In this document: piece by piece, positions 1 through 64,000 of the stretch
Numbering within the stretch: the stretch's first letter is position 1
How the letters are laid out: each line of letters begins with the position of its first letter
DNA from: Streptomyces sp. Edi2
GTDB lineage: Bacteria; Actinomycetota; Actinomycetes; Streptomycetales; Streptomycetaceae
Assembly (NCBI RefSeq): GCF_040253635.1
Contig: NZ_JBEJGX010000001.1
Coordinates: 1-64,000, forward strand
DNA length: 64,000 bases
Direction of reading: 5' to 3'
Notes under the pieces: generated by a model
What the model was told of the DNA's origin: nothing
Seen by the model: the letters and a program-made list of their open reading frames with translations, nothing else
The model's database searches: none
Position numbers and translations under genes: made by a program

Positions 1-609
1 CCCCGGCCCGATGCCAGCGGCGCAGCGCCCGGGACGGGGCCCGGCCGGCAGCCGGCGTGAGCCGGACTCGGGCCAGGAATACGGCGGCCGGTCACCGGCG
101 GGACGGCCGGGCGCAGCGGGCGGCGGACGCGAACGGACGGCGAACCGGCGGCAGGCCGACGGGGCGCAGGAGCGGACGGGTCTGGCCGGCTACCGGGCGC
201 TGATGGTGGCCGACCAGCCGCTGCGGCTGAAGTGGCAGGCGCCGTCCGGGTCGACGCGTACCGCTGCCCCCGCGATGGGCAGGTCGCCGTCGATGACGAG
301 CCAGGTGCGGATGCTGTCCAGCTCGTCCCACAGCCAGCGCGGGCCGCCCTGATGGACGGTGGGCACATCCCGGGCACCGGCGGCCGTGGCCCGGGCCCAG
401 GAGCCGTCCGGGTGCAGCATGTAGGCGGTGCGGTAGCTGTCCTTGGCCGCCTCCATGCGGTGCTCGATGCCGGGGACGGTCAGCTCCAGGGTGGAGCGCA
501 CGTCCCAGGTGCCGGCCACCCGCATCACGGAACATCAACACGTCTGGCGATACGGGCAGTTCGGCCGACCAGAGCCGGCCGCGGAAGTCAGCCGGATGCC
601 GTCCGGGCG

Positions 610-3600
610 GCATCGACTTCGCCCGCGTCGATGAGGGCCTCGCGCAGTCGTGTGACGGCGTCGGTGTGCGGGTGGTCGGGTACGGCCTGGGCGGCCTGGA
701 GCAGGGCCCGGGCGGGGCGCAGGACGTCCCGGGCCTCCCACAGGCCCGCGGGTTGGGCGACGAGGGCGGCGGTGAGCAGGAGTGCGTCCCGGTCGGTGGG
801 GTGTGCGCAGGCGCGCCAGGCGGCGGTGGCCGGATCGTGGGGTGCGGCGTGTTCGGCGGCGGCGCGGGCCAGGGGGAGCCAAGTTAGGTCGTCGAGGGCG
901 AGGTCGGCGAAGTAGCCGGCGCCGGCGAGCGCGCCGGGCGGCAGGTCGGCGGTGAGGGCGGCCCGCCACACGGTGGTCACCGCGGTGAGTTCGCCGGCGG
1001 TGGCCGGCCGTGCGGGGGGCCGGGTGAAGCGGAAGGTGCGGGAGTAGAGGTCTGCGCGGTGCGGTTGCAGGCGCCAGGCCATGACCTGCAGAAGCCAGGA
1101 GGCGGCGTCCGGGCCGCCGGGGCCGGCCGCGATCCGGGCCAGCACGTCGGCCGGGTCGCCCAGGAGGTGCGGGTCCTCGGTCAGGGCGTGGGCCAGGCGC
1201 TCGGCCGGGCCGCCGGCGCCGGGGCGCAGCGAGTGGAGCACGGCGGTGCGGTCGAGCGAGGCGAGCAGCTGCGGGTCGGCGCGGCCGGTGTCCAGCCACG
1301 CGGCGGCCGGGGTGGGGCCGCCGTTCAGGGTGGTGAGCGCGGCGTGGTGGCGGGCGGTGAAGTCGGGGGCGCAGATGCGCAGGGGCATCAACCGGGCGCC
1401 GAAGAGGGCGGCCACGGCCGGGGCGGTGGCGCCGGCGGTGAGGATGTCCCCGAGGAAGTCCCAGACGTCGCCGGGCAGCGGCGCGCCGGGCCGGATCGCC
1501 GCGGTCAGCGCGCAGTTGAGGAGGCACTCCAGCGCCCGGACCGCGCTCTGCGGCGCCGGCGGCCGGGGTGGCGGACGGCCGGGAGCCGGGCCGGCTTGCG
1601 GGGGCCGGGCGGTCCGCGGGCGGGTCGCGGCGATGGGAGCTGCGGGTGGGCCAGGGGCTCGGCCAGGGCACGGAGGCGGTCCAGGGCCGCGGGCAGCAGG
1701 GCTCCGAGGCCGGTCGGTCCGGCCGGGCGGGTCCACGCCGCGGCGAGCAGGCCGAACAGGGCCGCCTGCGCGGAGTGTTCCAGCGACTGGGCCGGCGCCG
1801 GCCCGGGCCCAGGCTCGGGCTCGGGTGTGTGCAGGTGGACGAGGTTGCCGCCCGGCAGGGCGCCGATTTGGTCCGCGGCCTCCTGGACGGCGACGAGGTA
1901 GAAGGCGCGCAGGACAGGTGCTTCGAGTGCGTCGAGGACCGCGGGGACGTCTGCGGTCCAGGCGGCCGGGTCGGCGGCCACCAGGCGGCTGACGATGTAG
2001 GCGTGGTCCTCCGCGCCGGCGTCCCGGGCCGTGGCCAGGGCTCGGGCGGCGGCCGGCGGGCCCTGGCCGGCGGCGAGTTCCCTCCAGCAGGCCGGTGCCG
2101 TCGGGGTCGGTGGGGGCCGGGGCCGGCAGCGGGCGGGCGGCGGTGCGCGGGTCGGGCGGGCCGGCGGGGGTGAGGCGGCGCATCCCCTCCAGCAGCGAAG
2201 GCGGTGCGCAGGCGCGCGGGCAGGACCGGGGACCAGTCCCGCACACCCGCAGCCAGGCCGCGGGCGCGACGTCCTCGCCCCAGACCGCGGCGACGTCCCC
2301 GGCGGGCGGCGGGCCAAGCAGCGGTGCGGCCGCGGCGTCCAGGGTGGCGGTGGCCCGGGAGGTGCACGAGCGCCACACCGCGGCGGCGAGGCGGGCCGGC
2401 TCAGGGTGCGGGGGGCCGGCCAGCAGGCGCGGCATCAGCCCGTACGCCAGCTCATGCCACCGCACCACCTCCGGCTCCGGCCGGGGCGCGGCCGCCGGCG
2501 CCTCATGCGCGCCGGCCGGGGCCTCATGCAGGTCGTCATGCGGGTCGTCATGCAGGCAGCGGGTGGGGACGCCGGCGGCCAGGTGCGCGGCCCAGATCCG
2601 GTCGGCGAGCCACCCTGTCGGCGGCCGCGGCCTTGTGCCACTGCGCGGTCCGCTCGTCCAGGCCGACGCCGGCGGCCGCGTCCGCGTTGGCCAGGTCCAG
2701 GACGGCACGCGCCAGCATCGGCCCGCCGAACATGCCGGGCGCCGGGGCAGATCCGGTCCAGGTCCTCGTGGAAGACGTCTCGGCGGACGGCCGGCGCGGT
2801 GAGCTCCACATCCCGCACCAAAGGGGAGGCGGCCACCGCGCGGATCATGCGCACCGACCGGTGTGGTGCGGCGGCGGGCCCGCCCGGGTGGGCGGCGGCG
2901 ACCAGCGCCTGGAGGAGGCGCCCGGCCAGGTCCTGCGGCATCCGCGCAATGTCCGCACGCACCGCGGCGGACCAGTGGGCCGGGTCGCCGTCCTTGAAGA
3001 GCGGGCGCCGGCCGGCTGCGGGCCGGGCCGCGGCCGCGCGGGCGCCGGCCTCCGCGGCCCGCAGCCGGCCGGCCGCTTCGTGCTCGGCGTCGACCGCGGC
3101 CAGCAGGAGCCGTTCGGCCACCAGGATCCAGTCGCGGTCCCGGCCGGCGAGCGGCACCGCGCACGCCCACTCGGCCGCCAGGGGCGCAGCACCCTGGCTC
3201 CGGACCAGGACCGCCCCCTCCCCCACCCCGGTGCCGGCCCCGGTGCCGGCGGCGGCGTGCTCGTCGAGGACGGTGCGCACCAGCGCCGGCCCCATCAGCG
3301 CGGCATCACCGGCGGCCAGGTCCACCAGCGCGACCAGCGCGGCCGGGCCCCCGGCGGCAACGGTCAGGGCGTGCTCGGCCAGCCACGCGCCGGCCGTGGC
3401 GGGGGCGGCGACGGCCAGGTGTTCCAGAATCCGCGGCCGGCCATCGGCCGCCGGCCGCCGGGTCGGGGCGCAGCAGATGCGGAGCGTGCTCCTGGAGCAG
3501 GGGCAGCCAGGCCGCGGCCGGCCGGGAGCGGAAGAAGAACGCGGTCGCGCGCGGGTCCGCCCACCGGGCCACCTCCCGTACGTGACCGGGGCCCGGGCGC

Positions 3601-3895
3601 TCCAGCGCGGTCAGTTCAAGGACCCGCGCGGCGCGGCCGGGCAGCGGCACCAGCAACTCCCGCGCCGCGTCGAGGACCTCGGCGTACAGGCGGGCCGCAC
3701 GGCCCGGGCGGCGGCCCGGCCGTGCGGCGGCCGCGTCCCGGTCCGGCCGGGGCGCACCGGCGCCGGCGAGCAGGTCAGGACGTCGTCGGGCATCAAGCCG
3801 GCCCGGCCAGCACAGCCGACGGCCGGGACGGCGCCAGCGGGGCAGGTGAGGTCAGCGCCGGTGCGCCACACCACGCTCAGCACGTCGAACAGCAC
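610..3895 (-). pseudogene. Large broken gene of the recurrent 'ELLVP' family
   Basis: Read on the minus strand from about 3895, a coherent protein of roughly 1,080 residues can be followed only by switching frame several times. It starts MLFDVLSVVWRTGADLTCP, continues with a segment ending ARELLVPLPGR, then a frame with RDRDWILVAERLLLAAVDAEHE, then HAYIVSRLVAADPAAWTADV, and ends ALIDAGEVDAARTASG. Each segment has normal Streptomyces codon bias and abuts the next, so this is one gene with at least five indels, not several genes. No catalytic motif is visible; the look is of helical repeats. Fragments of the same family recur near 17.5, 18.3, 39.6, 48.2, 59.8 and 61.2 kb. Sequencing indels are an alternative, but many genes elsewhere in the window are intact over long distances. 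Confidence 0.6.
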
Positions 3896-4160
3896 CCGGA
3901 CGGCGCCTCGTTCTATGCAAAGTAGAAATACCCCAGCGGCGGCGGACCCCCTTGGCCGGCCGCGTCGCGCTCGCGCGGGCCGGAGGTGGTCGGGTCCGGG
4001 TCGAGTCGGAGGAACAGACGGTGGATTACGGCGGGGGCGGGCGGTGTGCGGTGCCCACGGCGTACGCCCGGCGGTGAGCGGCGGGTCGAGAGGGAGAGTT
4101 GCGGCCTTTTCGGCCGCCGGGAGCGTGCGGCGCTCCCGGCGGCCGGAAGGGGCGCGGGGG

Positions 4161-4866
4161 TCAGACCGTGGGGGTGTGCGCGGCGAGGGGCTCCGGGAGG
4201 TCCTTGGTGTACAGGCCCTCCAGGCCGGAGGGCGCGATCAGGCCCCAGGTGAAGGTGTCGGTGTCGGCGTAGAACGAGCCGCGCAGGCGGCTGGGGGCGC
4301 TGTCGTGGGTGCGGATGACGCCTACCCCGTAGACCTCAAGAGTCCCGTCGGCGAGGCCGTCCTGCTGCTCCTTGGTGAGGTGGCCGACGGCGTAGAACTT
4401 ATCGAATTCCTCGTCGGCGACGACTGCGAGGACGGGGCTGAAGTCGTCTTCGCCGCCGTCGTACACGCTGTTCATGCGCTCGCGGGCGAGAGCGGCCAGT
4501 GCTTCCGTGCGGGTGGGGCAGGTGGTCTCGGTGGAGGACGCCGTCCTTGTGGCGGGGTTCCTCGTCCCTGTCGTACGTCCAGACCTCGACCTGGTGGTGG
4601 GCGTGGAGGCCGATGCCGTTGTGGCGCATGCGCAGGAAGCCGAAGGGCTTGCCGTCGACGACGACGGGGTGGCGCTCGGTGCAGAACTCGCAGGTGATGC
4701 CGACGTGGCGCAGGAAGCGCTGGAGGCGGGGGAAGCGCGCGAAGCGGGTGCCGCAGTTGCAGCAGGTGAACACCTTCCAGCTGGTGGGGTCGGCCGCCGA
4801 GTCGTGGTTGCAGCGGGGGCACGCGTAGGTCGCGCCGGTCTGCCAGTTGATCACGGTGTTGCCCAT
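4161..4866 (-). pseudogene. Zinc-ribbon protein gene with one frameshift
   Basis: The start is ATG at 4866, behind GAGGAAG. The first ~128 residues include a zinc ribbon (CPRC near residue 15, CCNCG near residue 36) and CEFC near residue 59, followed by GLHAHHQVEVWTYDRDEEP. Near 4480-4490 the frame changes: the natural continuation reads EALAALARERMNSVYDGGEDD and runs to a stop at 4161. Either one base was gained or two lost, or the shift is programmed. Intact, the product would be about 235 aa, probably a nucleic-acid-binding or structural zinc protein. It is divergent from the gene at 4991 across a long-spaced inverted repeat that probably regulates both. I do not recognise the family. Confidence 0.55.
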
Positions 4867-4903
4867 GGTCTTCCTCCTCTACTCGGGGGTCTCCCCCGCC
4901 GTA

Positions 4904-4958
4904 TTGTCTATTGAGACTGTACATGAATCAATGGACCATGTACAGTCTTAATAGACAA
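4904..4958. promoter_or_regulatory. Long-spaced inverted-repeat operator, copy 1
   Basis: Two 22-bp arms (4904-4925 and 4937-4958) are inverted copies with one mismatch; each holds a TGTACA palindrome next to GTCTATTAAGAC. The site lies between the divergent genes at 4866 and 4991. The core half-sites (TGTCTATTgAGACT and AGTCTTAATAGACA) start 39 bp apart, exactly as in the second copy at 5560. It is AT-rich in a ~70% GC background. This is most simply the binding site of a regulator acting as two dimers. Confidence 0.7.
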
Positions 4959-4990
4959 CGCGATTCGCCCGCCTCTCCCGGGAGTACGAC

Positions 4991-5513
4991 ATGAACCCCA
5001 GCACCCGCCCGGCCGTCTGGCGCTTCGCCGACCGCGACACCGTCCGCACCGCCGACGGCACGACCTGGCACCGGGGACTGCGCCGGCCCCGCTCCTGGGC
5101 CGCCCTCGGCAGTGACCTGCCCGAGCGCGACGACGAGGCGGTGCGCGCGCTGCTCGGCATCGACCCGCACGCCGTCTTCGCCCCCGCCGGGCCTGACGCC
5201 TACACGGCGCTGCCCGGCCACGTGCTGGATACGCCGCAGGCCCTGCGCTGCTCGACGTCCGCCCCGCCACCGGCGCGACGCTCTACCGGCACTCGCTCGA
5301 CCGCACCGGGGCCTTCCTCGGGAGCAACCCGGGCAGGCGCAGCACCCCGGTGCCGGGCCTGCGTCCCGCCGACGTCCGCACGTCCCTGCGGGTACGGCGG
5401 CGCGGCACAGCCGCGCCCGGATCACCTTCGACCGCGCCCACGGCCGCCTCCACGCCCGGTACGCGATCGGCAGCACCCTGCACACCCATACCTACGCCCT
5501 GACCGCCCCCTGA
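4991..5513 (+). pseudogene. Unknown gene with two frameshifts
   Basis: The start is ATG at 4991 after GGGAG. The first 80 residues are coherent (MNPSTRPAVWRFADRDTV, then ALPGHVLDTPQAL). The reading then continues in a second frame (LLDVRPATGATLYRHSLDR, then GLRPADVRTSL) and ends in a third (ARITFDRAHGRLHARYAIGS, stop at 5513). Intact it would be about 170 aa. No family is recognised and there are no membrane segments. It lies directly downstream of the operator at 4904-4958, divergent from the zinc-ribbon gene. Confidence 0.5.
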
Positions 5514-5559
5514 CCCCTGGGCCCTGAGGGCGGGCGGACTCGGGCCGCTCTCGCCCCTC

Positions 5560-5612
5560 TGTCTATTAAGACTTGCACTCGCGCCGCACTGGATGTACAG
5601 TCTTAATAGACA
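5560..5612. promoter_or_regulatory. Long-spaced inverted-repeat operator, copy 2
   Basis: TGTCTATTAAGACT (5560-5573) and its inverse AGTCTTAATAGACA (5599-5612) are separated by 25 bp; TGTACA adjoins the right half. The geometry matches the copy at 4904-4958. It lies 42 bp upstream of the gene at 5654, so the same regulator probably controls this gene and the divergent pair before it. Confidence 0.65.
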
Positions 5613-5653
5613 ACAGGGCGGGCCGGAAGGCACGCGGACGTAAGGAGCGGCGC

Positions 5654-5852
5654 ATGACGAACGACCTTGAGATCCTCGACGGCATCCTCAACGGCACCCC
5701 TCCCCCCGTGCGACCTCGGGTACTACGGCTGCGAGGGCACGGCCGTCGAGCGCATCCCGCACCCGACCGGAGAGGCGCTGGGCGAGAAGGACTGGCCCGA
5801 CGTCTGGGTCTGCGGGGGGAACTGCGAGCGGAACGCGGAGCGCGACTCGTAG
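5654..5852 (+). pseudogene. Small Cys-containing protein gene, frameshifted at a C run
   Basis: ATG at 5654 follows AAGGAGCGGCGC. The product begins MTNDLEILDGILNGTP; within a run of six C residues near 5700-5707 the frame slips and continues CDLGYYGCEGTAVERIP to VCGGNCERNAERDS. Intact it is about 65 aa with two Cys pairs, possibly metal-binding. A C-run indel can be either a real mutation or a sequencing error. It sits behind operator copy 2. Confidence 0.5.
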
Positions 5853-5921
5853 CCCCCGGCCCGGCGACACCGCCGGGCCCCCAGCACCCGCACCCGCACC
5901 CCGTCCTCAAGGAGAACCCTC

Positions 5922-6173
5922 ATGCGACCTGAGCTTCGCGGCCATGGCCCTGTACCTGTCGATGCACGACACCGGCGCCCTCGTCACGCCGTACGAGGTG
6001 CAGCAGATCCGCGCCGAGGCCGTGGCCCGCTGGGGGTACGACGGACTGCGCGCGGAGTGCGTCAAGCGGGCGCTGTTCTGCGCCGCCGCCGAGCCGGACG
6101 CCCACAGCGACCGGGGCGAATGGGCCCAGCTCAAGCCGCCGCGTTCGTCGAGGAGCCCTACGAGACGCCCTGA
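5922..6173 (+). pseudogene. Small unknown gene with frameshifts near both ends
   Basis: AAGGAG precedes ATG at 5922, but the coherent reading DLSFAAMALYLSMHDTGALV starts one frame away, and the natural C-terminus AFVEEPYETP (stop at 6173) lies in the first frame again. The core contains YEVQQIRAEAVARWGYDGLR. Total about 83 aa; no family recognised. It lies in a run of compact plus-strand genes spaced 50-80 bp apart (5654-7469) that looks like one operon behind operator copy 2. Confidence 0.45.
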
Positions 6174-6223
6174 ACGCCCGTACGAGGACCCGCCCGCCAT
6201 CACCCAGGAAGAAGGACCCGACC

Positions 6224-6596
6224 ATGGCCACCGCCTCCTACTCCAGCGTCCGGTACCACCTCGGCAAGGTCTTCGACCTGAGCCGGACGGCCACCGGCCG
6301 CCGCTCGGGCCAGCGCTGGTCCGAAGGCGCCCAGGTCCGCACCTCGCACACGCACGGCGTGATCGTCGACTACCTGGAGAGCCACGCCGCATGGGGCTCG
6401 GACGGCTCGCTCCAGGCTCGACGCCGTCCGCGAGCACCTGGAGCAGCGCTTCACCGTGCGGGACCACCCCGCCCAGGACGGACGCCTCATCGTCTCCGGC
6501 CCCGCGCCCCGCAGGCGGCACACCGAAGTGACGCCTCCCGCCGGGGCCCCGGGCACCCGGCTCCGCGCCGGACCGCCGTCATACCCTCGGCCGTGA
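6224..6596 (+). pseudogene. Unknown small gene with one frameshift
   Basis: ATG at 6224 follows GAAGAAGGACCCGACC. MATASYSSVRYHLGKVFDLS continues through THTHGVIVDYLESHAAWGSD; after SLQ the frame changes to RLDAVREHLEQRFTVRDHPA and ends near 6596. Intact it is about 123 aa. No recognised domain. Same-strand operon context with 5654, 5922 and 6614. Confidence 0.45.
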
Positions 6597-6613
6597 TTGC
6601 TATAAGAGACAGG

Positions 6614-7214
6614 ATGGCATTGAGCATGAGCACACCCGACCAGCCGGACATCGACCTGGCCCGCCGCCAGGAGCCCCTGAGCCTGACCGACATCGGCCGG
6701 GCGTTCGGGCTCTCCTCACGCAGCACCGTGTACCGGTGGCACAAGCCGCCGCGCCAGAGCGCGATGAACGGCAAGCCGCCCGCCACCAAGCCCGCGCTGC
6801 ACGCCGTGGCCGAGGCCCTCGGCACCCCCCTGGACCCGGCCCTGGCGGCCAGTACCCGGCCGCGCTTCCCGGTCGACGTCGTCCTCGCCCTGGGCAAGGC
6901 ACTGGGCTACCTCGACGCCGACGGGCGCATCGTCGAAGAGCTCCGCGCCAAGGGACGCGGGCGCTGGCTCCCCGCCGCCCCCACCACCGACCCCGCCACC
7001 AGGAACCGGCGCGTCTACACCAACCACCTCGCCACCGCCCTCGGCGTCACCAACGAGAACATCGAACGGGGCCTGACCCGGGGGCACGCTCACCGCACCG
7101 GACGGCACCGACGAACTCGACCGCAACTTCTGGTGGACCCCGACCGCCAACACCATCCTCATCGACCACGCCCAGCGACGGAACCAGAAGCCGGACACCA
7201 CGAAGTTCTTCTGA
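6614..7214 (+). pseudogene. Probable helix-turn-helix DNA-binding protein gene, frameshifted near the C-terminus
   Basis: The start is ATG at 6614 or 6626; a TATAAG hexamer lies just upstream (6600-6605). LSLTDIGRAFGLSSRSTVYR is a typical HTH, followed by KPALHAVAEALGTPLDPALA and NHLATALGVTNENIERGL, a second possible helical DNA-binding unit. At about 7080 the frame must change to read TLTAPDGTDELDRNFWW, ending TTKFF at 7214. About 200 aa intact. It may regulate the preceding operon; that is inference from position and fold only. Confidence 0.5.
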
Positions 7215-7250
7215 CCCCCCCGCGAACCCCACACCGGACGAGGAGCCATC

Positions 7251-7469
7251 ACGGACAACGACAACCGCTACCAGGCCAAGGTCACCGGCCTGGACGCAGG
7301 CACATGGACGTCCCGGCCCTTCAACAACCCCTACCTGGCCGCCGGGCACCTGGGCGCGGAACTCACCGCGGCCGGCTACGACGCAGAGAAGGGCTGGGCG
7401 ATCCGCCTCGCCGAGATCCAGCACCACAACCGCCGCTACGAGGTACTGGAGACGCACAGCACCCCCTGA
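7251..7469 (+). CDS. Small unknown protein without a canonical start codon
   Basis: A clean reading frame TDNDNRYQAKVTGLDAGTW ending RRYEVLETHSTP follows a good ribosome site (GAGGAG at 7239-7244), but the codon expected to be the start (7248-7250) is ATC followed by ACG, and no ATG, GTG or TTG is suitably placed. Translation may start at a non-canonical codon, or the start was lost by one substitution. Composition (GWAIRLAEIQHHNRRYE) looks like a small soluble protein of ~73 aa. Confidence 0.4.
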   Translation, partial: TDNDNRYQAKVTGLDAGTWTSRPFNNPYLAAGHLGAELTAAGYDAEKGWAIRLAEIQHHNRRYEVLETHSTP

Positions 7470-7997
7470 CCGGCGCACCGGGCCCGAGCGCCCGACTCCT
7501 CGGCGAGGCGAGCGGCGAAGACCGCGTTGCCGACGTACGGGGCGACGGCGACCAGGCTGCAGCCCGGCCGGATCGAGTGCTTCGGCCTCCCACTGCACAG
7601 GATTGTCCGCATCGAGCCGGGACCTGCGGGCGACCACCCAGCCCGCCTTCCCCCAGGCCCACAGGCGCAACGGCGAAGGAGGATTCGGGCTCGCAACACC
7701 TTCCGGGCGCACCGCGGGCTGCGGGCGCAGCAGCCCGGCTGGGCGCCGGCCGTCCGTCCAGGGTGTCTCGGGTGCCGGCCTCCGGCCGTACGGCGCCTGT
7801 CACGCCCGCCGACGTCGAAAAGCACAGGTCACCAGGGGAGCACCACGGGGTGACACCGAGCAGGCCCGACGAGGTTCTGTGGGCCCGTTCTGGATGCGGC
7901 TGGACGGAAATGGACACTTCTGGACGCCGGCGGGGGCCGGGTGCCGCGGGGCCGGCGCCGCGGGCGGGTCACGACGGGCGGGGACGGCCCGGGGCGA
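7470..7997. other. No gene seen
   Basis: Neither strand gives a coherent frame with biased codons and a ribosome site. The stretch separates the plus-strand operon from minus-strand regulator remnants. Confidence 0.5.
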
Positions 7998-9000
7998 TCA
8001 GGTGGTCAGGCGTAGGGGTGGGGCGGTGCGGCGGGCGAAGGCCCTCACGCCGGGCAGGTCCGGCCGGCGGGCGGCGACGTCGGCGGTCAGCGCGCGTACC
8101 GAGGGACGGCGTGCCTCCTGCGGCGCGGCCCGTTCCACCCGCTGCAGCTGGTCGAACGCGGCCGGCACGTCACCGGCGGCCAGGAGCGCGCGGGCCGTGT
8201 CGGTGGCCGCGCGGGCCCGGCGCTCCGGCGTGGGCAGTACGGCGGGATCCAGGCGCACCGCGTACGCGAGGGCCTTGTCGACGTCGCCGAGCTCCCGGTG
8301 GATCCCGACCCGGTACAAGACGCACTGCGCCGGCGACAGCTCGCCCGCGGGCACCCGGGCCCCGGCCACGGCGTGGGTGAGGCGCGCCGTGCTCTGCTCG
8401 GCCCGGTCGGCGAACTCCCCCGCCATGGACGGCATACGGGCCTGCGCGGCGGTGTAGGCGGCGGACAGGGCCACCATCCCCGACACGTCCAGCACGGCCA
8501 GGCCCGGCCGGCGGACGGCGTCCAGCTGGTCGTGGGCCTGCGCCAGGAGCTGCAGGGCCTGGCCGGCGCGGCCCAGTACGGCGCAGCGGCGTGGCGGCTG
8601 CCCGTGCCGCGGCCGCGAGGAACACCGGGTCGCCCGACCGGGCGGCCGCCGCTGCGGCCCGAGCCGCGAACGCGCCCGCCTCCTCCAGGGCGGCGTTCTT
8701 GACCGCCAGCTGGGAAGCGAGCACCCACACCCGCGCGGCGTGGCCAGCGCCACCCGGTCCCGTTTCCTCGGCCTCGTCCGCGCGGGCCCGCCGTCCCGCT
8801 CCACGGCCGGCGCCCGCGTGCCGCCCGCGGCTCCTGGCCGCGGACGGCGTAGTACCGGGCGAGGCCGGCGCCGGGACCGGCCGTGGCGGGCGACGGCGCA
8901 GCGCGGGCTGGAGGCGCCGGCTCCCGGAGCGCGGGCGAGCAGTGGCTGTTACGGGCGGGCGACGGCAGAGTGGAGGCCGCGGGAACGCGGCCCGGGGCGG
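7998..9000 (-). pseudogene. Remnant of a Streptomyces TPR-type transcriptional regulator
   Basis: The C-terminal ~210 residues are readable: ALQLLAQAHDQLDAV, MPSMAGEFADRAE, CVLYRVGIHRELGDVDKALA, LPTPERRARAATDTARALL, and the end RRPSVRALTADVAARRPDLP. These match the C-terminal helical-repeat part of the common Streptomyces XRE/TPR regulators. Upstream of about 8600 the reading breaks into several frames and no HTH start is found. The phrase 'VRALTAxVxxxxPGLPG' returns in remnants near 19.4, 29.2 and 31.8 kb. Confidence 0.55.
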
Positions 9001-9055
9001 ACGCGGGATGGGCCGGGGCGACCGGCCGAAGACGACGCGGTGCTGCGCGGGCGGG

Positions 9056-9400
9056 TTCAGGGGCGCCCGCCGAGAGTGGGCAGGCCGAGGTGGCCCGCAC
9101 GCTTCGGCCGCGGCGGGCGGCACGGCCGTCCTTGAGGAGTTGGCGGGCCCGCGCGCGCCACGCCTGCGCCTCCTCGGGGCGGCCGGCCTCACGGTGCAGC
9201 GCGGCGACGCGCAGCATGGCGGCGCGGGTCCGGGCGGCCAGGACGTCGGCCACGGGCGCCAGGGGGCCCTGCACCTGGATCGCGCCCAGGGCGCCCCGCA
9301 GGCACAGCACGAGCCGGCCGTCCGGCTCGTGCTCGGCGAGGTCGCGCACGTAGACCCGGGCCCGGCTCAGGCTCAGGCTCCCCGGTACGGCGGGCGCCGG
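9056..9400 (-). pseudogene. Truncated paralogue of the gene at 12021-12530
   Basis: RDLAEHEPDGRLVLCLRGAL, then PLAPVADVLAARTRAAMLRV and AALHREAGRPEEAQAWRARA align nearly residue for residue with the intact 169-aa product at 12021-12530, including the ending KDGRAARRGRSVRA. The N-terminal ~70 residues are missing and the last residues are out of frame, so this copy is broken. Confidence 0.55.
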
Positions 9401-9430
9401 CCCGGGGCGAGCGTGCCGGGGCCGGGCTCG

Positions 9431-9817
9431 TCAGTACGTGCTGGACGGCGCCTGCGATGAGGAGCAGGCGCGTTCCAGTTCGGCGACCAGGTTCGCTCCG
9501 GTATCGCGGACAGCGGTGAGGGCGTGCCAGACGGCGTCGGCCACCGTGCGCTTGGGCAGCGAGGGCAGGTAGAAGGCGACTTCCTCGACCAGCGAACAGA
9601 GGCGCGGCCCGCAGTCGGGCAGATCGAGTGTGATCAGGGCCTCGTGCGCGTTCAACGGCCAGATGGCCAGCGGCTGCGCCCAGACGACGCCCGCGTTGTG
9701 GGCCATGCTGAGGAGACCATCAATGTCGTGCCAGTCGAACTCCGGCCCCTCGTCGTGCGGGTCGGCATCGGGGTCCCATTCGGCGAGCGTGTCCAGCAGC
9801 CATCCAACGTGAGGCAT
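9431..9817 (-). CDS. Unknown acidic 128-aa protein
   Basis: ATG at 9817 is preceded by TTGGAGGACC. The product opens MPHVGWLLDTLAEWDPDADP and contains DIDGLLSMAHNAGVVWAQPL; it ends SSQAPSSTY. It is intact and soluble, rich in Trp and acidic residues. I recognise no family. It is the last of three minus-strand genes (10958, 10481, 9817) downstream of tRNA array 1, so it may be read from that array's promoter or from its own. Confidence 0.7.
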   Translation of the reverse strand: MPHVGWLLDTLAEWDPDADPHDEGPEFDWHDIDGLLSMAHNAGVVWAQPLAIWPLNAHEALITLDLPDCGPRLCSLVEEVAFYLPSLPKRTVADAVWHALTAVRDTGANLVAELERACSSSQAPSSTY

Positions 9818-10067
9818 GGTCCTCCAAGGGGTGAGGGAAACGTGCGGGAGGCAGGATGTCGGCGGGCGAAGGCGGCGACGCCGGCGGGCGGCGACGCCGG
9901 CGGGCGGCGACCTCGGCCGTTCGGCCGGTGCGGCGCAGCGGGGTCGTGGCCGTGCGGGCCGCTGTGGCGGGCACCGCCGGGTCGCCGGAGCGACGGGCCT
10001 CATCCCGGCGCTCTCTCGCGTAGGCGTAGGCGGCCCCGGTGCGGCCGCGAGCGGTCCCCGCTGTATG

Positions 10068-10481
10068 TCAGCCGGCCGTGGTGGTACGCGGTGCCGGGGG
10101 GTTGGCGCTCACAAACTGGAGGAACCAGTCGGGGACCTGTCCCCGACTGGCGTGGTGGTGCGTCCAGATCTCCCGGACGGGCAGGCGACCGAGGCCCTCG
10201 TCGGGCAGGACCACATGGCCGGTCACCTCGATGCTGTTCCATCGGGGCGTGGCGTCGCCGTTCTGGAACCAGCGGACGCGCAGCCTGACGGGTCGGACGG
10301 TCTCGCCGTCCTCGACGGTGAAGTCCGGACCGCACTGCCCCTGCCATAGCCGCTCGTACGTACGCTGCGGCAGCTTCGCCGTCATCGCGTCGTCGTACTG
10401 CACCACCTCGTCGAACCGCTCCACACGCAGCGAAGGCGTGAACTGGGCGAGTACGGAAGGCTGGTCGGTCGGTTGCTGCAT
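10068..10481 (-). CDS. Unknown 137-aa protein
   Basis: MQQPTDQPSVLAQFTPSLRV opens an intact frame containing YERLWQGQCGPDFTVEDGET and VRWFQNGDATPRWNSIEVTG, which looks like a beta-rich soluble protein, and ending NPPAPRTTTAG. Its start lies 16 bp past the stop of the ParB-like gene, so the two are probably co-transcribed. Function unknown. Confidence 0.7.
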   Translation of the reverse strand: MQQPTDQPSVLAQFTPSLRVERFDEVVQYDDAMTAKLPQRTYERLWQGQCGPDFTVEDGETVRPVRLRVRWFQNGDATPRWNSIEVTGHVVLPDEGLGRLPVREIWTHHHASRGQVPDWFLQFVSANPPAPRTTTAG

Positions 10482-10496
10482 GTGCTGCTTCCTTGT

Positions 10497-10958
10497 CTAT
10501 GACGAGGCGGTCGGCCGCCCGGCGGGTACCGCTGGCGGGGCCGGAAACGATGTCTTGGCCGTCAGGCCACCTCCCCCGTCCCCATTACTCACGCGGGAGA
10601 CAGGAACGTAGGCGGTTACGTGGGTCCATCCCCGCTCTACGGCAAGGGCGGTCCGGTGTGCGCCGTCGCGCAGGCCCTCACCGGGCAGGACCACCACCGG
10701 CGGCACTTCGTGCCCGCCGGCGTCGAGCCCAGCTTCCAGGGGCGTAAACCGGTCTTCGGCATCGTTGGCTTCCAGCTCCTCCCGCGCGTAAAGGAGGCCG
10801 ATCTCGTCGATCGGCACTCTCGCCCGGGTCAGTTCGGCGCCGAGGTCGTCGTCCCCGTACAAGTCGAATCCGATGAGGTCGGCGGCCTCGCCGAGGGTGA
10901 GTGTCGTCCGCCAGGCTGCGCCCCACGTTGGCAGCTCAGCGGCGTGGATGGTCTTCAC
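10497..10958 (-). CDS. ParB/sulfiredoxin-fold-like protein
   Basis: GTG at 10958 follows AGAAGGGGGCGACGT. The 153-aa product has TLTLGEAADLIGFDLYGDDD near the N-terminus and, near residues 87-112, PPVVVLPGEGLRDGAHRTAL followed by ERGWTHVTAYV. The G-x-HR turn with flanking strands is the signature of the ParB/Srx nuclease-like fold. A partition role is not implied: many plasmid and phage proteins of this fold are nucleases or modification factors. The C-terminal tail is low-complexity and may be disordered. It lies ~200 bp downstream of a tRNA-Glu on the same strand. Confidence 0.55.
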   Translation of the reverse strand: MKTIHAAELPTWGAAWRTTLTLGEAADLIGFDLYGDDDLGAELTRARVPIDEIGLLYAREELEANDAEDRFTPLEAGLDAGGHEVPPVVVLPGEGLRDGAHRTALAVERGWTHVTAYVPVSRVSNGDGGGGLTAKTSFPAPPAVPAGRPTASS

Positions 10959-11161
10959 ACGTCGCCCCCTTCTGGTGTGGTGTCTACGCGGAGCATCTGC
11001 TCGGTACGCGGTGTGGGGCCGCGCGGGTCGCCTATCCGTCCCGACGGGGCCGGGCCACCACTCGTGGGGAAGCGGTGAGTTGAGTGTTCCTGCGAGGCGG
11101 CGCGTTCGCGCTGTCGAGGCCGGAGTGCCAAGCGAGCGCGCGTGTGGTGCGCGTTGGTGCG

Positions 11162-11236
11162 TACCCTCGGCGGGATTCGAACCCGCGGTCTCCCCCTTGA
11201 GAGGGGGCGAGATTAGCCGGACTACTCCACAAGGGC
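11162..11236 (-). tRNA. tRNA-Glu (CTC)
   Basis: The reverse strand folds as a cloverleaf: a 7-bp acceptor stem with one G-U at each end region, anticodon loop CTCTCAA (anticodon CTC) and a perfect T-arm GCGGG-TTCGAAT-CCCGC. The discriminator is A and CCA is not encoded. It is the last RNA of minus-strand array 1. Confidence 0.8.
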
Positions 11237-11415
11237 GTGGTTTCCCGCCGTCGGCCGGGGACCGGATCAGATGGGGCCCGCGAACGGGCTTGCTCGTCAC
11301 CTTCCCCGGCCGGGGCGGGGCCGCCGTCGGCTCCTCCCCGGGAGCCTTCGGCGACGCGTGCCAGCGGACCGGATCCGCCGGGGGAAGCATCACCTTCCCG
11401 CTGACACGTCGTGAA
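11237..11415 (-). repeat. Conserved spacer shared by tRNA arrays 1 and 2
   Basis: The stretch between the tRNA-Glu and the next tRNA-like element is closely similar to 13595-13760 in array 2, including 'gggaccggatcag', 'ggctcctcccc' and 'gcatcaccttcccgct'. The arrays are therefore duplicates of one unit. The spacer may be processed with the tRNAs; it has no coding frame. Confidence 0.6.
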
Positions 11416-11488
11416 CTCTGCGGGTACTGCTCCCGCTCTTCCCCCACACGGGGGCGTGCTGCTGACACCACGAGTCCCAGAGGGCGCG
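11416..11488 (-). pseudogene. Decayed tRNA-like element in array 1
   Basis: It is aligned by position with the tRNA-like element at 13762-13828, sharing the flanks TCTGGGAC and TTCACGACGTG. It keeps an acceptor stem (GGACTC/GAGTTC), an anticodon-like arm CCCCC-GTGT-GGGGG with too short a loop, and a 5-bp T-stem GCGGG/CCCGC whose loop lacks TTC. No reliable anticodon can be assigned. Confidence 0.45.
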
Positions 11489-11601
11489 CTTTCCCTCCTT
11501 CAACCCGCACCGGGGATCAACCGGGCAGGTTCGCTCTGTGTGCTGGTACGCGCCCTCTCAACGGGGACGTCGCCTCTGGAGGGGCGCACACCAACACATC
11601 G

Positions 11602-11672
11602 CGATCCGAGGGGATTTGAACCCCTGCCTTCCCCCACACGGGAGACGCTCTACCGGGCTGAGCTACGGACCT
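11602..11672 (-). tRNA. Atypical tRNA, anticodon uncertain (possibly GTG)
   Basis: D-arm (GCTC/GAGC), a good T-arm (AGGGG-TTCAAAT-CCCCT) and an acceptor stem are present, but the first acceptor pair is a mismatch and the anticodon stem leaves only a 6-nt loop around CGTGTG. The residues GTG are central, so His is the best guess. It may be a functional odd tRNA, a decayed one or a tRNA mimic. It is the first element of array 1, ~75 bp from its promoter. Confidence 0.45.
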
Positions 11673-11748
11673 GCCAGACGGAAGCGAATCGGCCGCTCCC
11701 CACCGTCTGACGAAGGAAGGGGTCGATCGCCCCCTTCCGACATTCAAA

Positions 11749-11778
11749 AGAATATCCCACAACCGCGCCTCACGTCAA
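11749..11778 (-). promoter_or_regulatory. Promoter of tRNA array 1
   Basis: On the minus strand TTGACG (11773-11778), an 18-bp spacer and TATTCT (11749-11754) precede the array. The upstream context AAGATTTGAC is shared with the array 2 promoter and resembles the five plus-strand promoters of this window. It fits the Streptomyces principal sigma factor consensus (TTGACa / TAnnnT). Confidence 0.65.
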
Positions 11779-12020
11779 ATCTTAATTGTCATCGGGGCGG
11801 ACTCTGCGCCTCGCGGTTCGACAACGCCGCGGGCGGGGCCGACTGACGGGCGGCAGGGTGGCGGCGGGGGCGTTGCGGGTGGAGTCGCACGAGGTGGCCC
11901 GGCTCCGGCGCGGCATGACCCGGTCAGCCCCCGACCCTGCTCGACCCTGCGACGTCTGTGTCTTCCCCGGCGGCCGGGCTGGTCCCGCCGCCACCAGGTC
12001 AGCAGCGTACGGCGGCCGGC

Positions 12021-12530
12021 TCAGGGGTGCCGGCCGAGGGTGGGCAGTCCGGCCGAGGCGGCCCGCACGCTCCGGCCGCGGCGAGCGGCCCGGCCGTCCT
12101 TCAGGATCCCGCGGGCCCGCCCCCGCCACACCTGCGCATCCTCGACGCGGCCGGCCTCGCGGTGCACCGCGGCGACGCGCAGCACAGCGGCGCGGGCCCG
12201 GGCTGCCAGGAGCTCGGCGACGGGAGCCAGGGGGCCTTCGACCCGTACGGCCCCGGCAGCGCCTCGCAGGCACAGCACCAGGCGCCGCTCCGGCTCGGCG
12301 GCGCCGAAGTCCTGCACGTACACCCGGGCCCGGCTGCGGCCGGTGGCGATCTCAGCGAGACGCTCCAACTCCGGCCACGTACAGGGCAGCAGGACATCCT
12401 CCAGCACCGTGCGCGGAGCCGGCCGCCACGACGCCGCCCGCGGGCCGCAGTCTCCGCGGCGTACCCGTACGCCGATCACCGGCCAGGGCGCGCCGGTCAG
12501 CGCCGGATGCCGCAACTCGTCCTGACCCAC
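12021..12530 (-). CDS. Unknown 169-aa protein with a decayed paralogue nearby
   Basis: GTG at 12530 follows GGAGGAACAG. The intact product reads MGQDELRHPALTGAPWPVIG, then VLEDVLLPCTWPELERLAEI, ARVYVQDFGAAEPERRLVLC and helical PLAPVAELLAARARAAVLRV, ending in a basic tail KDGRAARRGRSVRAASAG. The tail and Cys-containing beta segment suggest a soluble nucleic-acid-associated protein, but no family is recognised. A truncated copy lies at 9056-9400. The gene stands between the two tRNA arrays on the same strand. Confidence 0.65.
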   Translation of the reverse strand: MGQDELRHPALTGAPWPVIGVRVRRGDCGPRAASWRPAPRTVLEDVLLPCTWPELERLAEIATGRSRARVYVQDFGAAEPERRLVLCLRGAAGAVRVEGPLAPVAELLAARARAAVLRVAAVHREAGRVEDAQVWRGRARGILKDGRAARRGRSVRAASAGLPTLGRHP

Positions 12531-13421
12531 CTGTTCCTCCGTACCGGTCGGGGTCGCCTCACCGCAGTATCACCGCCCGGCCCGCCCAGCGGCCGGGGTG
12601 ACGAACACCCGCCAGCCAGAGGGCGGAAGCAGGGTGTTGCCCGCTCCCCCGCAACACCCGGCCAGCCAACGGCGTCAACACGGGCCGGCGTCAACCGCGC
12701 ACCGCGAGCGCGGGGCACTCGGACCACATCGCCGGCAGGTCGGCAACGGCACGGGCCGAGCGGCCGGCGGGAGGCCCTGGGACCGGAGCTCTCAGACGGC
12801 AGCAGCCGGGCGGGGAGCAACACCGCACGGTCACCGCGGCGTTGCCGGGCATGGAGCAGCACACCAAGCAGGCCGCCGCGGGCATGGCGGCGCACACCCT
12901 CGTCGAGCCGCCTCCGCCGCGGCCCTGTGCCGTGCGAGTGAATCCCACGCGTCACATCGCATGGGGGCGCTACCGTGGGCAGCGCCCCTCTCCATGTGGG
13001 AGGCATGCCGAAGCCCCTTCCGCGCGGCCGCGCCGCGCCGGTCGATGGGTGGAGGAGGGGTCCGGCAGCGCCATCCCGGCCAAGGGAAGAGGGCGCTGCC
13101 GGACCGTTTCATGAGGTCAGGAGACCCAGCGCCCCTGAGCTTGGCTGTCAGGGCGGCAATACCGCGGAGGTGTTCGTGCAGCTCCAGCACTTCGTCCCTG
13201 CTCAGTCAGACCAGATCTGCGAACAACACGGGCCGGGGCGGGCGGCAATCAGCTCCAGCAGACGGGGCGCCGCGGCCGGCGCCGGCCGCCGGCGTCGAGG
13301 GCGGGGTGGGCCGCCGCGGGTCGCCTAGGAAGTCCGCGTCAGCCAGCAGGCGTGGGCAGGTTCTCGGCGGTGCCGGGCGCAGGCATGCGAACGGCCCCGG
13401 GGCGTACCCGGGGCCGTGGTG
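12531..13421. other. No complete gene seen
   Basis: On the minus strand a short readable piece LELHEHLRGIAALTAKLRG (around 13130-13190) may be a gene fragment. Otherwise neither strand shows a frame with a ribosome site. The stretch lies between the 12530 gene and tRNA array 2. Confidence 0.4.
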
Positions 13422-13493
13422 TGCTCCTACGAGGATTCGAACCTCGATCTCCGGATCCGTAGTCCGGTGTCCTCTCCGTTGAACGACAGGAGC
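13422..13493 (-). tRNA. tRNA-Arg (ACG)
   Basis: Full cloverleaf on the minus strand: acceptor GCTCCTG paired with TAGGAGC, anticodon arm CCGGA-CTACGGA-TCCGG giving ACG (Arg), T-arm CGAGG-TTCGAAT-CCTCG, discriminator A. It is nearly identical through the anticodon arm to the plus-strand tRNA at 44031-44102. Last RNA of array 2. Confidence 0.85.
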
Positions 13494-13519
13494 CAGCACG
13501 CGCGTTGCGCGGTAATGCG

Positions 13520-13594
13520 TACCCTCGGCGGATTCGAACTCGCGGTCTCCCCGCTGAGAACGGGGTGAGATGAGCCGGACTACTCCACGAGGGC
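13520..13594 (-). tRNA. tRNA-Glu (CTC), imperfect T-arm
   Basis: Acceptor GCCCTCG/CGAGGGT and anticodon arm CCCCG-TTCTCAG-CGGGG give anticodon CTC. The T-stem is damaged (GCGAG facing a 3' arm that is one base short), unlike the copies at 11162 and 43934. It may be a decaying copy. Confidence 0.7.
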
Positions 13595-13761
13595 ATGTCC
13601 TGCCTCGGTCGGGGACCGGATCAGGTAGGGCCCGCGAAGGGCTTGCCCATCACCTTCCCCTACCCGAGGCAGGTCCGCCGTTGGCTCCTCCCCAGGAGCC
13701 GCAGGCGAAGCGTGCCAGCAGGCCCGGTTCCGGGAAGCATCACCTTCCCGCTAGCACGTCG

Positions 13762-13828
13762 TGAACGGACGGGACTCGAACCCGTATCCAGCCCCGCAGG
13801 GCTGCTCTGACCATTGAGCTACCGTCCC
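13762..13828 (-). tRNA. Atypical tRNA with short anticodon loop, anticodon uncertain
   Basis: The acceptor stem, D-arm (GCTC/GAGC) and a perfect T-arm (ACGGG-TTCGAGT-CCCGT) are present. The anticodon stem CAGCC/GGCTG closes only a 6-nt loop CTGCGG, so GCG or TGC could be meant. The 1:72 pair is a mismatch, as in the elements at 11602 and 13951. Confidence 0.5.
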
Positions 13829-13950
13829 AGAGGGAGCGTCCTCCCCCCTTCAACCTGACCGGGGATCAATCAGCCAGGCCCGAACAACGTGCCGGTGCGT
13901 GCCCTCTCAACGGGGACTGCGCCTCTGGAGGGGCACACACCAACACTTCG

Positions 13951-14015
13951 CGACCCGGAGGGAGTCGAACCCCCAGCCCGGGTACCCCCCGGGCCAGCTC
14001 CACAGCTGCGAGCCT
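13951..14015 (-). tRNA. Atypical tRNA-like element, D-arm reduced
   Basis: The T-arm GGGGG-TTCGACT-CCCTC and an acceptor stem are recognisable; the anticodon arm CCCGG-GGGGTAC-CCGGG has a 7-nt loop but no U at position 33, and the D-arm is only about 3 bp. If read conventionally the anticodon would be GGT. First element of array 2, directly behind its promoter. Confidence 0.4.
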
Positions 14016-14088
14016 GCCTGACGGCACAGACCGGCCGATCCCTCCCGTCAGGCGCCAACGGGATCGATCGCCCCCGTTGACATACACA

Positions 14089-14117
14089 ACTCTACTCACA
14101 TCAAGGCTTGAAGTCAA
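14089..14117 (-). promoter_or_regulatory. Promoter of tRNA array 2
   Basis: Minus strand TTGACT (14112-14117), 17-bp spacer, TAGAGT (14089-14094). The preceding TTAAGATT is the same as at the array 1 promoter. Confidence 0.65.
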
Positions 14118-14394
14118 ATCTTAAGCGCCACATCGATGGAGGGCGGCGGGGACCGGACTGACCGGGAAGACACCGGGCGGCACACGACGAGCAGACGCCG
14201 GGGCAGCCCAGCGGCGGGCGGGCGCAGGCATGACCGCCAGCGCCCCTCACCACGCGCCGCGCGCGTTATCGAGCCCGCATCAGTGCACCAAGCGGGCCGG
14301 CGCGACCGGCGGGTGGGCCGCGCCCGCCTGCGGCCACAGGCAAACCCATAGGAAGCACCCCGGGCTCCGGCCGCGAGGCGCCACAAAGAGAGAG

Positions 14395-14423
14395 TTGACA
14401 CATTCGCAGCTATTGGCTAAATT
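14395..14423 (+). promoter_or_regulatory. TTGACA-N17-TAAATT promoter 1
   Basis: TTGACA (14395-14400), 17 bp, TAAATT (14418-14423). The 3' half of the spacer and the -10 region (ATTGGCTAAATTAC) match the promoter at 60144 exactly. A GC hairpin follows at once. Confidence 0.8.
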
Positions 14424-14434
14424 ACTTATTAAGC

Positions 14435-14457
14435 GGTGCAGGGGAATCCCCCGCACC
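14435..14457 (+). promoter_or_regulatory. Hairpin at the 5' end of the 14490 transcript
   Basis: GGTGC-a-GGGG-aat-CCCCC-GCACC forms a stable stem starting about 12 nt after the -10 box. A similar hairpin stands at the same place after the 60144 promoter. It could protect the mRNA 5' end or bind a regulator. Confidence 0.55.
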
Positions 14458-14489
14458 ACCGCCGCGAAGCATCCATCAAGGAGATCTCG

Positions 14490-14720
14490 ATGAACCCGCA
14501 GTTCCGCGTCACCACCCGCACCGGCGAGCCGATCGCCGAAGGCCACCAGCTCAAGGTGGACAACAACCTGCCCGTCACCTACATGGGCATCGCCGTTGAA
14601 CCGTGGGGAGACGACAACACCGGAGAGTGGCACCCGGGCGAGATCCTCGTGCGCTACTCCTGGGGCGCCATCGAGGCCGTGACCGACGCCCGGGCACGCG
14701 TCACCATCAACGAGATCTAA
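14490..14720 (+). CDS. Unknown 76-aa protein, first gene behind promoter 1
   Basis: ATG at 14490 follows AAGGAGATCTCG. The product starts MNPQFRVTTRTGEPIAEGHQ and contains LPVTYMGIAVEPWGDDNTGE, ending ARARVTINEI; it looks like a small beta-rich domain. No family recognised. It is transcribed with the gene at 14868. A weak frame between them (about 14721-14867) ends with VAPTVRFDNLTPWKDA and could be a further small gene. Confidence 0.75.
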   Translation: MNPQFRVTTRTGEPIAEGHQLKVDNNLPVTYMGIAVEPWGDDNTGEWHPGEILVRYSWGAIEAVTDARARVTINEI

Positions 14721-14867
14721 ACCGCCCCACACCAGCACCGCCCCAGGCCGAGCGTTACCACCCGCCGCACCTTGCCCCGCAGCCGCACGGCCCCAAGGCG
14801 CAGCAGCGGGGCCCGGTCGCCCCAACCGTCCGCTTCGACAACCTCACACCCTGGAAGGACGCCAAGC

Positions 14868-15131
14868 ATGATGACTAACATCGAGAGCCTCGCCCCTGCC
14901 TCCGCCGTCGGGGAAATCCTGACTGCGGCCATCTACAACATCGCCGACCAAGGCATCCCCGGCCACGACCTCGAAGCCGTCAAGGCACGATTCACGGACA
15001 ACCTCCCCGCCATCGTCCGCGCAGCCAAGGCTTACAACGCGTCCATCCAGACCGGGAAAACGGAGCAGGGCGCCAAGCGCGACGCCGCAATCGCGGTCGT
15101 CGGCAACTACCGCATCCAGCACAAGCTCTAG
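14868..15131 (+). CDS. Small helical protein, paralogue of 21585-21857
   Basis: ATG at 14868 (or 14871) follows GGAAGGAC. The 87-aa product (TAAIYNIADQGIPGHDLEAV, KARFTDNLPAIVRAAKAYN) aligns with the product at 21585 through the shared pattern 'iA.qG.pGHgLEAV..R.t.d.l..ir.AYn'. Both are predicted all-helical and both stand behind TTGACA/TAAATT promoters. Function unknown. The stop overlaps the end of an IS481 remnant on the other strand. Confidence 0.75.
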   Translation: MMTNIESLAPASAVGEILTAAIYNIADQGIPGHDLEAVKARFTDNLPAIVRAAKAYNASIQTGKTEQGAKRDAAIAVVGNYRIQHKL

Positions 15132-15240
15132 ATGTGCTGACCGGGGAGGTTGGTGACGCGGCTGGCTGGTGTTTGTCCGCTGATGCCGGTGTGGGGTCGG
15201 TGGTAGTTGTACCAGTCCAGCCAGTCGGGGAAGGCGGCCG
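15128..15240 (-). mobile_element. IS481-type transposase C-terminal remnant
   Basis: The minus strand encodes AFPDWLDWYNYHRPHTGISG followed by QTPASRVTNLPGQHI and a stop at 15128. The W-x-x-YN-x-x-RPH pattern with a closing 'sRvtNL.G' is the C-terminus of IS481-family integrase-like transposases. The catalytic domain is absent; upstream sequence does not continue the frame. Confidence 0.75.
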
Positions 15241-15517
15241 CGCCACCTGCAGCAGATACAGCGCCTGTGGCGTACGGCCGGTACGACAGACCCCGAGGCG
15301 GCAGCGGACGGGCCGGCGGACACGACCTCGGCCCGGAGCGGGCGCCAGGGCCGAGCTACAGGTCGCAACGTCGCAACTAGGCGGCGGAGAGCGGCCGGAC
15401 GCCAGGACCAGTCCGGAGCGGGCGGCGGCCAGCGCGCGGCGCGGCGGTTCGCGCCGGCCTCGCGGATGGCTCTCGCAAGTCAGCGGGGACACCACCGTGC
15501 GGCGCGTGTGCGAGTTG
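15241..15517. other. No gene seen
   Basis: Between the IS481 remnant and the 15518 gene no frame carries a ribosome site or recognisable motif. Confidence 0.5.
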
Positions 15518-16003
15518 CTACCCGGTCAGGCCACGCACACGCTGCGCGCAGGACCCCAGCGCAGCCACCGCGAGGTGAAGAAGATCCTCCGGCAGCTCCT
15601 CGTCGAGCCGCTCCGCGGACAGTCGATAGCTGACCAGCAGCGTGGCCAGCACCGCTGCATCGCGAGCAGCAGCGAGGACCGGGTCATCCGGATCCGCCTC
15701 CTCACCGACGACTCGTGTCAACGAATGCTCCAGGCGCTCAGCCTTGAACTGGTGGACCAGCAGCGGCGAAATCTGCTCGGGGAGCAACTCCTCCAGCACC
15801 TGGTCCGCCACCGCCTCCGCACGCGTGGCGACATCATCGTCCATGACGTCGATCTCCACACCAAGCACAAGCGCCTCGGCCGCACCGACCAGGGCGTTAG
15901 CCATCTCCAGCTCGGTCACAGCAGGAGAGCGTTCGGGATCTTCGAAAAAGTCGATACCGAGCAGGGACAACGCCCCCTGCAACCGTTCGGCCCGCTCGTT
16001 CAC
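15518..16003 (-). CDS. Unknown acidic helical 161-aa protein
   Basis: GTG at 16003; the product opens MNERAERLQGALSLLGIDFF and is strongly acidic and helical (MANALVGAAEALVLGVEIDV, QVLEELLPEQISPLLVHQFK). It ends LGSCAQRVRGLTG. No membrane segment. Small acidic helical proteins of this kind are common on mobile DNA, but no function can be named. A 58-bp palindrome lies ~190 bp upstream. Confidence 0.7.
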   Translation of the reverse strand: MNERAERLQGALSLLGIDFFEDPERSPAVTELEMANALVGAAEALVLGVEIDVMDDDVATRAEAVADQVLEELLPEQISPLLVHQFKAERLEHSLTRVVGEEADPDDPVLAAARDAAVLATLLVSYRLSAERLDEELPEDLLHLAVAALGSCAQRVRGLTG

Positions 16004-16188
16004 AACGGCTCACCCCATCTCCGACGTCATCGTCAACCAGCATCGCGGCGTCTCGGAACCGGCGAGCTGAACCACGCGGCCCGTTCACTCGGTGGGACCG
16101 GTCAGCTGGGGACCCTCAACAGTCCGGACGCGGCCCCCGCGGGCCCGCCCCGCTACGCACCGCGGGGCGAGCCACCTGGCTACACAAT

Positions 16189-16246
16189 CGAACACACTTC
16201 GATCGAGAGCGCTTGAATTCAAGCACTCTCGATCGAAGCGTGTTCG
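16189..16246. repeat. 58-bp near-perfect palindrome
   Basis: Centred on GAATTC (16215-16220), 29-bp arms pair with only two mismatched positions; the arms contain CTTCGATCGA and GTGTTCG. Outside it, CACAAT (16183) and ATTGTG (16253) form a further inverted pair. It lies between two minus-strand genes (stop at 16344, start at 16003). It may be a terminator, an operator or a recombination/replication site; it is far longer than a usual terminator stem and not GC-extreme. Confidence 0.75.
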
Positions 16247-16343
16247 CGCCCCATTGTGCACGGCGGGCCTGCGGCAAGGCTTCAGGTGCGGCTGTTCCGC
16301 GCCGACGAGCGGCGGTGCGAGTGGAAGCCGGGCGGTGCGGGGG

Positions 16344-17279
16344 CTACGTCTCGTAGGGGTGGTGCAGGACGACGGTACGGCGTACGCCTGCCTCCAGCAT
16401 GGCCTGGGCCCGGTGCTGGCCGTTGATGTAGCCGGTCTCGCTGGCGGGCTGGATCGCGTCCACGGTGTTGAACAGGGTGGCCAGCGCCTCGGTCTGCCAC
16501 CGGGTGGATCCGGCCGCGGCCGCGTGAGCCGCGGCGAACTCCTCCATGCCGTCGGGGTCCACGGACTGCGCCCGGGCCCGCTCGAGGACCTGGAGCGCCA
16601 TCGCGTTGACCGTGTGCCAGTCGCCGCCGTGGTACCAGCAGCAGGTACGGGCCCCGCGGCGCGGCAGCATCTGGCGCGTCCAGCGCCGCCACCAGGGCAC
16701 CCCGGCCGGCATGCAGGCCGGCTCGCGGAACGGATGCGGCCGGGCGAGACGGGCCACCGCGAACCGCTCGAACACCAACTCCGGTTCCACCTCGGCGGTG
16801 CGTGGCACGTAGCCGGCGCCACGGTCCCTCGCGACCGGAGCGCCGACCAGGTCCTCAAGCAGCTCGTGGGTGATCACCGACCACCGCGGACCCCGCGGCC
16901 GGTAGCGGTCGGCCTCGGCGAACACCACGCGCCGGAACCGGGTCTCCTGGGCTGCCCCCTCCGGCCACAGCTGCCGCTCCACCCACACCGGCGGCTGGTC
17001 CTGGTCGGGGCAGTGCCGCTCCCACACCGCGCCCGCGAACCTCTCCACCCCGTTCATCAGCCTCATGCCCTCCGCCCCGGCGATCTGGGTCTCCACGGCG
17101 ACCGGGCGCGCCCCTGGAGCGGTGAACAGCTGCAGCCGGAACGTCCCCGGCAGCCCGGGGGCGGTGAACATGTGCTCGTCCACGCTGAGCCGGCGCGGAG
17201 CCGCCAGTGCGCGAAGCTCGTCCCGGCCGCGGAATGTTGCTGGTTCGGGTGCCGGGCCGGCGGGGAGGTCATCGGTCAT
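16344..17279 (-). CDS. 311-aa protein with a ParB-like GxHR motif
   Basis: ATG at 17279. The intact product opens MTDDLPAGPAPEPATFRGRD, has a beta-rich middle (MFTAPGLPGTFRLQLFTAPG), and near the C-terminus TLFNTVDAIQPASETGYING followed by QHRAQAMLEAGVRRTVVLHH. G-x-HR-x-x-A with a following strand resembles ParB/Srx-like nuclease domains. An N-terminal fragment of a second copy (FTAPGLPGALRLQLVTAPGR) remains near 31960-32050. Function unproven. Confidence 0.65.
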   Translation of the reverse strand: MTDDLPAGPAPEPATFRGRDELRALAAPRRLSVDEHMFTAPGLPGTFRLQLFTAPGARPVAVETQIAGAEGMRLMNGVERFAGAVWERHCPDQDQPPVWVERQLWPEGAAQETRFRRVVFAEADRYRPRGPRWSVITHELLEDLVGAPVARDRGAGYVPRTAEVEPELVFERFAVARLARPHPFREPACMPAGVPWWRRWTRQMLPRRGARTCCWYHGGDWHTVNAMALQVLERARAQSVDPDGMEEFAAAHAAAAGSTRWQTEALATLFNTVDAIQPASETGYINGQHRAQAMLEAGVRRTVVLHHPYET

Positions 17280-17319
17280 CCCCCGATCATTCCCGACCCG
17301 GCGGCGCCCGGGCCCGGCC

Positions 17320-17640
17320 GGTCAGCCAGCCGTCGTCGGCGTCCGGGCGAGGTCCACCTCGCCGGCTTCGACCAGGGCCCGGCGCAGCTGTTTCGCCTGG
17401 GCGGGGCGCTCGCCCGCGGGCAGCGCCGCCGCAGCCCGAGCAGGGCCCGGGCATGCCGACGAACCTCCGCGTCACGCCACACCGCAGCGCGGGCCCATAC
17501 GAACGGCTCACCACCGGCGCCCGCGGGGTGGGCGATCGCCACCAACTCCCGCAGCACACCCGCCACCTCGTGGCCGGGCAGACGGCCAGCCACCTCCCGG
17601 CCGATCCGGTCGCGCAACTCCGGGGCGGGGCGGTGCTCAG
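17320..17640 (-). pseudogene. C-terminal remnant of the recurrent family
   Basis: RLPGHEVAGVLRELVAIAHP, then RAAVWRDAEVRRHARALLGL, a frameshift, and the ending RALVEAGEVDLARTPTTAG. The ending matches the C-terminus of the broken gene at 610-3895 and the remnant at 39458. No start or ribosome site. It lies between the stops and starts of two intact minus-strand genes. Confidence 0.5.
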
Positions 17641-18101
17641 CGCGGCGGGGTCTGGTTCCTGAGCCGCTGCTGGACCGAGACGACGGTGACGCCGCCGTCG
17701 GGATGTCGGTCGAGCTTGCCTTCATCCGCGAGGGTGCTGATCCGCTGCCGGGTGATGCCGCCGAGCATGGCGCCGGCGACGCTGTACGAGACGTGCTCGG
17801 CGGTGGGGTGGCCTGCCGTCATCGCGCACGCCCGACCGAGCGGAGTCGACCACCAGCTGTCAGGGATGGGGGTCTCGCCCGGGAACAGCGCGCACACCAG
17901 CTCGGTCGCCTTGCCAGCGGCCTCGTTGTCGTCATCGCTATGCAAGATGAGCGATGAGATGCGCGCGGCGTTCTCCAGCTGCCAGCGAAGTTGCATCGCC
18001 TGCTCGAGGAATTCGGGACCGAGCAGCAGCTCCAGGTTGTCCACCAGGGTCTTGGTCTCGGCGAAGATCTGATCGCGCAGGGCGTCGTGATCATCAGGCA
18101 C
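17637..18101 (-). CDS. 154-aa protein with a C-terminal HTH-like segment
   Basis: GTG at 18101 with GGAG 5 nt away. The product MPDDHDALRDQIFAETKTLV is helical and acidic at first (LELLLGPEFLEQAMQLRWQL) and ends SVAGAMLGGITRQRISTLAD followed by EGKLDRHPDGGVTVVSVQQR, which looks like a MerR/excisionase-type DNA-binding unit that reads a short C-terminal strand. Two palindromes sit directly upstream and overlap the likely promoter, so autoregulation is probable. Confidence 0.7.
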   Translation of the reverse strand: MPDDHDALRDQIFAETKTLVDNLELLLGPEFLEQAMQLRWQLENAARISSLILHSDDDNEAAGKATELVCALFPGETPIPDSWWSTPLGRACAMTAGHPTAEHVSYSVAGAMLGGITRQRISTLADEGKLDRHPDGGVTVVSVQQRLRNQTPPR

Positions 18102-18116
18102 AGCGACTCCAAAAGG

Positions 18117-18167
18117 GGTTGACGTGTGGCGTCAACCCTACAGGGGGGTTGACGGCACGTGTCAACC
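18117..18167 (-). promoter_or_regulatory. Paired GGTTGAC-N7-GTCAACC operators
   Basis: Two perfect palindromes, 18117-18137 and 18147-18167, are centred exactly 30 bp apart, about three helix turns. The second contains TTGACA on the minus strand that could serve as a -35 box for the gene starting at 18101. The exact repeat and phasing point to cooperative binding of a dimeric repressor. Confidence 0.75.
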
Positions 18168-18179
18168 CAAGGGGAGGGG

Positions 18180-19190
18180 CATCGGCGGCGCAGCGGCCGT
18201 GCAGGTGCGAATCCGCCCCGGCGAGCGCGCCAGCCGGCGGTCCGGCTGCGAGGACGGCGCGCCACCACCTGCCGGCGGCATCCAAGGCCGCGTGCGCGGT
18301 CGGCGGCAGCGGCTCCTCGTCCAGGCCGAACCGGCGCGCGGCCGGGCATCGGCACCAACAACTCCCGCGCCGCCGCCAGCACTTCCCTGTACAGCGACGC
18401 GGCCCGGACCGGGTCGGCTCCGGCACCGTGCAAGGTTCCCGGTCTGCCCGTACACGTCGCCCCACACGTCCAAGGCCCGCTCCTGCGCGCTGCCGAGCGC
18501 CACGCCCATCAGCCGCTCGGCGATCCCCGCCGCCCGGGCCCGGTGGTAACCGCCCGGGCGCACCAACTGCCCGCGCAACACCTCGGCCGCCTCCCGCATC
18601 CGCTCCCACGCCACCTTGCCCTGCCCGCCCGGCGTCCGGTGCGGTGCCGCCAGCGGACGGGGCCGCGGGCGCGGGCGGTCGGCGGACTCTGGAGGCACGG
18701 CAGCGGGTTGGGGGAGCCCGGCGGCCGGAGCGGGGCCGGCGGCGGCCGGCCTGGCGACGGGGTCGTCGATCACGGGGCCATCGGCGGGCGGATCAGGGAC
18801 GGTGGCCTCCGCGAGCGCGGCGGGCGGCGCAACCCTGGCGGCGCCCGGCCCCTGCGCGGCGCCGACCGGGCCCGCGCGCTCACCGGCGTGCACGGCGGGC
18901 GGGTCGGGAGAGCGTCCACCGCGTGAAGCAGGCCCACGCCGCGGACTTCAACCCCACCGCGACCAGAGCGCCCGGCAAGCCCAGCAGAGCATCGGCGGCA
19001 CCGCGCAGACACGACTCCGCGACCTCGGCCGGCCGCTCCAGCCCAGCGCCGGCCAGAATCCGGCGCGCATCGTCCAGCAGGCCCAGCGCACGCACCCCCG
19101 GCCCGCCTGCGCGGTCAGCACCGCGGCCAAGACCTCATCGACCTCGGGCAGTTCGCCCCCGCCGGCGGCGTCTCGTGGCTCACCGGTGCA
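18180..19190 (-). pseudogene. Broken member of the 'RGQLVRPG / ELLVP' family
   Basis: Reading down the minus strand in changing frames gives LPEVDEVLAAVLTAQAG, ALGLLDDARRILAGAGLERP, AEVAESCLRGAADALLGLPG, a Pro-rich linker, then EAAEVLRGQLVRPGGYHRAR, VALGSAQERALDVWGDVYGQ and AASLYREVLAAARELLVPMP. The same order of segments occurs in the broken copy at 40850-41411. At least three frameshifts. No catalytic motif seen. Confidence 0.55.
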
Positions 19191-19257
19191 CCGTAGAGCC
19201 GCCACCAGCCGGCCCGGGCCGCTTCCCACACACCCGCCATTCACAGGGGCCCGGCGC

Positions 19258-19680
19258 AGCGATCAGCCGTCTGCAGCGCGCCGACCACCGAGCCGGACGT
19301 GGCGCAGGACCGGACGACGAAGGACGGCATCGGACAGTCTCGGACGGCTTCGTACGCCTCGAAGGAGCTCGGCGGAGGTGCGGCGGGCGTAGGCGGCCAG
19401 CCCGGCAGGCCGGGCCGGCACTCGGCCACCCGGGCGGTGAGGGCTCGTACGCAAGGGCGGCGGCCCCTGCAGGGCCCGGCGAGCTCGACGAGACGGAGCT
19501 GGGTGAAAGCGCCGGCCTGGCCGCCGACGGCCAGGAGCGCGCAGGCGGTGCCGGTGGAGGCCCGGGCGCTCCGCGCCGGGCAGGTGCTCGGGCCGCAGGC
19601 GGCGGGCGTAGGCAAGGTCGGCATGCCGCGATCACAGACGACCTCGGCGGTGCGGCTGTCGGTGGCGCAGGCGGTCACCG
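19258..19680 (-). pseudogene. C-terminal remnant of a TPR-type regulator
   Basis: ALLAVGGQAGAFTQLRLVEL and CVRALTARVAECRPGLPGW are the end of a regulator of the type remaining at 7998-9000. The upstream part is lost against the FAD oxidoreductase remnant. Confidence 0.45.
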
Positions 19681-19689
19681 ACCGCCGGT

Positions 19690-20476
19690 GACGATCTCCG
19701 CACCGGCCCGGCGGGCGACGTCGGCCAGCACGCCGGTAAGGCCCCATACCGCCGAGGGGGACATCCCAGTCGCCAGTACCGCCGCCGATGACGTGGTAGA
19801 GGATGCAGCGGCTCTGACGCAGGGACGGGGCGTGGGCGGTGGCTAACGTGCCGATGAGGGCGTCGGTGAGGACCACACCGCGCACCAGATCGTCGGTGAA
19901 AGTCTCCTCGACCACCGCCCAGGGGCCGGCGCGGCGGCCGGCGCGTACGACTGGGATGTAGGAGGAGACGGTGCTGTCGGTGCTGTCGTAGACCGCGCAG
20001 CCCGACTGGCCCAGCCTCGGCTGGCCAGAAAGTAGACCGTCACCGTCGACTACTTCCAGCTTACCCGAAAGTGGCCCCCAGCCCCCCGATGGGCTGGAAC
20101 AACTGGTCCTACTACACGTGCCCTCATCAACGAGAAGGAAGAGGGTGCTCGACAACTATTCGGCGGCGCCCGGCCCGCTCCGGACAGCGGGGGATCGGAG
20201 GCGATGTGTGCGTACGCGGACCAAACAACCGAGGTCCGTACGGTCTTCGGCGGCGAGCAGGCTGACGAGGTAGGAGCAGTGGGGCGGGTCAGCGCAATCG
20301 GGCGTGAGCCTAGGTGAAGACCCGGGTCGACACGGCCGCGCCACCGGTGTGGTCCAGCCGCTACAGCACCAGCACGCTGCGCCCGGCGCGTGCGAGATAG
20401 GCGGCGGCCACCAGTCCGGTGTGCCCGTAGCCGACGATGACCGCGTCATACGACGTCCGTTCCGGCATACCCCTGG
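19690..20476 (-). pseudogene. Decayed FAD-dependent oxidoreductase (phytoene-desaturase-like)
   Basis: The minus strand begins MPERTSYDAVIVGYGHTGLV, then AAAYLARAGRSVLVL, an FAD/NAD Rossmann start (the usual GGG-x-N-G is here GYGHTG). After a frameshift come SYLVSLL and SSYIPVV, then EETFTDDLVRGVVLTDALIG, LATAHAPSLRQSRCILYHVI and GGGTGDWDVPLGGMG. These are hallmark blocks of the CrtI-like/phytoene-dehydrogenase-type oxidoreductase family. Large parts are missing, so it is inactive. Confidence 0.65.
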
Positions 20477-20524
20477 TCGCACGCGGTGATCCCGGTCGCC
20501 AGGTGCATGCGGCTGAATCCTCCG
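20471..20524. repeat. ~55-bp coding repeat, copy 1 (second copy 21346-21400)
   Basis: Both copies read on the minus strand as GFSRxHxATGIxACxQGxxG and share about 85% identity by eye. They look like a fragment of one protein left at two sites on either side of the 20647 gene. Confidence 0.5.
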
Positions 20525-20646
20525 TGCCGGCCGGTACGACTGCTTGACCGGCCACAGAGCTCCGCTTAGCGTCCGGCCAGCTCCACCCCGGGTCCCGGCA
20601 CCCGCCGGGCGACGAACCTCACCACAAGGCCAAGGAGGCCACCGCC

Positions 20647-21231
20647 ATGTCGAACGCACCGGTTTCCCAAGGCCCCCACCAGCGCCGCAAGAGCATGGGA
20701 CTTTCTGCCGCGGTCATTGTCCTCCTCAGTGGGGGCGGGTGGGGCCTCTCCACCCTTAATGGCGGAGAGCACACGCAGGGTCCGCGGGTGAAGATCGGCT
20801 GCTCCGCCGTGTTCTCCGTCAACTCGTGCACCTCTACCTCACCGCCGTCTCCCGCCGAGCCGGGCCTCGACCAGGGAAAGCGAAACATCGGCCCGCAGCT
20901 CATACCCGCACAGGACGTGCGCGCCCACGTTCTCGATCGGCGCGACGGGCCCGCGATCGTGCGCAGCACCCCGTCCGTCAACGGGCACTTCCTGTACACG
21001 CTCGACCCCTACCACCACCCGACCCAGATCAAGATCATCTGTCAGGCGTGGGCTGGTGTGGTTCAGCCCGCCAATGGCCCACCCACCGCCCTGTGGGATC
21101 GCATCGGTCCCGACGAGTGGATCAGCGACGCGTATCTCGACACTGGATCCTCCCGACCCGTGACCAAAAAATGCGAACAGCCTCCCGACGAGGGCCAGTC
21201 AACCGATGGGGACACCACGACGCCGGGCTGA
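20647..21231 (+). CDS. Membrane-anchored or secreted protein with SH3-like C-terminal part
   Basis: ATG at 20647 follows AAGGAGGCCACCGCC. A basic N-terminus (GPHQRRKS) is followed by one hydrophobic segment (MGLSAAVIVLLSGGGWGL), so the protein is exported or anchored by its N-terminus. The outer part has Cys pairs and ends with ICQAWAGVVQPANGPPTALW followed by DEWISDAYLDTGSS. 'C-x-x-x-G....WD.i....W.SdaYl.TG' is typical of bacterial SH3-like domains of secreted Streptomyces proteins. 194 aa, complete. Confidence 0.7.
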   Translation: MSNAPVSQGPHQRRKSMGLSAAVIVLLSGGGWGLSTLNGGEHTQGPRVKIGCSAVFSVNSCTSTSPPSPAEPGLDQGKRNIGPQLIPAQDVRAHVLDRRDGPAIVRSTPSVNGHFLYTLDPYHHPTQIKIICQAWAGVVQPANGPPTALWDRIGPDEWISDAYLDTGSSRPVTKKCEQPPDEGQSTDGDTTTPG

Positions 21232-21507
21232 GCCGCCTCGCCGGCGCTGACCGCAGCCGCGGTCACCACACAGATCGTGCGCACTCGCGCAAGGCCCCAC
21301 CACCCGGGCGGGCCTCGGCCTTCTCTGGCCGTCCGCACCAGGCTCCCCTTGGTAGCACGCGCTGATCCCGGTCGCCGGGTGCAGGCGGCTGAAGCCTCCA
21401 CCCGTCCCGCAACCGATCACCGCATGGCGTCGCGCGGCGCGGCCGGGGCGGGCTCCCTGGCCGCCAGCGGTACCTTCGCCACCTTCACGGTGATTGACGC
21501 TTTAGAT

Positions 21508-21537
21508 TTGACAAGTAAGCACATTTAGGAGTAAATT
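21508..21537 (+). promoter_or_regulatory. TTGACA-N18-TAAATT promoter 2
   Basis: TTGACA at 21508-21513, an 18-bp AT-rich spacer, TAAATT at 21532-21537, preceded by TTTAGAT. It drives the run of small genes from 21585 to about 25681, which has no second obvious promoter. Confidence 0.75.
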
Positions 21538-21584
21538 ATGTGATGTCAGGGAGGGCGCGGGCCCGACCGGAGAAGGAGACCGCC

Positions 21585-21857
21585 GTGAGCACCACGATCC
21601 GCATCCGCACCACCGAGGACGCCGTTGCCGTCATCGCCGCCATGGCCACCAAGACGATCGCCGCAGGCGCCCACCCCGGTCACGGCCTGGAAGCCGTCGG
21701 CACGCGACTGACCACCGACGACGTGCTCGGCCGCATCCGCGCCGCTTACAACCGCCACACCGCGGGCGGCGCCACCCCCAAGGAATCCGTGATCGCCGTC
21801 GGTCAGACGCTCATCGCTGCCTACTGCAACTCGGCCGGCATCCCCACCGAACGCTGA
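21585..21857 (+). CDS. Small helical protein, paralogue of 14868-15131
   Basis: GTG at 21585 follows GAAGGAGACCGCC. The 90-aa product (VSTTIRIRTTEDAVAVIAAM, KTIAAGAHPGHGLEAVGTRL) shares the 'GHgLEAV..R.t.ddvl.rir.AYn' core with the 14868 product. It is the first gene of a colinear plus-strand run of at least nine small unknown genes. Confidence 0.75.
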   Translation: MSTTIRIRTTEDAVAVIAAMATKTIAAGAHPGHGLEAVGTRLTTDDVLGRIRAAYNRHTAGGATPKESVIAVGQTLIAAYCNSAGIPTER

Positions 21858-21889
21858 CCACCCCCGGCGCCCGGCCCTCCGCCGGGCGC

Positions 21890-22108
21890 GTGGGCCAGCT
21901 GCAACCGGCAGCGATCACCCTCGACTTCACTCCCGAAGGGCACGACGTGCGCTACAAGGCCGGCCGCCGGCAAAGCAACCCAACGCCGACCGGCAAGCCA
22001 GCGCCATCGCAGCCACCGTGCCCCGTCCCGGCTCTACCAAGTCCTTGAGAAACTCGGACAGTCCCCGGAACCGCCGCACCAACAAGACCCGCACGACGAG
22101 GAGAACTG
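21890..22108 (+). pseudogene. Probable small gene, frame-disrupted
   Basis: QLQPAAITLDFTPEGHDVRY continues as NADRQASAIAATV and, after a frame change near 22030, RLYQVLEKLGQSPEPPHQQD to a stop at 22107-22109 overlapping the ribosome site of the next gene. The opening phrase 'AITLDFTPE' is repeated at 24340. It may be a real gene with one indel. Confidence 0.35.
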
Positions 22109-22111
22109 ACC

Positions 22112-22273
22112 ATGGCGACGTACACGCTGACGATGCGCATCGAGGCGAACGACGACATCACCCCCGACCGAATCCGTGACGAGCTGTACGAGGCGGCCGA
22201 GGACGTGCCGTTCAGCTTCGACATCACGGACATCTCGGAGCGCCACGCGACCGACAAGCCACCCGCCGCCTGA
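22112..22273 (+). CDS. Unknown 53-aa protein
   Basis: ATG at 22112 after GAGGAGAACTGACC. The product MATYTLTMRIEANDDITPDR, then IRDELYEAAEDVPFSFDITD reads as a compact beta-alpha-beta unit. Intact; no family recognised. Part of the 21.5-25.7 kb run. Confidence 0.65.
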   Translation: MATYTLTMRIEANDDITPDRIRDELYEAAEDVPFSFDITDISERHATDKPPAA

Positions 22274-22321
22274 ACTGACGAGCAGGTGAGGACGCCGACC
22301 CGAACAGTGAGGACACAAACC

Positions 22322-22681
22322 ATGCCAACCACAGGACTTGACGACGTGAAGGCCGAGGACGAACTGATCCTGGTCTCCTACAACCGATTCCGCGGTGACC
22401 AGCCCGTCACCGTTTCCCGCGTAGGTACCAAGTACCTCTACGTGGCTATTGATGGTCGGGAGACTCGAGAGAGGTTCGACCGCAAGACAGGCACGGAAGA
22501 CGGCCAGCGCGGCACCAAGGCCCAGCTATACACCCAGGAGCAGTACGACGAACTACGTCAGCGGTCTTCACTGTTCACGAGCCTTCTCGCTGCCGGTATC
22601 GAGATCCGGCGCGAGGTGCGTTCCACGATGTCCACGGGCAAGCTCAAGGCCATCCTTGACGCCGCCACCACCGAGCAGTGA
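22322..22681 (+). CDS. Unknown 119-aa protein
   Basis: ATG at 22322 after GAGGACACAAACC. MPTTGLDDVKAEDELILVSY and QPVTVSRVGTKYLYVAIDGR suggest a small beta-barrel, followed by a helical part (YTQEQYDELRQRSSLFTSLL). Intact. The stop is 11 bp before the next start. Function unknown. Confidence 0.7.
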   Translation: MPTTGLDDVKAEDELILVSYNRFRGDQPVTVSRVGTKYLYVAIDGRETRERFDRKTGTEDGQRGTKAQLYTQEQYDELRQRSSLFTSLLAAGIEIRREVRSTMSTGKLKAILDAATTEQ

Positions 22682-22692
22682 GGAGCCCGACA

Positions 22693-23091
22693 GTGTCGAT
22701 TCGACGCCCCCGCAACCCGTGGCGAGTCCGCCTTTTCAGCTCCGATGGCCCCATCCACGACTCCGACCGCGACTTCCGCAGCAGCCAAGCCGCCTACGAC
22801 CACGTCATCGCCGAACGGCAGCGCACAGAGAACGGCGAAGGCCCCGTCACCACCATCCGCGTCCTTCAGTGGACCGACGGAGACTGGGCCCTGTACGAGC
22901 GCATCACCCCCACCCGACCCGCCGAGAAGCAAGGGCACGACATGAGCGGCATCTACGACGACGGGGCGACCTACGGGCCTGACCCGAACGCCACGGCCAC
23001 CGATACGCCCACCGACCCGATCTACGACGACGGCGACACACACGGCCAATCCGGTACCACCGTCACGACGGGCCGACCTGACCCTTCCTGA
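22693..23091 (+). CDS. Unknown 132-aa protein with a 'SGIYDDGATYGPDPNATA' tail
   Basis: GTG at 22693 after TGAGGAGCCCGACA. The N-terminal part (NPWRVRLFSSDGPIHDSDRD, FRSSQAAYDHVIAERQR) reads as a beta-helix domain ending in WTDGDWALYERI. The tail MSGIYDDGATYGPDPNATAT is almost identical to the whole of the 33-aa product at 24936, so the tail is a separable module. Function unknown. Confidence 0.7.
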   Translation: MSIRRPRNPWRVRLFSSDGPIHDSDRDFRSSQAAYDHVIAERQRTENGEGPVTTIRVLQWTDGDWALYERITPTRPAEKQGHDMSGIYDDGATYGPDPNATATDTPTDPIYDDGDTHGQSGTTVTTGRPDPS

Positions 23092-23186
23092 AGCCTGGAC
23101 CACCCACCGACCACACAAGCAGCAGTAGGGACATCCCGTCAGCGATCCGCAACATCTGCCCGCCCCCTGGACTTATGGAGGAACTC

Positions 23187-23687
23187 ATGAAGGTGATGGA
23201 ACTGGCCATGCTCGACTCGCTCGTGGGACGCAGCGCGGCGGTCATTGTTGACGGCCTGGGCTGGAGTGGCCGTGTGTCGCGCGTTGGGCCGGAGGAGACC
23301 CGTCAAGGACTCCAGGGGCGCGAGGTCACCTGGACGCACGGCGGACGCGCCTTCGCACCCGTTGGGGCCACCGAGGCCCTTGTTGGTGGCACGTGCTACC
23401 TGCCGGGAACGCAAGCCGGTATGCGCGGCTACATCACCGCCGAATTGCGCGGCGCGGAGTGGCAGAGCGTGGTCTTCCAGGTCAGAAGCTTTGCAGGCGA
23501 GCTGAAGACCGAGTTCGTGGTCAGCAACGACGCGCAGAGCCTTCTCGACGAGATCGCTGCCGCGGTCTGCGCAACCGGACTGTGGCAGCGCACGATCCCT
23601 GCACGTAACGGGGAGATTCGACTCGGCGCGGAAGACCTGCGCCACCTTCGCGATTTGGTCGAGTGCGCCGTAAGCCAGTCGTCCTGA
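23187..23687 (+). CDS. Unknown 166-aa protein
   Basis: ATG at 23187, behind GGAGGAACTC; an in-frame ATG at 23175 is less well placed. The product contains MLDSLVGRSAAVIVDGLGWS, TQAGMRGYITAELRGAEWQS and FVVSNDAQSLLDEIAAAVCA, a mixed alpha/beta protein. Intact, no family recognised. Confidence 0.7.
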   Translation: MKVMELAMLDSLVGRSAAVIVDGLGWSGRVSRVGPEETRQGLQGREVTWTHGGRAFAPVGATEALVGGTCYLPGTQAGMRGYITAELRGAEWQSVVFQVRSFAGELKTEFVVSNDAQSLLDEIAAAVCATGLWQRTIPARNGEIRLGAEDLRHLRDLVECAVSQSS

Positions 23688-23806
23688 TAGGCGACGAGGC
23701 CGTCGGGTACTGCCCGCGCATGCGCTCGCCGAGCGGGCGCGCAACCGCCGGCGAGCGCGGGCACATCGAGACAGGAACGAGAGCTCCAGCAAGGGAGACA
23801 CGGAAC

Positions 23807-24202
23807 ATGACCTACTACACCGCGGTGTCGGGACAGATCCTCATCGACCCGCCGCTGCGCGGAGCAGCGCTGAAGAAGTCGCCCTTCTACAACCCTTGGG
23901 CCGGCGGGGAGGCCCAAAGGTGCATCTGCCTGGGCATCGAAGAAGAGCCGGCGGGGCCGGAGGAAGCGGGCGAACCGGTGGCCCGTCGCGTGATCTCCGC
24001 GGACGTCGAGCGTCTCGACGCCTTCGACATGGAAGGCGAACTCCAAGAGCTCATCGACGAGTTCCCCGGCCACACCTTCACCGGACGCCTGGAGTGCATA
24101 GGTGACAACCACTGGAACGACATGTGGGGAGTCACCGTCCGCAACGGCCGCGCCGAGGAGGTGAAGCCGACCGTGACCTGGCCAGGCGACGCCAACACCT
24201 GA
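23807..24202 (+). CDS. Unknown 131-aa acidic protein
   Basis: ATG at 23807 after AAGGGAGACACGGAAC. MTYYTAVSGQILIDPPLRGA leads to an acidic centre (EEEPAGPEEAGEP) and a conserved-looking end GRLECIGDNHWNDMWGVTVR. The C-terminal part with its W-rich 'NHWNDMW' segment resembles a ferredoxin-like fold, without certainty. Intact, same run. Confidence 0.7.
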   Translation: MTYYTAVSGQILIDPPLRGAALKKSPFYNPWAGGEAQRCICLGIEEEPAGPEEAGEPVARRVISADVERLDAFDMEGELQELIDEFPGHTFTGRLECIGDNHWNDMWGVTVRNGRAEEVKPTVTWPGDANT

Positions 24203-24320
24203 CCAAGCGCCCGGCGCAGTTGCTCAAGCCCGGCGAGGCGCTCACCCCGGGGCAACGCCGCCTACCGGTCCCCGGGCACCGCGGCCAGTTCCCAGGCTCC
24301 CGGCCTGCCGCCGGGAAACC

Positions 24321-24366
24321 AGACCAGCTACAACTGACAGCGATCACCCTCGACTTCACTCCTGAA
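24321..24366 (+). repeat. Repeat of the 'AITLDFTPE' coding segment (also 21899-21943)
   Basis: The two stretches differ at about six positions and encode QLQxxAITLDFTPE in both cases. Each stands ~80-210 bp before a small gene. Here a weak frame (about 24199-24495) runs across the segment but overlaps the 24446 gene, so I do not call it. Confidence 0.45.
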
Positions 24367-24445
24367 AGGCCATCCGCGGCGCCGGCGCCACCACCGAAAT
24401 CACCCCCACTACCTGCACATACCACCCGAAGTAGGAGGATTGACG

Positions 24446-24739
24446 ATGGCAACCACACCTATCGACGGCCTTGCAGCGCGCATTGTCCGCAATGACCTCG
24501 CCTCACGCCGCGCCACCCTCGCACGAGACGCCAAACAGGTCGCCGACATCTACACCCGCCTCGCCGCCGCGCTGGAGGACGAGCACCAGGCCATCACTGC
24601 CGTCGGAGGCGACAGCTCCCGTGCGGCTGCCGGAGCACAGCAGCTCGCACAGCAACTGGCACGACTGATCGGAATGAGCGAGATCGCAAACATCACCCTC
24701 GACACCACCGAGATCAGCGACCGCGTCACCGATCAGTGA
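24446..24739 (+). CDS. Unknown 97-aa helical protein
   Basis: ATG at 24446, ideal AGGAGG site 7 nt upstream. MATTPIDGLAARIVRNDLAS continues into long helices (KQVADIYTRLAAALEDEHQA, AAGAQQLAQQLARLIGMSEI). Probably a coiled-coil or helical bundle. The stop TGA is followed by GAGGAG serving the next gene. Confidence 0.7.
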   Translation: MATTPIDGLAARIVRNDLASRRATLARDAKQVADIYTRLAAALEDEHQAITAVGGDSSRAAAGAQQLAQQLARLIGMSEIANITLDTTEISDRVTDQ

Positions 24740-24754
24740 GGAGCACCTGACCCC

Positions 24755-24925
24755 ATGAGTACGCCCACCGAACTGCGCGCCCGCGCCGCCGAACTGGAGT
24801 CTCGCGTCCGCCCGCAGCCGTGGACCGATGACGAGCGGATGTGGATGGAGAAGGCCGCCACGCTCCGGGCCGAGGCCGACCACCTGGACGAGATCGAGGC
24901 CGCCCGAGAGTCCACCGAGCAGTGA
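24755..24925 (+). CDS. Unknown 56-aa helical protein
   Basis: ATG at 24755 after GAGGAGCACCTGACCCC. MSTPTELRARAAELESRVRP and KAATLRAEADHLDEIEAARE form two charged helices. Its stop is followed by GAGGAG of the next small gene, the same junction style as before it. Confidence 0.65.
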   Translation: MSTPTELRARAAELESRVRPQPWTDDERMWMEKAATLRAEADHLDEIEAARESTEQ

Positions 24926-24935
24926 GGAGCACGAC

Positions 24936-25037
24936 ATGAGCGACGTGAGCGGCATCTACGACGACGGAGCGACCTACGGGCCTGACCCGAACGCCACGGC
25001 CGCGATCACTGGACCGTCAGGCCCGCCTTCTCGCTGA
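24936..25037 (+). CDS. 33-aa peptide matching the tail of the 22693 product
   Basis: ATG at 24936 after GTGAGGAGCACGAC. MSDVSGIYDDGATYGPDPNA then TAAITGPSGPPSR. The first 20 residues repeat the C-terminal module of the 22693 product at protein and DNA level. A free-standing peptide with its own ribosome site suggests the module has a role of its own. Confidence 0.6.
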   Translation: MSDVSGIYDDGATYGPDPNATAAITGPSGPPSR

Positions 25038-25150
25038 CGTCCCGCCCGGCCCGTTACTCCTCGACGGCCAGGCCGAGTCCGCGCCTACCGAGCCGCCAAG
25101 ACCACCACTCCCACCGCCTGACTGGTCGCATCACAAGGAGTTCGTCCGCC

Positions 25151-25681
25151 ATGACCAACCTCACGCCCGCTTCGCAGAAGCTGCTCCGAGAGATCGCCCG
25201 CCACGACATGGGCGCCGCTGTCTCGATCCGCTACCTCTCCCGCGGCCGGTACACGGTCGACCGCGGCACCACCGCCTACAACCGCAACTCGTTCCGCCCA
25301 CTGTTCGAGCAGGGGTTGGTCACCGGCTGGGACGAGCACGACGACGCAGGCCCGATGCGTGTCACGGAGTCCGGCCGGAAGTTGGCCGCCGCTCTGGCGA
25401 CGCAGCAGTGCGAAAAGAAGCCTCGGCCGAAGCCGTCCGCCGACGGGCGCGCGGCACTGTGCCTGCTTCGAAAGATCGCGAAACTCGACGAGCCAGCGCT
25501 CATCTACTCCGACAGCCGCGGCCCCCGCATCTGGCGCCTCGGGAGCCGGGACGGTTACCGAGCCGCGGTCGATACGTGGACCGCACTTCAGCACGCTGGC
25601 CTGATCCACATCGAGTACGGGTTCGCAGGCGGCCAGCGTGTCTCCGCGACCGCGGCCGGTCACAAGCGCCTCACAACGTGA
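25151..25681 (+). CDS. 176-aa protein, possibly two winged-helix repeats
   Basis: ATG at 25151 after AAGGAGTTCGTCCGCC. Two similar halves: SQKLLREIARHDMGAAVSIR ... RPLFEQGLVTGWDEH ... VTESGRKLAAAL, and CLLRKIAKLDEPALIYSDSR ... WTALQHAGLIHIEYG ... ATAAGHKRLTT. Each has the 'L..La..glI.....  ..vT..G...l' shape of a winged helix. Last gene of the run; a DNA-binding role is inferred. Confidence 0.65.
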   Translation: MTNLTPASQKLLREIARHDMGAAVSIRYLSRGRYTVDRGTTAYNRNSFRPLFEQGLVTGWDEHDDAGPMRVTESGRKLAAALATQQCEKKPRPKPSADGRAALCLLRKIAKLDEPALIYSDSRGPRIWRLGSRDGYRAAVDTWTALQHAGLIHIEYGFAGGQRVSATAAGHKRLTT

Positions 25682-26169
25682 CCACACGGAACTGGAACCA
25701 ACGTCCTGCCACCACAGCTAGGGCAACGAGCCGCCGAACAACCCCGAACAACTCTCCTACCAGCGACAACGCACCACACCACGCAGACAGCGGCCGGACA
25801 CCCAGGGCCCAGAACCGGTGGAACGGCGTTGCCGTCCACGTCGGCGCACGGCGACTGCGGCCGCCGACCCGGCAGGGACACCGTGGGGTGACGCGCGGCG
25901 GGGCCTTCGGCCTCGGGCGCGCGGGTCAGCCGGATAGTGCAGCATCCAGGCAGAGCCGCGGCGGGCTCCCTCTCTGGATGTCCAATGCGGCCGCTACGAT
26001 GGCGGAGCACCATCGGGCAACCGCGCCGCGCCCGGTCCACAACCTCGACGCCCACACCGTCGGAGGGGACCGCAGACGTCTGAGACTCGCGCGAGCAGCT
26101 TCGTCATGCCCTCCTTCCTGGACCGGCCGGCGCGTGTGGGGCAGCAGGCCGACAAGGACGTGAGACGCC
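25682..26169. other. No gene seen
   Basis: A GGGGCC-ttc-GGCC stem near 25900 could end the 21.5-25.7 kb transcript. Nothing else is supported. Confidence 0.4.
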
Positions 26170-26880
26170 ATGACCCATCGCCGCAACAGGCAGCAGGACC
26201 GCGCAGTGCGCGCGTACAAGCGGGCCCACCCCGGCATCACCCTGGACCAGGCCCGCCAGGCCGTCGCCGCCCGCACCGGCCTGCAGCAGGACCTCCCGCC
26301 CCGGATCCCCGCCGCTCCCCTGCCCCGCCCCACCGAAACGCTGGCCGACTACATCAAGCGCGTCGCCGCAGCGGCCGGCGTCCAGCGGCACCAAGCCATG
26401 GAACTCCTCGGCCTCAAGCCCGGCACCTCCGCCACCCAGCGCCTGGACGAACTCACCCGCGGCCGGCTGCCCGACCACACCGTACGGGCCCTGACCGCGG
26501 CCACCGGCATGACCCCGGACCAGGCCCACACCCTCGCCGCACCCCGCACCGCTCACCCCGACGAGGAGGCCGTACGGCGCACGGTCGAGGGGAACGCCAT
26601 CGTCAACGCCAAGAGCTTCCGCCGCGGCGGCGAAGGCAAAACCAGTACGGACACGCGTGACCTCGCACGGCTCCTCGCCGAAACGAGCGGACCGCAGCCC
26701 CTCCCGTTCGACCTGCCCAGCAACGAACTGCGCCCAGCCCCCTACCGCCCAGTCATCGTCGATCTCAACTGGCCGACCGATACCGCCACACCACCCATCG
26801 ACCCCGACGTCTTCGACGAGGTCGCCAAGGCCCTCGGCATCGAGCAGAACACCAACACAGACACACCGCCGCACAAGTAA
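26170..26880 (+). CDS. 236-aa protein with a TniQ/HTH-like middle
   Basis: ATG at 26170. A basic start MTHRRNRQQDRAVRAYKRAH is followed by LADYIKRVAAAAGVQRHQAM, ELLGLKPGTSATQRLDELTR and LPDHTVRALTAATGMTPDQA. The pattern 'yl.R.A...g......llgl ... lp..t..aLa..tG.tp.q...L' is that of TniQ-like or related helical DNA-binding domains. No zinc ribbon is seen. The C-terminal half is unfamiliar. Intact. Confidence 0.55.
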   Translation: MTHRRNRQQDRAVRAYKRAHPGITLDQARQAVAARTGLQQDLPPRIPAAPLPRPTETLADYIKRVAAAAGVQRHQAMELLGLKPGTSATQRLDELTRGRLPDHTVRALTAATGMTPDQAHTLAAPRTAHPDEEAVRRTVEGNAIVNAKSFRRGGEGKTSTDTRDLARLLAETSGPQPLPFDLPSNELRPAPYRPVIVDLNWPTDTATPPIDPDVFDEVAKALGIEQNTNTDTPPHK

Positions 26881-27003
26881 CCCGCCGGCCCGACAGACCG
26901 ACAGACCACCGCGGCCCGAGACCGCAGAGCCTGCCTGAGCCGTCGGCGGGTCGGGCCCAGCGGCCGGACCGCCGACGGCATACGCAGGACGCGGACCGGG
27001 GTG

Positions 27004-27714
27004 TCACCGGCCGGCGAGCAGGCCGGTGAGGACGCCGGCCCCATACGACACCCGCGGGACGAGCGGGCGCACCAGGTGCCGCATCGACGGCTCCGCCGGG
27101 AACCGGATCCGGCCGACGGGCAGCTGCAGGTCGAGCGGCGCCCCGGGCGGCAGGACATGGAAGCCGTCGGCCTCGTAGTACGGCGCCAGATGCGGCTTGT
27201 GGGCGTGGATGCCGCCGAGCACCGCCTCGTAGCCCTGGAGGGTGTAGGAGCGGACCAGGGCGTCGACGAGCTGGTGGCCCAGGCCCTGGCCGCGGGCGCT
27301 GTCGGCCACCGACACCGCCTCCAGCTCGACGAGCGACCTCGACAACTGCAGGCACAACTGCCGGCCCAGCCCCGCCTCCATCGCCATCAGCCACTGCACC
27401 GGAGGGATCGCGTGAGCGAGACCGACCACCGGCCCCGCCGGGTGTTCCTGAGCCAGGAGCAGGTTCGCGGTGCCGAACTGGGGCGGCAGCCGCAAGCCGG
27501 TACGCATCCGCTCGACGATCTGCCCGGGCATCGCCGCGTCCATGAAGTCGACCGGCTCCAGCAGCGCCCGCACCACCTCGGGGTCGTCGTCCGCAGTGGC
27601 CGGGCGGATGAGATACCGCTCCCCCAGCACCACACCACCAGCAGCGGCATCAGGCCGAGGCGCCGCCTGCTGTGTGTTGCGGCGTTCAGCACGTCGTCGA
27701 GAGGCTCGTCCCAT
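27004..27714 (-). CDS. GNAT-family N-acetyltransferase
   Basis: ATG at 27714, with GGAGG 9 nt upstream; two earlier in-frame starts are less well spaced. A basic start MGRASRRRAERRNTQQ precedes the domain: YLIRPATADDDPEVVRALLE (strand 1/helix 1), LVELEAVSVADSARGQGLGH (acetyl-CoA loop R-G-Q-G-L-G) and PYYEADGFHVLPPG (the usual 'fYe..GF'). Substrate unknown. A relative with the same basic 'MGRq/a' start lies at 40147. Convergent with the 26170 gene. Confidence 0.8.
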   Translation of the reverse strand: MGRASRRRAERRNTQQAAPRPDAAAGGVVLGERYLIRPATADDDPEVVRALLEPVDFMDAAMPGQIVERMRTGLRLPPQFGTANLLLAQEHPAGPVVGLAHAIPPVQWLMAMEAGLGRQLCLQLSRSLVELEAVSVADSARGQGLGHQLVDALVRSYTLQGYEAVLGGIHAHKPHLAPYYEADGFHVLPPGAPLDLQLPVGRIRFPAEPSMRHLVRPLVPRVSYGAGVLTGLLAGR

Positions 27715-28287
27715 ACCCCTCATCCTCCCCCGGGCCCGGCGAGGAGCGCCACGCCCCGGGTGAACCGCGGGAGCAGCAAGCACAGTTCAGCGCCACACCG
27801 GCCGGCGGGTTCCGGTACGAAGTCCCCCACCGCCGCGCCGGGCGCCCCGGCCACCGGCACGGCGGCGGCGAGTAGCGGCCGGCCGTCTTCGGCCGGAGCG
27901 GGCTCCGACACCCGGCCGTACGGAGCGGGGTGAGACGGGCGAGGCCCGATGCGCTACACCGGCGAGGGAACGGACACACCCCGGATCACCCCGCGATCGC
28001 CTGAACGGGAGCCGGCCGGGCGCAGCTCGCCGGGCCCTCGCCGCGTACGAACAACTCTCCGCCGCTGCTGGGCGACCTCGAGTTCGCGTGGGGGCCGCGC
28101 ACTCGCCTCAGCCGGTGAGCAGCCGGGAACGACCAGCGGGGCCGGACAGGATCCGGCCCGGCCCCGCTGTCGTCGGGTTGGTCGAGGTTCCAGCCGCGAG
28201 CGGGCGTGCAGGCGGCTTCGAGCTTCCGGGGCGCCTTCAGTGTCCCGGAACGAGAACGGCGGCGGGCCGGTTGGTGACCAGTGGAAG
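27715..28287. other. No gene seen; one strong hairpin
   Basis: A 7-bp perfect stem CCGGCCG-tctt-CGGCCGG near 27877-27895 could be a terminator. No supported coding frame. Confidence 0.4.
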
Positions 28288-28869
28288 CTACTGGTCGTCG
28301 ATGCAGGGCCCTTGGGCGCGGAAGCGCGCGCGGGTTTGCGGCCAGGGCGTCGCGCTGTCGTGGCCGAAGCAGTCGACGCCTCCGCAAAGAGGTCGTGAGT
28401 CGCGCGCCGGCCTGCCGTTGATCAGCGCCACCCGCCCGTACGCCTCGTAGCGCTCGCGGCTGTCCTCGCCGTCCACAAGATCATTGGCGAGCTCCTGCTT
28501 GGTCCAGCGCACGAGATCCGCGATCGGAACACCCCACCTGCTGCGGATCATGGCTACGAGCTGTGCCTTGGAGTGGTCGCGCATCAGAGCGTTTCTCCGC
28601 TGGAACAGCTCGTTGGAGAGCTCGACTTCGGCTGCGGGAATCGGCGTGATCGACTCACGGATGTACTCGGGGTCCTCGTCCGCATCGAAGATCATGATGC
28701 AGGCCGCGTGCGGCGCGCAGACGGCAATCTTGCCCGGATTCTCCGCCTGCGCCTCGGCGGTGGCGCGTACCCAGTTGAGGGCTTCGTGGTAGCTGAAGTG
28801 TGTGCCCTGCTCGCGTGCGGTGCGCTGGAGTTCGCGGGCGCGCTGCTGCTCGGTGGTGCGTTTGGTCAT
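28288..28869 (-). CDS. Unknown 193-aa protein
   Basis: ATG at 28869 after GAGAGGACCCGTCC. MTKRTTEQQRARELQRTARE, then THFSYHEALNWVRATAEAQA, ACIMIFDADEDPEYIRESIT and MRDHSKAQLVAMIRSRWGVP, a helical protein with an acidic patch, ending CGGVDCFGHDSATPWPQTRA. 'G..fsYh.AL..vra' resembles the short N-terminal motif of other Streptomyces mobile-DNA proteins. Intact. Confidence 0.65.
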   Translation of the reverse strand: MTKRTTEQQRARELQRTAREQGTHFSYHEALNWVRATAEAQAENPGKIAVCAPHAACIMIFDADEDPEYIRESITPIPAAEVELSNELFQRRNALMRDHSKAQLVAMIRSRWGVPIADLVRWTKQELANDLVDGEDSRERYEAYGRVALINGRPARDSRPLCGGVDCFGHDSATPWPQTRARFRAQGPCIDDQ

Positions 28870-28919
28870 GGACGGGTCCTCTCGGCACCGGGTCCTCGCC
28901 CCCACACGGCAACCCGGCT

Positions 28920-30051
28920 CGATGGGTCGTCAAGGTGTTCGTCAAGCGGTCGTTGATCCCGGAAGACCTTCCACCAGTGTTCCGGGCAGTGTGGGTGTCC
29001 GGGTGCGGTGTGGGCGTCGGCGAAGCCCAGGGCATCAGCCCTGCGGGCAGGATACCGGCCCGGCCGCCCGGCTCTACCGTCCGCCGGCGGCGGTGGCGTT
29101 GTCCGCGTACGGGGCGTTCAGCTCATGTGCGCGCCGGACGGCGCCGCCGACGCGCAGTCGAAAGGATCACGCCAGTTCTCCCTCCGCCGAGGCTCTCCTG
29201 CCTCGCTCCGATACGGCGCGCGTAGTCACTCAGGCCCGGCAAACCGGGCCACAGTTCGACGACCCGTGCGGTCAGCGCACACCGAGAGCCGACGGCTTCC
29301 AGCAGCGCGGCGAACTCGACCTGGCCCAGCTGGGCCAGGGCGCCGACCGCATCGCCACCACGGTCAAGCCCCGTACAGCGGCGGCCGGAAAGAACGCCCC
29401 GCCGGCCCAGGGACCGAAGCACGCCCGCCCGCGAAGAGGACCACCGCAGGCCGCCGGCGGCCGCTTCCAGCTCAGCGACCATGGCCGGGAGCCGGCCGCC
29501 AGGTGCGCGCGGTCCTCCGTCAGCAGGTGCACAGCCTCACCGCCGGCGGCCGGCACCACCGGGGCGCAGCGGCACCGGCCCGCTCAGCGCAGGCGCCGGC
29601 GTCCTCGGCACCGCGGGCCACGGGCCCACCAGGTGCCCGGCGGTGCCGGCGAAGTGTCCGAAATCGTCGGCCGGCCTGCGGCCGCGAGGGAAAGAAGCAG
29701 GGCGTCGACGAGGGCGCGGACGGCAGACACTGTGCGCCGGGCGAACGTAGGCCGCCGGCGAGAGCCAGAAGAGGGGAGCCGGCCAGCGACTGCCGCGTGT
29801 CGCCGCGCACCAGGCCCCCACCAGTCGTACGTTCAGATCACACCCCGCTCGCCCGGGGATGAACCCGAGCTGCCCAGACCAATAGGGCACGTTCTGCAGA
29901 ACCCTCCGCTCGCCCGGAGACGAACACGACGCCCCCGACCGCCCGGCCGGGGGCGTTCACATGCTCACCCGCCCTCGCCGGCCACCCACCCGCTGCACAG
30001 GAACAGAGCCCCGGTCGCGGCGCCGGACACAGAGGACCAGGAGCGGCAGCC
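28920..30051. pseudogene. Remnant region; TPR-regulator C-terminus at 29165-29480 (minus)
   Basis: On the minus strand EFAALLEAVGSR and ALTARVVELWPGLPGLSDYA are the C-terminal blocks of the regulator type at 7998-9000 and 31750-31850. The rest of the ~1.1 kb has no coherent frame. Confidence 0.4.
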
Positions 30052-30423
30052 GTGGCGCGGCCACCGAGAACGCCCTGTGGCGTGCCGGAGGGAGTGGCGG
30101 CCGGGTGTCACCCCGGGTGCCGGCAGTCGGCATCGCTTCGCTCCGGACGGCTTCGGCTGGGCCAGGCCGCGGTCGCCCTCGACGTCGAACAACGCGGGCG
30201 CCAGGGCCCCGGCTGGGAGGCCCGGCTGGAGGGGGAGCATCAGCTCGTGCGGCAGCCCGACGGGGCCGCCTGGTACGACGGGACCCTGCCCGCCACCGCG
30301 GCCTGGCGTGAGGCGGCGCAGGAGGCCGGCCAGCTCTACCGCTTCACCGCGGCGACCGGCGACGTGGACGCGATCGGAGACCAGATCGCCTCGGGCAGGC
30401 CCTGGCCGTGGTCTCGACCCTGA
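30052..30423 (+). CDS. Unknown ~123-aa protein
   Basis: A frame from ATG 30052 gives QAAVALDVEQRGRQGPGWEA, RLEGEHQLVRQPDGAAWYDG and EAAQEAGQLYRFTAATGDVD, clearly protein-like. The first ~35 residues are less convincing, so the true start may be internal or lost. No family recognised. Confidence 0.5.
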   Translation: MARPPRTPCGVPEGVAAGCHPGCRQSASLRSGRLRLGQAAVALDVEQRGRQGPGWEARLEGEHQLVRQPDGAAWYDGTLPATAAWREAAQEAGQLYRFTAATGDVDAIGDQIASGRPWPWSRP

Positions 30424-30687
30424 GCTGACGGGCGGCGGCCCCGCACGGCGCCCGCGGTCGGGCTGTCAACTTTCCGGTGACATCAGGGGTTCGTGAGGCG
30501 GTAGGCTGCCGACCAGCGGCAGGACGCGCACGCCGCACGTCACGAGACGTCCGGCTCCCACGCTGCCGGACGGTGGCCAAGGACCCCCGGGTGCTCCCGG
30601 CGCGGGCCCGCGGAACGCAGTGCACCCTGCCCGCGCTGATGGCGTCCGAGCCCGGCGGGATGCGTGGGGTCCCGTGACGGAGCTGTC

Positions 30688-31410
30688 ATGACCAAGAGCG
30701 GAGCCAGCGGCCCGAAGTCCCGCGCCCGCGCCCGCGCCCGCAAGGAGCGCACCGGCACCAAGTACACCCAGGCCCGGCGCGGTACCCCCGCCGTCACCGC
30801 CGCCGGGGCGGCCGTGCCCACCGAGGTCACCGTGATGACCTTCCGCAGGGGCGAGCCTCTGCCGCGCACCGCGCCGGACATCAACTGGCTGTGCCACCGG
30901 TGCGGTGTTGCCACCAACATCTGCGCGCTGACGGCCGACGCCGGCGAAGGGCATCTGCGGCCATACTGCCCCTCCTGCCTGCCGCCCCCCGACCTCTACC
31001 CCGCGCGGCGGGCCCTCGCCGACCACCTCCGCGGCCTCCAGGCCCTGGCGGACTGGCCTTCGGCCGAGGACCTCGCCCGGCAGGTCGAGGCGGCGACGGG
31101 CCACCCGGCCGCCCCCACGGTGCGCACCGTCCTGAGCGGAGCCGTCCTGACGCGCTGGGACACGGTGCAGGCCCTCGTGCGCGCCCTGGGGGGCGACGGG
31201 GGTGACGTCGAGGATGTTCTGCATCTGTGGCAGGCGGCCGACCAGGAGCAGAGCCAGGGCCAGGTAGTAGACCGGCTGGCTCGCCGCAGCCGCGTCGGGC
31301 TCACGGTCGAGGAGCAGGTCGACCTCGACTGGACGAGGGTGCTGGACAAGGTCGCCCGCCGAGAGGGCAGGACCGGGTTCACGCCTCACCTGCTGAGCGA
31401 CTTCGACTGA
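30688..31410 (+). CDS. 240-aa protein with zinc-knuckle-like Cys pairs
   Basis: ATG at 30688. A very basic start (KSRARARARKERTGTKYTQA) precedes INWLCHRCGVATNICALTAD and LRPYCPSCLPPPDLYPARRA: four Cys in two CxxC pairs. The remainder is helical (DHLRGLQALADWPSAEDLAR, VDLDWTRVLDKVARREG). 'KeRtGtkYtqArr' is a frequent opening of Streptomyces mobile-DNA proteins. Likely nucleic-acid-binding; exact job unknown. Intact. Confidence 0.7.
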   Translation: MTKSGASGPKSRARARARKERTGTKYTQARRGTPAVTAAGAAVPTEVTVMTFRRGEPLPRTAPDINWLCHRCGVATNICALTADAGEGHLRPYCPSCLPPPDLYPARRALADHLRGLQALADWPSAEDLARQVEAATGHPAAPTVRTVLSGAVLTRWDTVQALVRALGGDGGDVEDVLHLWQAADQEQSQGQVVDRLARRSRVGLTVEEQVDLDWTRVLDKVARREGRTGFTPHLLSDFD

Positions 31411-32212
31411 GCCGCCTGCCCCGGCCCGTGCCGTCACCCGTCCAGGTGGAGGTGATCGTGTCGCCGCGCCGCGTCACCTGCGCCACGGTGGGCAGATGCG
31501 CCGCCGTCCCGCCCTGCTGGTCCCGCTGGTTCTCCTCCTCGACACGGCGTACGTCAGCGTGCGGGCCGACGGCCGCCCGGCCCTGCCTCCGGCGACAGTC
31601 GCCGCGGCGGTCGCCCCCTCGGCCGCCGCTCCGCCCAGCCAGGCGCCCGCGCGCGTGGCGCTGGCGCGCACGGACGACGACAGGCCGCGCGGCCGCGGGC
31701 ACGCCGAGCCGGCTGCGGCCGTCCCGAACACCGCTGTGCGATACGCACCGTCGCTCAGGCCCGGCAGACCGGCCGCAGTTCGACGACCTGTGCGGTCGGC
31801 GCGCGAACCGAGGGCCGGCGGACCTCCAGCGGTACGGCGAACGGCAGCGAGCAGCAACTCCCCGGCACCACGCCGGCCGGCAGGCGGGCCGACGCGGGCG
31901 GCCAGCAGCAACACTCCCCATCCCTCCCTGCGGGGCTGGGTGGTCACGGCGACCGGGCGCGGTGACCAGCTGCAGGCGCAGGGCTCCCGGCAACCCGGGG
32001 GCGGTGAACACCGGGTCGTCCGCGGCCAGTCGGCGCGACGCTGCCAGCGCGCGCAGCTCCGCGCCGGCTCCGGGCGCGGTGCCGGCACAGGCTCGTCGGT
32101 GGGTCGTCGCTCATCCTTCGGTCATTCCCGCCCCGGCCGCAGCCCGGGACCGCTTCACCCCGGCCGGCCGTCGGCGGGCGGGGTGACCGCGGCCGGGCCA
32201 CCGCGGCCCGGG
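31411..32212 (-). pseudogene. Mosaic of gene remnants
   Basis: The minus strand holds a regulator C-terminus (RRPSVRAP then TAQVVELRP, near 31750-31850) and an N-terminal fragment of the 16344-17279 gene (FTAPGLPGALRLQLVTAPGR, near 31960-32020). No intact gene. A plus-strand frame from 31496 begins with a hydrophobic stretch but has no ribosome site. Confidence 0.45.
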
Positions 32213-33109
32213 TCAGCGCCGGCTGCCGTGGTGGTACCGGGGGCTGCCGGTGAAGGGCTTGACCAGGCCCCGGGGGGACGGGCTGTTCACGCCGTCGTCC
32301 GGCTCGAACGCGGTGACGACAACTGCGGCTGCCTGGGCGCTTTGCAGACGGCGATGGTGCCGGTCGGCCTCCTCCGCGTCCGTCAGGGGCCCGGTCTTCG
32401 TCCACCGGGTCTCACCGCGAGGCGCTGCGACCTGATCGGTCCAGTACACGCACGGCACCACCAGCAGCCGGCGCACCGCGAGCAGCCCGTCGGCGAACTC
32501 CTTGACGCTCTTCCCCAGATACGACAACTCGCCCGCGTAGTGGGCCAGCGTGGCCGTGCCGCGGGCCTCGAACCTCCAGTGCAGGTAGGCCGCCTGCTGC
32601 TGCCTCGCGCGTTTGGGGACGCGCAGCGCCGCCTCCATCGACCCCAGCCAGCTGTTGCAGCTGCGGCACACCGCGCCGCGCACCTGCCCCGTGACCGCGT
32701 CGTGGTCGACGGCGGCCGTCGGGCGGCGCCGGCACAGCTGGCACTGCGGGTGGCGGTCGCGGTAGGCGGCCCGCTCACTGTGGGACATCCGCGCGTACAG
32801 GAGCGGCGGAGTGCGGCGGGCCTTCCACCGGGCACGGGGCACCACCGGCACCGCAACGGCCCGGGCGCCATGCGAGATCGGTGCCGGCGGCGCTCCTGGG
32901 CTCGGAGCGGGCCGGCGCCCGCCGGCTGCGTCACCGGCAACAGCGGCAGGGCCGGGCGCGGAGGCAGGGCCGGGCGCGGAGGCAGGCGCCGTCCCCTCGC
33001 CCGGCACGGCTGCCGGGGCGCCGCGGGCCGGCCTCACCCCTCGCGCCCACCCCCGCAGACCGGCCAGACGCCCCCGTACCCCGCCCGCCGCGGGCATCGA
33101 GCCGTTCAC
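32213..33109 (-). CDS. Recombination endonuclease VII-like protein
   Basis: GTG at 33109, 4 nt after the stop of the upstream Cys-rich gene. After a ~90-residue Ala/Pro-rich N-terminus come QCQLCRRRPTAAVDHDAVTG and VRGAVCRSCNSWLGSMEAAL: CxxC ... DHD ... G-x-(V)RG-x-x-C-x-x-CN-x-x-LG, the signature of the endonuclease VII (HNH-like, zinc-binding) family that cleaves branched or nicked DNA. The C-terminal 150 residues (HYAGELSYLGKSVKEFADGL) may be a specificity or partner domain. 298 aa, intact. Coupled to the 33361 gene. Confidence 0.8.
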   Translation of the reverse strand: MNGSMPAAGGVRGRLAGLRGWARGVRPARGAPAAVPGEGTAPASAPGPASAPGPAAVAGDAAGGRRPAPSPGAPPAPISHGARAVAVPVVPRARWKARRTPPLLYARMSHSERAAYRDRHPQCQLCRRRPTAAVDHDAVTGQVRGAVCRSCNSWLGSMEAALRVPKRARQQQAAYLHWRFEARGTATLAHYAGELSYLGKSVKEFADGLLAVRRLLVVPCVYWTDQVAAPRGETRWTKTGPLTDAEEADRHHRRLQSAQAAAVVVTAFEPDDGVNSPSPRGLVKPFTGSPRYHHGSRR

Positions 33110-33112
33110 CGG

Positions 33113-33361
33113 TCACTCGCAGCACATCGGGCACAGCGTCGGCACGCCCTCCACGGGATGCCTGCCGCACCCGACGCACAGCCATTCCTGGCAGTTGAGG
33201 CAGGAGTCGCTGTCCGCGTGCACAGGCACGCACCGGCCCACGCACGAGTCCTCGCGTATCCGGTCCGCGGCCGCAGCGGGGAAACAGACCGGGCAGGGGA
33301 AGGCGGCGCGGTGCACCGCCGGGACGCTTGCGGGCACGGAGACATTCGAAGAGACCGTCAT
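33113..33361 (-). CDS. 82-aa Cys-rich zinc-module protein, partner of the endonuclease VII-like gene
   Basis: ATG at 33361. After MTVSSNVSVPASVPAVHRAA come FPCPVCFPAAAADRIRED, then SCLNCQEWLCVGCGRHPVEG and LCPMCC. The module C-x2-C-x2-WLC-x2-C-x~14-C-x2-C also occurs twice in the divergent 33812 product. Probably a treble-clef or RING-like zinc domain for protein or nucleic-acid contact. Four-base gap to the nuclease gene implies a functional pair. Confidence 0.7.
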   Translation of the reverse strand: MTVSSNVSVPASVPAVHRAAFPCPVCFPAAAADRIREDSCVGRCVPVHADSDSCLNCQEWLCVGCGRHPVEGVPTLCPMCCE

Positions 33362-33701
33362 GCGGTGCAGCCTCGGGCCACCGGCCTGTGGACACGGGAC
33401 TGCCGGCGTGCAGGTGAGACCGGTGGCCTCAGCCGGCGCAGGCCCCGGGCACACGGCGGTACCGCGCGCCGCAGGCGAGGAGAACAGCGGCGGAAGTCGG
33501 GGCCGGCAGCCAAGGTCCAGGCCAGCGTCCGGCTCGCCGGCATCCGGACGCGCAGGTGTTGCCCGGCCGGCAACACCCTCACAGCACCGAACTCCGCCTG
33601 TGCAGGCACCGGACGGCGGGACCCGCGGCGCGCAACGGCCGTTTCCCTGAACCCTGCTTCGTCGTTTGAAAGGGGTGTTCACGTCCCCCGCGAACACACG
33701 T

Positions 33702-33732
33702 GGCCCGGCCGGCGGCTCCTTCCGGCCGGGCC
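33702..33732. terminator. Strong GC hairpin
   Basis: GGCCCGGCCGG and CCGGCCGGGCC form an 11-bp perfect stem with a 9-nt loop. It lies between the divergent genes at 33361 and 33812, where a terminator is unexpected, so it may end an unseen short transcript or act on the 33812 mRNA. Confidence 0.5.
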
Positions 33733-33811
33733 GCGCTGTTGGAGCGTCCGCCTCGGCGCCGGCCGACCTCGACCGCCGGCAGGGCCACCGCCGGGTGGGC
33801 ATGATGGCCGG

Positions 33812-34915
33812 ATGCCGCACACCGACGCTCCACCACCACCGACACGACCGAACCTCTGCCCCTTGTGCGCGCTGCGCACGGTCTGCGGGTCGGTCCCGGA
33901 CTCGATCGGCCGGTACTCGCTGACCCACGGCTCCCAGTACCGCTGCTCGGCATGCAACACATGGCTGTGCGCGGGCTGCGGCGACAGACCCGTAACAGGC
34001 GCAGAGGCCCGCTGCAGCGTGTGCTGCGTCCCGCAGCAGTCGCAGGGGCCAGAGGGGTCGGAGGGGCCGCGGGCATTCCCTTCCCCCGCTATGCCTCCCG
34101 GGCCGGTGGAGGAGGCGACGTGTATCCGCAGGACGAAGACCACGGCGCGCCGATGTCAAAGCAGGCCCACCGACTGGCCCGCAATCCCCGGCCAGCCGCA
34201 GCCCGTTGCTTCCTGCTGGATCCACCTCAGCGAAGAGGAACGCGAGACCTGCACCCGAGCGCGGGGACTCAGGAGCGCGGAACAGGCGAGGCTCTGGGCC
34301 GAGGGAGAGCCGGAACGCCAGCGCCGCGCTGCCGAGGCCGCAGCCGAACGGCGCGCGCGGATCGCGGCGTGCTGGTGCGACGAGCAACTGCCCGACGAAG
34401 TGGGGATGCGCTCCACGCGCTACCCCGCCCCCAACCGCTGCAAGGGGTGCGGCTCCTGGCTGTGCGCGTCGTGCGACCGGGTACGTGTGGCGGCCGAAGG
34501 CGCCCAGTGCGAAACCTGCCGCCCGCAAGCCGTACAACCTCTGCGATGCGGCGATCACACAGAAGAGGACGGCCCCTACTACCGGATCACGGTGGGGAGC
34601 CTGGAAAACTTCGCCGAGGCGATCGGTCTGGTGATCCGCGCGGGAGCACACAACGGGGGCGACCCCCGCGTATTCGCCGTTCACCTCCCGGTCTGCGACA
34701 GCCAGGCCACAGCGCTGGAGGCCCTGCGGACGTTCGACCTCGGATCGGACGCGGGCAGCATCAAGGTCGAGCTGGTGCCCGAAGACGCGAAGGCGGTGGT
34801 GGCCCCCGGCCTGCCGGAGCCGGACCTGTCCGGCCTGGGGGACATCGAAAGCTGGTGGAGCGCCCACGCCTACCCGGCCGACGGCAGAAGGAAGATGCGG
34901 CGCCGGCCGCGGTGA
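33812..34915 (+). CDS. 367-aa protein with repeated WLC zinc modules
   Basis: ATG at 33812. Cys modules: CPLC near residue 15, CSACNTWLCAGC near residue 47 closed by CSVCC, a long charged helix (RSAEQARLWAEGEPERQRRA), then CKGCGSWLCASCDRV closed by CETC near residue 230. The C-terminal 130 residues (YYRITVGSLENFAEAIGLVI, RVFAVHLPVCDSQATALEAL) have no Cys modules and may be a separate domain. Divergent from the endonuclease VII/zinc pair, whose small zinc protein has the same module. No known family can be named. Confidence 0.65.
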   Translation: MPHTDAPPPPTRPNLCPLCALRTVCGSVPDSIGRYSLTHGSQYRCSACNTWLCAGCGDRPVTGAEARCSVCCVPQQSQGPEGSEGPRAFPSPAMPPGPVEEATCIRRTKTTARRCQSRPTDWPAIPGQPQPVASCWIHLSEEERETCTRARGLRSAEQARLWAEGEPERQRRAAEAAAERRARIAACWCDEQLPDEVGMRSTRYPAPNRCKGCGSWLCASCDRVRVAAEGAQCETCRPQAVQPLRCGDHTEEDGPYYRITVGSLENFAEAIGLVIRAGAHNGGDPRVFAVHLPVCDSQATALEALRTFDLGSDAGSIKVELVPEDAKAVVAPGLPEPDLSGLGDIESWWSAHAYPADGRRKMRRRPR

Positions 34916-35027
34916 GCCGGGCAGAGCCAACACCACGCCCAGGCCCGCACCTCACCTCACCGCCACGGCCCGGACCGGCCGTGGCAGCGGGGCGGCGGCA
35001 GACGTGGTGGTGGAGAGTGGAGCCGTG

Positions 35028-35234
35028 ATGAAAGATGCTCCTGTGCAGGTGCTTGCGCCCTCCAGCGAGGGAGGGCGGCCGGTGATCCTCGGCAACGTCG
35101 TGCTCGGCGTGGCCTACAGCCCCGCCGACGTCGTCGACATCCTGCGCCAGGCAGGCATCGAAGACAGCGTCATCGCGCTCGACAACCACAAGCTGATCGA
35201 ATGGCAGGGCGGCGGACCCGAGGTCTGGCACTAG
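35028..35234 (+). CDS. Unknown 68-aa protein
   Basis: ATG at 35028 (GTG at 35025 is also possible) after GGAGAGTGGAGCC. MKDAPVQVLAPSSEGGRPVI, LGNVVLGVAYSPADVVDILR and QAGIEDSVIALDNHKLIEWQ make a compact alpha/beta domain. Follows the 33812 gene by 112 bp, probably same transcript. Confidence 0.7.
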   Translation: MKDAPVQVLAPSSEGGRPVILGNVVLGVAYSPADVVDILRQAGIEDSVIALDNHKLIEWQGGGPEVWH

Positions 35235-35335
35235 CCCGCGGCCGACTCGGACACCCCAGATTAGCGGGCGCTCGTGGAGCGGCCTTGGCGAAAACCGCGC
35301 GCCTCCCCGGGGCGGGCGTGTACAAGGAGAGGGTG

Positions 35336-37258
35336 ATGAGCACCGCCCGCCCTGCCGTCCCGGACCGCACCGACGCCTCGGAACTGCACCCGGACGAACC
35401 CCCGCAGACTGGCGGCATGGCCGAGCCCGCTGCTGCGCCGGGGCGGCGCCGGGGGCCCGAGCCCGCGGGGTGCTTTGGCCAGCAGCAGCTGGAGCAGCGG
35501 CTCCTGCCCTTTCTGACCGGCGCAGCGCACCCCGGGGCGACCGATTTCCTCGCCCATGTCACGGGGGTCGTGGCCGGCTGGGGCTGTCTCCACCTGAAGA
35601 TGCCCGCCGCGGGCGCCGGCGCCCTCGCTGAGGCGCTGGCGCCCCGCATCACCCCGGACGGGCCCGGAGGGGAGCTGGAGGGCCTCGCGGGTCTGCGGCA
35701 GACCGCGCGCGACGGCCGGCTCGTCGAGCTCGCGTTGTGGGGCGGTCACGGCAGGCTCGTCCTGCACTTCGAGGAACCCCCCGTGCCCGCGGTCCCGGCC
35801 GTGGGCCCGCGCGGCCCCGGGGCTCTCAGCAGCTGGGAGCTTCTCCTCACGGAGGGGCTGGATCCCGTCGAGGATGCCGGACGGCGGTCCGCCCCTGGCA
35901 CCAGCGAAGAGGCCGAGGAAGCCAGTCGGGCCCTGCGCAGCGTGCTGGGCCGCTGGCCCCGCCTGACCGGCTGCGAGCACCCCCCTCCCCCTGCCCCGCC
36001 GATCACGCTCGCCCCCACCCGGCACGCCAATTGCCCCGCCCCGACGCCCGCCGCGGTGGGCGGTGAAGAGGCTGCCGCCCACCGGCAGGAGCAGGACGCG
36101 CTCCTCATCCTGGCCGCAGGGCACGCGGCAGGTGACTGGAAGCAGCACACCGACGTCCCGCCCCGGCCCTGGGCGGCGGCGTGCGCAGGGCAGCAGCGCC
36201 TGGAGTACGAACTGCTCCTGGCCCTGGCCGAGCACGTCCAGGTCGTCGACGATCCCGCCCGGTTTCTTGAGATCACGCATGCCCTGGCCGGTCCGTCCTG
36301 CCTCCACCTGTCCATGACCGGCTGGTTCTTCCCGTACGTCCGCCACCGTCTCCTGCCGACCCTGGCGGACACCGGGACGCTGCAGGGCGTACCGGGCCTT
36401 CGGCAGATCCCCAGCAGCGACCCGTACCGGGTCCAGCTCGTTCCGCTGGACGGGCACGGCCGGCTGGTCTTCCACCTCGACCGGGATGGCCTCGAGGAGT
36501 GGGAGGAGTACGAGATCGAGACCGACTTGATCTACCGGGTGCAGTGCACCGCCGCCTGCCCGCCCGCCCCCTGTCCCCGTCAGCCGCTGGCCGCCGCCGA
36601 CCGGCCCCTGGAACACCTCCTCCACCTCCACCCCCGAATGCACCCGGCCGAACTCCCCGGCCAGCGCGAGGCCACCGACCCCGCGCTGCGCGCCACCGCA
36701 AGCCGGCAACTGCGTCGCCATCTGGCCGCGTTGCCCGCCCCTGCAGCCGCCCCGGGCGACCATCACGCCGCCGCCGTCGCACTGACGCCGCCCGCCCGGC
36801 CCGGGCCCCTTTCCCCGTCTGACGGTGACACACCCGCCCCACAGCCGGAGCCCCGACGGCACGAGCTCACACCCAGCCTGTTCTCCCGCGCGCCCGCCGC
36901 CCGCACCACCGACGAGCTGGCCACCGCCCTGGCCCACCAACTCCTTGCTCTGCTTGCCACCGACGCCGCCAGGCCCGGCGACGTGCTCCCCGACACCCTC
37001 GGCATCGCGCAGGCCCTGGGCGGACCACGCTCCACCTCCAATGGGGCGCTGATCCTGCGCCGCGTCGCCGTCCGCTACGGCCTGCTGCGCAACCGACCGC
37101 AGCACCCGGACGACCCTCCTGGCACCCGTCGCATGAACCACACCATGACATGGGAGGTCAGCCCGGCCGCCCCGCTCCTCGCCCCAGCCCTGACCGCCGA
37201 GTTCAGCACCGCCGACGCCGGCACTACCCAGCCGGAGCAGGGAAGAGGCCAGCGTTGA
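35336..37258 (+). CDS. 640-aa protein with an internal duplication
   Basis: ATG at 35336 after AAGGAGAGGGTG. Two similar ~100-residue units: FLAHVTGVVAGWGCLHLKMP ... LAGLRQTA ... GHGRLVLHFEEP (about residues 70-155) and FLEITHALAGPSCLHLSMTG ... VPGLRQIP ... GHGRLVFHLDRD (about 305-385). Each starts after QQQLEQRLLPFL / QQRLEYELLLAL. The tail TTDELATALAHQLLALLATD with LRRVAVRYGLLRN could be a winged helix. No catalytic motif identified. The doubled 'CLHL...GLRQ...GHGRLVxH' unit looks like a ligand- or partner-binding domain. Intact. Confidence 0.7.
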   Translation: MSTARPAVPDRTDASELHPDEPPQTGGMAEPAAAPGRRRGPEPAGCFGQQQLEQRLLPFLTGAAHPGATDFLAHVTGVVAGWGCLHLKMPAAGAGALAEALAPRITPDGPGGELEGLAGLRQTARDGRLVELALWGGHGRLVLHFEEPPVPAVPAVGPRGPGALSSWELLLTEGLDPVEDAGRRSAPGTSEEAEEASRALRSVLGRWPRLTGCEHPPPPAPPITLAPTRHANCPAPTPAAVGGEEAAAHRQEQDALLILAAGHAAGDWKQHTDVPPRPWAAACAGQQRLEYELLLALAEHVQVVDDPARFLEITHALAGPSCLHLSMTGWFFPYVRHRLLPTLADTGTLQGVPGLRQIPSSDPYRVQLVPLDGHGRLVFHLDRDGLEEWEEYEIETDLIYRVQCTAACPPAPCPRQPLAAADRPLEHLLHLHPRMHPAELPGQREATDPALRATASRQLRRHLAALPAPAAAPGDHHAAAVALTPPARPGPLSPSDGDTPAPQPEPRRHELTPSLFSRAPAARTTDELATALAHQLLALLATDAARPGDVLPDTLGIAQALGGPRSTSNGALILRRVAVRYGLLRNRPQHPDDPPGTRRMNHTMTWEVSPAAPLLAPALTAEFSTADAGTTQPEQGRGQR

Positions 37259-37518
37259 CCCGCATCAGCGGAGCGGCCCTGAACGCCTTCCTGCCCCCAC
37301 CCGGCCACGAAACCGCCCGCTGACACCAGCCCACCCAGCCACCCAGCCAGGGCGGGGACGCCGCATCGCGGGGCACTCCCCGCCCCACCTATCCGTCCAG
37401 CACCGCCCCGCCGCGACGGCCTCCGGGACGCCTGGGCACGGTCGCGGCGGCCGCCGAAGGCCAGGCCGACGAAGCGGGCCGGCAACGGGCCTGCCCCGCG
37501 GCCGCTGCGCCCGGCTCC

Positions 37519-38019
37519 GTGACCACTGCCACTGAGCCTCGTTTCCCAGCACAGGGGCGAACCGCGGTGCCCGCCGCTCCCGCTCCCGCCCCGGCAGCAT
37601 CCCCGCGATCGCCCGAGGAAGTGGTCCTTGTGCTCGGTCTCGACTTCGGCGAAGCAGTACTCGCCGATCCCCACGACCTCCACCTCGTGGTGGAGACCAT
37701 CCTGGACGACCCCGACGGTGAACACCCGCCGGCCGTCGCTGCCGCGCTCGAGACCGCCCGCAACGGCGACCCCACGACCGCCGAACAGCTCTGGCACCTG
37801 ACGAACTTCGCAGACCCCGCCTCCGTTTACGAGCTGTCCCTGGCGGAGCCGGACACGGCACTGCAGGACCCGCGGCTGGCGGCCCACATCCGGGTGTGGG
37901 CCGCCCTCCACGAGCAGGCCCCCCGCACCACAGCCGCCCTCGCCCTCATCACCCGTACGGAAACGGATCTGGCGATCACCGCGGCCCGCTCACGCCCAGG
38001 GTCCCGGCCGGCACCATGA
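37519..38019 (+). CDS. Unknown 166-aa acidic helical protein
   Basis: GTG at 37519. After an Ala/Pro-rich start the product is acidic and helical (EEVVLVLGLDFGEAVLADPH, DLHLVVETILDDPDGEHPPA, WHLTNFADPASVYELSLAEP, AAHIRVWAALHEQAPRTTAA). Intact. Follows the 640-aa gene by 260 bp. Family unknown. Confidence 0.6.
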   Translation: MTTATEPRFPAQGRTAVPAAPAPAPAASPRSPEEVVLVLGLDFGEAVLADPHDLHLVVETILDDPDGEHPPAVAAALETARNGDPTTAEQLWHLTNFADPASVYELSLAEPDTALQDPRLAAHIRVWAALHEQAPRTTAALALITRTETDLAITAARSRPGSRPAP

Positions 38020-38059
38020 CGCTCCCCGCTCCGACGCCGCGCGGACGCCCGGCAAGGGC

Positions 38060-38600
38060 TCAGCAGGGCGTCCGCGGCACGGGCCGGACATCCAGCACGG
38101 TGCCGAGCCAGAACCCGGTGCGCGCGACGGCGCGGGCACGGGACGGAGCATCGCGGGGCGCTGCGGGCCAGTTCGGCCGCGGCCCGGCGGCAGGCGCGAG
38201 GCCGAGACGGCGCAGGAGCACGGCAGCGGCCAGTTGGCCGACCTCCTCCTCATCGAGGACCACGGTGCGCCCAGCGCGCTGGAGATGCCGAGTCGGCCAC
38301 CGAAGCCCCCAGCACGCGACTCCGCCGCACCCGCACACCCCGGGTCCGACCCAGAACAGCCTGCAGCCAGCAATGCCCCCGGCCCAGCCGGAGGGAGCCG
38401 GCGGACGGCGGCCTTCGCCCGCGCCGGACTGGGCCGGCTGTGCGCCGGCAACAGGGCGGCGCGGTGGTACTGGAACGGGTAGCAGCCGCCGAGCGTGTCC
38501 GCGGCCAAGCACAGATGCACGGCCGCCGCGGCGCAGCAGGGCCGATCAGGGCCGACAACTGCTCTGGGGTGTAGGGAAGAAGTCCTCTTGCGGGGTCGCT
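38060..38600 (-). pseudogene. Degraded gene fragment
   Basis: LQRAGRTVVLDEEEVGQLAA followed by VLLRRLGLAP and the ending RTGFWLGTVLDVRPVPRTPC are readable on the minus strand, and VHLCLAADTLGGCYPFQYHR in a second frame. They look like one broken gene of unknown type. Confidence 0.35.
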
Positions 38601-38644
38601 CGTTGGGCAGCCAGACGTACCCACCGCAAAGGAGCGGCTGCCTC

Positions 38645-39148
38645 ATGGTGACCCTGCGAGAGCTGACCACCGACGACGACCAGGCCCTCACCCGCATCTA
38701 CAGTGGCGCCTCCATCCGGCACACCACCGGCCAGGAGCTCACCCTCGCCCAGGCGCAGCACAAGGTCCGCACAGCCCTCGCCAGAGCCGCCGAGACACCG
38801 CGGGCACAGTGGAGCTGGAGCATCGTCACCGCCGGCGAGATGATCGGCCTGATCTCCCTGCGGCGACGGTCCCCGACCATGGGCACCCTCAGCTACATCC
38901 TCCACGAGGACGCCTGGGGCAACGGCTACGCCACCGAAGCGGTCAGGCACGTCGTCGCCTTCGCCTCCGCCACCGCCGGCCTGGAGCGCCTGGAGGCCAT
39001 GCACCACCCCGACAACCCGGCCTCCGGCCGCGTCCTGACCAAGACCGGATTCACCCGCACCGGCACCTGCGACCGGCGCACCGACGACGGAACCACCGCG
39101 GCCTACCAGGTGTACGCCCTGCCGCTGCCCCCAGCCCCGCCCCGTTGA
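38645..39148 (+). CDS. GNAT-family acetyltransferase, RimJ/RimL-like
   Basis: ATG at 38645 after AAAGGAGCGGCTGCCTC. MVTLRELTTDDDQALTRIYS, then GEMIGLISLRRRSPTMGTLS, YILHEDAWGNGYATEAVRHV and MHHPDNPASGRVLTKTGFTR. 'W-G-x-G-Y-A-T-E-A' (acetyl-CoA loop) and 'NxAS.rVl.K.GF' are typical of the RimJ/RimL-type branch that acetylates protein N-termini or small amines. 167 aa, complete. Confidence 0.85.
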   Translation: MVTLRELTTDDDQALTRIYSGASIRHTTGQELTLAQAQHKVRTALARAAETPRAQWSWSIVTAGEMIGLISLRRRSPTMGTLSYILHEDAWGNGYATEAVRHVVAFASATAGLERLEAMHHPDNPASGRVLTKTGFTRTGTCDRRTDDGTTAAYQVYALPLPPAPPR

Positions 39149-39373
39149 AGGCGTGTTCACGCCCCCCCCCGCGAACCCCCCGGGCCCCGATCCGGCTGTC
39201 CGGATCCGTAACGTATCGGTTCCATCAGGGCCCAGCGCCTGACGCGTTCGCGGGCGGCGTGCGGCGGGCCTCGGCAGGCCGGGGACATAGGCCACACAGG
39301 GCCGGGCGCGGCAGCCGACGCCGGCCCGGGGCCCAGGTCGACCGGCCGCCGAACACGGCCGGCGCAGGGCCGC

Positions 39374-39415
39374 GGTGGGGGGCGGGGTGGGGGGCGGGGT
39401 GGGGGGCGGGGTGCG
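39374..39415 (+). repeat. G-rich tandem repeat
   Basis: Three and a half copies of a ~14-bp unit (GGGGTGGGGGGCG) with runs of four to six G. Able to form G-quadruplexes. It lies in a non-coding stretch between the RimL-like gene and a gene remnant. Confidence 0.7.
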
Positions 39416-39457
39416 GGCGGCGCCTACCGCGGGGCATGGCGGCCGCGCGCGATGCGG

Positions 39458-39700
39458 TCAGGTCCGGGTGGCGTCGATCTCGCCGGCCTCGACTAGTGCC
39501 CGGCGCAGCGTCGCGGTCTCGGTCGGGCGCTCGTCCTCGAGCAGCGCGGATGCGGCCTGAAGCAGCCCGGGCAGACGGGCGCAGCGGGGGACGGAATACG
39601 GGCGGCGACACGGAGCGCGTGCCGGGGGGTGGCCCCGGGTTGCCACACCAGCCAACCGTCCTGCCAGTGCGCACGGCGCTCCAGGCGCCTCACACGGCCG
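39458..39700 (-). pseudogene. C-terminal remnant of the recurrent family
   Basis: The minus strand reads RRLERRAHWQDGWLVWQPGA, ... LLQAASALLEDERPTETATL and RRALVEAGEIDATRT, matching the C-terminal end of the broken genes at 610-3895 and 17320-17640. No start or complete frame. Confidence 0.5.
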
Positions 39701-40146
39701 AAAGCCTCCGCAACAGTGCATCCCTGACCGCCGGACTGCACCACTCATCAGCCGGCACCAACACCACACACGAACATCCCCGCCGGACTCGACACGCCCG
39801 CGGCGCCCAGTGCCCCACCCCCCGATCCGCTTTCGGCTTTTGGTGCGAGCCCCGGCCGTGCCCACACCGCCCACAAGTCCTCGCGAGCAACTGCTCAACC
39901 CTCTTCCTCACAACAGACCAACGACCAACCCCGCCCCTGGTCGCGCCCTGCCGTCCTCGATGGGCTCTGGGTGTTGCAGGGCCCGCAGCACCGGCTCGAA
40001 GCCCCGGCCGGGGATCCCGTGCGCCGCGGCAGGGCGGCCCGGTGGCGCGAGGTTGCGTCTGCGCCGCGGGACCGCCCGGCAAGCCCCGCCGCCGGCATGT
40101 TCGCGCCGGGGAGCAGCGCGGCGGCCCGCGGCTGCCCGCGGCGACT
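39701..40146. other. No gene seen
   Basis: Mixed-frame fragments only on both strands; no ribosome site leads into a coherent frame. Confidence 0.4.
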
Positions 40147-40773
40147 TCAGGAGGCGAGCAGGCCAACCAGGGTCGTGCCGTGGCCGGACGGTTGTGGCGC
40201 TACCGCTGCGGAACGGCTCTTCCACATCAGGGCCGTGGTGGGGGTGGACTGCTGGTGGACGTACGTCCCTGCGGGCGCGGGGATGAGGAGTGCCGGGCCG
40301 GACGCGGTCGCGTAGCCGCGGGCGGCGAAGAACCCGACCGCGCGGGGCCGCACTTCGGCGATCATGACGCGTGCGCCTTCGTCGCCCAGGTAGTCCTCGC
40401 AGGTGGTGAGCAGCGCGGACGCTGCGCCGTGGCGGCGGCGGTCCGGCCGGACCGCGATGCCGTGGATGATGCCGAGCTGGGTGTGCGCCGTCTGCCCGTC
40501 GCCAGCGAGGGCGAGGCCGCTGAAGGAGCAGCCGACCACGCCCGAGCCCTCCAGCGCCACCTTGACCTTCTGGCGCCCGGACAGGCCCGCCGCGCAGACC
40601 TCCAGCCCCTCGGCGACGTAGGCGGGATCCGTCCACGGGGCGCCGCCCATGAGGCCGAACGCCTCCGGCATCACGGCGCAGATGCCCGGGATGTCCTCGT
40701 GGAGGGCGTCCCGGACGAGGAAGGAGCCGCCGGCGGCCGGGCGGCGAGGCTTGTTCTTCTTCTGGCGTCCCAC
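40147..40773 (-). CDS. GNAT-family N-acetyltransferase
   Basis: GTG at 40773 after AAGGGGACGCAGCTC. The basic start MGRQKKNKPRRP precedes SFLVRDALHEDIPGICAVMP, GIIHGIAVRPDRRRHGAASA (acetyl-CoA loop R-R-H-G-A-A) and VRPRAVGFFAARGYATASGP ('FF..rGY'). 208 aa. Related in start and layout to the protein at 27004-27714. Substrate unknown. Intact. Confidence 0.8.
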   Translation of the reverse strand: MGRQKKNKPRRPAAGGSFLVRDALHEDIPGICAVMPEAFGLMGGAPWTDPAYVAEGLEVCAAGLSGRQKVKVALEGSGVVGCSFSGLALAGDGQTAHTQLGIIHGIAVRPDRRRHGAASALLTTCEDYLGDEGARVMIAEVRPRAVGFFAARGYATASGPALLIPAPAGTYVHQQSTPTTALMWKSRSAAVAPQPSGHGTTLVGLLAS

Positions 40774-40849
40774 GAGCTGCGTCCCCTTGCGTTGTGATGG
40801 TGCGGCGCCGCCGGAGTGCGGACCGTGACCCTTCTACCGCAGGGGTCTG

Positions 40850-41411
40850 ACAACCAGCCGTCTCCGGCCGGGATCTCCAGCCGGGCGCGCGCCCGGGCGC
40901 ACCAGCTGCCCGCGCAGCACCTCGGCCGCCTTCCGCACCCGCGCCCACTCCTCGGCGTCCGCGCCTCCCTTGCAACCGGAGTCCGTGGCGCCGGCGGAGG
41001 TGTCCGCGGGCGGACCGGCGGGCTGCGAGGCGGCCGGCTCTGGCATCGGCGCGGCGCCGTACAGGCCGGCGGCGGACTCGCCGGCAGAGCCAGCCGGCTC
41101 GGCGGCGGGCGGCCCGGGGGCAAAGAAGGCGTCGACCGCGTCCAGCAGGCCCGCGGCCGCGGACTTCAGGCTCGCCGCAGCCAGGGTGCCCGTCAGGCAC
41201 AGCAAGACATCCTCCGCACCCCGCAAGCACGACTCCGCAACCTCGGCCGGCCGCTGGAGAAGCCGCCCGCCAGGTTCCGGCGCGCATCCTCCAGCAGGCC
41301 CACCGCCCGAACACCCGGCTCGCCCTGCACGGTCAACGCCGCGGCCAAGACCTCATCGACCTCAGGCAGATCGTCCTCGTCGGCCAGTGGCATCTCGTTG
41401 CTCACCAGTGC
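40850..41411 (-). pseudogene. Broken copy of the 'RGQLVRPG' family
   Basis: MPLADEDDLPEVDEVLAAAL, then VGLLEDARRNLAGG, a frameshift, LRGAEDVLLCLTGTLAAASL, a Pro/Ala linker, and RKAAEVLRGQLVRPGA before the frame is lost. The order equals the copy at 18180-19190, which helps reconstruct the ancestral gene. Confidence 0.55.
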
Positions 41412-41811
41412 ACCGTAGAACCCGACGAGCCGCGCCCGGCCCGGAACCGCACAGCCCGCCCCCCGGGGCGAGGCCGGATGTCCGAGCCGGCCGCCACAAG
41501 ACGAGGTCGACACCCCAAGGCCCGAGACGAGCAGAGTCCTTCGCGCGAAGCCGCAGAGCTGCCCTGGCAAGCGGCAACCGCTTGCCAGGGACGCCAACCT
41601 CGCCCGGACACCGGTCGGGCAGCAGGGGCAACGCCGCGAGACCGGACCCGGAGCTGGACGACAAAGTGCAGCAGCACCGGGACTCGGGCGACGGCACGGC
41701 CAACCTGGGACAACGGGCCGGGCGGCGCGGTGGAGCCAGAGGGGCAGGGCGAAAAGGCGTACGGCAGCACGCGGAGCCGGTGGCGCGGGGCGGGCGCACG
41801 AGCACCAACGG

Positions 41812-42232
41812 GCCCTGAACGCACCACGCCCCGAGTGCGGGAACACTCGGGGTCACAGGCGATTTCCCATCGGGCCCTGGCCGGACTGCCTACGGAGGTC
41901 AGGACCCGACCACATTCCAGACCATGACTGCAACCCTGGGCTGGCGCAGGCATGCTACCCCGCGCCTCGCGTGGACGCCACGACGAGGTCCAACCCGACC
42001 AGACACCAACCTCACCAGAACACCCACCCGGACGCGGACAGCGCCCCGCGCGGGCCAGCGATCCAGATGCACAGCGCCATCCGACGCCATCAGCGCGGCC
42101 AGGCACCGCACGCGGAGCCGGGGACGCCGAACAACCCCGAACACCTCGCCCACACGCAGTGATGAGCAACTGCAGCGGGGCAACCACACGTTCACCGGCA
42201 GCCTTGGCCAGGAGGGACGTCGTACGGCGGGA
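41812..42232 (+). repeat. ~420-bp direct repeat, copy A (copy B 58245-58660)
   Basis: The copies share long islands, for example a CCCCGAG...CACTCGGGG hairpin at the left end, 'ctgggctggcgcaggcatgct', 'gtggacgccacgacgagg', 'gcggacagcgccccg' and 'cgttcaccggcagcct' at the right end. Both lie upstream of a TTGACA-type promoter (42265 and 58874). Neither copy has a clear gene. Confidence 0.7.
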
Positions 42233-42264
42233 GCGACCGCCACAACAAGGTTGACCCTTTTAAT

Positions 42265-42293
42265 TTGACATATGGTTCCACTATAGGTAAAAT
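42265..42293 (+). promoter_or_regulatory. TTGACA-N17-TAAAAT promoter 3
   Basis: TTGACA 42265-42270, 17-bp spacer, TAAAAT 42288-42293, followed by CATAAGCG, which matches the ATTAAGCG start region of promoter 1. The start codon of the first gene is ~290 nt downstream. Confidence 0.8.
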
Positions 42294-42308
42294 CATAAGC
42301 GTCAAGAG

Positions 42309-42438
42309 GGGCCGGACAGTGAAGGGCGGCCGACCCGACCTGTCCGGCAGGCCCGTAATAGAGCGGCCCCCACGCCGGGGGACGGTCAGGGGTGCAAGCC
42401 CCCTCGGGCCGCCATACAGCTGCCGCACATACGGCAGC
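42309..42438 (+). ncRNA. Structured 5' leader with three stems
   Basis: Stem 1: GCCGGACAG (42311-42319) with CTGTCCGGC (42340-42348), 9 bp. Stem 2: GCGGCCC (42363-42369) with GGGCCGC (42406-42412), enclosing two short hairpins (CCCC-acgcc-GGGG and AGGGG-tgcaag-CCCCT), a three-way junction. Stem 3: GCTGCCG-cacata-CGGCAGC. All lie in the untranslated leader of the 42587 gene. It could be a riboswitch-like regulator or a processed small RNA; no known class is recognised. Confidence 0.55.
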
Positions 42439-42586
42439 CACGCACCACCAGGGCGCGCCGGGCGAGCCCTTTCCTATGCGCCGAGGTCGCACCTGCGACC
42501 CGAGCTGGCGCCCACGAGACGTGTCCGCGGCAGTCACACCGCGTCGAAAACCACTCAGTTCGCAACGCACCGTTAGGACCTCGCGC

Positions 42587-43240
42587 ATGCCCAACTCCAC
42601 GCTCGCCGAAGCAGCCTACGCATGGATGAGCGCCCAGGACGCCCCTGCGACGCACTGGCACATCGCCCACGCCATCGCCGACGACACCAACGCCGAGGAG
42701 TGGAGCGCCGCCCACAAGGCCCTCCTGCACCTCGAATTCGACGGTCGCCTGGTCAACTTGTCCGCCCGCGAGTGGAGCAAGGTCGGCGTCACTGCCCGCA
42801 GCGCCCGCAAGGGCCGTCACCGCTACCTCGCCACCGACGTCCAGTACAAGGCATGGAACCGTCCCAAGTACTCCGTGATGTGGGTGTCGTCCGACTTCAT
42901 CGGCGAGACCGACGCCGACGCCTGGACCCGCGGCTACGCGCTCAAGGGTGTGAAGATCACAGGCGACGAGTACGACATCAACGGCATCCGCTCTGACGAA
43001 TGGTCGCGCTACTTCTGGACCGGCCACGCCCGCAACGCGGCCGACGCGTACGCGCAGGGGTTCCTCGGGTGCGCCTACGACGTGTGGGACCGGTCCGACT
43101 TCGAGGCGGACGTCGAGGAGATCGCCGAGATGGTCGCCCGCGTGCACGCCGAGTTCGTCGACGACGACACCAGCGACCCCGAGTACGTCGCCGCCGTCGT
43201 GCGTGACCTGCAGGCCCGCCGTGCTGCCGAGGCGGCTTGA
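42587..43240 (+). CDS. Unknown 217-aa protein
   Basis: ATG at 42587 after GTTAGGACCTCGCGC. The N-terminal half (MPNSTLAEAAYAWMSAQDAP, AHKALLHLEFDGRLVNLSAR) reads as a winged-helix-like domain; the second half is aromatic and acidic (RPKYSVMWVSSDFIGETDAD, DEWSRYFWTGHARNAADAYA, VEEIAEMVARVHAEFVDDDT). Intact. Stop overlaps the next start (TGATG), so the two are translationally coupled. Confidence 0.7.
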   Translation: MPNSTLAEAAYAWMSAQDAPATHWHIAHAIADDTNAEEWSAAHKALLHLEFDGRLVNLSAREWSKVGVTARSARKGRHRYLATDVQYKAWNRPKYSVMWVSSDFIGETDADAWTRGYALKGVKITGDEYDINGIRSDEWSRYFWTGHARNAADAYAQGFLGCAYDVWDRSDFEADVEEIAEMVARVHAEFVDDDTSDPEYVAAVVRDLQARRAAEAA

Positions 43241-43446
43241 TGCTGTACCGCGAGGGAGAAGTCAACTGCGGCCACTGCCACGAACCGCAGGGCACCGCCG
43301 TCGACGACTACAACGGCGAGACGTACGAGGACGGCGAGGTCACGTTCACCCGCGAGCCCTGCATGCGCTGCCGCGTCCACAGCCTTGGCATCCAAGAGCG
43401 CTGCGACGACGACTGCCCCGACTGTGAAGACCGCGGTGATGGGTGA
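43240..43446 (+). CDS. 68-aa Cys-rich protein
   Basis: ATG at 43240 overlaps the preceding stop. MLYREGEVNCGHCHEPQGTA, TFTREPCMRCRVHSLGIQER and CDDDCPDCEDRGDG give three Cys pairs, likely two zinc sites. Coupled to the 42587 product, so the two may act together. Confidence 0.65.
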   Translation: MLYREGEVNCGHCHEPQGTAVDDYNGETYEDGEVTFTREPCMRCRVHSLGIQERCDDDCPDCEDRGDG

Positions 43447-43538
43447 CGGCGACGCAGCCGAGGACTGACGAACCCGCTGGCGGCGGCACCAGCCCGCAGC
43501 CCCGTACCCGGCGGAACCGGGAGATCGGAGGAACCGCG

Positions 43539-43874
43539 ATGAGCTTGGACCACTCCTTCCTTGCCGTGTACGGCGCCGAGCTGCCCGGGGCGAACTGGGA
43601 GCACGTCGATGGCCGCCTGGAGGACCTGCGTCGCACTCAGGGCCCGGCCGGTGACACCGAGGACGTGCAGCTCTTCACCGTCCTTGGTGACCGGGGCCCC
43701 TCTCGGGTGGTGATCGGGGCCGCTGTCGTGGGCTTCGCGCCCGGCAGCTGCAAGTCTGTACGCGACTTCATCCCGTCGCTCGAACGGGACGAGGCCGTGC
43801 GGCGGGCCGCCGAATTCGTGGGGCACGCAGAACCTGTCGAGCCCGGTTGGCTGTTCGTGTACGACCTGAGGTAG
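43539..43874 (+). CDS. Unknown 111-aa protein
   Basis: ATG at 43539 after GGAGGAACCGCG. MSLDHSFLAVYGAELPGANW, DVQLFTVLGDRGPSRVVIGA and VGHAEPVEPGWLFVYDLR form an alpha/beta protein. Intact. It ends 60 bp before tRNA array 3 and is on the same strand. Confidence 0.7.
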   Translation: MSLDHSFLAVYGAELPGANWEHVDGRLEDLRRTQGPAGDTEDVQLFTVLGDRGPSRVVIGAAVVGFAPGSCKSVRDFIPSLERDEAVRRAAEFVGHAEPVEPGWLFVYDLR

Positions 43875-43933
43875 CCGGGCTCCGGTCGGCGGCGGCCGGC
43901 CTCCTCGTCGGGGAGGCATTCCCCTCCGGGCAT

Positions 43934-44006
43934 GCCCTCGTGGAGGAGCAGATATCTCGCCCGGCTCTCAACCGGGAGATCGCGGGTTCAAATCCCGCCG
44001 AGGGTA
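43934..44006 (+). tRNA. tRNA-Glu (CTC)
   Basis: Acceptor GCCCTCG/CGAGGGT, anticodon arm CCCGG-CTCTCAA-CCGGG (CTC), perfect T-arm GCGGG-TTCAAAT-CCCGC, discriminator A. The best-folded of the three Glu copies. The D-arm is irregular. Confidence 0.8.
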
Positions 44007-44030
44007 CGCAGTTTGCGCGGAACGCGCGCC

Positions 44031-44102
44031 GCTCCTGTCGTTCAACGGAAAGGACACCGGACTACGGATCCGGAGATCGGGGTTCGAGTCCCTGCAGGAG
44101 CA
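44031..44102 (+). tRNA. tRNA-Arg (ACG)
   Basis: Acceptor GCTCCTG/CAGGAGC, anticodon arm CCGGA-CTACGGA-TCCGG (ACG), T-arm near CGGGG-TTCGAGT-CCCTG. Nearly the same as the minus-strand gene at 13422-13493 through the anticodon arm; spacing to the Glu gene is 24 nt. Confidence 0.8.
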
Positions 44103-44159
44103 CGTCCACCGGTGCCCAGAGGCGATGGTCCCGAACTCCGGGGCGCGATCGCCACCCCA

Positions 44160-44228
44160 GGGGGTGTAGCTCAGAGGCAGCGACGGTCTCCAAAGCCGGC
44201 AGCGCAGGTTCTCTCCCTGCCGCCCCCG
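44160..44228 (+). tRNA. tRNA-Trp (CCA), short D-loop
   Basis: Acceptor GGGGGTG/CGCCCCC, GGT-CTCCAAA-GCC gives anticodon CCA, and the discriminator is G as usual for tRNA-Trp. The T-loop is TTCTCTC instead of TTCxAxT and the D-loop is short, so function is uncertain. Confidence 0.65.
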
Positions 44229-44351
44229 GCCCTGATCCGCCTCCCGATTCGTTGCGCCGCCGGACGTCGTCCTGGGCCGACCCAGTCGAAGGAGTTCGCC
44301 GGCCGTCTCACCCGACGGACTGGCCCTGCTGCTCAGTAAGGGAGTTCACCC

Positions 44352-44507
44352 ATCACCACGTCGTACCCGCTCTCCGGAGTGAAGAGGGTCTTGCACCCCG
44401 ACGGCACCGTCGACCGCGTGGAGTTCCACGACAGCCGCAGACCGCGGACGAGACCCGGGTGTTCGCCACTGGTCAGTGACCACCCCTACGCGGCAGACGC
44501 AGCGTGA
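44352..44507 (+). CDS. Possible small protein with an ATC in the start position
   Basis: After AAGGGAGTTCACCC a frame reads (ATC)TTSYPLSGVKRVLHPDGTV, then DRVEFHDSRRP. It ends at 44507, overlapping the next start as GTGA, which supports translation. An alternative ending DETRVFATGQ in another frame hints at an indel near 44440. The start codon is ATC where ATG is expected. Confidence 0.35.
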   Translation: MTTSYPLSGVKRVLHPDGTVDRVEFHDSRRPRTRPGCSPLVSDHPYAADAA

Positions 44508-44704
44508 TCGTCTTCGCCGTCATCGCCGCGGGCCGGCTCCGGCCCTGGGAGCACTTCGGGATGTGGGTGGAGGACCTGCTCCTGCCACACCACCACAAGC
44601 GCTGGCTCGGCAACCGCGTGCGTGAGTGGGCCCTTTTCGCAGCTCTGGCGGTCACGCGGCCCTGGGCCGCGCTTGAGGTCTGGCGGAAGCGCAAGTCCCC
44701 GTAG
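44504..44704 (+). CDS. Unknown 66-aa protein, possibly membrane-associated
   Basis: GTG at 44504 overlaps the preceding TGA. VIVFAVIAAGRLRPWEHFGM, LLLPHHHKRWLGNRVREWAL and FAALAVTRPWAALEVWRKRK: two hydrophobic, Trp-rich stretches between basic segments. Intact; function unknown. Confidence 0.55.
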   Translation: MIVFAVIAAGRLRPWEHFGMWVEDLLLPHHHKRWLGNRVREWALFAALAVTRPWAALEVWRKRKSP

Positions 44705-44824
44705 GCGTCCTGAGCATCGTCCCCCGCTGCCCTGCCGTCCTCCGGCGGGACAGCTGACGGGGCGACCGCCTGCAGTGATCCGACGCCGCCCCGAACCGAA
44801 GTGTCCGTACAGCAGAGGAGTTCC

Positions 44825-46090
44825 TTGTCCCTCCGACATCTCACCGAGCGCGTTGAGCTGCCGCTGCCCGGCACCGGCTCCGCCGCTGCCCGCGTCACCG
44901 TCCTGGAGCGCGGCCGCGTCCGCTACGTCGTCCGTGCTCCGCACGTGCGCGGGACTTTCATGGTCGTGCCGGACCACATCGCGAACGGTCCGATTCTGCC
45001 GGCCACCGTCGCGGTGCAGTTCGGTGACGGCCTTGAGCCGCTCGGCAGCTTCTACCGCGAGCACCGGCCCGACGAGCCGGTGGTGCACGGCGTCCGGGTC
45101 CATGGCTGGACCGAGCACCTGTATCCGGACGACCTGCCGACCGGTTGGTTCCTGGGCCGCTACGCCGCCGGGCTGAGCAACGGCATTCACCGGGAGCTCA
45201 CCCGCGGCACGCGGCGCCGCACCGAGGCCATGATCCTTGCCATCGTCACGCACTGGCGCAGCCTGCCCTGTCGGCGTGACCTCATGGTGACGGCGGCGCG
45301 TGAGAAGGCGGCGGAGTACGCCGAGCACGAAGGCAACCGTGCCGCTGCGGCGGAGGCCCAGGCCGCCGAGCTCGAGCGGGAGCGCCGGGCGGTTCGTCAC
45401 CGGATCTGCGTGCTGGCCGGCATCCTGCGGCGTCGGCCACGTCCCGTGCAGGCGCCGCGGGCTGAGCCGGTGCAGCTGCAGATCGAAGATCCCCGCCGGG
45501 GGCCGCTCGGGCAGATCACGGTCCGCGAGGTCGCGGTGAACGCCGAGGTCGCGGGCAGTGTCGTCTACGAGGTGACCGGTGCCCGGATATCCGGGCGGTT
45601 CACCGTCGGACCGAACCGGTACCGGCCGGAGCCGATCCCGCATGGCATCTGGGTCGCCTACGGGCACGCCAGCGGCCGGTACTACGAGGACGAGCGGGCG
45701 CACGCGCCCGTGGTCAACGGGGTGCGGCTGTGCGGCCAGTGGGACCACGACACGAGCGACGACATCACCCCCACCGCCCCGAACACGATCGGCGCCCGGG
45801 TGCCGTCCCGGGGCTCGGCGCCGTACGCCACTGAGCGCCGCACCGCAGCTGTCGTCCGCGCGCTGGCCCTGCACTACCTGCGCCGGCCGGACCTGGCGGC
45901 TCTGCGCCTGGCAGCCGCGCAGGCCAACGTCCCGAGCCTGCGCGCAGACGCACGGCGTCAGCTGAGCGAGGTGAAGAAGCAGCTGGCCATCGAGGAGCGC
46001 AATGCGCGTCGCCATCGGGCCCGCGAGCGCGAGCTGCGCTCCCTGGTCCCCGGCAGCCCTCGCGAGGACCTGTCTGCCGAGGCTTCCTAA
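44825..46090 (+). CDS. 421-aa protein with two related halves
   Basis: TTG at 44825 has a GAGGAG site 8 nt away; the in-frame GTG at 44801 lacks one. Half 1: VELPLPGTGSAAARVTVLER ... YVVRAPHVRGTFMVVPDHIA ... VVHGVRVHGWTEHLY ... RRRTEAMILAIVTHW. Half 2: RGPLGQITVREVAVNAEVAG ... YEVTGARISGRFTVGPNRYR ... VVNGVRLCGQWDHD ... ERRTAAVVRALALHYLRRPD. A coiled-coil (ERNARRHRARERELRSL) ends each half. No known family. The IS110 element starts directly after its stop. Confidence 0.7.
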   Translation: MSLRHLTERVELPLPGTGSAAARVTVLERGRVRYVVRAPHVRGTFMVVPDHIANGPILPATVAVQFGDGLEPLGSFYREHRPDEPVVHGVRVHGWTEHLYPDDLPTGWFLGRYAAGLSNGIHRELTRGTRRRTEAMILAIVTHWRSLPCRRDLMVTAAREKAAEYAEHEGNRAAAAEAQAAELERERRAVRHRICVLAGILRRRPRPVQAPRAEPVQLQIEDPRRGPLGQITVREVAVNAEVAGSVVYEVTGARISGRFTVGPNRYRPEPIPHGIWVAYGHASGRYYEDERAHAPVVNGVRLCGQWDHDTSDDITPTAPNTIGARVPSRGSAPYATERRTAAVVRALALHYLRRPDLAALRLAAAQANVPSLRADARRQLSEVKKQLAIEERNARRHRARERELRSLVPGSPREDLSAEAS

Positions 46091-47400
46091 TGAAGTTGTC
46101 AAGCCGCTGTAGCCACTGGGGGTGCGACCTCGTAGCACCGTCGGTCACGGATCAGGGCCCACAGGACGTTGACGCGGCGGCGGGCGAGGGCCAGCACGGC
46201 TTGGACGTGCTTCTTTCCCTCGGCGCGTTTGCGGTCGTAGAACTTCCGCGAGTTGGGGTCGCAGCGGACGCTGACGAGCGCGGAGGTGTAGAAGACGCGC
46301 TGGAGTCTTCGGTGGTAGGCGACCGGCCGGTGGAGGTTGCCGCTGACCTTGCCCGAGTCGCGAGGCGCGGGCGCAACGCCGGCGAAGGCCGCCAGGGCGT
46401 CCGGAGAGTCGAAGTCGTCCAGGCTGCCGCCGACAGCGGCGAGGAATTCCGCTCCCAGCACGGCACCGATGCCGGGGACGCTCTGGACTATGTCGGCGAG
46501 TTCGTGCTCGCGAAACCGGCCCTCGATGAGCTTGTCCATCTCGGAGATCTGCTCGTTGAGGGTCATTACCTCCCCGGCCAGGGTGTGGACCAGCTTGGCT
46601 ATGGTCTTCTCCCCGGGGATGGCGGTGTGCTGCCGCTCTGCTGCCTCAACGGCTGCTTCGGCCAGGGATCTTGCGTTGCGGACGGTGCGGTTGGCCAGCC
46701 ACTTGGTCAGCCGTGTGACCCCGGCGCGGCGGATCGAGGCCGGACTCTGGTACCCCGTCAGCAGCTTGAGCGGGCCGGTGTTGGTCACGTCCAGGGCCCG
46801 TTCCAGGGCGGGGAACATGCTCAGCAGGGTGCCGCGCAGGCGGTTCACGGTGCGGGTGCGGTCCTCGACCAGGTCGGCGCGGCGTCCGGTCAGCAGCTTC
46901 AGCTCGATGGCGGCTTCGTCGCCGGGGCGGATGGGCCGCAGGTCGCGGCGCATCCTGGCCTGGTCGGCGATCACGTAGGCGTCGCGGGCGTCGGTCTTGC
47001 CCTCGCCGCGGTAGCCGTCGGAGGCCCGGTTCACCAGCCGGCCGGGCATGTACAGGATCTCCTGGCCGTGTTTGACCAGCAGGGCCAGCAGCAGTGCGGG
47101 TTCTCCGCCGGTCATGTCGATGGCCCAGGTGACCTGACGCCCGTCGGCCAGGTCGAGGACGTCACCGAGCAGTTTCAGCAGCTCGGGCTCGTCGTTGGCG
47201 ACCCGCCGCGACAGCAGTGTTTTGCCGTCGGTGTCCAAGGCGAGGCCGTGGTGGTGGCCCTTGCCGCTGTCGATCCCCGTCCATATCCGGCTCATCGTGC
47301 TCCTGACGTTCGTGTTCGTACTGTTCGTGCCACGGACGACTTCGCCGGCATTGCTCTACGCAGCGACTTGTTCGCACTTCCTAATCGGCGGCCGAGTCGT
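46091..47400 (-). mobile_element. IS110-family insertion sequence
   Basis: A complete IS110-type transposase gene (46099-47295) with short flanks. IS110 elements lack clear inverted repeats, so the ends are approximate. The left end is within ~10 bp of the stop of the 421-aa gene. The non-coding part before the transposase start (47296 to about 47400) is where IS110-group elements carry their bridge RNA. Confidence 0.75.
46099..47295 (-). CDS. IS110-family transposase (DEDD recombinase)
   Basis: ATG at 47295, 398 aa, intact. N-terminal DEDD (RuvC-like) domain: IWTGIDSGKGHHHGLALDTD, VTWAIDMTGGEPALLLALLV and GKTDARDAYVIADQARMRRD provide the acidic residues. C-terminal transposase_20 part: IVQSVPGIGAVLGAEFLAAV and LAAFAGVAPAPRDSGKVSGN with the conserved Ser/Gly region. 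Recombines DNA using a guide RNA in this family. Length is normal, so it may be active. Confidence 0.95.
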   Translation of the reverse strand: MSRIWTGIDSGKGHHHGLALDTDGKTLLSRRVANDEPELLKLLGDVLDLADGRQVTWAIDMTGGEPALLLALLVKHGQEILYMPGRLVNRASDGYRGEGKTDARDAYVIADQARMRRDLRPIRPGDEAAIELKLLTGRRADLVEDRTRTVNRLRGTLLSMFPALERALDVTNTGPLKLLTGYQSPASIRRAGVTRLTKWLANRTVRNARSLAEAAVEAAERQHTAIPGEKTIAKLVHTLAGEVMTLNEQISEMDKLIEGRFREHELADIVQSVPGIGAVLGAEFLAAVGGSLDDFDSPDALAAFAGVAPAPRDSGKVSGNLHRPVAYHRRLQRVFYTSALVSVRCDPNSRKFYDRKRAEGKKHVQAVLALARRRVNVLWALIRDRRCYEVAPPVATAA

Positions 47401-47572
47401 CGTGGGGTGCCAGGCGGCGAAGCCTCGCAAGCCACAAGGTGGCAGCCGCCTGACAGCCACACCCAGCACCCCTGGGCGACCCAACCCTACGAATGGCTCG
47501 ATCAACCCGATCAAGAAGGTAGAGCCGCCTGACCACCGAGTTCACCGCCGCCCCGCCCATGGAATGGAGATC

Positions 47573-47957
47573 ATGCACTGCACTGTCATCGAACGGCAGA
47601 TGGAGGAGGCACACGACGAGTTCGCCGCCCGCGGCCAGGCCGTGGCCGACATCCTCAACGCCGAGGACGTCCAAGGCGGATGGTGGACGGTGAAGGCTGG
47701 GGTCAATCTGTTCGGGTCGTTCACCCTGCACCATCCGGCCGGATTCACCGTCCGCGTTGCCCGCCTCACGACCAATCTCGCCGGGGCGGCCGGGCGGCGG
47801 CTCACGGTCGACGGCCTCTACCCGCGGGAGTTCTACGGCGACCGTGCTCCGACGATCGGCGTCGGCCTCGACCGGCGAATTGGGGCGCGGGTCCCAGGTA
47901 CGGCGCCTGCGCCCGCTCGCGATGCCACGGGAAGAAGCGGTTCCCGCCGAGCAGTAG
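47573..47957 (+). pseudogene. Unknown gene, probably frameshifted at the end
   Basis: ATG at 47573 (GGAG 4 nt upstream). MHCTVIERQMEEAHDEFAAR, WWTVKAGVNLFGSFTLHHPA, GFTVRVARLTTNLAGAAGRR and YPREFYGDRAPTIGVGLDRR are coherent; after about 47870 the frame becomes low-quality and the reading EEAVPAEQ with a stop at 47957 lies in another frame. Function unknown. Confidence 0.45.
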
Positions 47958-48071
47958 CGGCCCGCCGGCGCGCTGCGTGTGACGTGTACGAAGCCGTCGG
48001 GATCCGGCGGACCGTCAGCCCATGCTGGCTGATCGTCACGCTCCAGGTCGCTCGCCCTGGCCGAGCCGACT

Positions 48072-48416
48072 TCAGGCGGTCTCGTCGGGCTGAACGATGC
48101 CCGCGGCCGCCCGGACCTCCCTCAGCAGGACGCCGGCCTGCTGTTCGTCGACGGGGTCGAGGTAGAGCAGCCGCATCAGGATCATCTCCGCGCAGTTCCA
48201 CCGCTCCTGCCAGTGCGCGACCCGCGCCAGCCCGTACAGCCCGCGCAGCAGCGGTCGGTTGGACTCCTCCCGCCGGACGCGGCACGGCGGCACCGCGGCA
48301 CCCGGGCCGTGGCGCCCGCAGCGAGGCACATCCGCGGTCCAGGCGACCGGGCCGGCGGCGATGATGCGGTGGAGGACCAGGGCGTAGCCGTCGGCGGCGA
48401 ACAGCGGGCGGCCCAA
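48072..48416 (-). pseudogene. Remnant of the recurrent family
   Basis: GRPLFAADGYALVLHRIIAA and GPVAWTADVP correspond to HAYIVSRLVAADPAAWTADV in the 610-3895 gene; then LLRGLYGLARVAHWQERWNC and LYLDPVDEQQAGVLLREVRA. No start; the 5' part overlaps the duplicated segment at 48342. Confidence 0.45.
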
Positions 48417-48894
48417 AGCGGCCCCGGCGCCGGGAGAGGTGCGCTGGCGCGGTTGCCCTGCTGCCCTACCGGCCGCCGATTGACCGGATCACCTCCGCCG
48501 TCTCCCGGTCGCTGCGCAAGGACAGCTCGGTCGCGAGGGCGGACAGCTTTCCGGCCATCACCATCAGCAGGCTCGGCAGGATGCACTCCCCATCGGATCC
48601 GGCCTCAGCGATCCGCGCGTAGGACTTCCCCAGCTCAACGGAGAATTCGGCCTCCAGGCCGGCGCCTTCCTCGTGTGGGGACCTCGACGGGGGGAGGGTG
48701 AGGTGTTCCATTCCGCGGTCGGTCATCAGGCAGGCCAGGCGAACACATTCCTGATCGAGAACGGTCATGTCGATGTACACGCGGGACCCCTTCGCGATAG
48801 TGCAGGTGTCCTACATAACAGACAGCATCGACAAACCGTACGATCTGTCCTTCGGGGCACGCCCCGTGGCGTCCCGGTGAGCGCAGCGGCTGGG
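48342..48894. repeat. ~555-bp near-identical direct repeat, copy A (copy B 61446-62004)
   Basis: From 'ggcgaccgggccggcgg' to 'gcgcagcggctggg' both copies agree at all but roughly 25 positions with one 6-bp difference, and diverge abruptly outside. Each contains a complete 104-aa gene with its upstream region. The copies bracket the lasso locus and the IS630 element. Confidence 0.9.
48466..48780 (-). CDS. Unknown 104-aa protein (duplicated at 61576-61890)
   Basis: GTG at 48780 after AAGGGGTCCCGC. MYIDMTVLDQECVRLACLMT, EAEFSVELGKSYARIAEAGS and LLMVMAGKLSALATELSLRS form a helical protein with one Cys. The second copy differs at only a few residues, none disruptive, which suggests the product matters. 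Family unknown. Upstream, GTC-ctacataacagac-type dyad symmetry may be an operator. Confidence 0.75.
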   Translation of the reverse strand: MYIDMTVLDQECVRLACLMTDRGMEHLTLPPSRSPHEEGAGLEAEFSVELGKSYARIAEAGSDGECILPSLLMVMAGKLSALATELSLRSDRETAEVIRSIGGR

Positions 48895-48956
48895 AGAGCC
48901 TGCCCGTGTCCGTCGCACGGACCCAGCCCGGCCAAAGTGCGCTGGCGGCGCGGCTC

Positions 48957-50327
48957 TCAGTGACGGTTGCTGAGGAAGTCGCGGGCGTGTTCGTCCAGTT
49001 CGAAGACGCAGGGTAGTCCGCGGGTGCGGAAGCGGGACAGGCTGCGGCGCATGTTGTCCATGGCTTTGCGGGTTCGTCGCGATTGCACGCCGTCCATGTG
49101 GTTCATCGCTCGGCCCCAGGTGGCACATGCCTGCTCGATGCTGCCCTCAGCGGCCTGCATCTCGGCCTGCGCGACGAGGTCCAGGGCGACGATCCGCGGG
49201 TAGGTGCCGGGCGGGCGGCTCCGCGCTGCGGCGCCGTACATCGCCGCGGCCCGCCGCCGGTCACCCAACGTCTCGAACACCTTCGCGGTCCGGCTATGGA
49301 CGGTGGCGGCTGGTGGTCCCCACGACAGCGCCCAGAACGGAACGGTGTCGCCTTCCGCCGCGTCCAGGGCGGTGCTTGCGCGCTCGAGCTCCCGGACGGC
49401 TTCCTTCCGGTGGCCGACGCCTGCGAGGGCGTGTGCGTGGGTGACGGCGAACAGCGCCTCGGTCTGGGCGTCGACCCGTCCGCGGACCTTGTCGACGGCT
49501 GATGCGGCCAGGGACAGGCAGTGCTCCGGTCGGTGCAGTTTCATGCCCTGCTGGGACATGGTCCTCATGACGAACGCGTCGTGCCCGGTGATCTGGGACT
49601 CGCTGGCGAGGGCGTACGACTGGAGGTAGTACCTCTGCGCGAGGCCCTGCTCCCCACCGTCATAAGCTCGCCAGCCGGCCTGGTGAACGCCGACCGCTGC
49701 GGCGGAGAGCATGTGCCGATGGTCGTCCTCGGAGCTGAACCGTCCCCGGCACAGGGTCGCGACGTCGGACATCAGGTACTGCACCAGTGCGGAGCGGCCG
49801 TGTTGGCCGCCGTGGCGTTCGTCCATCACCGCGAACATCGAGATCATGTCGCGCACTGCGGCGACATCAGTATGTCCGACCCGGGCGCCGGCGCGGGCCT
49901 TAGCTGCGCGGGAGGCAATATCGGTGACGTGCTCCAGCGGCAGAACCGCCGCCGCCACCGAGTACGCCGCGCTGGACAGAAAACGTCGACGGTCCAAGTC
50001 GCCCCTCCAGACCGGCATCAGGGCCTCCAGTGGGTCGTCTCCGATGGACAGCCCGACGTCGTCAGTTTCGCAGCCGACCAGCGGGCCCAGGTCGCGCAGG
50101 GTCAGCGGTCGGCCGACCTCGCGGGATAGTGCGACCGCGAGGAATCGGCCCGTGTCGCCCGCCGGCGGCATTCCCGAGATCCAGTGTGCGATGGATGACT
50201 TGCTGGTGCGCAGAACCGTGCCGCATTCGGCGGCCGCCGCCCGGACGGCAGAAGCAAGGGCCGCATAAGTCAGGCCCGATTCGTCGACGAGGTCCTTGAG
50301 CTGGGTGTTCGGCATGCGCGTGGCCAT
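48957..50327 (-). CDS. TPR-type transcriptional regulator, divergent from the lasso operon
   Basis: ATG at 50327 after GAAGAGGTGCC; an in-frame ATG at 50348 has no ribosome site. 456 aa. The N-terminus is an XRE-like HTH (MPNTQLKDLVDESGLTYAAL, LRTSKSSIAHWISGMPP). RRRFLSSAAYSVAAAVLPLE and a long TPR-like helical array follow (DAFVMRTMSQQGMKLHRPEH, CLSLAASAVDKVRGRVDAQT), ending RGLPCVFELDEHARDFLSNR. This is the large Streptomyces HTH-TPR regulator family, of which the window also contains several dead relatives. It shares a 227-bp intergenic region with the lasso precursor, so control of that operon is likely. Confidence 0.8.
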   Translation of the reverse strand: MATRMPNTQLKDLVDESGLTYAALASAVRAAAAECGTVLRTSKSSIAHWISGMPPAGDTGRFLAVALSREVGRPLTLRDLGPLVGCETDDVGLSIGDDPLEALMPVWRGDLDRRRFLSSAAYSVAAAVLPLEHVTDIASRAAKARAGARVGHTDVAAVRDMISMFAVMDERHGGQHGRSALVQYLMSDVATLCRGRFSSEDDHRHMLSAAAVGVHQAGWRAYDGGEQGLAQRYYLQSYALASESQITGHDAFVMRTMSQQGMKLHRPEHCLSLAASAVDKVRGRVDAQTEALFAVTHAHALAGVGHRKEAVRELERASTALDAAEGDTVPFWALSWGPPAATVHSRTAKVFETLGDRRRAAAMYGAAARSRPPGTYPRIVALDLVAQAEMQAAEGSIEQACATWGRAMNHMDGVQSRRTRKAMDNMRRSLSRFRTRGLPCVFELDEHARDFLSNRH

Positions 50328-50359
50328 CGGCACCTCTTCGTTGAACACGTTGAACCACT

Positions 50360-50378
50360 TAGCGTGCCCGACACGCTA
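50360..50378. promoter_or_regulatory. Inverted repeat in the divergent regulator/lasso intergenic region
   Basis: TAGCGTG-cccga-CACGCTA is a perfect 7-bp inverted repeat 12 bp upstream of the regulator's outer start codon, next to two direct GTTGAAC repeats (50344-50356). A probable operator for the regulator and the lasso promoter. Confidence 0.55.
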
Positions 50379-50554
50379 CCGCCGTATCCGTGTCTGCGGT
50401 TGACTGCTGATCAGCCACCAGCCGAGACCTAACGCCCGCTCTGGATACCTGAGTTCGGCGTTTCGGACGAGTGGTGTCTCCTCGGCGCGCAGCTGTTGGA
50501 GCGCCGAGGAACATCCCGCATCAGGTGAAGCACATCTGCGAGAAGGAGAAGAGC

Positions 50555-50731
50555 ATGGGTGAGCAGCCCAAGCAGAAGAAGAATGCTGTCGGCGTCGCCG
50601 GCTCCGTCGCGGCCTACGAGCCGCCGCGCGCGGTGCGGTCCGGGACACTGGTGTCGCTGGCTGAGGGCTCGTACTCGACGGGCCAGAGCGACGACGGTGA
50701 CTACCACACCGTGAAGTGGCAGCAGGGATGA
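50555..50731 (+). CDS. Lasso peptide precursor (A)
   Basis: ATG at 50555 after AGAAGGAGAAGAGC; 58 aa. The leader carries Y21-x-x-P24-x5-G30 (YEPPRAVRSG), the RRE-binding motif of lasso leaders (YxxPxLxxxG, Leu replaced by Ala26). Counting 17 residues from Tyr21, as in known actinobacterial precursors, puts the core start at Gly38. The core would be GSYSTGQSD (ring, Gly1 to Asp9) followed by the tail DGDYHTVKWQQG. Position -2 is Ala, where most lasso leaders have Thr. The stop overlaps the start of the cyclase gene (ATGA). Confidence 0.85.
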   Translation: MGEQPKQKKNAVGVAGSVAAYEPPRAVRSGTLVSLAEGSYSTGQSDDGDYHTVKWQQG

Positions 50732-52566
50732 CATGCACTCTTGCTGAGTGGTTCGCTGTGCTGCCGGGAAACGGCTCGGCAGCACAGCGGGCCACCGCCC
50801 GTTTCGAGGCAACCGACCCCGGCGTCCAGATCCTGGCCCGCCACGAGGGAAGGCCGTGGATCATCGGCCGCTCCACCCGTCCCCTCCTCGCGGTCCACGC
50901 GGCGGGAGTGTCCGCGGCCCTGCTCGGGACGCATGAGTGCGGTGAGCAGGAGCTGTCCGACGCGTTGACCCCGGCTGACCCGGTCGGCACCATCGCGGCG
51001 CTGATGCGCGGGGCGGGCAGCTACCACGCCGTGCTGGCCACCGGGAACAGTACCTGGGTGTGTGGGGACGTGGCCGGGATGCGGCCGGTTTTCCGGGCAC
51101 AGGTCGGCGGTGCGGTGGTGTTCGGGGATCACGCTCGATTGCTGGCTGAGGCCGCCGGCACCGTGCGCATCGACCCCTCGCACCTCGTGATGCACCTGCT
51201 CGGTCCGGTCCCTCCGCTGGCGCTGGCGGAATCCGGCTCCAGCCCCTATGAGGGCGTGCGGGTGGTGCCGCCGGGCAACGTCGGGTACGTCGAGGACGGT
51301 CGTGGCGTGGCGGTGCGGCGGTGGTGGAGTGTCCCCGACGACGAACGTGCTCTGCCCGAAGCGGCGCCGGTGCTGCGGGACGCGCTGCGCCGGGCGGTGG
51401 CCGTGCGCTCCCGCGGGGAGCCGTTGGTGGGCTGCGAGTTGTCCGGAGGTGCCGACAGCACCGCACTGTCCGCCCTCGCCTACGAAGAGGTCGGTGAGCG
51501 GCTGGCCAACTTCACGCGGGCCCCCGCGGACCCGGCCAACGACGACACCGACTGGGCCCGTCTGGTGGCCGCATCTCAGCCCGGTGCCTCACACGAGACT
51601 TTCGAAGTCGGCGCTGTACCGGCTCAGTTCGCTGGCATGGACGCGCCGTTCGCGCTGGACGCACCGTCTCCCTCCGCCGCTAGCCCTCTGCGTTCGGCCT
51701 TCTGGTGGCGTCACGCCGCCGGGGCCGGAGCCAGGACACTGCTGTCGGGCAAGGGTGGAGATGAACTGACGCTCACCGCCCTGCCCTATCTGTCCTACAC
51801 CCGTCGCCGCGATCGACGCACCGCCCGGCAGCATGTGAAGGGTTGGGCCGCTCTGTGGGGCTCGTCGGCGAGGCAAGTCCAGTCGCAGGCCGTGGCGCCG
51901 GAGTCGTATGCGGCGTGGCTCGCCGGGTGCCTCACGCGCCAGGACGAATCCTTCGGGTGGGAAGCCGGCCCGCACGTCCCACCGTGGCTCACCGGGGCGG
52001 CCCGCACGGCGCTGGCCGACGCAGTGAGCACGGCAGCCGCCGCCGTGGAACCGTTGCATGACCGGCCTCACCAGCACACCACGATGGCGGCGATCCGGGC
52101 ACTGGCCCGCTGGAACCGGCTCCAGGCCGATGCCGCCGGCCCGTTCGGTATCCGGCTCGGCTACCCGTACGCCGACCAGCAGGTTATCGAGGCCGCGCTG
52201 TCCGCCCGCGCCGAGGCCCGCACCAGCCCGTATCAGAACAAGCCGCTCCTCACCGCGGCGATGCGCGGCATCGTGCCCGCCGCCTGCCTCGCACGGCGCA
52301 CCAAGGGCGGCTACAGCACCGACACGGTGACCGCGGCCGCCGCCATGCGCCAGACGTTCGCACGCCTGCTGGATGCGGACTGCCGCCTCGCCTCGTACGG
52401 ACTCATTGACGCCGAACGCCTGCGGGCGGCGCTCACCGGATGGGATCGTGCGGACGAGCGCACCGACCTGCTGCTGCATCTGACCATCATGTGCGAGATC
52501 TGGGCCCGCACCGCGGACAACCATCCCCTGCCGACTCTCGATTCCCCTGCGGAGGCACGATGCTGA
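50728..52566 (+). CDS. Lasso peptide cyclase, asparagine-synthetase-like (C)
   Basis: ATG at 50728 overlaps the precursor stop. 612 aa. The N-terminal ~190 residues are a glutaminase-like domain without the catalytic start Cys2 (the protein begins MTC, so the nucleophile position is Thr2). The synthetase domain has the ATP-binding loop CELSGGADSTALS (SGGADS at 239-244) and TLLSGKGGDELTLTALPYLS further on. It adenylates the Asp9 side chain and closes the macrolactam with Gly1. Intact and of the usual length. Confidence 0.9.
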   Translation: MTCTLAEWFAVLPGNGSAAQRATARFEATDPGVQILARHEGRPWIIGRSTRPLLAVHAAGVSAALLGTHECGEQELSDALTPADPVGTIAALMRGAGSYHAVLATGNSTWVCGDVAGMRPVFRAQVGGAVVFGDHARLLAEAAGTVRIDPSHLVMHLLGPVPPLALAESGSSPYEGVRVVPPGNVGYVEDGRGVAVRRWWSVPDDERALPEAAPVLRDALRRAVAVRSRGEPLVGCELSGGADSTALSALAYEEVGERLANFTRAPADPANDDTDWARLVAASQPGASHETFEVGAVPAQFAGMDAPFALDAPSPSAASPLRSAFWWRHAAGAGARTLLSGKGGDELTLTALPYLSYTRRRDRRTARQHVKGWAALWGSSARQVQSQAVAPESYAAWLAGCLTRQDESFGWEAGPHVPPWLTGAARTALADAVSTAAAAVEPLHDRPHQHTTMAAIRALARWNRLQADAAGPFGIRLGYPYADQQVIEAALSARAEARTSPYQNKPLLTAAMRGIVPAACLARRTKGGYSTDTVTAAAAMRQTFARLLDADCRLASYGLIDAERLRAALTGWDRADERTDLLLHLTIMCEIWARTADNHPLPTLDSPAEARC

Positions 52567-52856
52567 CCCTGGCAACCGGAGTGCGCGTGCTGACCGACCC
52601 GTCGACCGGTCACGGCACCCTGGTCAGCGCCGACGGCGACGTGTTCACGCTCAATCCCACCGCGGCAGTGGCCCTGTCCGCGCTCGCAGACGGCGGCACT
52701 GTCGCCCGCGCCGAGGAGGAACTGGCACGTCGCTGGCCCTGTGTTCCCTTTGTCTCGCTGCGCGCAGATCTCGATGCCCTCCTCGGCCAGCTCCAGGAGG
52801 CCGGCGCGGTGGAGCAGTGCCGGGTAGCCGGCTCTTGGGAGGGCACGACACGATGA
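52560..52856 (+). CDS. Lasso RiPP recognition element, PqqD-like (B1)
   Basis: ATG at 52560 overlaps the cyclase stop. 98 aa: VRVLTDPSTGHGTLVSADGD, VFTLNPTAAVALSALADGGT and helical ARAEEELARRWPCVPFVSLR then ADLDALLGQLQEAGAVEQ. 'vlld...g....Ln.ta..il..l..G....e....l' is the PqqD winged-helix pattern. It binds the leader YxxP motif and delivers the precursor to B2 and C. Confidence 0.9.
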   Translation: MLTLATGVRVLTDPSTGHGTLVSADGDVFTLNPTAAVALSALADGGTVARAEEELARRWPCVPFVSLRADLDALLGQLQEAGAVEQCRVAGSWEGTTR

Positions 52857-53284
52857 GCTTCCCCGTCGCTCTGCCGCCCCGAATCCGACTTGGTTTGTGG
52901 CAGCGTGTGCTCGCCCGCGCGGCGGCGGCCCTCGCGCCTCGGATCAGCGCAACCACGCCCCGGCTGAAACGCGCCTTGGCCCGAGCCCAGCACGGGGCTC
53001 GCCCCTCCACGACCGCTGAGGCCGAGCACGCCGTCCTGGCGGTCTGCACCGCCAACCTCCACCTCGGCGGTCGCCGCGCGTGCCTGCCCCGTTCGGTGGC
53101 GGCCCTGTTGTACTGCCGCGCCCACGGCCATACCCCTGCTCTGGTGCTCGGCATCAAGCCCGGCACCACCCAGGTCCACGCCTGGTTGGAGGCTGAAGGC
53201 CGACCCGCCGGGGAACCGAGCGACCCGACCCGTACCTACACACCCCTCACCCGCTACAGCCCCCAGGAGAACACACACCGATGA
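52853..53284 (+). CDS. Lasso leader peptidase, transglutaminase-like (B2)
   Basis: ATG at 52853 overlaps the B1 stop. 143 aa. Catalytic Cys77 lies in GGRRACLPRSVAALLYCRAH and His109 in TTQVHAWLEAEG, the Cys-His dyad arrangement of lasso B2 proteases; an acidic partner follows at Glu113. It removes the leader before Gly38. The N-terminus has a helical basic part. Intact. Confidence 0.9.
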   Translation: MSFPVALPPRIRLGLWQRVLARAAAALAPRISATTPRLKRALARAQHGARPSTTAEAEHAVLAVCTANLHLGGRRACLPRSVAALLYCRAHGHTPALVLGIKPGTTQVHAWLEAEGRPAGEPSDPTRTYTPLTRYSPQENTHR

Positions 53285-54423
53285 CCGCAATCCTCGACTG
53301 GGCCCCCAAGGCCCAAGCACTCGCCGCCGAGCTGCGGGCGAAGAACGCCATCCGCTCGGAGACGGTGGCCGCGGCCATCGAAGCAGTGCCCCGGCACATG
53401 TTCATCGCCGGGCACTACGCCGCCGGTCAGCACACGAAGATCGACCCCGAACAGCCCACCGAGGACCTGCTCCGCCTCGCCTACGCCGACCGCGGCATCA
53501 TGACCCACACCCCCGCCGACGCTGCCGGTGGCTTCTCCAGCACCTCGCAGCCCTCCATCGTCGCCAAGATGCTGGAAGCCGCAGGGCTGCGGCCCGGCAC
53601 GAAGGTCCTGGAGATCGGCGCCGGGACCGGATGGAACGCGGCGCTGATCGCGCAGATCACCGGTACCAGCGTCCACACCGTCGAAGCGTCCCCTCTCGTC
53701 GCCGCCGAAGCCCGAGAAGCCCTCGCCCGCACAGACAGCCAGCACGTCACCGTGCATACCGGGGACGGCTACCTCGGGCATCCGGAAGACGGCCCCTACG
53801 ATCTGATCCTCGTTACGTGCGGCATCGCAGGGATCCCCCCGGCTTGGGTCGAGCAACTCGCCTCAGGCGGTGCCATCCTCGCCCCGGTCGCGCACGGCGG
53901 CCTCCACCCCCTGCTCCGCGTCACCCGCACCGGCGACGGCATGCTCGCCGGACAGCTGATGGCCAACGCCGACTTTATGAATGCCACCGGGCCTCTCTAC
54001 GCCGGAGCCACCACCGCACCGGCCACCCGCGGACAACACCTCCCCGCCCCTCTCCCCTCCGCCGCCCGCCCCCACCCCATCCCGACGAGCCTGGACCCCC
54101 GCGGCTCCTACCTCGACCTGTGGATGCACCTGGCGGCCCGTGACACACGTACCACCTGCGCCGGCGCCGAGGGCACCAACGACTACACCGGATGCGCGCT
54201 CGTCGAAGAGGACACCGCGGTGTTCGTCCAGCCCGGTGGGCTCCACCCCACACCCGGCCCCACAGCACAGGCCCTTGCCGACCAGGTGGAGCAGCACGTC
54301 ACAGAATGGGACCACGATGGCCGCCCCGGGCTCACTGCCTGGTCATGCTCGCTCACCCCCGCAGGAACAGCGGAACACCCTCTGCTCGCTCCGGCCAACT
54401 GGGTATCTCAGGCCAACAGCTGA
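53281..54423 (+). CDS. Protein-isoaspartate O-methyltransferase-like lasso tailoring enzyme (M)
   Basis: ATG at 53281 overlaps the B2 stop. 380 aa. PIMT family marks: AAAIEAVPRHMFI near residue 38, SSTSQPSIVAKMLEAAGL at 86-103, SAM motif I VLEIGAGTGWNAALIAQITG at 109-128, and LILVTCGIAGIPPAWVEQLA. The C-terminal ~130 residues are an extra domain (YLDLWMHLAARDTRTTCAGA) not found in housekeeping PIMT. By precedent of lihuanodin and cellulonodin-2, such enzymes methylate an Asp side chain of the threaded lasso, which then cyclises to aspartimide. Last gene of the operon. Confidence 0.85.
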   Translation: MTAILDWAPKAQALAAELRAKNAIRSETVAAAIEAVPRHMFIAGHYAAGQHTKIDPEQPTEDLLRLAYADRGIMTHTPADAAGGFSSTSQPSIVAKMLEAAGLRPGTKVLEIGAGTGWNAALIAQITGTSVHTVEASPLVAAEAREALARTDSQHVTVHTGDGYLGHPEDGPYDLILVTCGIAGIPPAWVEQLASGGAILAPVAHGGLHPLLRVTRTGDGMLAGQLMANADFMNATGPLYAGATTAPATRGQHLPAPLPSAARPHPIPTSLDPRGSYLDLWMHLAARDTRTTCAGAEGTNDYTGCALVEEDTAVFVQPGGLHPTPGPTAQALADQVEQHVTEWDHDGRPGLTAWSCSLTPAGTAEHPLLAPANWVSQANS

Positions 54424-54945
54424 CCCGCAAGTCACCGTCCGGTGCCCCTGGCGTGCTCGCGCGGCGCGACAGGCTAGCGCGATGAAGCAGCACGCTGCAC
54501 AAGCGCGCTCATCCAGCGTGACCAAGCGACTCGACGACCGGACGCGCTGCAGGTCATGCCGCAGCAACGCGCCGGACGTTCGAGGCTGCGACCTGGTCTG
54601 GTGAGCGCGCCGGGTTGGCGCGGTTGGTGGGCAAGTTCCGGGGCGCGGGGTGAGAGCGGCCTCGGGCAGCGCTGCTGGCGGGGGCAGCGGCCGGCGCAAG
54701 CGCTTTCCCGGGACCGAGCCCTCCGTTCGAGGGAATCTGGCCCGGTCGTCTCTGATCGGTGCGGCGGCTTGCCCTAGGGTGAGCCCAGCAGCTGACGCTG
54801 CGGGGCCTTCCAGGGTCCTTGCCGACACACTTCCAAAACCCGGCCCGGGGTGTGGCAGAAGCCCGGTGAGCGGGAATGGCATGAACTGTCGTGTGTCGTC
54901 ATCTTCTGAGTCGCCGGCCGCCGGGAGCCGCCTCTCGGAGGCGCC
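54424..54945. other. No gene seen after the lasso operon
   Basis: No exporter gene is present. A minus-strand fragment RHDLQRVRSSSRLVTLDERA (near 54490-54570) may be an old gene piece. The promoter of the 54946 gene should lie in its last 150 bp. Confidence 0.4.
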
Positions 54946-55566
54946 ATGACCACCGACTTCCGCCAGTTGAAGCGGCTCGCCCACTCTCTCGGGCTCACCT
55001 ACCAGCAGTTGCTCGCCCGATACCACACAGACCAGGGGCACGACGCCCCACACTCACAAGCCGCCGCCTGGGCACAGCAGGAAGTCAAACGCGCCGATGA
55101 TGCGCAAGCACTTCAGGAGGTCCGCGCCGGCTTCATCGATTCCCGGGTCCGCCTCTGGGCACCGGTCGCCTTCTCTCTCGCAACCGAGGTGCACACCTCC
55201 CTCGTGGCGCGCGCCGACATCGACCGTGAGGCGCTGCCCCACATCTCGCCCGGTCACTACCTCGACGCCGCCCTGCGTACCGGCCCCCGCCAACTGCCTG
55301 GGCAGCTGGCGTGCATGCGGGACTTCCTCGAAGGGCGCGGCAGCTCCCCCCTGCGGAGCAGCACCCGGATCACCTTCCGGCTGGGGACGGAGGCCCACAC
55401 GGCGGTCTCATCCCTGCAGTCCGCGCTCAGAGCAGCCGGCCTCTCCCGCCAGAAAGGGTGTGTGGTGTCAGCGCTCACCGCACGCTTCCTCGACTCGCTC
55501 CCCAGAGCCCGCACGGCGAGCGAACACGAGCAGCCAGAACGGCCCACCGACGCCGACCAACGCTAA
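54946..55566 (+). CDS. Unknown 206-aa helical protein
   Basis: ATG at 54946 after CGGAGGCGCC. MTTDFRQLKRLAHSLGLTYQ, QLLARYHTDQGHDAPHSQAA, FSLATEVHTSLVARADIDRE and a similar later phrase FRLGTEAHTAVSSLQSALRA. The repeated 'F.LaTEvHT..' phrase suggests two related halves. Ends KGCVVSALTARFLDSLPRAR. Family unknown. The IS630 element is inserted ~90 bp after its stop. Not obviously part of the lasso pathway. Confidence 0.65.
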   Translation: MTTDFRQLKRLAHSLGLTYQQLLARYHTDQGHDAPHSQAAAWAQQEVKRADDAQALQEVRAGFIDSRVRLWAPVAFSLATEVHTSLVARADIDREALPHISPGHYLDAALRTGPRQLPGQLACMRDFLEGRGSSPLRSSTRITFRLGTEAHTAVSSLQSALRAAGLSRQKGCVVSALTARFLDSLPRARTASEHEQPERPTDADQR

Positions 55567-55688
55567 ACAGGTCTCGCACCGCAGCCCGGACGCAACAGGC
55601 GCCGCGGACGGACAGGCAGCAGCATCCAGCAGGCCAGACCCGCGTCATGTGTCTTAGTGGTCGGCCTCGTAAGTCCTTCGGGGGTTGA

Positions 55689-56855
55689 TCACGCTGCCAG
55701 CGTGACGGAGGATTCTTCTTGGCGATCGGCGGTGTGCCGGTCGAGTCTGGCCAGCAGATCGTCCAGGTCGGTGGTGGTGAACTTCCACTGGAACGGCTGT
55801 GCTGTGGCGTTGTAGCGGTCTTCGAATGCTCGGAGCCGATCCCTGACCTGGTCGAGGTCGGTGAAGTCGTTGGGCGTCACGATCTTGCGCTGCACGATGG
55901 AGAAGTAGATCTCCACCTGGTTCAGCCAGGAGGCGTGGACCGGGGTGTGCACGAGCACCGCGTTCGGGAATGCGGCGGTGAGCCTGTCGGCGGCCTTCTT
56001 GCCGCGGTGGGAGGAGCCGTTGTCGACGATCCAGAACACGCGCTTCGCACCGGCGTAGGGCTCTTGGGCCATGACGTGGGTGACCAGGTTCATGAACGGG
56101 TCGATGCCGGTACGTGGCTCGGTGCGGCCGGACACCTTCGCGGCGTGGACGTCGTAGGCGGCCAGATAGGCCAGGGCGCCGCCGCGGCCGTAGGTGTGGT
56201 TGACGCGCATCGCTCTCGCCTGGCCGGGGGCGAGGGTTGGGTGGCAGCGGCAGCGGGCCTGGACAGACGTCTTCTCGTCCGCGCTGATGACGTACTCGTC
56301 CTCGCCGAGCGGGGTGCCTTCCCAGGTGCGGGCGTACAGGTCCAGCACGCGCTGGGCCTTGGCGCGGAAGTCGGGGTCGGTGATGAAGATCCATGAGCGG
56401 TACTGCCAAGGCTTGAGCACGTCCCGGTCCAGCCAGCGGCGGACGGTGGAGGCCGACACGAACGTGGCGATGCCCCGGGCTATCGCCTCCCGGGCCAGCT
56501 CGGGCGCTGACCAGCGTGACAGCGGCGTACCGGCCTCGGCGGGTAACCGGCAGGCCAGAGCCTTGACTTCGACCACCTGCAGCGCGGTGAACGCCGGCGG
56601 GCGACCCGAGCGATCACGGTCGCCCAGGCCGCCCAGGCCCTGGTCGGCGAACCGACCGCGCCAGCACCGGACCGTGTCCAGGTGCAGGCCGGTCTCCCGG
56701 GCGATGCGCGCGTTGGAGCGTCCGCGTGCGGCCTGCAGGACGATCTGCGCGCGCATCCGCAGCCGGTACTCGGTCTTGTGGCCGTAGGCCATCAGTTTCA
56801 GCCGCCCGCGCTCGGCGGCACGCAAGGTGATCGGACGGGCAGCGGCAACAGGCAA
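55689..56855 (-). CDS. IS630-family transposase
   Basis: 388 aa, intact. N-terminal HTH: MRAQIVLQAARGRSNARIAR then ETGLHLDTVRCWRGRFADQG, GLGDRDRSGRPPAF. DDE catalytic domain: YVISADEKTSVQARCRC (first Asp), AKRVFWIVDNGSSHRGKKAA (second Asp) and HASWLNQVEIYFSIVQRKIV (Glu). This is the classic IS630 DDE pattern with TA target preference. Probably active. Confidence 0.95.
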   Translation of the reverse strand: MPVAAARPITLRAAERGRLKLMAYGHKTEYRLRMRAQIVLQAARGRSNARIARETGLHLDTVRCWRGRFADQGLGGLGDRDRSGRPPAFTALQVVEVKALACRLPAEAGTPLSRWSAPELAREAIARGIATFVSASTVRRWLDRDVLKPWQYRSWIFITDPDFRAKAQRVLDLYARTWEGTPLGEDEYVISADEKTSVQARCRCHPTLAPGQARAMRVNHTYGRGGALAYLAAYDVHAAKVSGRTEPRTGIDPFMNLVTHVMAQEPYAGAKRVFWIVDNGSSHRGKKAADRLTAAFPNAVLVHTPVHASWLNQVEIYFSIVQRKIVTPNDFTDLDQVRDRLRAFEDRYNATAQPFQWKFTTTDLDDLLARLDRHTADRQEESSVTLAA

Positions 56856-56940
56856 GGCAGGCCGATCGAGAGAAGCGGATCAAGGACAGGTCGTAGCCTG
56901 CCGCATCCCGGGACCGACCCTGTCGGGCAGGATGGGCGCC

Positions 56941-57267
56941 ATGCCCACGCCCTCGGAACACAGCCGCCTGTCCGTGGAGGCACGCCTCGGCGAGCACGCC
57001 CGCACCGCCTGGCCGCAGATCGATCAGCTGCACGTCCGCCACCGAGGAGCCTTCGCCTACGTCGAGGCCGAACTGGCCGACGGCCAACGGGTCAAGCTGA
57101 TGCGCCTGCGCCATGTCGGTACCGCCGGCAGGTGGGGCTTCGCCCTCTACCTGGCCAGCAGCGACCGCTACGAGAACTCCCTGCTGCCCACCGGCAGCGC
57201 CACAGGCACCCCCACCGACGCACTCGACTGCGCCTGCCGACTCCACCTCACCGCCCCCGACATCTGA
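56941..57267 (+). CDS. 108-aa passenger protein inside the IS630 element
   Basis: ATG at 56941. SVEARLGEHARTAWPQIDQL, HVRHRGAFAYVEAELADGQR, VKLMRLRHVGTAGRWGFALY and LASSDRYENSLLPTGSATGT, then an ending LDCACRLHL. A small alpha/beta protein that is not a transposase or repressor I recognise. Opposite strand to the transposase and entirely within the inverted repeats. Confidence 0.75.
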   Translation: MPTPSEHSRLSVEARLGEHARTAWPQIDQLHVRHRGAFAYVEAELADGQRVKLMRLRHVGTAGRWGFALYLASSDRYENSLLPTGSATGTPTDALDCACRLHLTAPDI

Positions 57268-57343
57268 CCAGACGCAGCCCACAGCACCGCCTCCGCAGTC
57301 AACCCCCGAAGGACTTACGGGGCCGACCACTTAGTGAGCAGGC

Positions 57344-57856
57344 ATGATGGCTCTCATGGCGCAGGAAGAGGCTCACACACCGCTGCTGTCCCCGGGCTTT
57401 GCCCGTCGGCGGTTCACCCTGGCCACGTGGGGGTCAGCAGCGGGGTACCCGCTGCTGACCCTTGGCCTGAGCCCGGTGATGATGTGGCTGACCGGCACAG
57501 ACACGGACGCCCTGACCGGGGCCGAAGGGACTGCAGCCCTGATACCCCTTTTCGGATTCGTGCTGTATCTGGCACGGGGAGCAGCCCACACGGTCCGCTC
57601 AGAACAGCGAGAGCTGGCGGGCAAGGCCCGCACCCTGGCATCCGCAGCCCAAGGGGACGATCGCTTCGAAGTGGAAACCAGGGCCTACCACTTCGGCATC
57701 ACGCTGACAGCAGTCTCCAGCGCCTTCAACACGAGGATCCTTCCGCGCCGAGTGGCTGCCGACTTCGCGCGCAGGGTCCTTGGCGAGGCGAAGACCGACG
57801 GGCTGAGCCCCGAGACTCTGCGCGTGGTCCAGGACCTCGGACGCATGGAGCTGTAG
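57344..57856 (+). CDS. Unknown 170-aa protein with two membrane segments
   Basis: ATG at 57344 or 57356. GSAAGYPLLTLGLSPVMMWL and ALIPLFGFVLYLARGAAHTV are hydrophobic; a soluble helical C-terminus follows (SEQRELAGKARTLASAAQGD, RRVLGEAKTDGLSPETLRVV). The IS630 end is only ~13 bp upstream of the first ATG, so the original promoter has been separated and expression may now depend on the element. Confidence 0.65.
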   Translation: MMALMAQEEAHTPLLSPGFARRRFTLATWGSAAGYPLLTLGLSPVMMWLTGTDTDALTGAEGTAALIPLFGFVLYLARGAAHTVRSEQRELAGKARTLASAAQGDDRFEVETRAYHFGITLTAVSSAFNTRILPRRVAADFARRVLGEAKTDGLSPETLRVVQDLGRMEL

Positions 57857-58244
57857 GCCGGCACCTCGGTGAACGTCCCCTACCCCTCGGCCATCACGGA
57901 CCAGGAGCGCGAAAACCTCCCGGAACCAGCGGCCAGGACACAGGCCAGAGCACCGTTTCGAGTGCCATCTCGAAGGCGGGCCAACGTGCCGATGTCAGGG
58001 CGTACGTGGCCGCGGAGAAGACGACCGACGACGGATACAGGTTCCCCTGAGCTCAACCCGGGCCGACCTCCTCCCGGTTACACCGCGGCCGGTTGGACTG
58101 AGCACTTCGGGCGAAGGTGACCCCGGCGCTCGCTCACCCGCCCCGGCACCAGACGCCGACCCGGCTCGAAGAACCGCCGACACGGTCGGGGTGATCGCTA
58201 CGGTCGCAGGGGAGCCGCTGTTGCGGGCGTTGGGCTTGAGGTAA

Positions 58245-58660
58245 GCCCTGAACACACCGCGCCCCGAGCGCTGGAACACTCGGGGCGCAGGCGATCTCCC
58301 ACGGACGGACCCTGGCTGCGTCGAAGCGAAGTCCGGGTCCGACCCATCGCCAGACCGTAGCTGCAACGCTGGGCTGGCGCAGGCATGCTCCCCGCGCGTG
58401 GACGCCACGACGAGGTCGTAGACCAGTCAGGCCAACCTCACCAGAACGCCAGCCAAACGCGGACAGCGCCCCGGGCGGGCCTGGGGTCCAGACGCACAGC
58501 GACGTCCGGCGCCAGCAGCGCGGCCGGGCACCCCACGCTGCGCCGAAGGCGGCGAACAATCCCGAACAACTCGCCCACCAGAAGTGATGAGCAACTGCAG
58601 AGGGGCAATCGTGCGTTCACCGGCAGCCTAGGCCAGGGCGGGGCGGTCGTACGGCGGGGC
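58245..58660 (+). repeat. ~420-bp direct repeat, copy B (copy A 41812-42232)
   Basis: Starts with the hairpin CCCCGAGCG-ctggaa-CACTCGGGG and ends 'cgttcaccggcagcctaggcc'. More diverged from copy A than the 48.3/61.4 kb pair, so an older duplication. No gene inside. Confidence 0.7.
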
Positions 58661-58873
58661 CCGGCCGCTCGAGAAACGAGGATCGCTGCCGAACGGTGCG
58701 GGCGGCCGACTGAGCGGCTCCGCCGTGCCGTCGGCCTGGTCGGCGCCGGCGCACAGGACCTTCTCGATGTCGGCGGCGGAGGGGGCCGGGCCGAGCGCCG
58801 CGCACGCCCGCTGGTCCAGGCCAGCGGCCCGCTCGGGGGCAGAACCTCAAAACACATGCGCGACGCTTAAAAT

Positions 58874-58902
58874 TTGACTTCCGTAGCTTAAAAGGGTAAA
58901 TT
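58874..58902 (+). promoter_or_regulatory. TTGACT-N17-TAAATT promoter 4
   Basis: TTGACT 58874-58879, 17-bp spacer, TAAATT 58897-58902, with AAAATT upstream of the -35. The start codon of the 58940 gene is ~30 nt past the expected transcription start. Confidence 0.75.
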
Positions 58903-58939
58903 TGTGACTATTCCCGGTGTATAGCCTTGGAGGACAGTC

Positions 58940-59560
58940 ATGACCACCGACCTCATCGCTCCCATCACGACCGTGGACGACTCGCCCTGGCTCGGCAAGG
59001 ACGTCACCGACCACCTCGGCCGCCCCGCCACCGTCCGCCGCGTCTACGACGTCCGAGGCCAGCACGTCACCGTCCTCACCTCCACCCTGCCCGCCAGCAA
59101 CGGCGGTGAGGCCACCTGCGGCGAGCACGTCGACCTCCTGTCCGCCGACGGCCAGCCCCCGGCCTTCCCCGACTTCCAGGACAGGTTCGCCGAGCTCGTC
59201 CGCCTCGAAGAGGCCCTGTACAGCGCCGACGCCACAAGCGAGGACGCCGCTCGCTTCCGCGCCGCCGACCAGGCTCTCAAGCCCTACCGGGAGGCCCGGC
59301 GCCATCTCCGGCAGGCCCTGATCCAGCAGGCGCAGCCCGGCGACCGCGTCTACCTCACCGGCAAGGACTGGTACGCCACCATCATCGACGCCGACCTCGA
59401 CGCCGACGCCGACGCCGACAGCGATCTTCCCCGGTTGTCCATGCGTGTCCGTCTCGACGACGCCGCCCTCCACGACGATCCGTACCTCCTGAAGTCCCAC
59501 CCCGACGGCATCATCGAATACAGCACCCTCAAAATGTGGCCCACCCTCAACCTCATCTGA
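58940..59560 (+). CDS. Unknown 206-aa acidic protein
   Basis: ATG at 58940 after TTGGAGGACAGTC. MTTDLIAPITTVDDSPWLGK, VTDHLGRPATVRRVYDVRGQ (beta-rich), then FAELVRLEEALYSADATSED (helix) and VYLTGKDWYATIIDADLDAD, with a DADADADS acidic stretch. The C-terminus LKSHPDGIIEYSTLKMWPTL is likely a further beta unit. Intact. Single gene behind promoter 4. Confidence 0.7.
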   Translation: MTTDLIAPITTVDDSPWLGKDVTDHLGRPATVRRVYDVRGQHVTVLTSTLPASNGGEATCGEHVDLLSADGQPPAFPDFQDRFAELVRLEEALYSADATSEDAARFRAADQALKPYREARRHLRQALIQQAQPGDRVYLTGKDWYATIIDADLDADADADSDLPRLSMRVRLDDAALHDDPYLLKSHPDGIIEYSTLKMWPTLNLI

Positions 59561-59579
59561 CAGCAGGACCCACAGCACA

Positions 59580-60060
59580 CGGCGAACCCCACCCACCGGA
59601 GACGGGCCCCACAGTAGAGGTGAGCAGCTCCTCGGCGACGGCAGCACGTTCGACCGGGACGCGGCGGAAGCGGGCGGCGGCGTGCTCGGCGTCGACCGCA
59701 CCGGCCAGCAGGCCCTCGACCACGGCGATCCAGTCGCCGTCGCGCTGCAACAGGGACGCCGAGCAAGCCCAGGCGGCCGCCAGGCGCAGCGTCCACATCC
59801 CGCCGTGAATGCGTCACTCTCGTCAGCCAGGCGGCCGACGGCCTCCCATGCGAGCACGACGCCGGGGCGGGCTACCGGCCATCCGGGGGCGGGCCACCTC
59901 GGGGGGCGATGTCGGACCCGGCCAGCGCGGCTAGGCAGCGGCACCAACAACTCCCGTGCAGCGGACAAGTCTTGGCCATAGACGGCGGCCCGGCCGGGGC
60001 GACCCATCAGGGGGCCCTCGCCGGGGTGTCGGCCAATCCACCGCCGCACCCATGCAGGGC
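59580..60060 (-). pseudogene. Remnant of the 'ELLVP' family
   Basis: LSAARELLVPLPSRAGRVRH, a frameshift, WACSASLLQRDGDWIAVVEG and LLAGAVDAEHAAARFRRVPV. The second piece matches GRDRDWILVAERLLLAAVDA of the 610-3895 gene in order, so this is a truncated copy. Confidence 0.5.
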
Positions 60061-60143
60061 GCGGCGCCGCCCTCATAGCCCTGCGCTGCCAGTGGCCGAA
60101 TCACGTCCCTCCCAGCTCCAGCTTTCACGCCAGGAATCACATT

Positions 60144-60172
60144 TGACATGTTGGGGATGATTGGCTAAATTA
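60144..60172 (+). promoter_or_regulatory. TTGACA-N17-TAAATT promoter 5
   Basis: TTGACA 60144-60149, 17-bp spacer, TAAATT 60167-60172. GATTGGCTAAATTACcTA is shared with promoter 1. Confidence 0.8.
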
Positions 60173-60185
60173 CCTACTAGGCGTT

Positions 60186-60204
60186 GCGGGGAGGTGCCCC
60201 CCGC
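60186..60204 (+). promoter_or_regulatory. Hairpin at the 5' end of the 60274 transcript
   Basis: GCGGGG-aggtgcc-CCCCGC, 14 nt after the -10 box, in the same place as the hairpin after promoter 1. Confidence 0.5.
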
Positions 60205-60273
60205 CGGCCGCCGCGGCGTCGCAGCCGCCCTCTGAATGGCCCCCATGTCCCTGCCTCACCTAGGAGCTGAGCC

Positions 60274-60993
60274 ATGTCGATCGACCGGATACCCCTGAAC
60301 ACCAACGGCCACGATCTCCTGCCCAAGCGCGCCGACAAGGTGATGGTCTTCGCCGAGCCCGGCGAGGAGCCGTTTGTGGCGGGCGTCCGCTGGCGCTGCG
60401 CCACCTGCGACGAACCGCCCACGTACGTAGTGCGTGACGGCACCGTTCACGTCCAGGACCCATGCCCCTACCCGAACGGCATCACCACGGAGATCACCCT
60501 CGACGTGCCGTCTGGAAAGCTGATCGTCACCGACGACCTGCGCGACGTCTACGACGTCGACTTCCACGCAGGCGCCTCCTACGGCACTGCCCTCGGAGAG
60601 GCGCAGGTCATCAAGGCCATGGCGGCGCTCGGCTGCGCCTACGGCCCCGTGGGCAACACCAGCCCCGGCCTGTACCGCACGCAGGAGAAGGACAGCTACG
60701 TCATCGCCTCCCCGACCCTCGACGACAACGACATCCCCTCCCTGCCGAAGGAGGACCGCCTGGCGCAGATCGACACCGCGCTGTGGGCATACTCGATCGC
60801 CGACTACGAGGGTTGGAAGGCCAAGGGCGGCGCCCCAGGACAGAAGCTGCTCGGCGAATACACCGTCGTCGACGTCACACCGGGCACCTACAAGTTCAGC
60901 CACCACACCGGCGAGCGCGGTTTCGACAAGTACGCCGCCGACACCGTGGCCTTCGCGCACCTTCAGCGCGTCTCCCCGTCCCCCCGCTCCTGA
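60274..60993 (+). CDS. Unknown 239-aa protein
   Basis: ATG at 60274 after TAGGAGCTGAGCC. MSIDRIPLNTNGHDLLPKRA, VRWRCATCDEPPTYVVRDGT (a Cys pair), NGITTEITLDVPSGKLIVTD (beta-rich), then TALGEAQVIKAMAALGCAYG and EYTVVDVTPGTYKFSHHTGE. Intact, alpha/beta, no family recognised. Single gene behind promoter 5. Confidence 0.7.
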   Translation: MSIDRIPLNTNGHDLLPKRADKVMVFAEPGEEPFVAGVRWRCATCDEPPTYVVRDGTVHVQDPCPYPNGITTEITLDVPSGKLIVTDDLRDVYDVDFHAGASYGTALGEAQVIKAMAALGCAYGPVGNTSPGLYRTQEKDSYVIASPTLDDNDIPSLPKEDRLAQIDTALWAYSIADYEGWKAKGGAPGQKLLGEYTVVDVTPGTYKFSHHTGERGFDKYAADTVAFAHLQRVSPSPRS

Positions 60994-60999
60994 CTGAGC

Positions 61000-61445
61000 A
61001 CCCCGGCCCCGCCCCCTCGCGACGTGATGCCGCAAAGGGGGCCGCAGCCATGTGCGACCCGGACGCGCCAGCCCGGCAGCCAGGTCAACATCGCGGCGGT
61101 CAGCTCGGCGTCGCGGCGCACCAGCCCCCACCACACCCGGAACGCACGGAACCAGCAACTTCCGGGCAGCCGCGAGGAGCTCGCTGTAGAGGCGGGCGGC
61201 GCGGGCGAGGCCGGCGGCACCGCCATGCAGGGCATTAGAGATCTTCCGCAGACCGCGCCCACACGTCCATGGCCCCCTCCCACACCGCCCCGCAGGACGG
61301 CGTCTAACAGTTCCGGACGCCGCCAGACGCTGCCGGACAATTTCCGATGCGTCGGACAGCCAGCGCGGCCGGGCGGATCGCGCGCGGACTGCGGAACGGG
61401 ACGTCTTCAGCAGCTGTGACACGCGCGGCGAGGCGGCACCGCGGC
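61000..61445 (-). pseudogene. Remnant of the 'ELLVP' family
   Basis: The minus strand reads LHGGAAGLARAARLYSELLA then AARKLLVPC, the same block as AASLYREVLAAARELLVP at 18.4 kb. The rest is out of frame. Confidence 0.45.
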
Positions 61446-62004
61446 GGCGACCGGGCCGGCGGCGATGATGCGGTGGAGGACCAGGGCGTAGCCGTCGGCG
61501 CTGGCGGCGAACAGCGGGCAGCCCACAACAGCCCCGGCGCCGGGAGAGGTGCTCTGTCGCAGTCGCCCTGCTGCCCTACCGGCCACCGATTGACCGGATC
61601 ACCTCTGCCGCCTCCCGGTCGCTGCGCAAGGACAGCTCGGTCGCGAGGGCGGACAGCTTTCCGGCCATCACCATCAGCAGGCTTGGCAGGATGCACTCCC
61701 CATCGGATCCGGCCTCAGCGATCCGCGCGTAGGACTTCCCCAGCTCAACGGAGAATTCGGCCTCCAGGCCAGCACCTTCCTCCTGCGGGGACCTCGACGC
61801 GGGGAGGGTGAGGTGTTCCATCCCGCGGTCGGTCATCAGGTAGGCCAGGCGAACACATTCCTGATCGAGAACGGTCATGTCGATGTACACGCGGGACCCC
61901 TTCGCGATAGTGCAGGTGTCCTACATAACAGACAGCATCGACAAACCGTACGATCTGTCCTTCGGGGCACGCCCCGTGGCGTCCCGGTGAGCGCAGCGGC
62001 TGGG
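61446..62004. repeat. ~555-bp near-identical direct repeat, copy B (copy A 48342-48894)
   Basis: Matches copy A as described there; the right edge is sharp (identical to 'gcgcagcggctggg', then unrelated). Contains the second copy of the 104-aa gene. Confidence 0.9.
61576..61890 (-). CDS. Unknown 104-aa protein (copy of 48466-48780)
   Basis: GTG at 61890 with the same ribosome site as the first copy. The differences are Cys17 to Tyr and a few conservative changes near residues 31-37 and 95; the frame is intact. MYIDMTVLDQECVRLAYLMT ... EVIRSIGGR. Both copies keep ~80 bp of identical upstream DNA, so both should be expressed alike. Confidence 0.75.
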   Translation of the reverse strand: MYIDMTVLDQECVRLAYLMTDRGMEHLTLPASRSPQEEGAGLEAEFSVELGKSYARIAEAGSDGECILPSLLMVMAGKLSALATELSLRSDREAAEVIRSIGGR

Positions 62005-63082
62005 CGCGTACTCGTGTCCGTCGCGCGGACCGGGCCTGCTCAGGTACCCCACCGCAGGACCGACTACGAGCACAGCACGGCCTACGGCGCGAAGGCATTG
62101 CGGGCGCCGCAACACCCCACCCAGCGGCCAGAGTCCGGCCAGGCACCCCGGCGGTCCCAGTCACCTGACAGGCGGGCGGTGCCGGGCTCAACGTCCCCCG
62201 GCGCAGAGCGCGATGCGGCGCAGGCGCTGGGCGGCTCCGGCCAGCAGGGGCGGAAGGCACCCCGACGTCCCCGCCAGGTGACGGGCGGCGCCAGGTACCA
62301 GCGAGCAGGCCGGGGCCGCCGGACACCGAGCTCAACGGTGTCCGGCGGACGACGGGGCGGAAGGCGGGGAGCGGGCGCCCTTCTGGGCCGGCCCGGTATG
62401 GCCGGTACGGCGCAGAAGGGGCGCGGCCGCCCGTACATGGCGGCCGCACCACGCCGGCGCACCCGCGGCGCCCGAGCGGAACGAGCAGACGCCGGCCGCC
62501 CGCTCCCACCCCTACGTCCTGTTTCCCGTCCAGTCGGAGCCGTGAGCCACGCCGTACGCGCTGGCCGGGCGCCCCTGGGTGCTTCGGTGTGCGCCGGTCA
62601 GGCGCAGCGGGCAGCCGGTCGAGGAGGTCGCGAACAGCCGGCGCCCCGCGGCGACGTCGCCGGCAGCCGCCGCATTCCCGGGCTCGCGGTGGCCACGGGG
62701 TGCGAACAACTCCCCCACCACCGCCGTAGCTTGGCGGACGGCGCGGCGAGGCTGCGGTGGAGAGCCGGCCCGGTCATGCCGGGGCGGGCACGACGCCGCC
62801 CTGGCGCGGAGGCAGAAGCCGGGACACCGGGTCATGGGCGGGCGCGGCGCTACGGAGCTCGGCGGCGGGCCGCGGTATGTCCGGCCGCCGGCGACGCACT
62901 GTCACGCCGCATCCCGCGAAACGGGACGGAATCGCTCGACCGACAGCGGCAACAGGCGGACGGGGCCGGGACCGACGGACGGCCGGACGCCGCGAGGCGG
63001 GCCGGTAGACGGACAGCCAGTGGCGCGGTCCAACGGGCGAGCTGCGGCCTAAGGCTGCGGTTCACCTGACCGCACGGGCCAT
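62005..63082. other. No gene seen
   Basis: Frames on both strands are of shadow quality (Arg/Gly/Pro-rich, no ribosome site). The minus strand has scattered phrases such as CPGFCLRARAA without context. It separates the second repeat copy from the last gene. Confidence 0.4.
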
Positions 63083-63634
63083 CTACGGGTGGGCGTGCTG
63101 CTGGTCCTCGGCCAGGGCAAGCTGGGCGTAGGCCAGGAGCAGATAAGGCCGGCCGGTTGCAGCTCCACGGCCGGGGACTGTGCCCTCGGCGGTGACGCCG
63201 GCCAGGAACTCAGTGGCGGCTCGCAGGCACTGAGAGGCGATCGTGAGCCGCAACTGCGCCCCGGCGTCTTCGTAGTGGGCGCCGGTCACCTTGCACTCGA
63301 CGAGCTCGGCGACGGTACGAGCACCCAGCTCCAGGAGCTCGCGGTCGGCAGACGGCTGCCCGGGCCGGGCCAACTGGTCGTGGGCCCGGCGCAGATACTC
63401 TCCGCCCAGGAGAACACCCACACTGGGGGTCGGCCCCGTCTCGGGGTCGGTGGTGACCGAGGACAGGAAACCGGCGGCGGCCTGCAGGCACTGCGTGGCC
63501 ATAGTGAGCAGCAGCTGCGCCCCGCGGTCCTCGTAGTGGGCGCAGGTCACCTCGCGCTCGACGAGACCGGCGACGGTACGAGCACCCGATTCCAGGAGCT
63601 CGCGGCCGGCTGCCACCGGAATGGGATCGGGCAC
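63083..63634 (-). CDS. 183-aa protein built of two tandem repeats
   Basis: GTG at 63634 after GAGGAGTGCACC. Unit 1: RELLESGARTVAGLVEREVT, CAHYEDRGAQLLLTMATQCL, QAAAGFLSSVTTD. Unit 2: RELLELGARTVAELVECKVT, GAHYEDAGAQLRLTIASQCL, RAATEFLAGVTAE. The ~85-residue units are ~65% identical, helical and contain a conserved Cys and 'HYED'. Family unknown. Three GTGCAC sites lie around and upstream of the start. Confidence 0.75.
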   Translation of the reverse strand: MPDPIPVAAGRELLESGARTVAGLVEREVTCAHYEDRGAQLLLTMATQCLQAAAGFLSSVTTDPETGPTPSVGVLLGGEYLRRAHDQLARPGQPSADRELLELGARTVAELVECKVTGAHYEDAGAQLRLTIASQCLRAATEFLAGVTAEGTVPGRGAATGRPYLLLAYAQLALAEDQQHAHP

Positions 63635-63635
63635 G

Positions 63636-63701
63636 GTGCACTCCTCGGTCGCCGACAGTCGCCTGACAGTGCACGACCCTAGCGGCCGCACGACCGTGCA
63701 C
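63636..63701. promoter_or_regulatory. Three GTGCAC palindromes at the 63634 gene start
   Basis: GTGCAC at 63636-63641, 63669-63674 and 63696-63701. Three exact hexamer palindromes in 66 bp immediately upstream of the start suggest operator half-sites, though chance in GC-rich DNA is possible. Confidence 0.4.
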
Positions 63702-64000
63702 ACTCCGGTTCCCGGATCGCGTCGGCGGCGGGCCTGCCGCCGACGCGTTCCTCCCCGCGTGCCAGGCCCTGCCGCGGCTCCGGTCGACGACGGCGCCGTG
63801 CACCGGCCCGGCGGAGCACTCTGGCCCGGCCCGACGCGGAGCCGCGAGCTGCGCCGGAGAAGGCCAGCCGAGCACGGGGCGGGCGGGACCCGCAGGCGTG
63901 TCAGCGCGCGGCGCACGGCGGCGTTGCCGGGCCCGAAAAGGCGGGGGCGCAGGCCCGCGGGGCGGGGGGCAGTGCCCCGCCGACGCGCAGGCCAGGCGCA
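63702..64000. other. No gene seen at the window edge
   Basis: GC-rich and able to form several small hairpins (for example GGGGC...GCCCC near 63960-63990). It does not match the known Streptomyces telomere start as far as I can tell. Confidence 0.3.

Follow-up and report, generated by a model that had tools for sequence, protein, structure and literature searches.

A conserved lasso peptide cassette of Streptomyces sp. Edi2 with a PIMT-like methyltransferase and a predicted modification site in the loop

A review presents two aspartimide lasso peptides as characterized, and both are modified in the ring (PMC13001092). The genome of Streptomyces sp. Edi2 contains a lasso peptide locus that ends with a methyltransferase gene of the PIMT type, which raises the question of what this locus produces and which aspartate its enzyme would modify. 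The analysis covers a window of 64,000 nucleotides, i.e. the whole stretch from position 1 to 64,000 on the forward strand of contig NZ_JBEJGX010000001.1 (GCF_040253635.1). With a probability of about 0.7 we regard the locus as a group-2 lassimiditide cassette that would install an aspartimide at Asp10, and its product is most likely an undescribed lasso peptide, altered at one aspartate in the loop rather than in the ring. With its assigned core, the compact locus makes it possible to test directly whether an aspartimide occurs in the loop of a lasso and ends as isoAsp, and it also allows asking whether the methyltransferase still requires the threaded shape.

Organization and conservation of the cassette

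The features of the locus are the following:

48957..50327, minus strand: R, NsdA-family TPR-like regulator (NF053720), 456 aa from the ATG at 50327
50328..50554, no strand: divergent intergenic region between R and A, from the sequence and alignments with other R loci
50340..50355, no strand: putative R operator, direct repeat GTTGAAC-ac-GTTGAAC with a 9-bp period
50555..50731, plus strand: A, precursor peptide of 58 aa, from the sequence and database homologues
50666..50728, plus strand: predicted core GSYSTGQSDDGDYHTVKWQQG, register from 14 precursors including that of the window
50690-50692, plus strand: codon of Asp9, predicted ring residue
50693-50695, plus strand: codon of Asp10, predicted modified residue
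50699-50701, plus strand: codon of Asp12
50728..52566, plus strand: C, Asn-synthase-like lasso cyclase, from family models, SGGADS and GKGGDE
52560..52856, plus strand: B1, PqqD-type leader-binding protein (PF05402)
52853..53284, plus strand: B2, leader protease with Cys77 and His109 (NF033537 and residues)
53281..54423, plus strand: M, RiPP-type PIMT-like O-methyltransferase with a C-terminal domain (PF01135, WxxxGxP, structural model)
48953..54403, no strand: conserved cassette R-A-C-B1-B2-M, 91.2% identical to genome G843, with differing flanks

The original prediction described an A-C-B1-B2-M series with overlapping starts and stops, a divergent TPR regulator and no adjoining exporter, and the gene calls agree: successive genes overlap by 4, 7, 4 and 4 bases, R belongs to the NsdA family (NF053720, 376 bits versus a cut-off of 75), and Pfam detects no transporter beside the locus. 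The parts of a lasso cluster that it had named were recovered as well. The leader of A carries the YxxP motif as Y21-E-P-P24, and C is a member of the Asn_synthase family (Pfam) with SGGADS beginning at residue 239 and GKGGDE at 341. B1 exceeds the Pfam cut-off for the PqqD fold (PF05402, 35.5 versus 23.4 bits) and stays below that of NF033530 (42.7 versus 70), and the protease B2 scores 73 against a cut-off of 33 (NF033537) and shows the residues Cys77 (RRACLPRS) and His109 (VHAWLE). An alternative upstream GTG start of C is located at 50716. Among the neighbors, two transposases are recognizable, one of the IS110 type (46099-47295) and one that combines DDE_3 and HTH domains (55689-56855), which we take to be IS630-like; none of 13 other mechanically called ORFs around the locus, some of which may not be genes, has a Pfam match.

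The stretch from 48953 to 54403 is 91.2% identical to the Streptomyces lydicus-like genome G843, with no match in the flanks, thus indicating at the sequence level that R to M is one plasmid-type cassette. The order A, C, B2, M is found in 10 of 16 loci with a related M, with B1 recognized by tblastn or annotation in some of them only; since the identical order recurs in other genomes, it is beyond chance. It is unlikely that R is part of the flank instead of the lasso cassette. It does stand beside other operons or broken genes in 10 of the 13 plasmid loci opened, and none was found in 10 of 14 group-2 lasso loci within the stretch examined, but the block of identity with G843 spans the interval between the stop codons of R and M, and lasso and M genes lie next to R in L012, L013, L037, L058, L059 and L071 as well. 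A comparison with L037 yielded dN/dS values of about 0.16-0.35 for C, B2, M and R, which speaks for a cassette of the proposed kind, and of about 0.5 for B1, which speaks against it, as do the 2 synonymous and 8 non-synonymous changes in A.

From gene identities, gene order and residue conservation we infer the following pathway, which is favored by the fact that M and all lasso genes form a single unit of overlapping genes. B1 would carry the leader to B2, which would cleave before Gly38 of A, and C would link the freed Gly1 amine to the side chain of Asp9, thereby threading the 21-residue core. M would then methylate Asp10, which directly follows the ring, on its side chain, and attack by the backbone nitrogen of Gly11 would expel methanol, leaving an aspartimide (-18 Da) that may persist or open to isoAsp. 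The calculated monoisotopic masses are 2296.962 for the lasso, 2310.978 for the methyl ester and 2278.952 for the aspartimide. R would govern both its own gene and A through the direct repeat between them.

Predicted core and site of modification

Database searches returned four homologues of A besides itself, and the register of the core was derived from an alignment of 14 related precursors, window included. Ten of the 16 M-related loci were kept for this set and six were dropped, namely L011 and L012 (C truncated, A not found), L033 (incomplete C, masked stretch), L035 (8.5 kb without C or B2), L040 (lanthipeptide) and L051 (short M, lasso genes absent); Ancylobacter loci L014-L016 (33-34% over part of M) and nine loci of the Edi2 genome itself were not among the 16. 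The L039 precursor was spotted by eye after the pattern had failed. In L034, C appears in two pieces by tblastn, perhaps due to a frameshift, and the precursor has an extra Asp at position 6.

Lasso rings usually close at positions 7-9. Asp9 and Asp10 are invariant in all 14 precursors, none of which has an acid at residue 8 and a single one of which has an acid at residue 7 (P0123, Glu); Asp9 is the sole acid common to the precursors at these positions and hence the predicted ring acid. The core is thus very probably GSYSTGQSDDGDYHTVKWQQG with a Gly1-Asp9 ring, and residue 1 is Gly in 13 precursors and Ala in one. Thr at leader position -2 is usual in lasso leaders, though not strictly defining. 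The corresponding residue here is Ala36, and the presence of both Ala (8/14) and Thr (6/14) at this position shows that the group tolerates Ala. Two other registers were rejected: a core beginning after GTL (VSLAEGSYST...) has no acid at positions 7-9, and a core beginning GQSDDGD with an Asp7 ring conflicts with the relatives that have Thr at -2 (L019-L022, L034, L036), in which Gly38 aligns with residue 1. The core had not been recognized as a known one in the original prediction and was indeed found in none of the main texts searched in an open-licence library.

The likeliest modified residue, judged from the alignment, is Asp10, because it is invariant and followed by Gly (8), Ser (5) or Ala (1). 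Positions 6-9 read G-Q-S-D rather than the D(T/S)AD of group 1; with DTAD absent and conservation limited to the acids Asp9, Asp10 and Asp12, the predicted site lies in the loop, as in group 2. The Asp9-Asp10 pair occurs in none of four distinct precursors from six plasmid loci with a related C and no M (6 of 13 M-less C matches were opened). The conservation of Asp12 (13/14) comes close to that of Asp10, and the divergent L039 precursor alone separates the two. Moreover, three precursors of the group-1 type likewise bear an Asp after the ring Asp, so that the retention of Asp10 may have a different cause, and because the loci were found via M, the association of the precursor motif with M is subject to ascertainment bias. 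A lasso peptide of the same kind with M acting on Asp12 (D12-Y13) would account for the conservation of that residue. We consider this rather improbable, since L039 lacks Asp12 and has kept both M and Asp10, and residue 13 is Tyr, Ala or Ser versus Gly, Ser or Ala after Asp10. Tyr, Ala or Ser in that place generally makes an Asp less aspartimide-prone than the residues that follow Asp10.

Compatible with modification at Asp10, and a serious possibility short of even odds, is a final product with isoAsp in the loop, or a mixture, the aspartimide being transient. Residue 11 is Gly, Ser or Ala and not Thr, which steers lihuanodin hydrolysis back to Asp (PMC13001092), and a PIMT-modified lanthipeptide provides a precedent for isoAsp (PMC10787088). 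With a site outside the ring, isoAsp would neither widen nor unthread the ring, unlike in lihuanodin.

Methylation of the C-terminal carboxylate would fit an O-methyltransferase that adjoins lasso genes, as described for StspM in a lassomycin-like cluster. This is very improbable for M, which is PIMT-like, whereas StspM was modelled on mitomycin-7-O-methyltransferase (PMC9266682); furthermore, the C-terminal residues of the precursors vary (G, Q, H, A, P, S), while Asp9-Asp10 is constant.

Methyltransferase and regulator

M exceeds the cut-off of the PCMT family (PF01135) and has a C-terminal extension, just as predicted. Its structural model (pLDDT 94.7; best Foldseek match 1dl5) indicates that it has a PIMT fold plus a C-terminal domain, which together with WxxxGxP is described as a feature of RiPP PIMTs (PMC13001092). 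M harbors both, with WxxxGxP at residues 343-349, but the motif is not specific for lasso clusters and was rejected as their mark, because it is present in paralogues (7 of 9 other PIMT-like proteins of the Edi2 genome); it is missing from 2 of 13 group-2 rows (L034, L039).

A general repair PIMT located here by chance would explain the PCMT domain. This is hardly credible: M is below both equivalog cut-offs for housekeeping PIMTs (142 of 188 and 109 of 159 bits), overlaps B2 by 4 bases and likewise follows B2 in 10 related loci, and the Edi2 genome has ten other PIMT-like places. Grouping with housekeeping PIMTs, proposed beforehand as a refutation, was not seen, and the clade of M is partly lasso-linked: 13 of its 27 rows were shown to be so, one belongs to a lanthipeptide locus (L040), and a minority of the remaining rows was viewed in its context. 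The tree does not include short housekeeping PIMTs, TceM, LihM and L005, and its midpoint root serves for drawing only. A similarity search scored the 7998 candidates sharing most words, and 120 of its 138 matches are listed. The clade also comprises the Actinoalloteichus protein P0048; another strain of this genus is named as a probable group-2 holder in PMC13001092.

A separate recruitment of PIMTs by groups 1 and 2 is not claimed, because the AU test does not reject a single clade (p 0.089). The M tree speaks for it in that the L040 enzyme, from a cluster with LanB and LanC, lies closer to group 2 than the group-1 enzymes do, but the group-1 branch is long, and in the C tree both groups are jointly separated by a branch (98/95) from five M-less C proteins.

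R very probably starts at the ATG at 50327 and not at the longer GTG at 50348, because all 11 full-length annotated plasmid homologues align from this Met and the putative operator falls between the two candidate starts; in L037 and L013, where R is an unannotated frame, the alignment begins at residues 1 and 2. GTTGAAC-ac-GTTGAAC has no second match on either strand of the window. It stands at the place of TATAC-N4-TATAC, a pattern picked after viewing the alignment, which is located upstream of R in each of the 12 intact loci that were checked beyond the window lineage. A 9-bp-period repeat alone is unremarkable (755 of 7000 shuffled regions have one), and only the recurrence of TATAC-N4-TATAC itself is remarkable. 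Both repeat units appear to have changed together in the window lineage, from the TATAC to the GTTGAAC type, as if the module were insulated from its relatives. The plasmid relatives of R are divergent from group-1 lasso clusters or from unrelated operons, and the R tree mixes loci with different operon partners. R is thus not particular to this locus and represents a family of plasmid regulators beside several operon types.

Taken together, we tentatively suggest, as a reading that we hold to be possible rather than probable, that residue 10 in the loop of group-2 lassimiditides is an aspartimide or isoAsp, a position at which opening to isoAsp could not unthread the ring, and that R and its divergent direct-repeat operator form a transferable regulatory unit, which has been swapped among lasso cassettes of groups 1 and 2 and unrelated operons on Streptomyces plasmids. 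If so, one signal would activate different small-molecule pathways, and the exchanged regulator with its common upstream repeat would be a handle for waking silent plasmid-borne pathways.

Comparison with known systems

R resembles the regulators of the NsdA family as a whole, but is far below the equivalog cut-offs of NsdA and NsdB (64 of 830 and 76 of 700 bits). The best NCBIfam matches of M are the PIMTs of graspetides (TIGR04188) and FxLD lanthipeptides (TIGR04364), with which it shares a PIMT core plus C-terminal domain; it differs in scores below the cut-offs (196 of 380 and 172 of 320 bits) and in its lasso gene neighbors. C is nearest to the albusnodin/ikarugamycin cyclase model (NF033561), although its 241 bits are below the cut-off of 300. 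As in albusnodin, which is acetylated at Lys10 (PMC9266682), residue 10 is the predicted site; unlike the albusnodin cluster, the locus has a PIMT-like gene and no recognized acetyltransferase.

The original prediction likened the locus to lihuanodin and cellulonodin-2 and expected a new modified lasso peptide. The lasso operon, a RiPP-type PIMT with C-terminal WxxxGxP, the divergent regulator, the predicted ring to Asp9 and a core found in none of the texts searched sustain this view, whereas the kinship with the ring-type group 1 is not supported: both known peptides have DTAD in the ring and a modified Asp6 (PMC13001092), while the core presented here has no Asp6 and no DTAD, and its predicted site is in the loop. 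M shows about 30% identity over 117-152 columns to its equivalents in the group-1 type plasmid loci L058, L059 and L071. The closest correspondence is with the group 2 lassimiditides, a predicted group (Kim et al. 2023; PMC10787088) for which the review PMC13001092 lists no characterized member. The locus shares with them the lasso genes, the PIMT-like enzyme in the operon and, instead of the ring DTAD, an Asp conserved in the predicted loop (Asp10, 14/14), which we infer to be the motif that Kim et al. assigned to group 2.

Gene content of the cassette and its methyltransferase

The coordinates and the overlapping order A-C-B1-B2-M of the original prediction hold, with overlaps of 4, 7, 4 and 4 bases between consecutive genes, and the divergent regulator that it proposed is a clear member of the NsdA family. 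Judged from sequence comparison, the six genes probably represent a real, working cassette for a lassimiditide of group 2, the uncharacterised type with a predicted loop modification, as distinct from the lihuanodin/cellulonodin-2 type with DTAD in the ring (group 1).

Table. Genes of the cassette in the window
48957-50327, - strand: R, regulator divergent from A, NsdA-family (Pfam/NCBIfam)
50555-50731, + strand: A, precursor (window sequence)
50728-52566, + strand: C, lasso cyclase (Pfam/NCBIfam; nearest to the albusnodin/ikarugamycin cyclase model, below its cut-off)
52560-52856, + strand: B1, PqqD-type protein (Pfam/NCBIfam)
52853-53284, + strand: B2, leader protease (Pfam/NCBIfam; above the lasso model cut-off)
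53281-54423, + strand: M, PIMT-like methyltransferase with PCMT domain (Pfam/NCBIfam)

The expectation of a lasso-linked PIMT-like enzyme stands. In the Pfam/NCBIfam search M does not reach the cut-offs of the models for housekeeping PIMTs, for graspetide methyltransferases or for FxLD methyltransferases. Its WxxxGxP motif (residues 343-349) is not confined to lasso enzymes: it is found in 11 of 13 group-2 rows, yet also in seven of nine other PIMT-like proteins of the same genome. In the M tree a branch with 100/100 support separates the 13 group-2 rows from three group-1 type rows (32 ungrouped rows left out). Over 364 columns the AlphaFold model of M (pLDDT 94.7) aligns with 1DL5, a PIMT of Thermotoga that has a C-terminal domain; the TM-score is 0.53 by query length, and the rmsd of 9.2 indicates that the domains are placed differently. 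Other PIMTs match the model across the core alone. The genome contains ten further PIMT-like stretches; for the nine scored against NCBIfam, the sole model at E <= 1e-40 was the graspetide methyltransferase TIGR04188, whose cut-off was exceeded by one of them (locus L003).

Relatives, boundaries and replicon of the cassette

Protein and genome collections were searched with M or one of its relatives, queries and E limits varying among sets and genome counts including the query's own genome where it was in the set. Relatives are rare at the thresholds used, with 3/295 genomes of the genus, 6/394 of the family, 5/394 of the class and 1/396 of the phylum; narrower sets yielded 3/35 in the family of comparison genome G311, 1/100 relatives of G675 and 5/150 relatives of G801. 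Precursor, C, B2 and M are recognisable in ten of the 16 loci examined around M relatives (L013, L019, L020, L021, L022, L034, L036, L037, L038, L039), B1 by annotation or tblastn in some of them only. L011 and L012 appear decayed, with a truncated C and no A found, C is partial in L033, where the locus has a masked stretch, and L035, L040 and L051 have no lasso locus as far as visible. In the apparently decayed copies (L012:5967-8313, L011:7063-8286) A and the beginning of C are missing; in L012, where B1, B2 and M remain, 7 bases lie between the match to residue 35 of R and the match to residue 259 of C. L040, from a Streptomycetaceae genome, is a lanthipeptide cluster with LanB, LanC and an ABC transporter; in the tree its methyltransferase is placed near those of the group-2 lasso loci.

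The sole block common to 84 kb here and 50 kb of genome G843 is 48953-54403 (91.2% identity; blastn, E up to 1e-20), which extends from the stop codon of R to that of M. For the left flank the comparison covered these 50 kb only; the 9.5-kb right flank gave only short matches to all of G843, the longest of about 230 bases at 71%. An IS110 transposase (46099-47295) and a DDE_3-type transposase (55689-56855) lie about 1.3-1.7 kb beyond the two cassette ends. The contig that begins with the window is 328,740 bases long, and another contig of the genome measures 9.1 Mb; two related loci sit on named plasmids, and the locus is likely plasmid-borne.

An exchangeable regulator and its putative operator

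A plasmid DNA search with 48900-54500 matched 43 records. Among the 20 listed, R was matched in 17, and the partners of R were read in 13 of these 17. R is divergent from a lasso cluster that includes an M-type gene in three (L058, L059, L071; DTAD or DHAD cores) and from a fumarylacetoacetate hydrolase/aldolase/ketosynthase operon in five; the other five have other neighbours or a broken R (L065, L067, L069, L070, L072). A 16-row tree of R joins the window and L037 to the group-1 type lasso locus L058 and to L067, which has sugar-type genes (100/100), L013 (group 2) to L071 (group-1 type) and L070 (99/98), and L012 (group 2) to L059 (group-1 type) and others (100/99). This mixture of group-1, group-2 and other partners indicates that partner exchange between R and its neighbours has occurred.

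The five operon loci (L062, L063, L064, L066, L068) belong to five Streptomyces plasmids and share one conserved operon (fumarylacetoacetate hydrolase, acetaldehyde dehydrogenase, dmpG, ketosynthase III, acyl carrier protein, CoA ester lyase), each with TATAC-N4-TATAC. On plasmid pFRL6 (L070:4786-10082) an R relative is divergent from genes for a small peptide, an asparagine-synthase-like protein and an ABC protein; lacking YxxP, the peptide is no obvious candidate for a lasso precursor.

Each of the 12 other intact R loci examined has a single TATAC-N4-TATAC, lying about 11-25 bases upstream of the start of R. It has no match in the window, even allowing one mismatch; the window and L037 carry GTTGAAC-ac-GTTGAAC in its place, and the copy upstream of R is the sole match to this repeat on both strands of the 64 kb of the window. 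With such recurring repeats it is plausible that R regulates itself and the divergent operon via a putative operator (50340-50355 in the window). The ATG at 50327 fits better as the R start than the GTG at 50348; the frame of the latter would traverse this element.

Precursor core and candidate modification site

Fourteen precursors align gap-free starting at the Tyr of YxxP: that of the window, those of the ten loci and three from the database (P0123-P0125, genomic context unseen). With Gly38 of A as core residue 1, position 1 holds Gly 13 times and Ala once, positions 4 and 8 are Ser in 13 of 14 each, position 11 is Gly (8), Ser (5) or Ala (1), and position 12 is Asp in 13/14. Positions 9 and 10 are Asp in all 14. 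The comparison with PIMT-associated lasso clusters that had been proposed yields a common Asp9/Asp10 pair, and the core in the window lacks the DTAD motif of the lihuanodin/cellulonodin-2 type. Lasso rings are usually closed by an acid at positions 7-9, and Asp9 is the sole acid there common to all 14. The best candidate target of M is Asp10, the next acid beyond Asp9, with a small residue after it. The pair is absent from the control precursors, four distinct peptides from six plasmid loci with a related C and no M in view (annotated as keywimysin-, chaxapeptin- and lariatin-type, plus one without type). Against Asp10 it counts that Asp also occupies position 10 in all three precursors of group-1 type that were found (cores GTQNFDTADDTQYKNA, GTNNFDTADDTQYKNA and GTNNFDHADDTEYKNA), and that the L034 precursor has Asp at 6. 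One group-1 type precursor on a Streptomyces plasmid (L071:6305-6427, adjoining an M-type gene) has DHAD with His7 replacing DTAD/DSAD; the available part of PMC13001092 gives only Thr or Ser at position 7 of this motif.

A full-text search of open-licence main texts found none of four motif strings taken from these cores in print, in agreement with a core that had been called unrecognised, and a literature search found no paper on a lasso peptide together with NsdA. The kind of product had already been predicted; core, candidate site and control region are now better defined than in the original prediction, and what merits experiment is the chemistry of the loop, along with the exchangeable regulator. 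The source survey (PMC10787088), in its accessible part, counts 67 clusters of the lasso type; in one of its two groups an Asp of the putative loop is highly conserved. According to the portion of PMC13001092 available, group 2 is predicted to carry its modification in the loop. The two characterised lassimiditides described in that portion are both modified at Asp6 in DTAD, whereas the candidate residue of the cassette in the window is Asp10.
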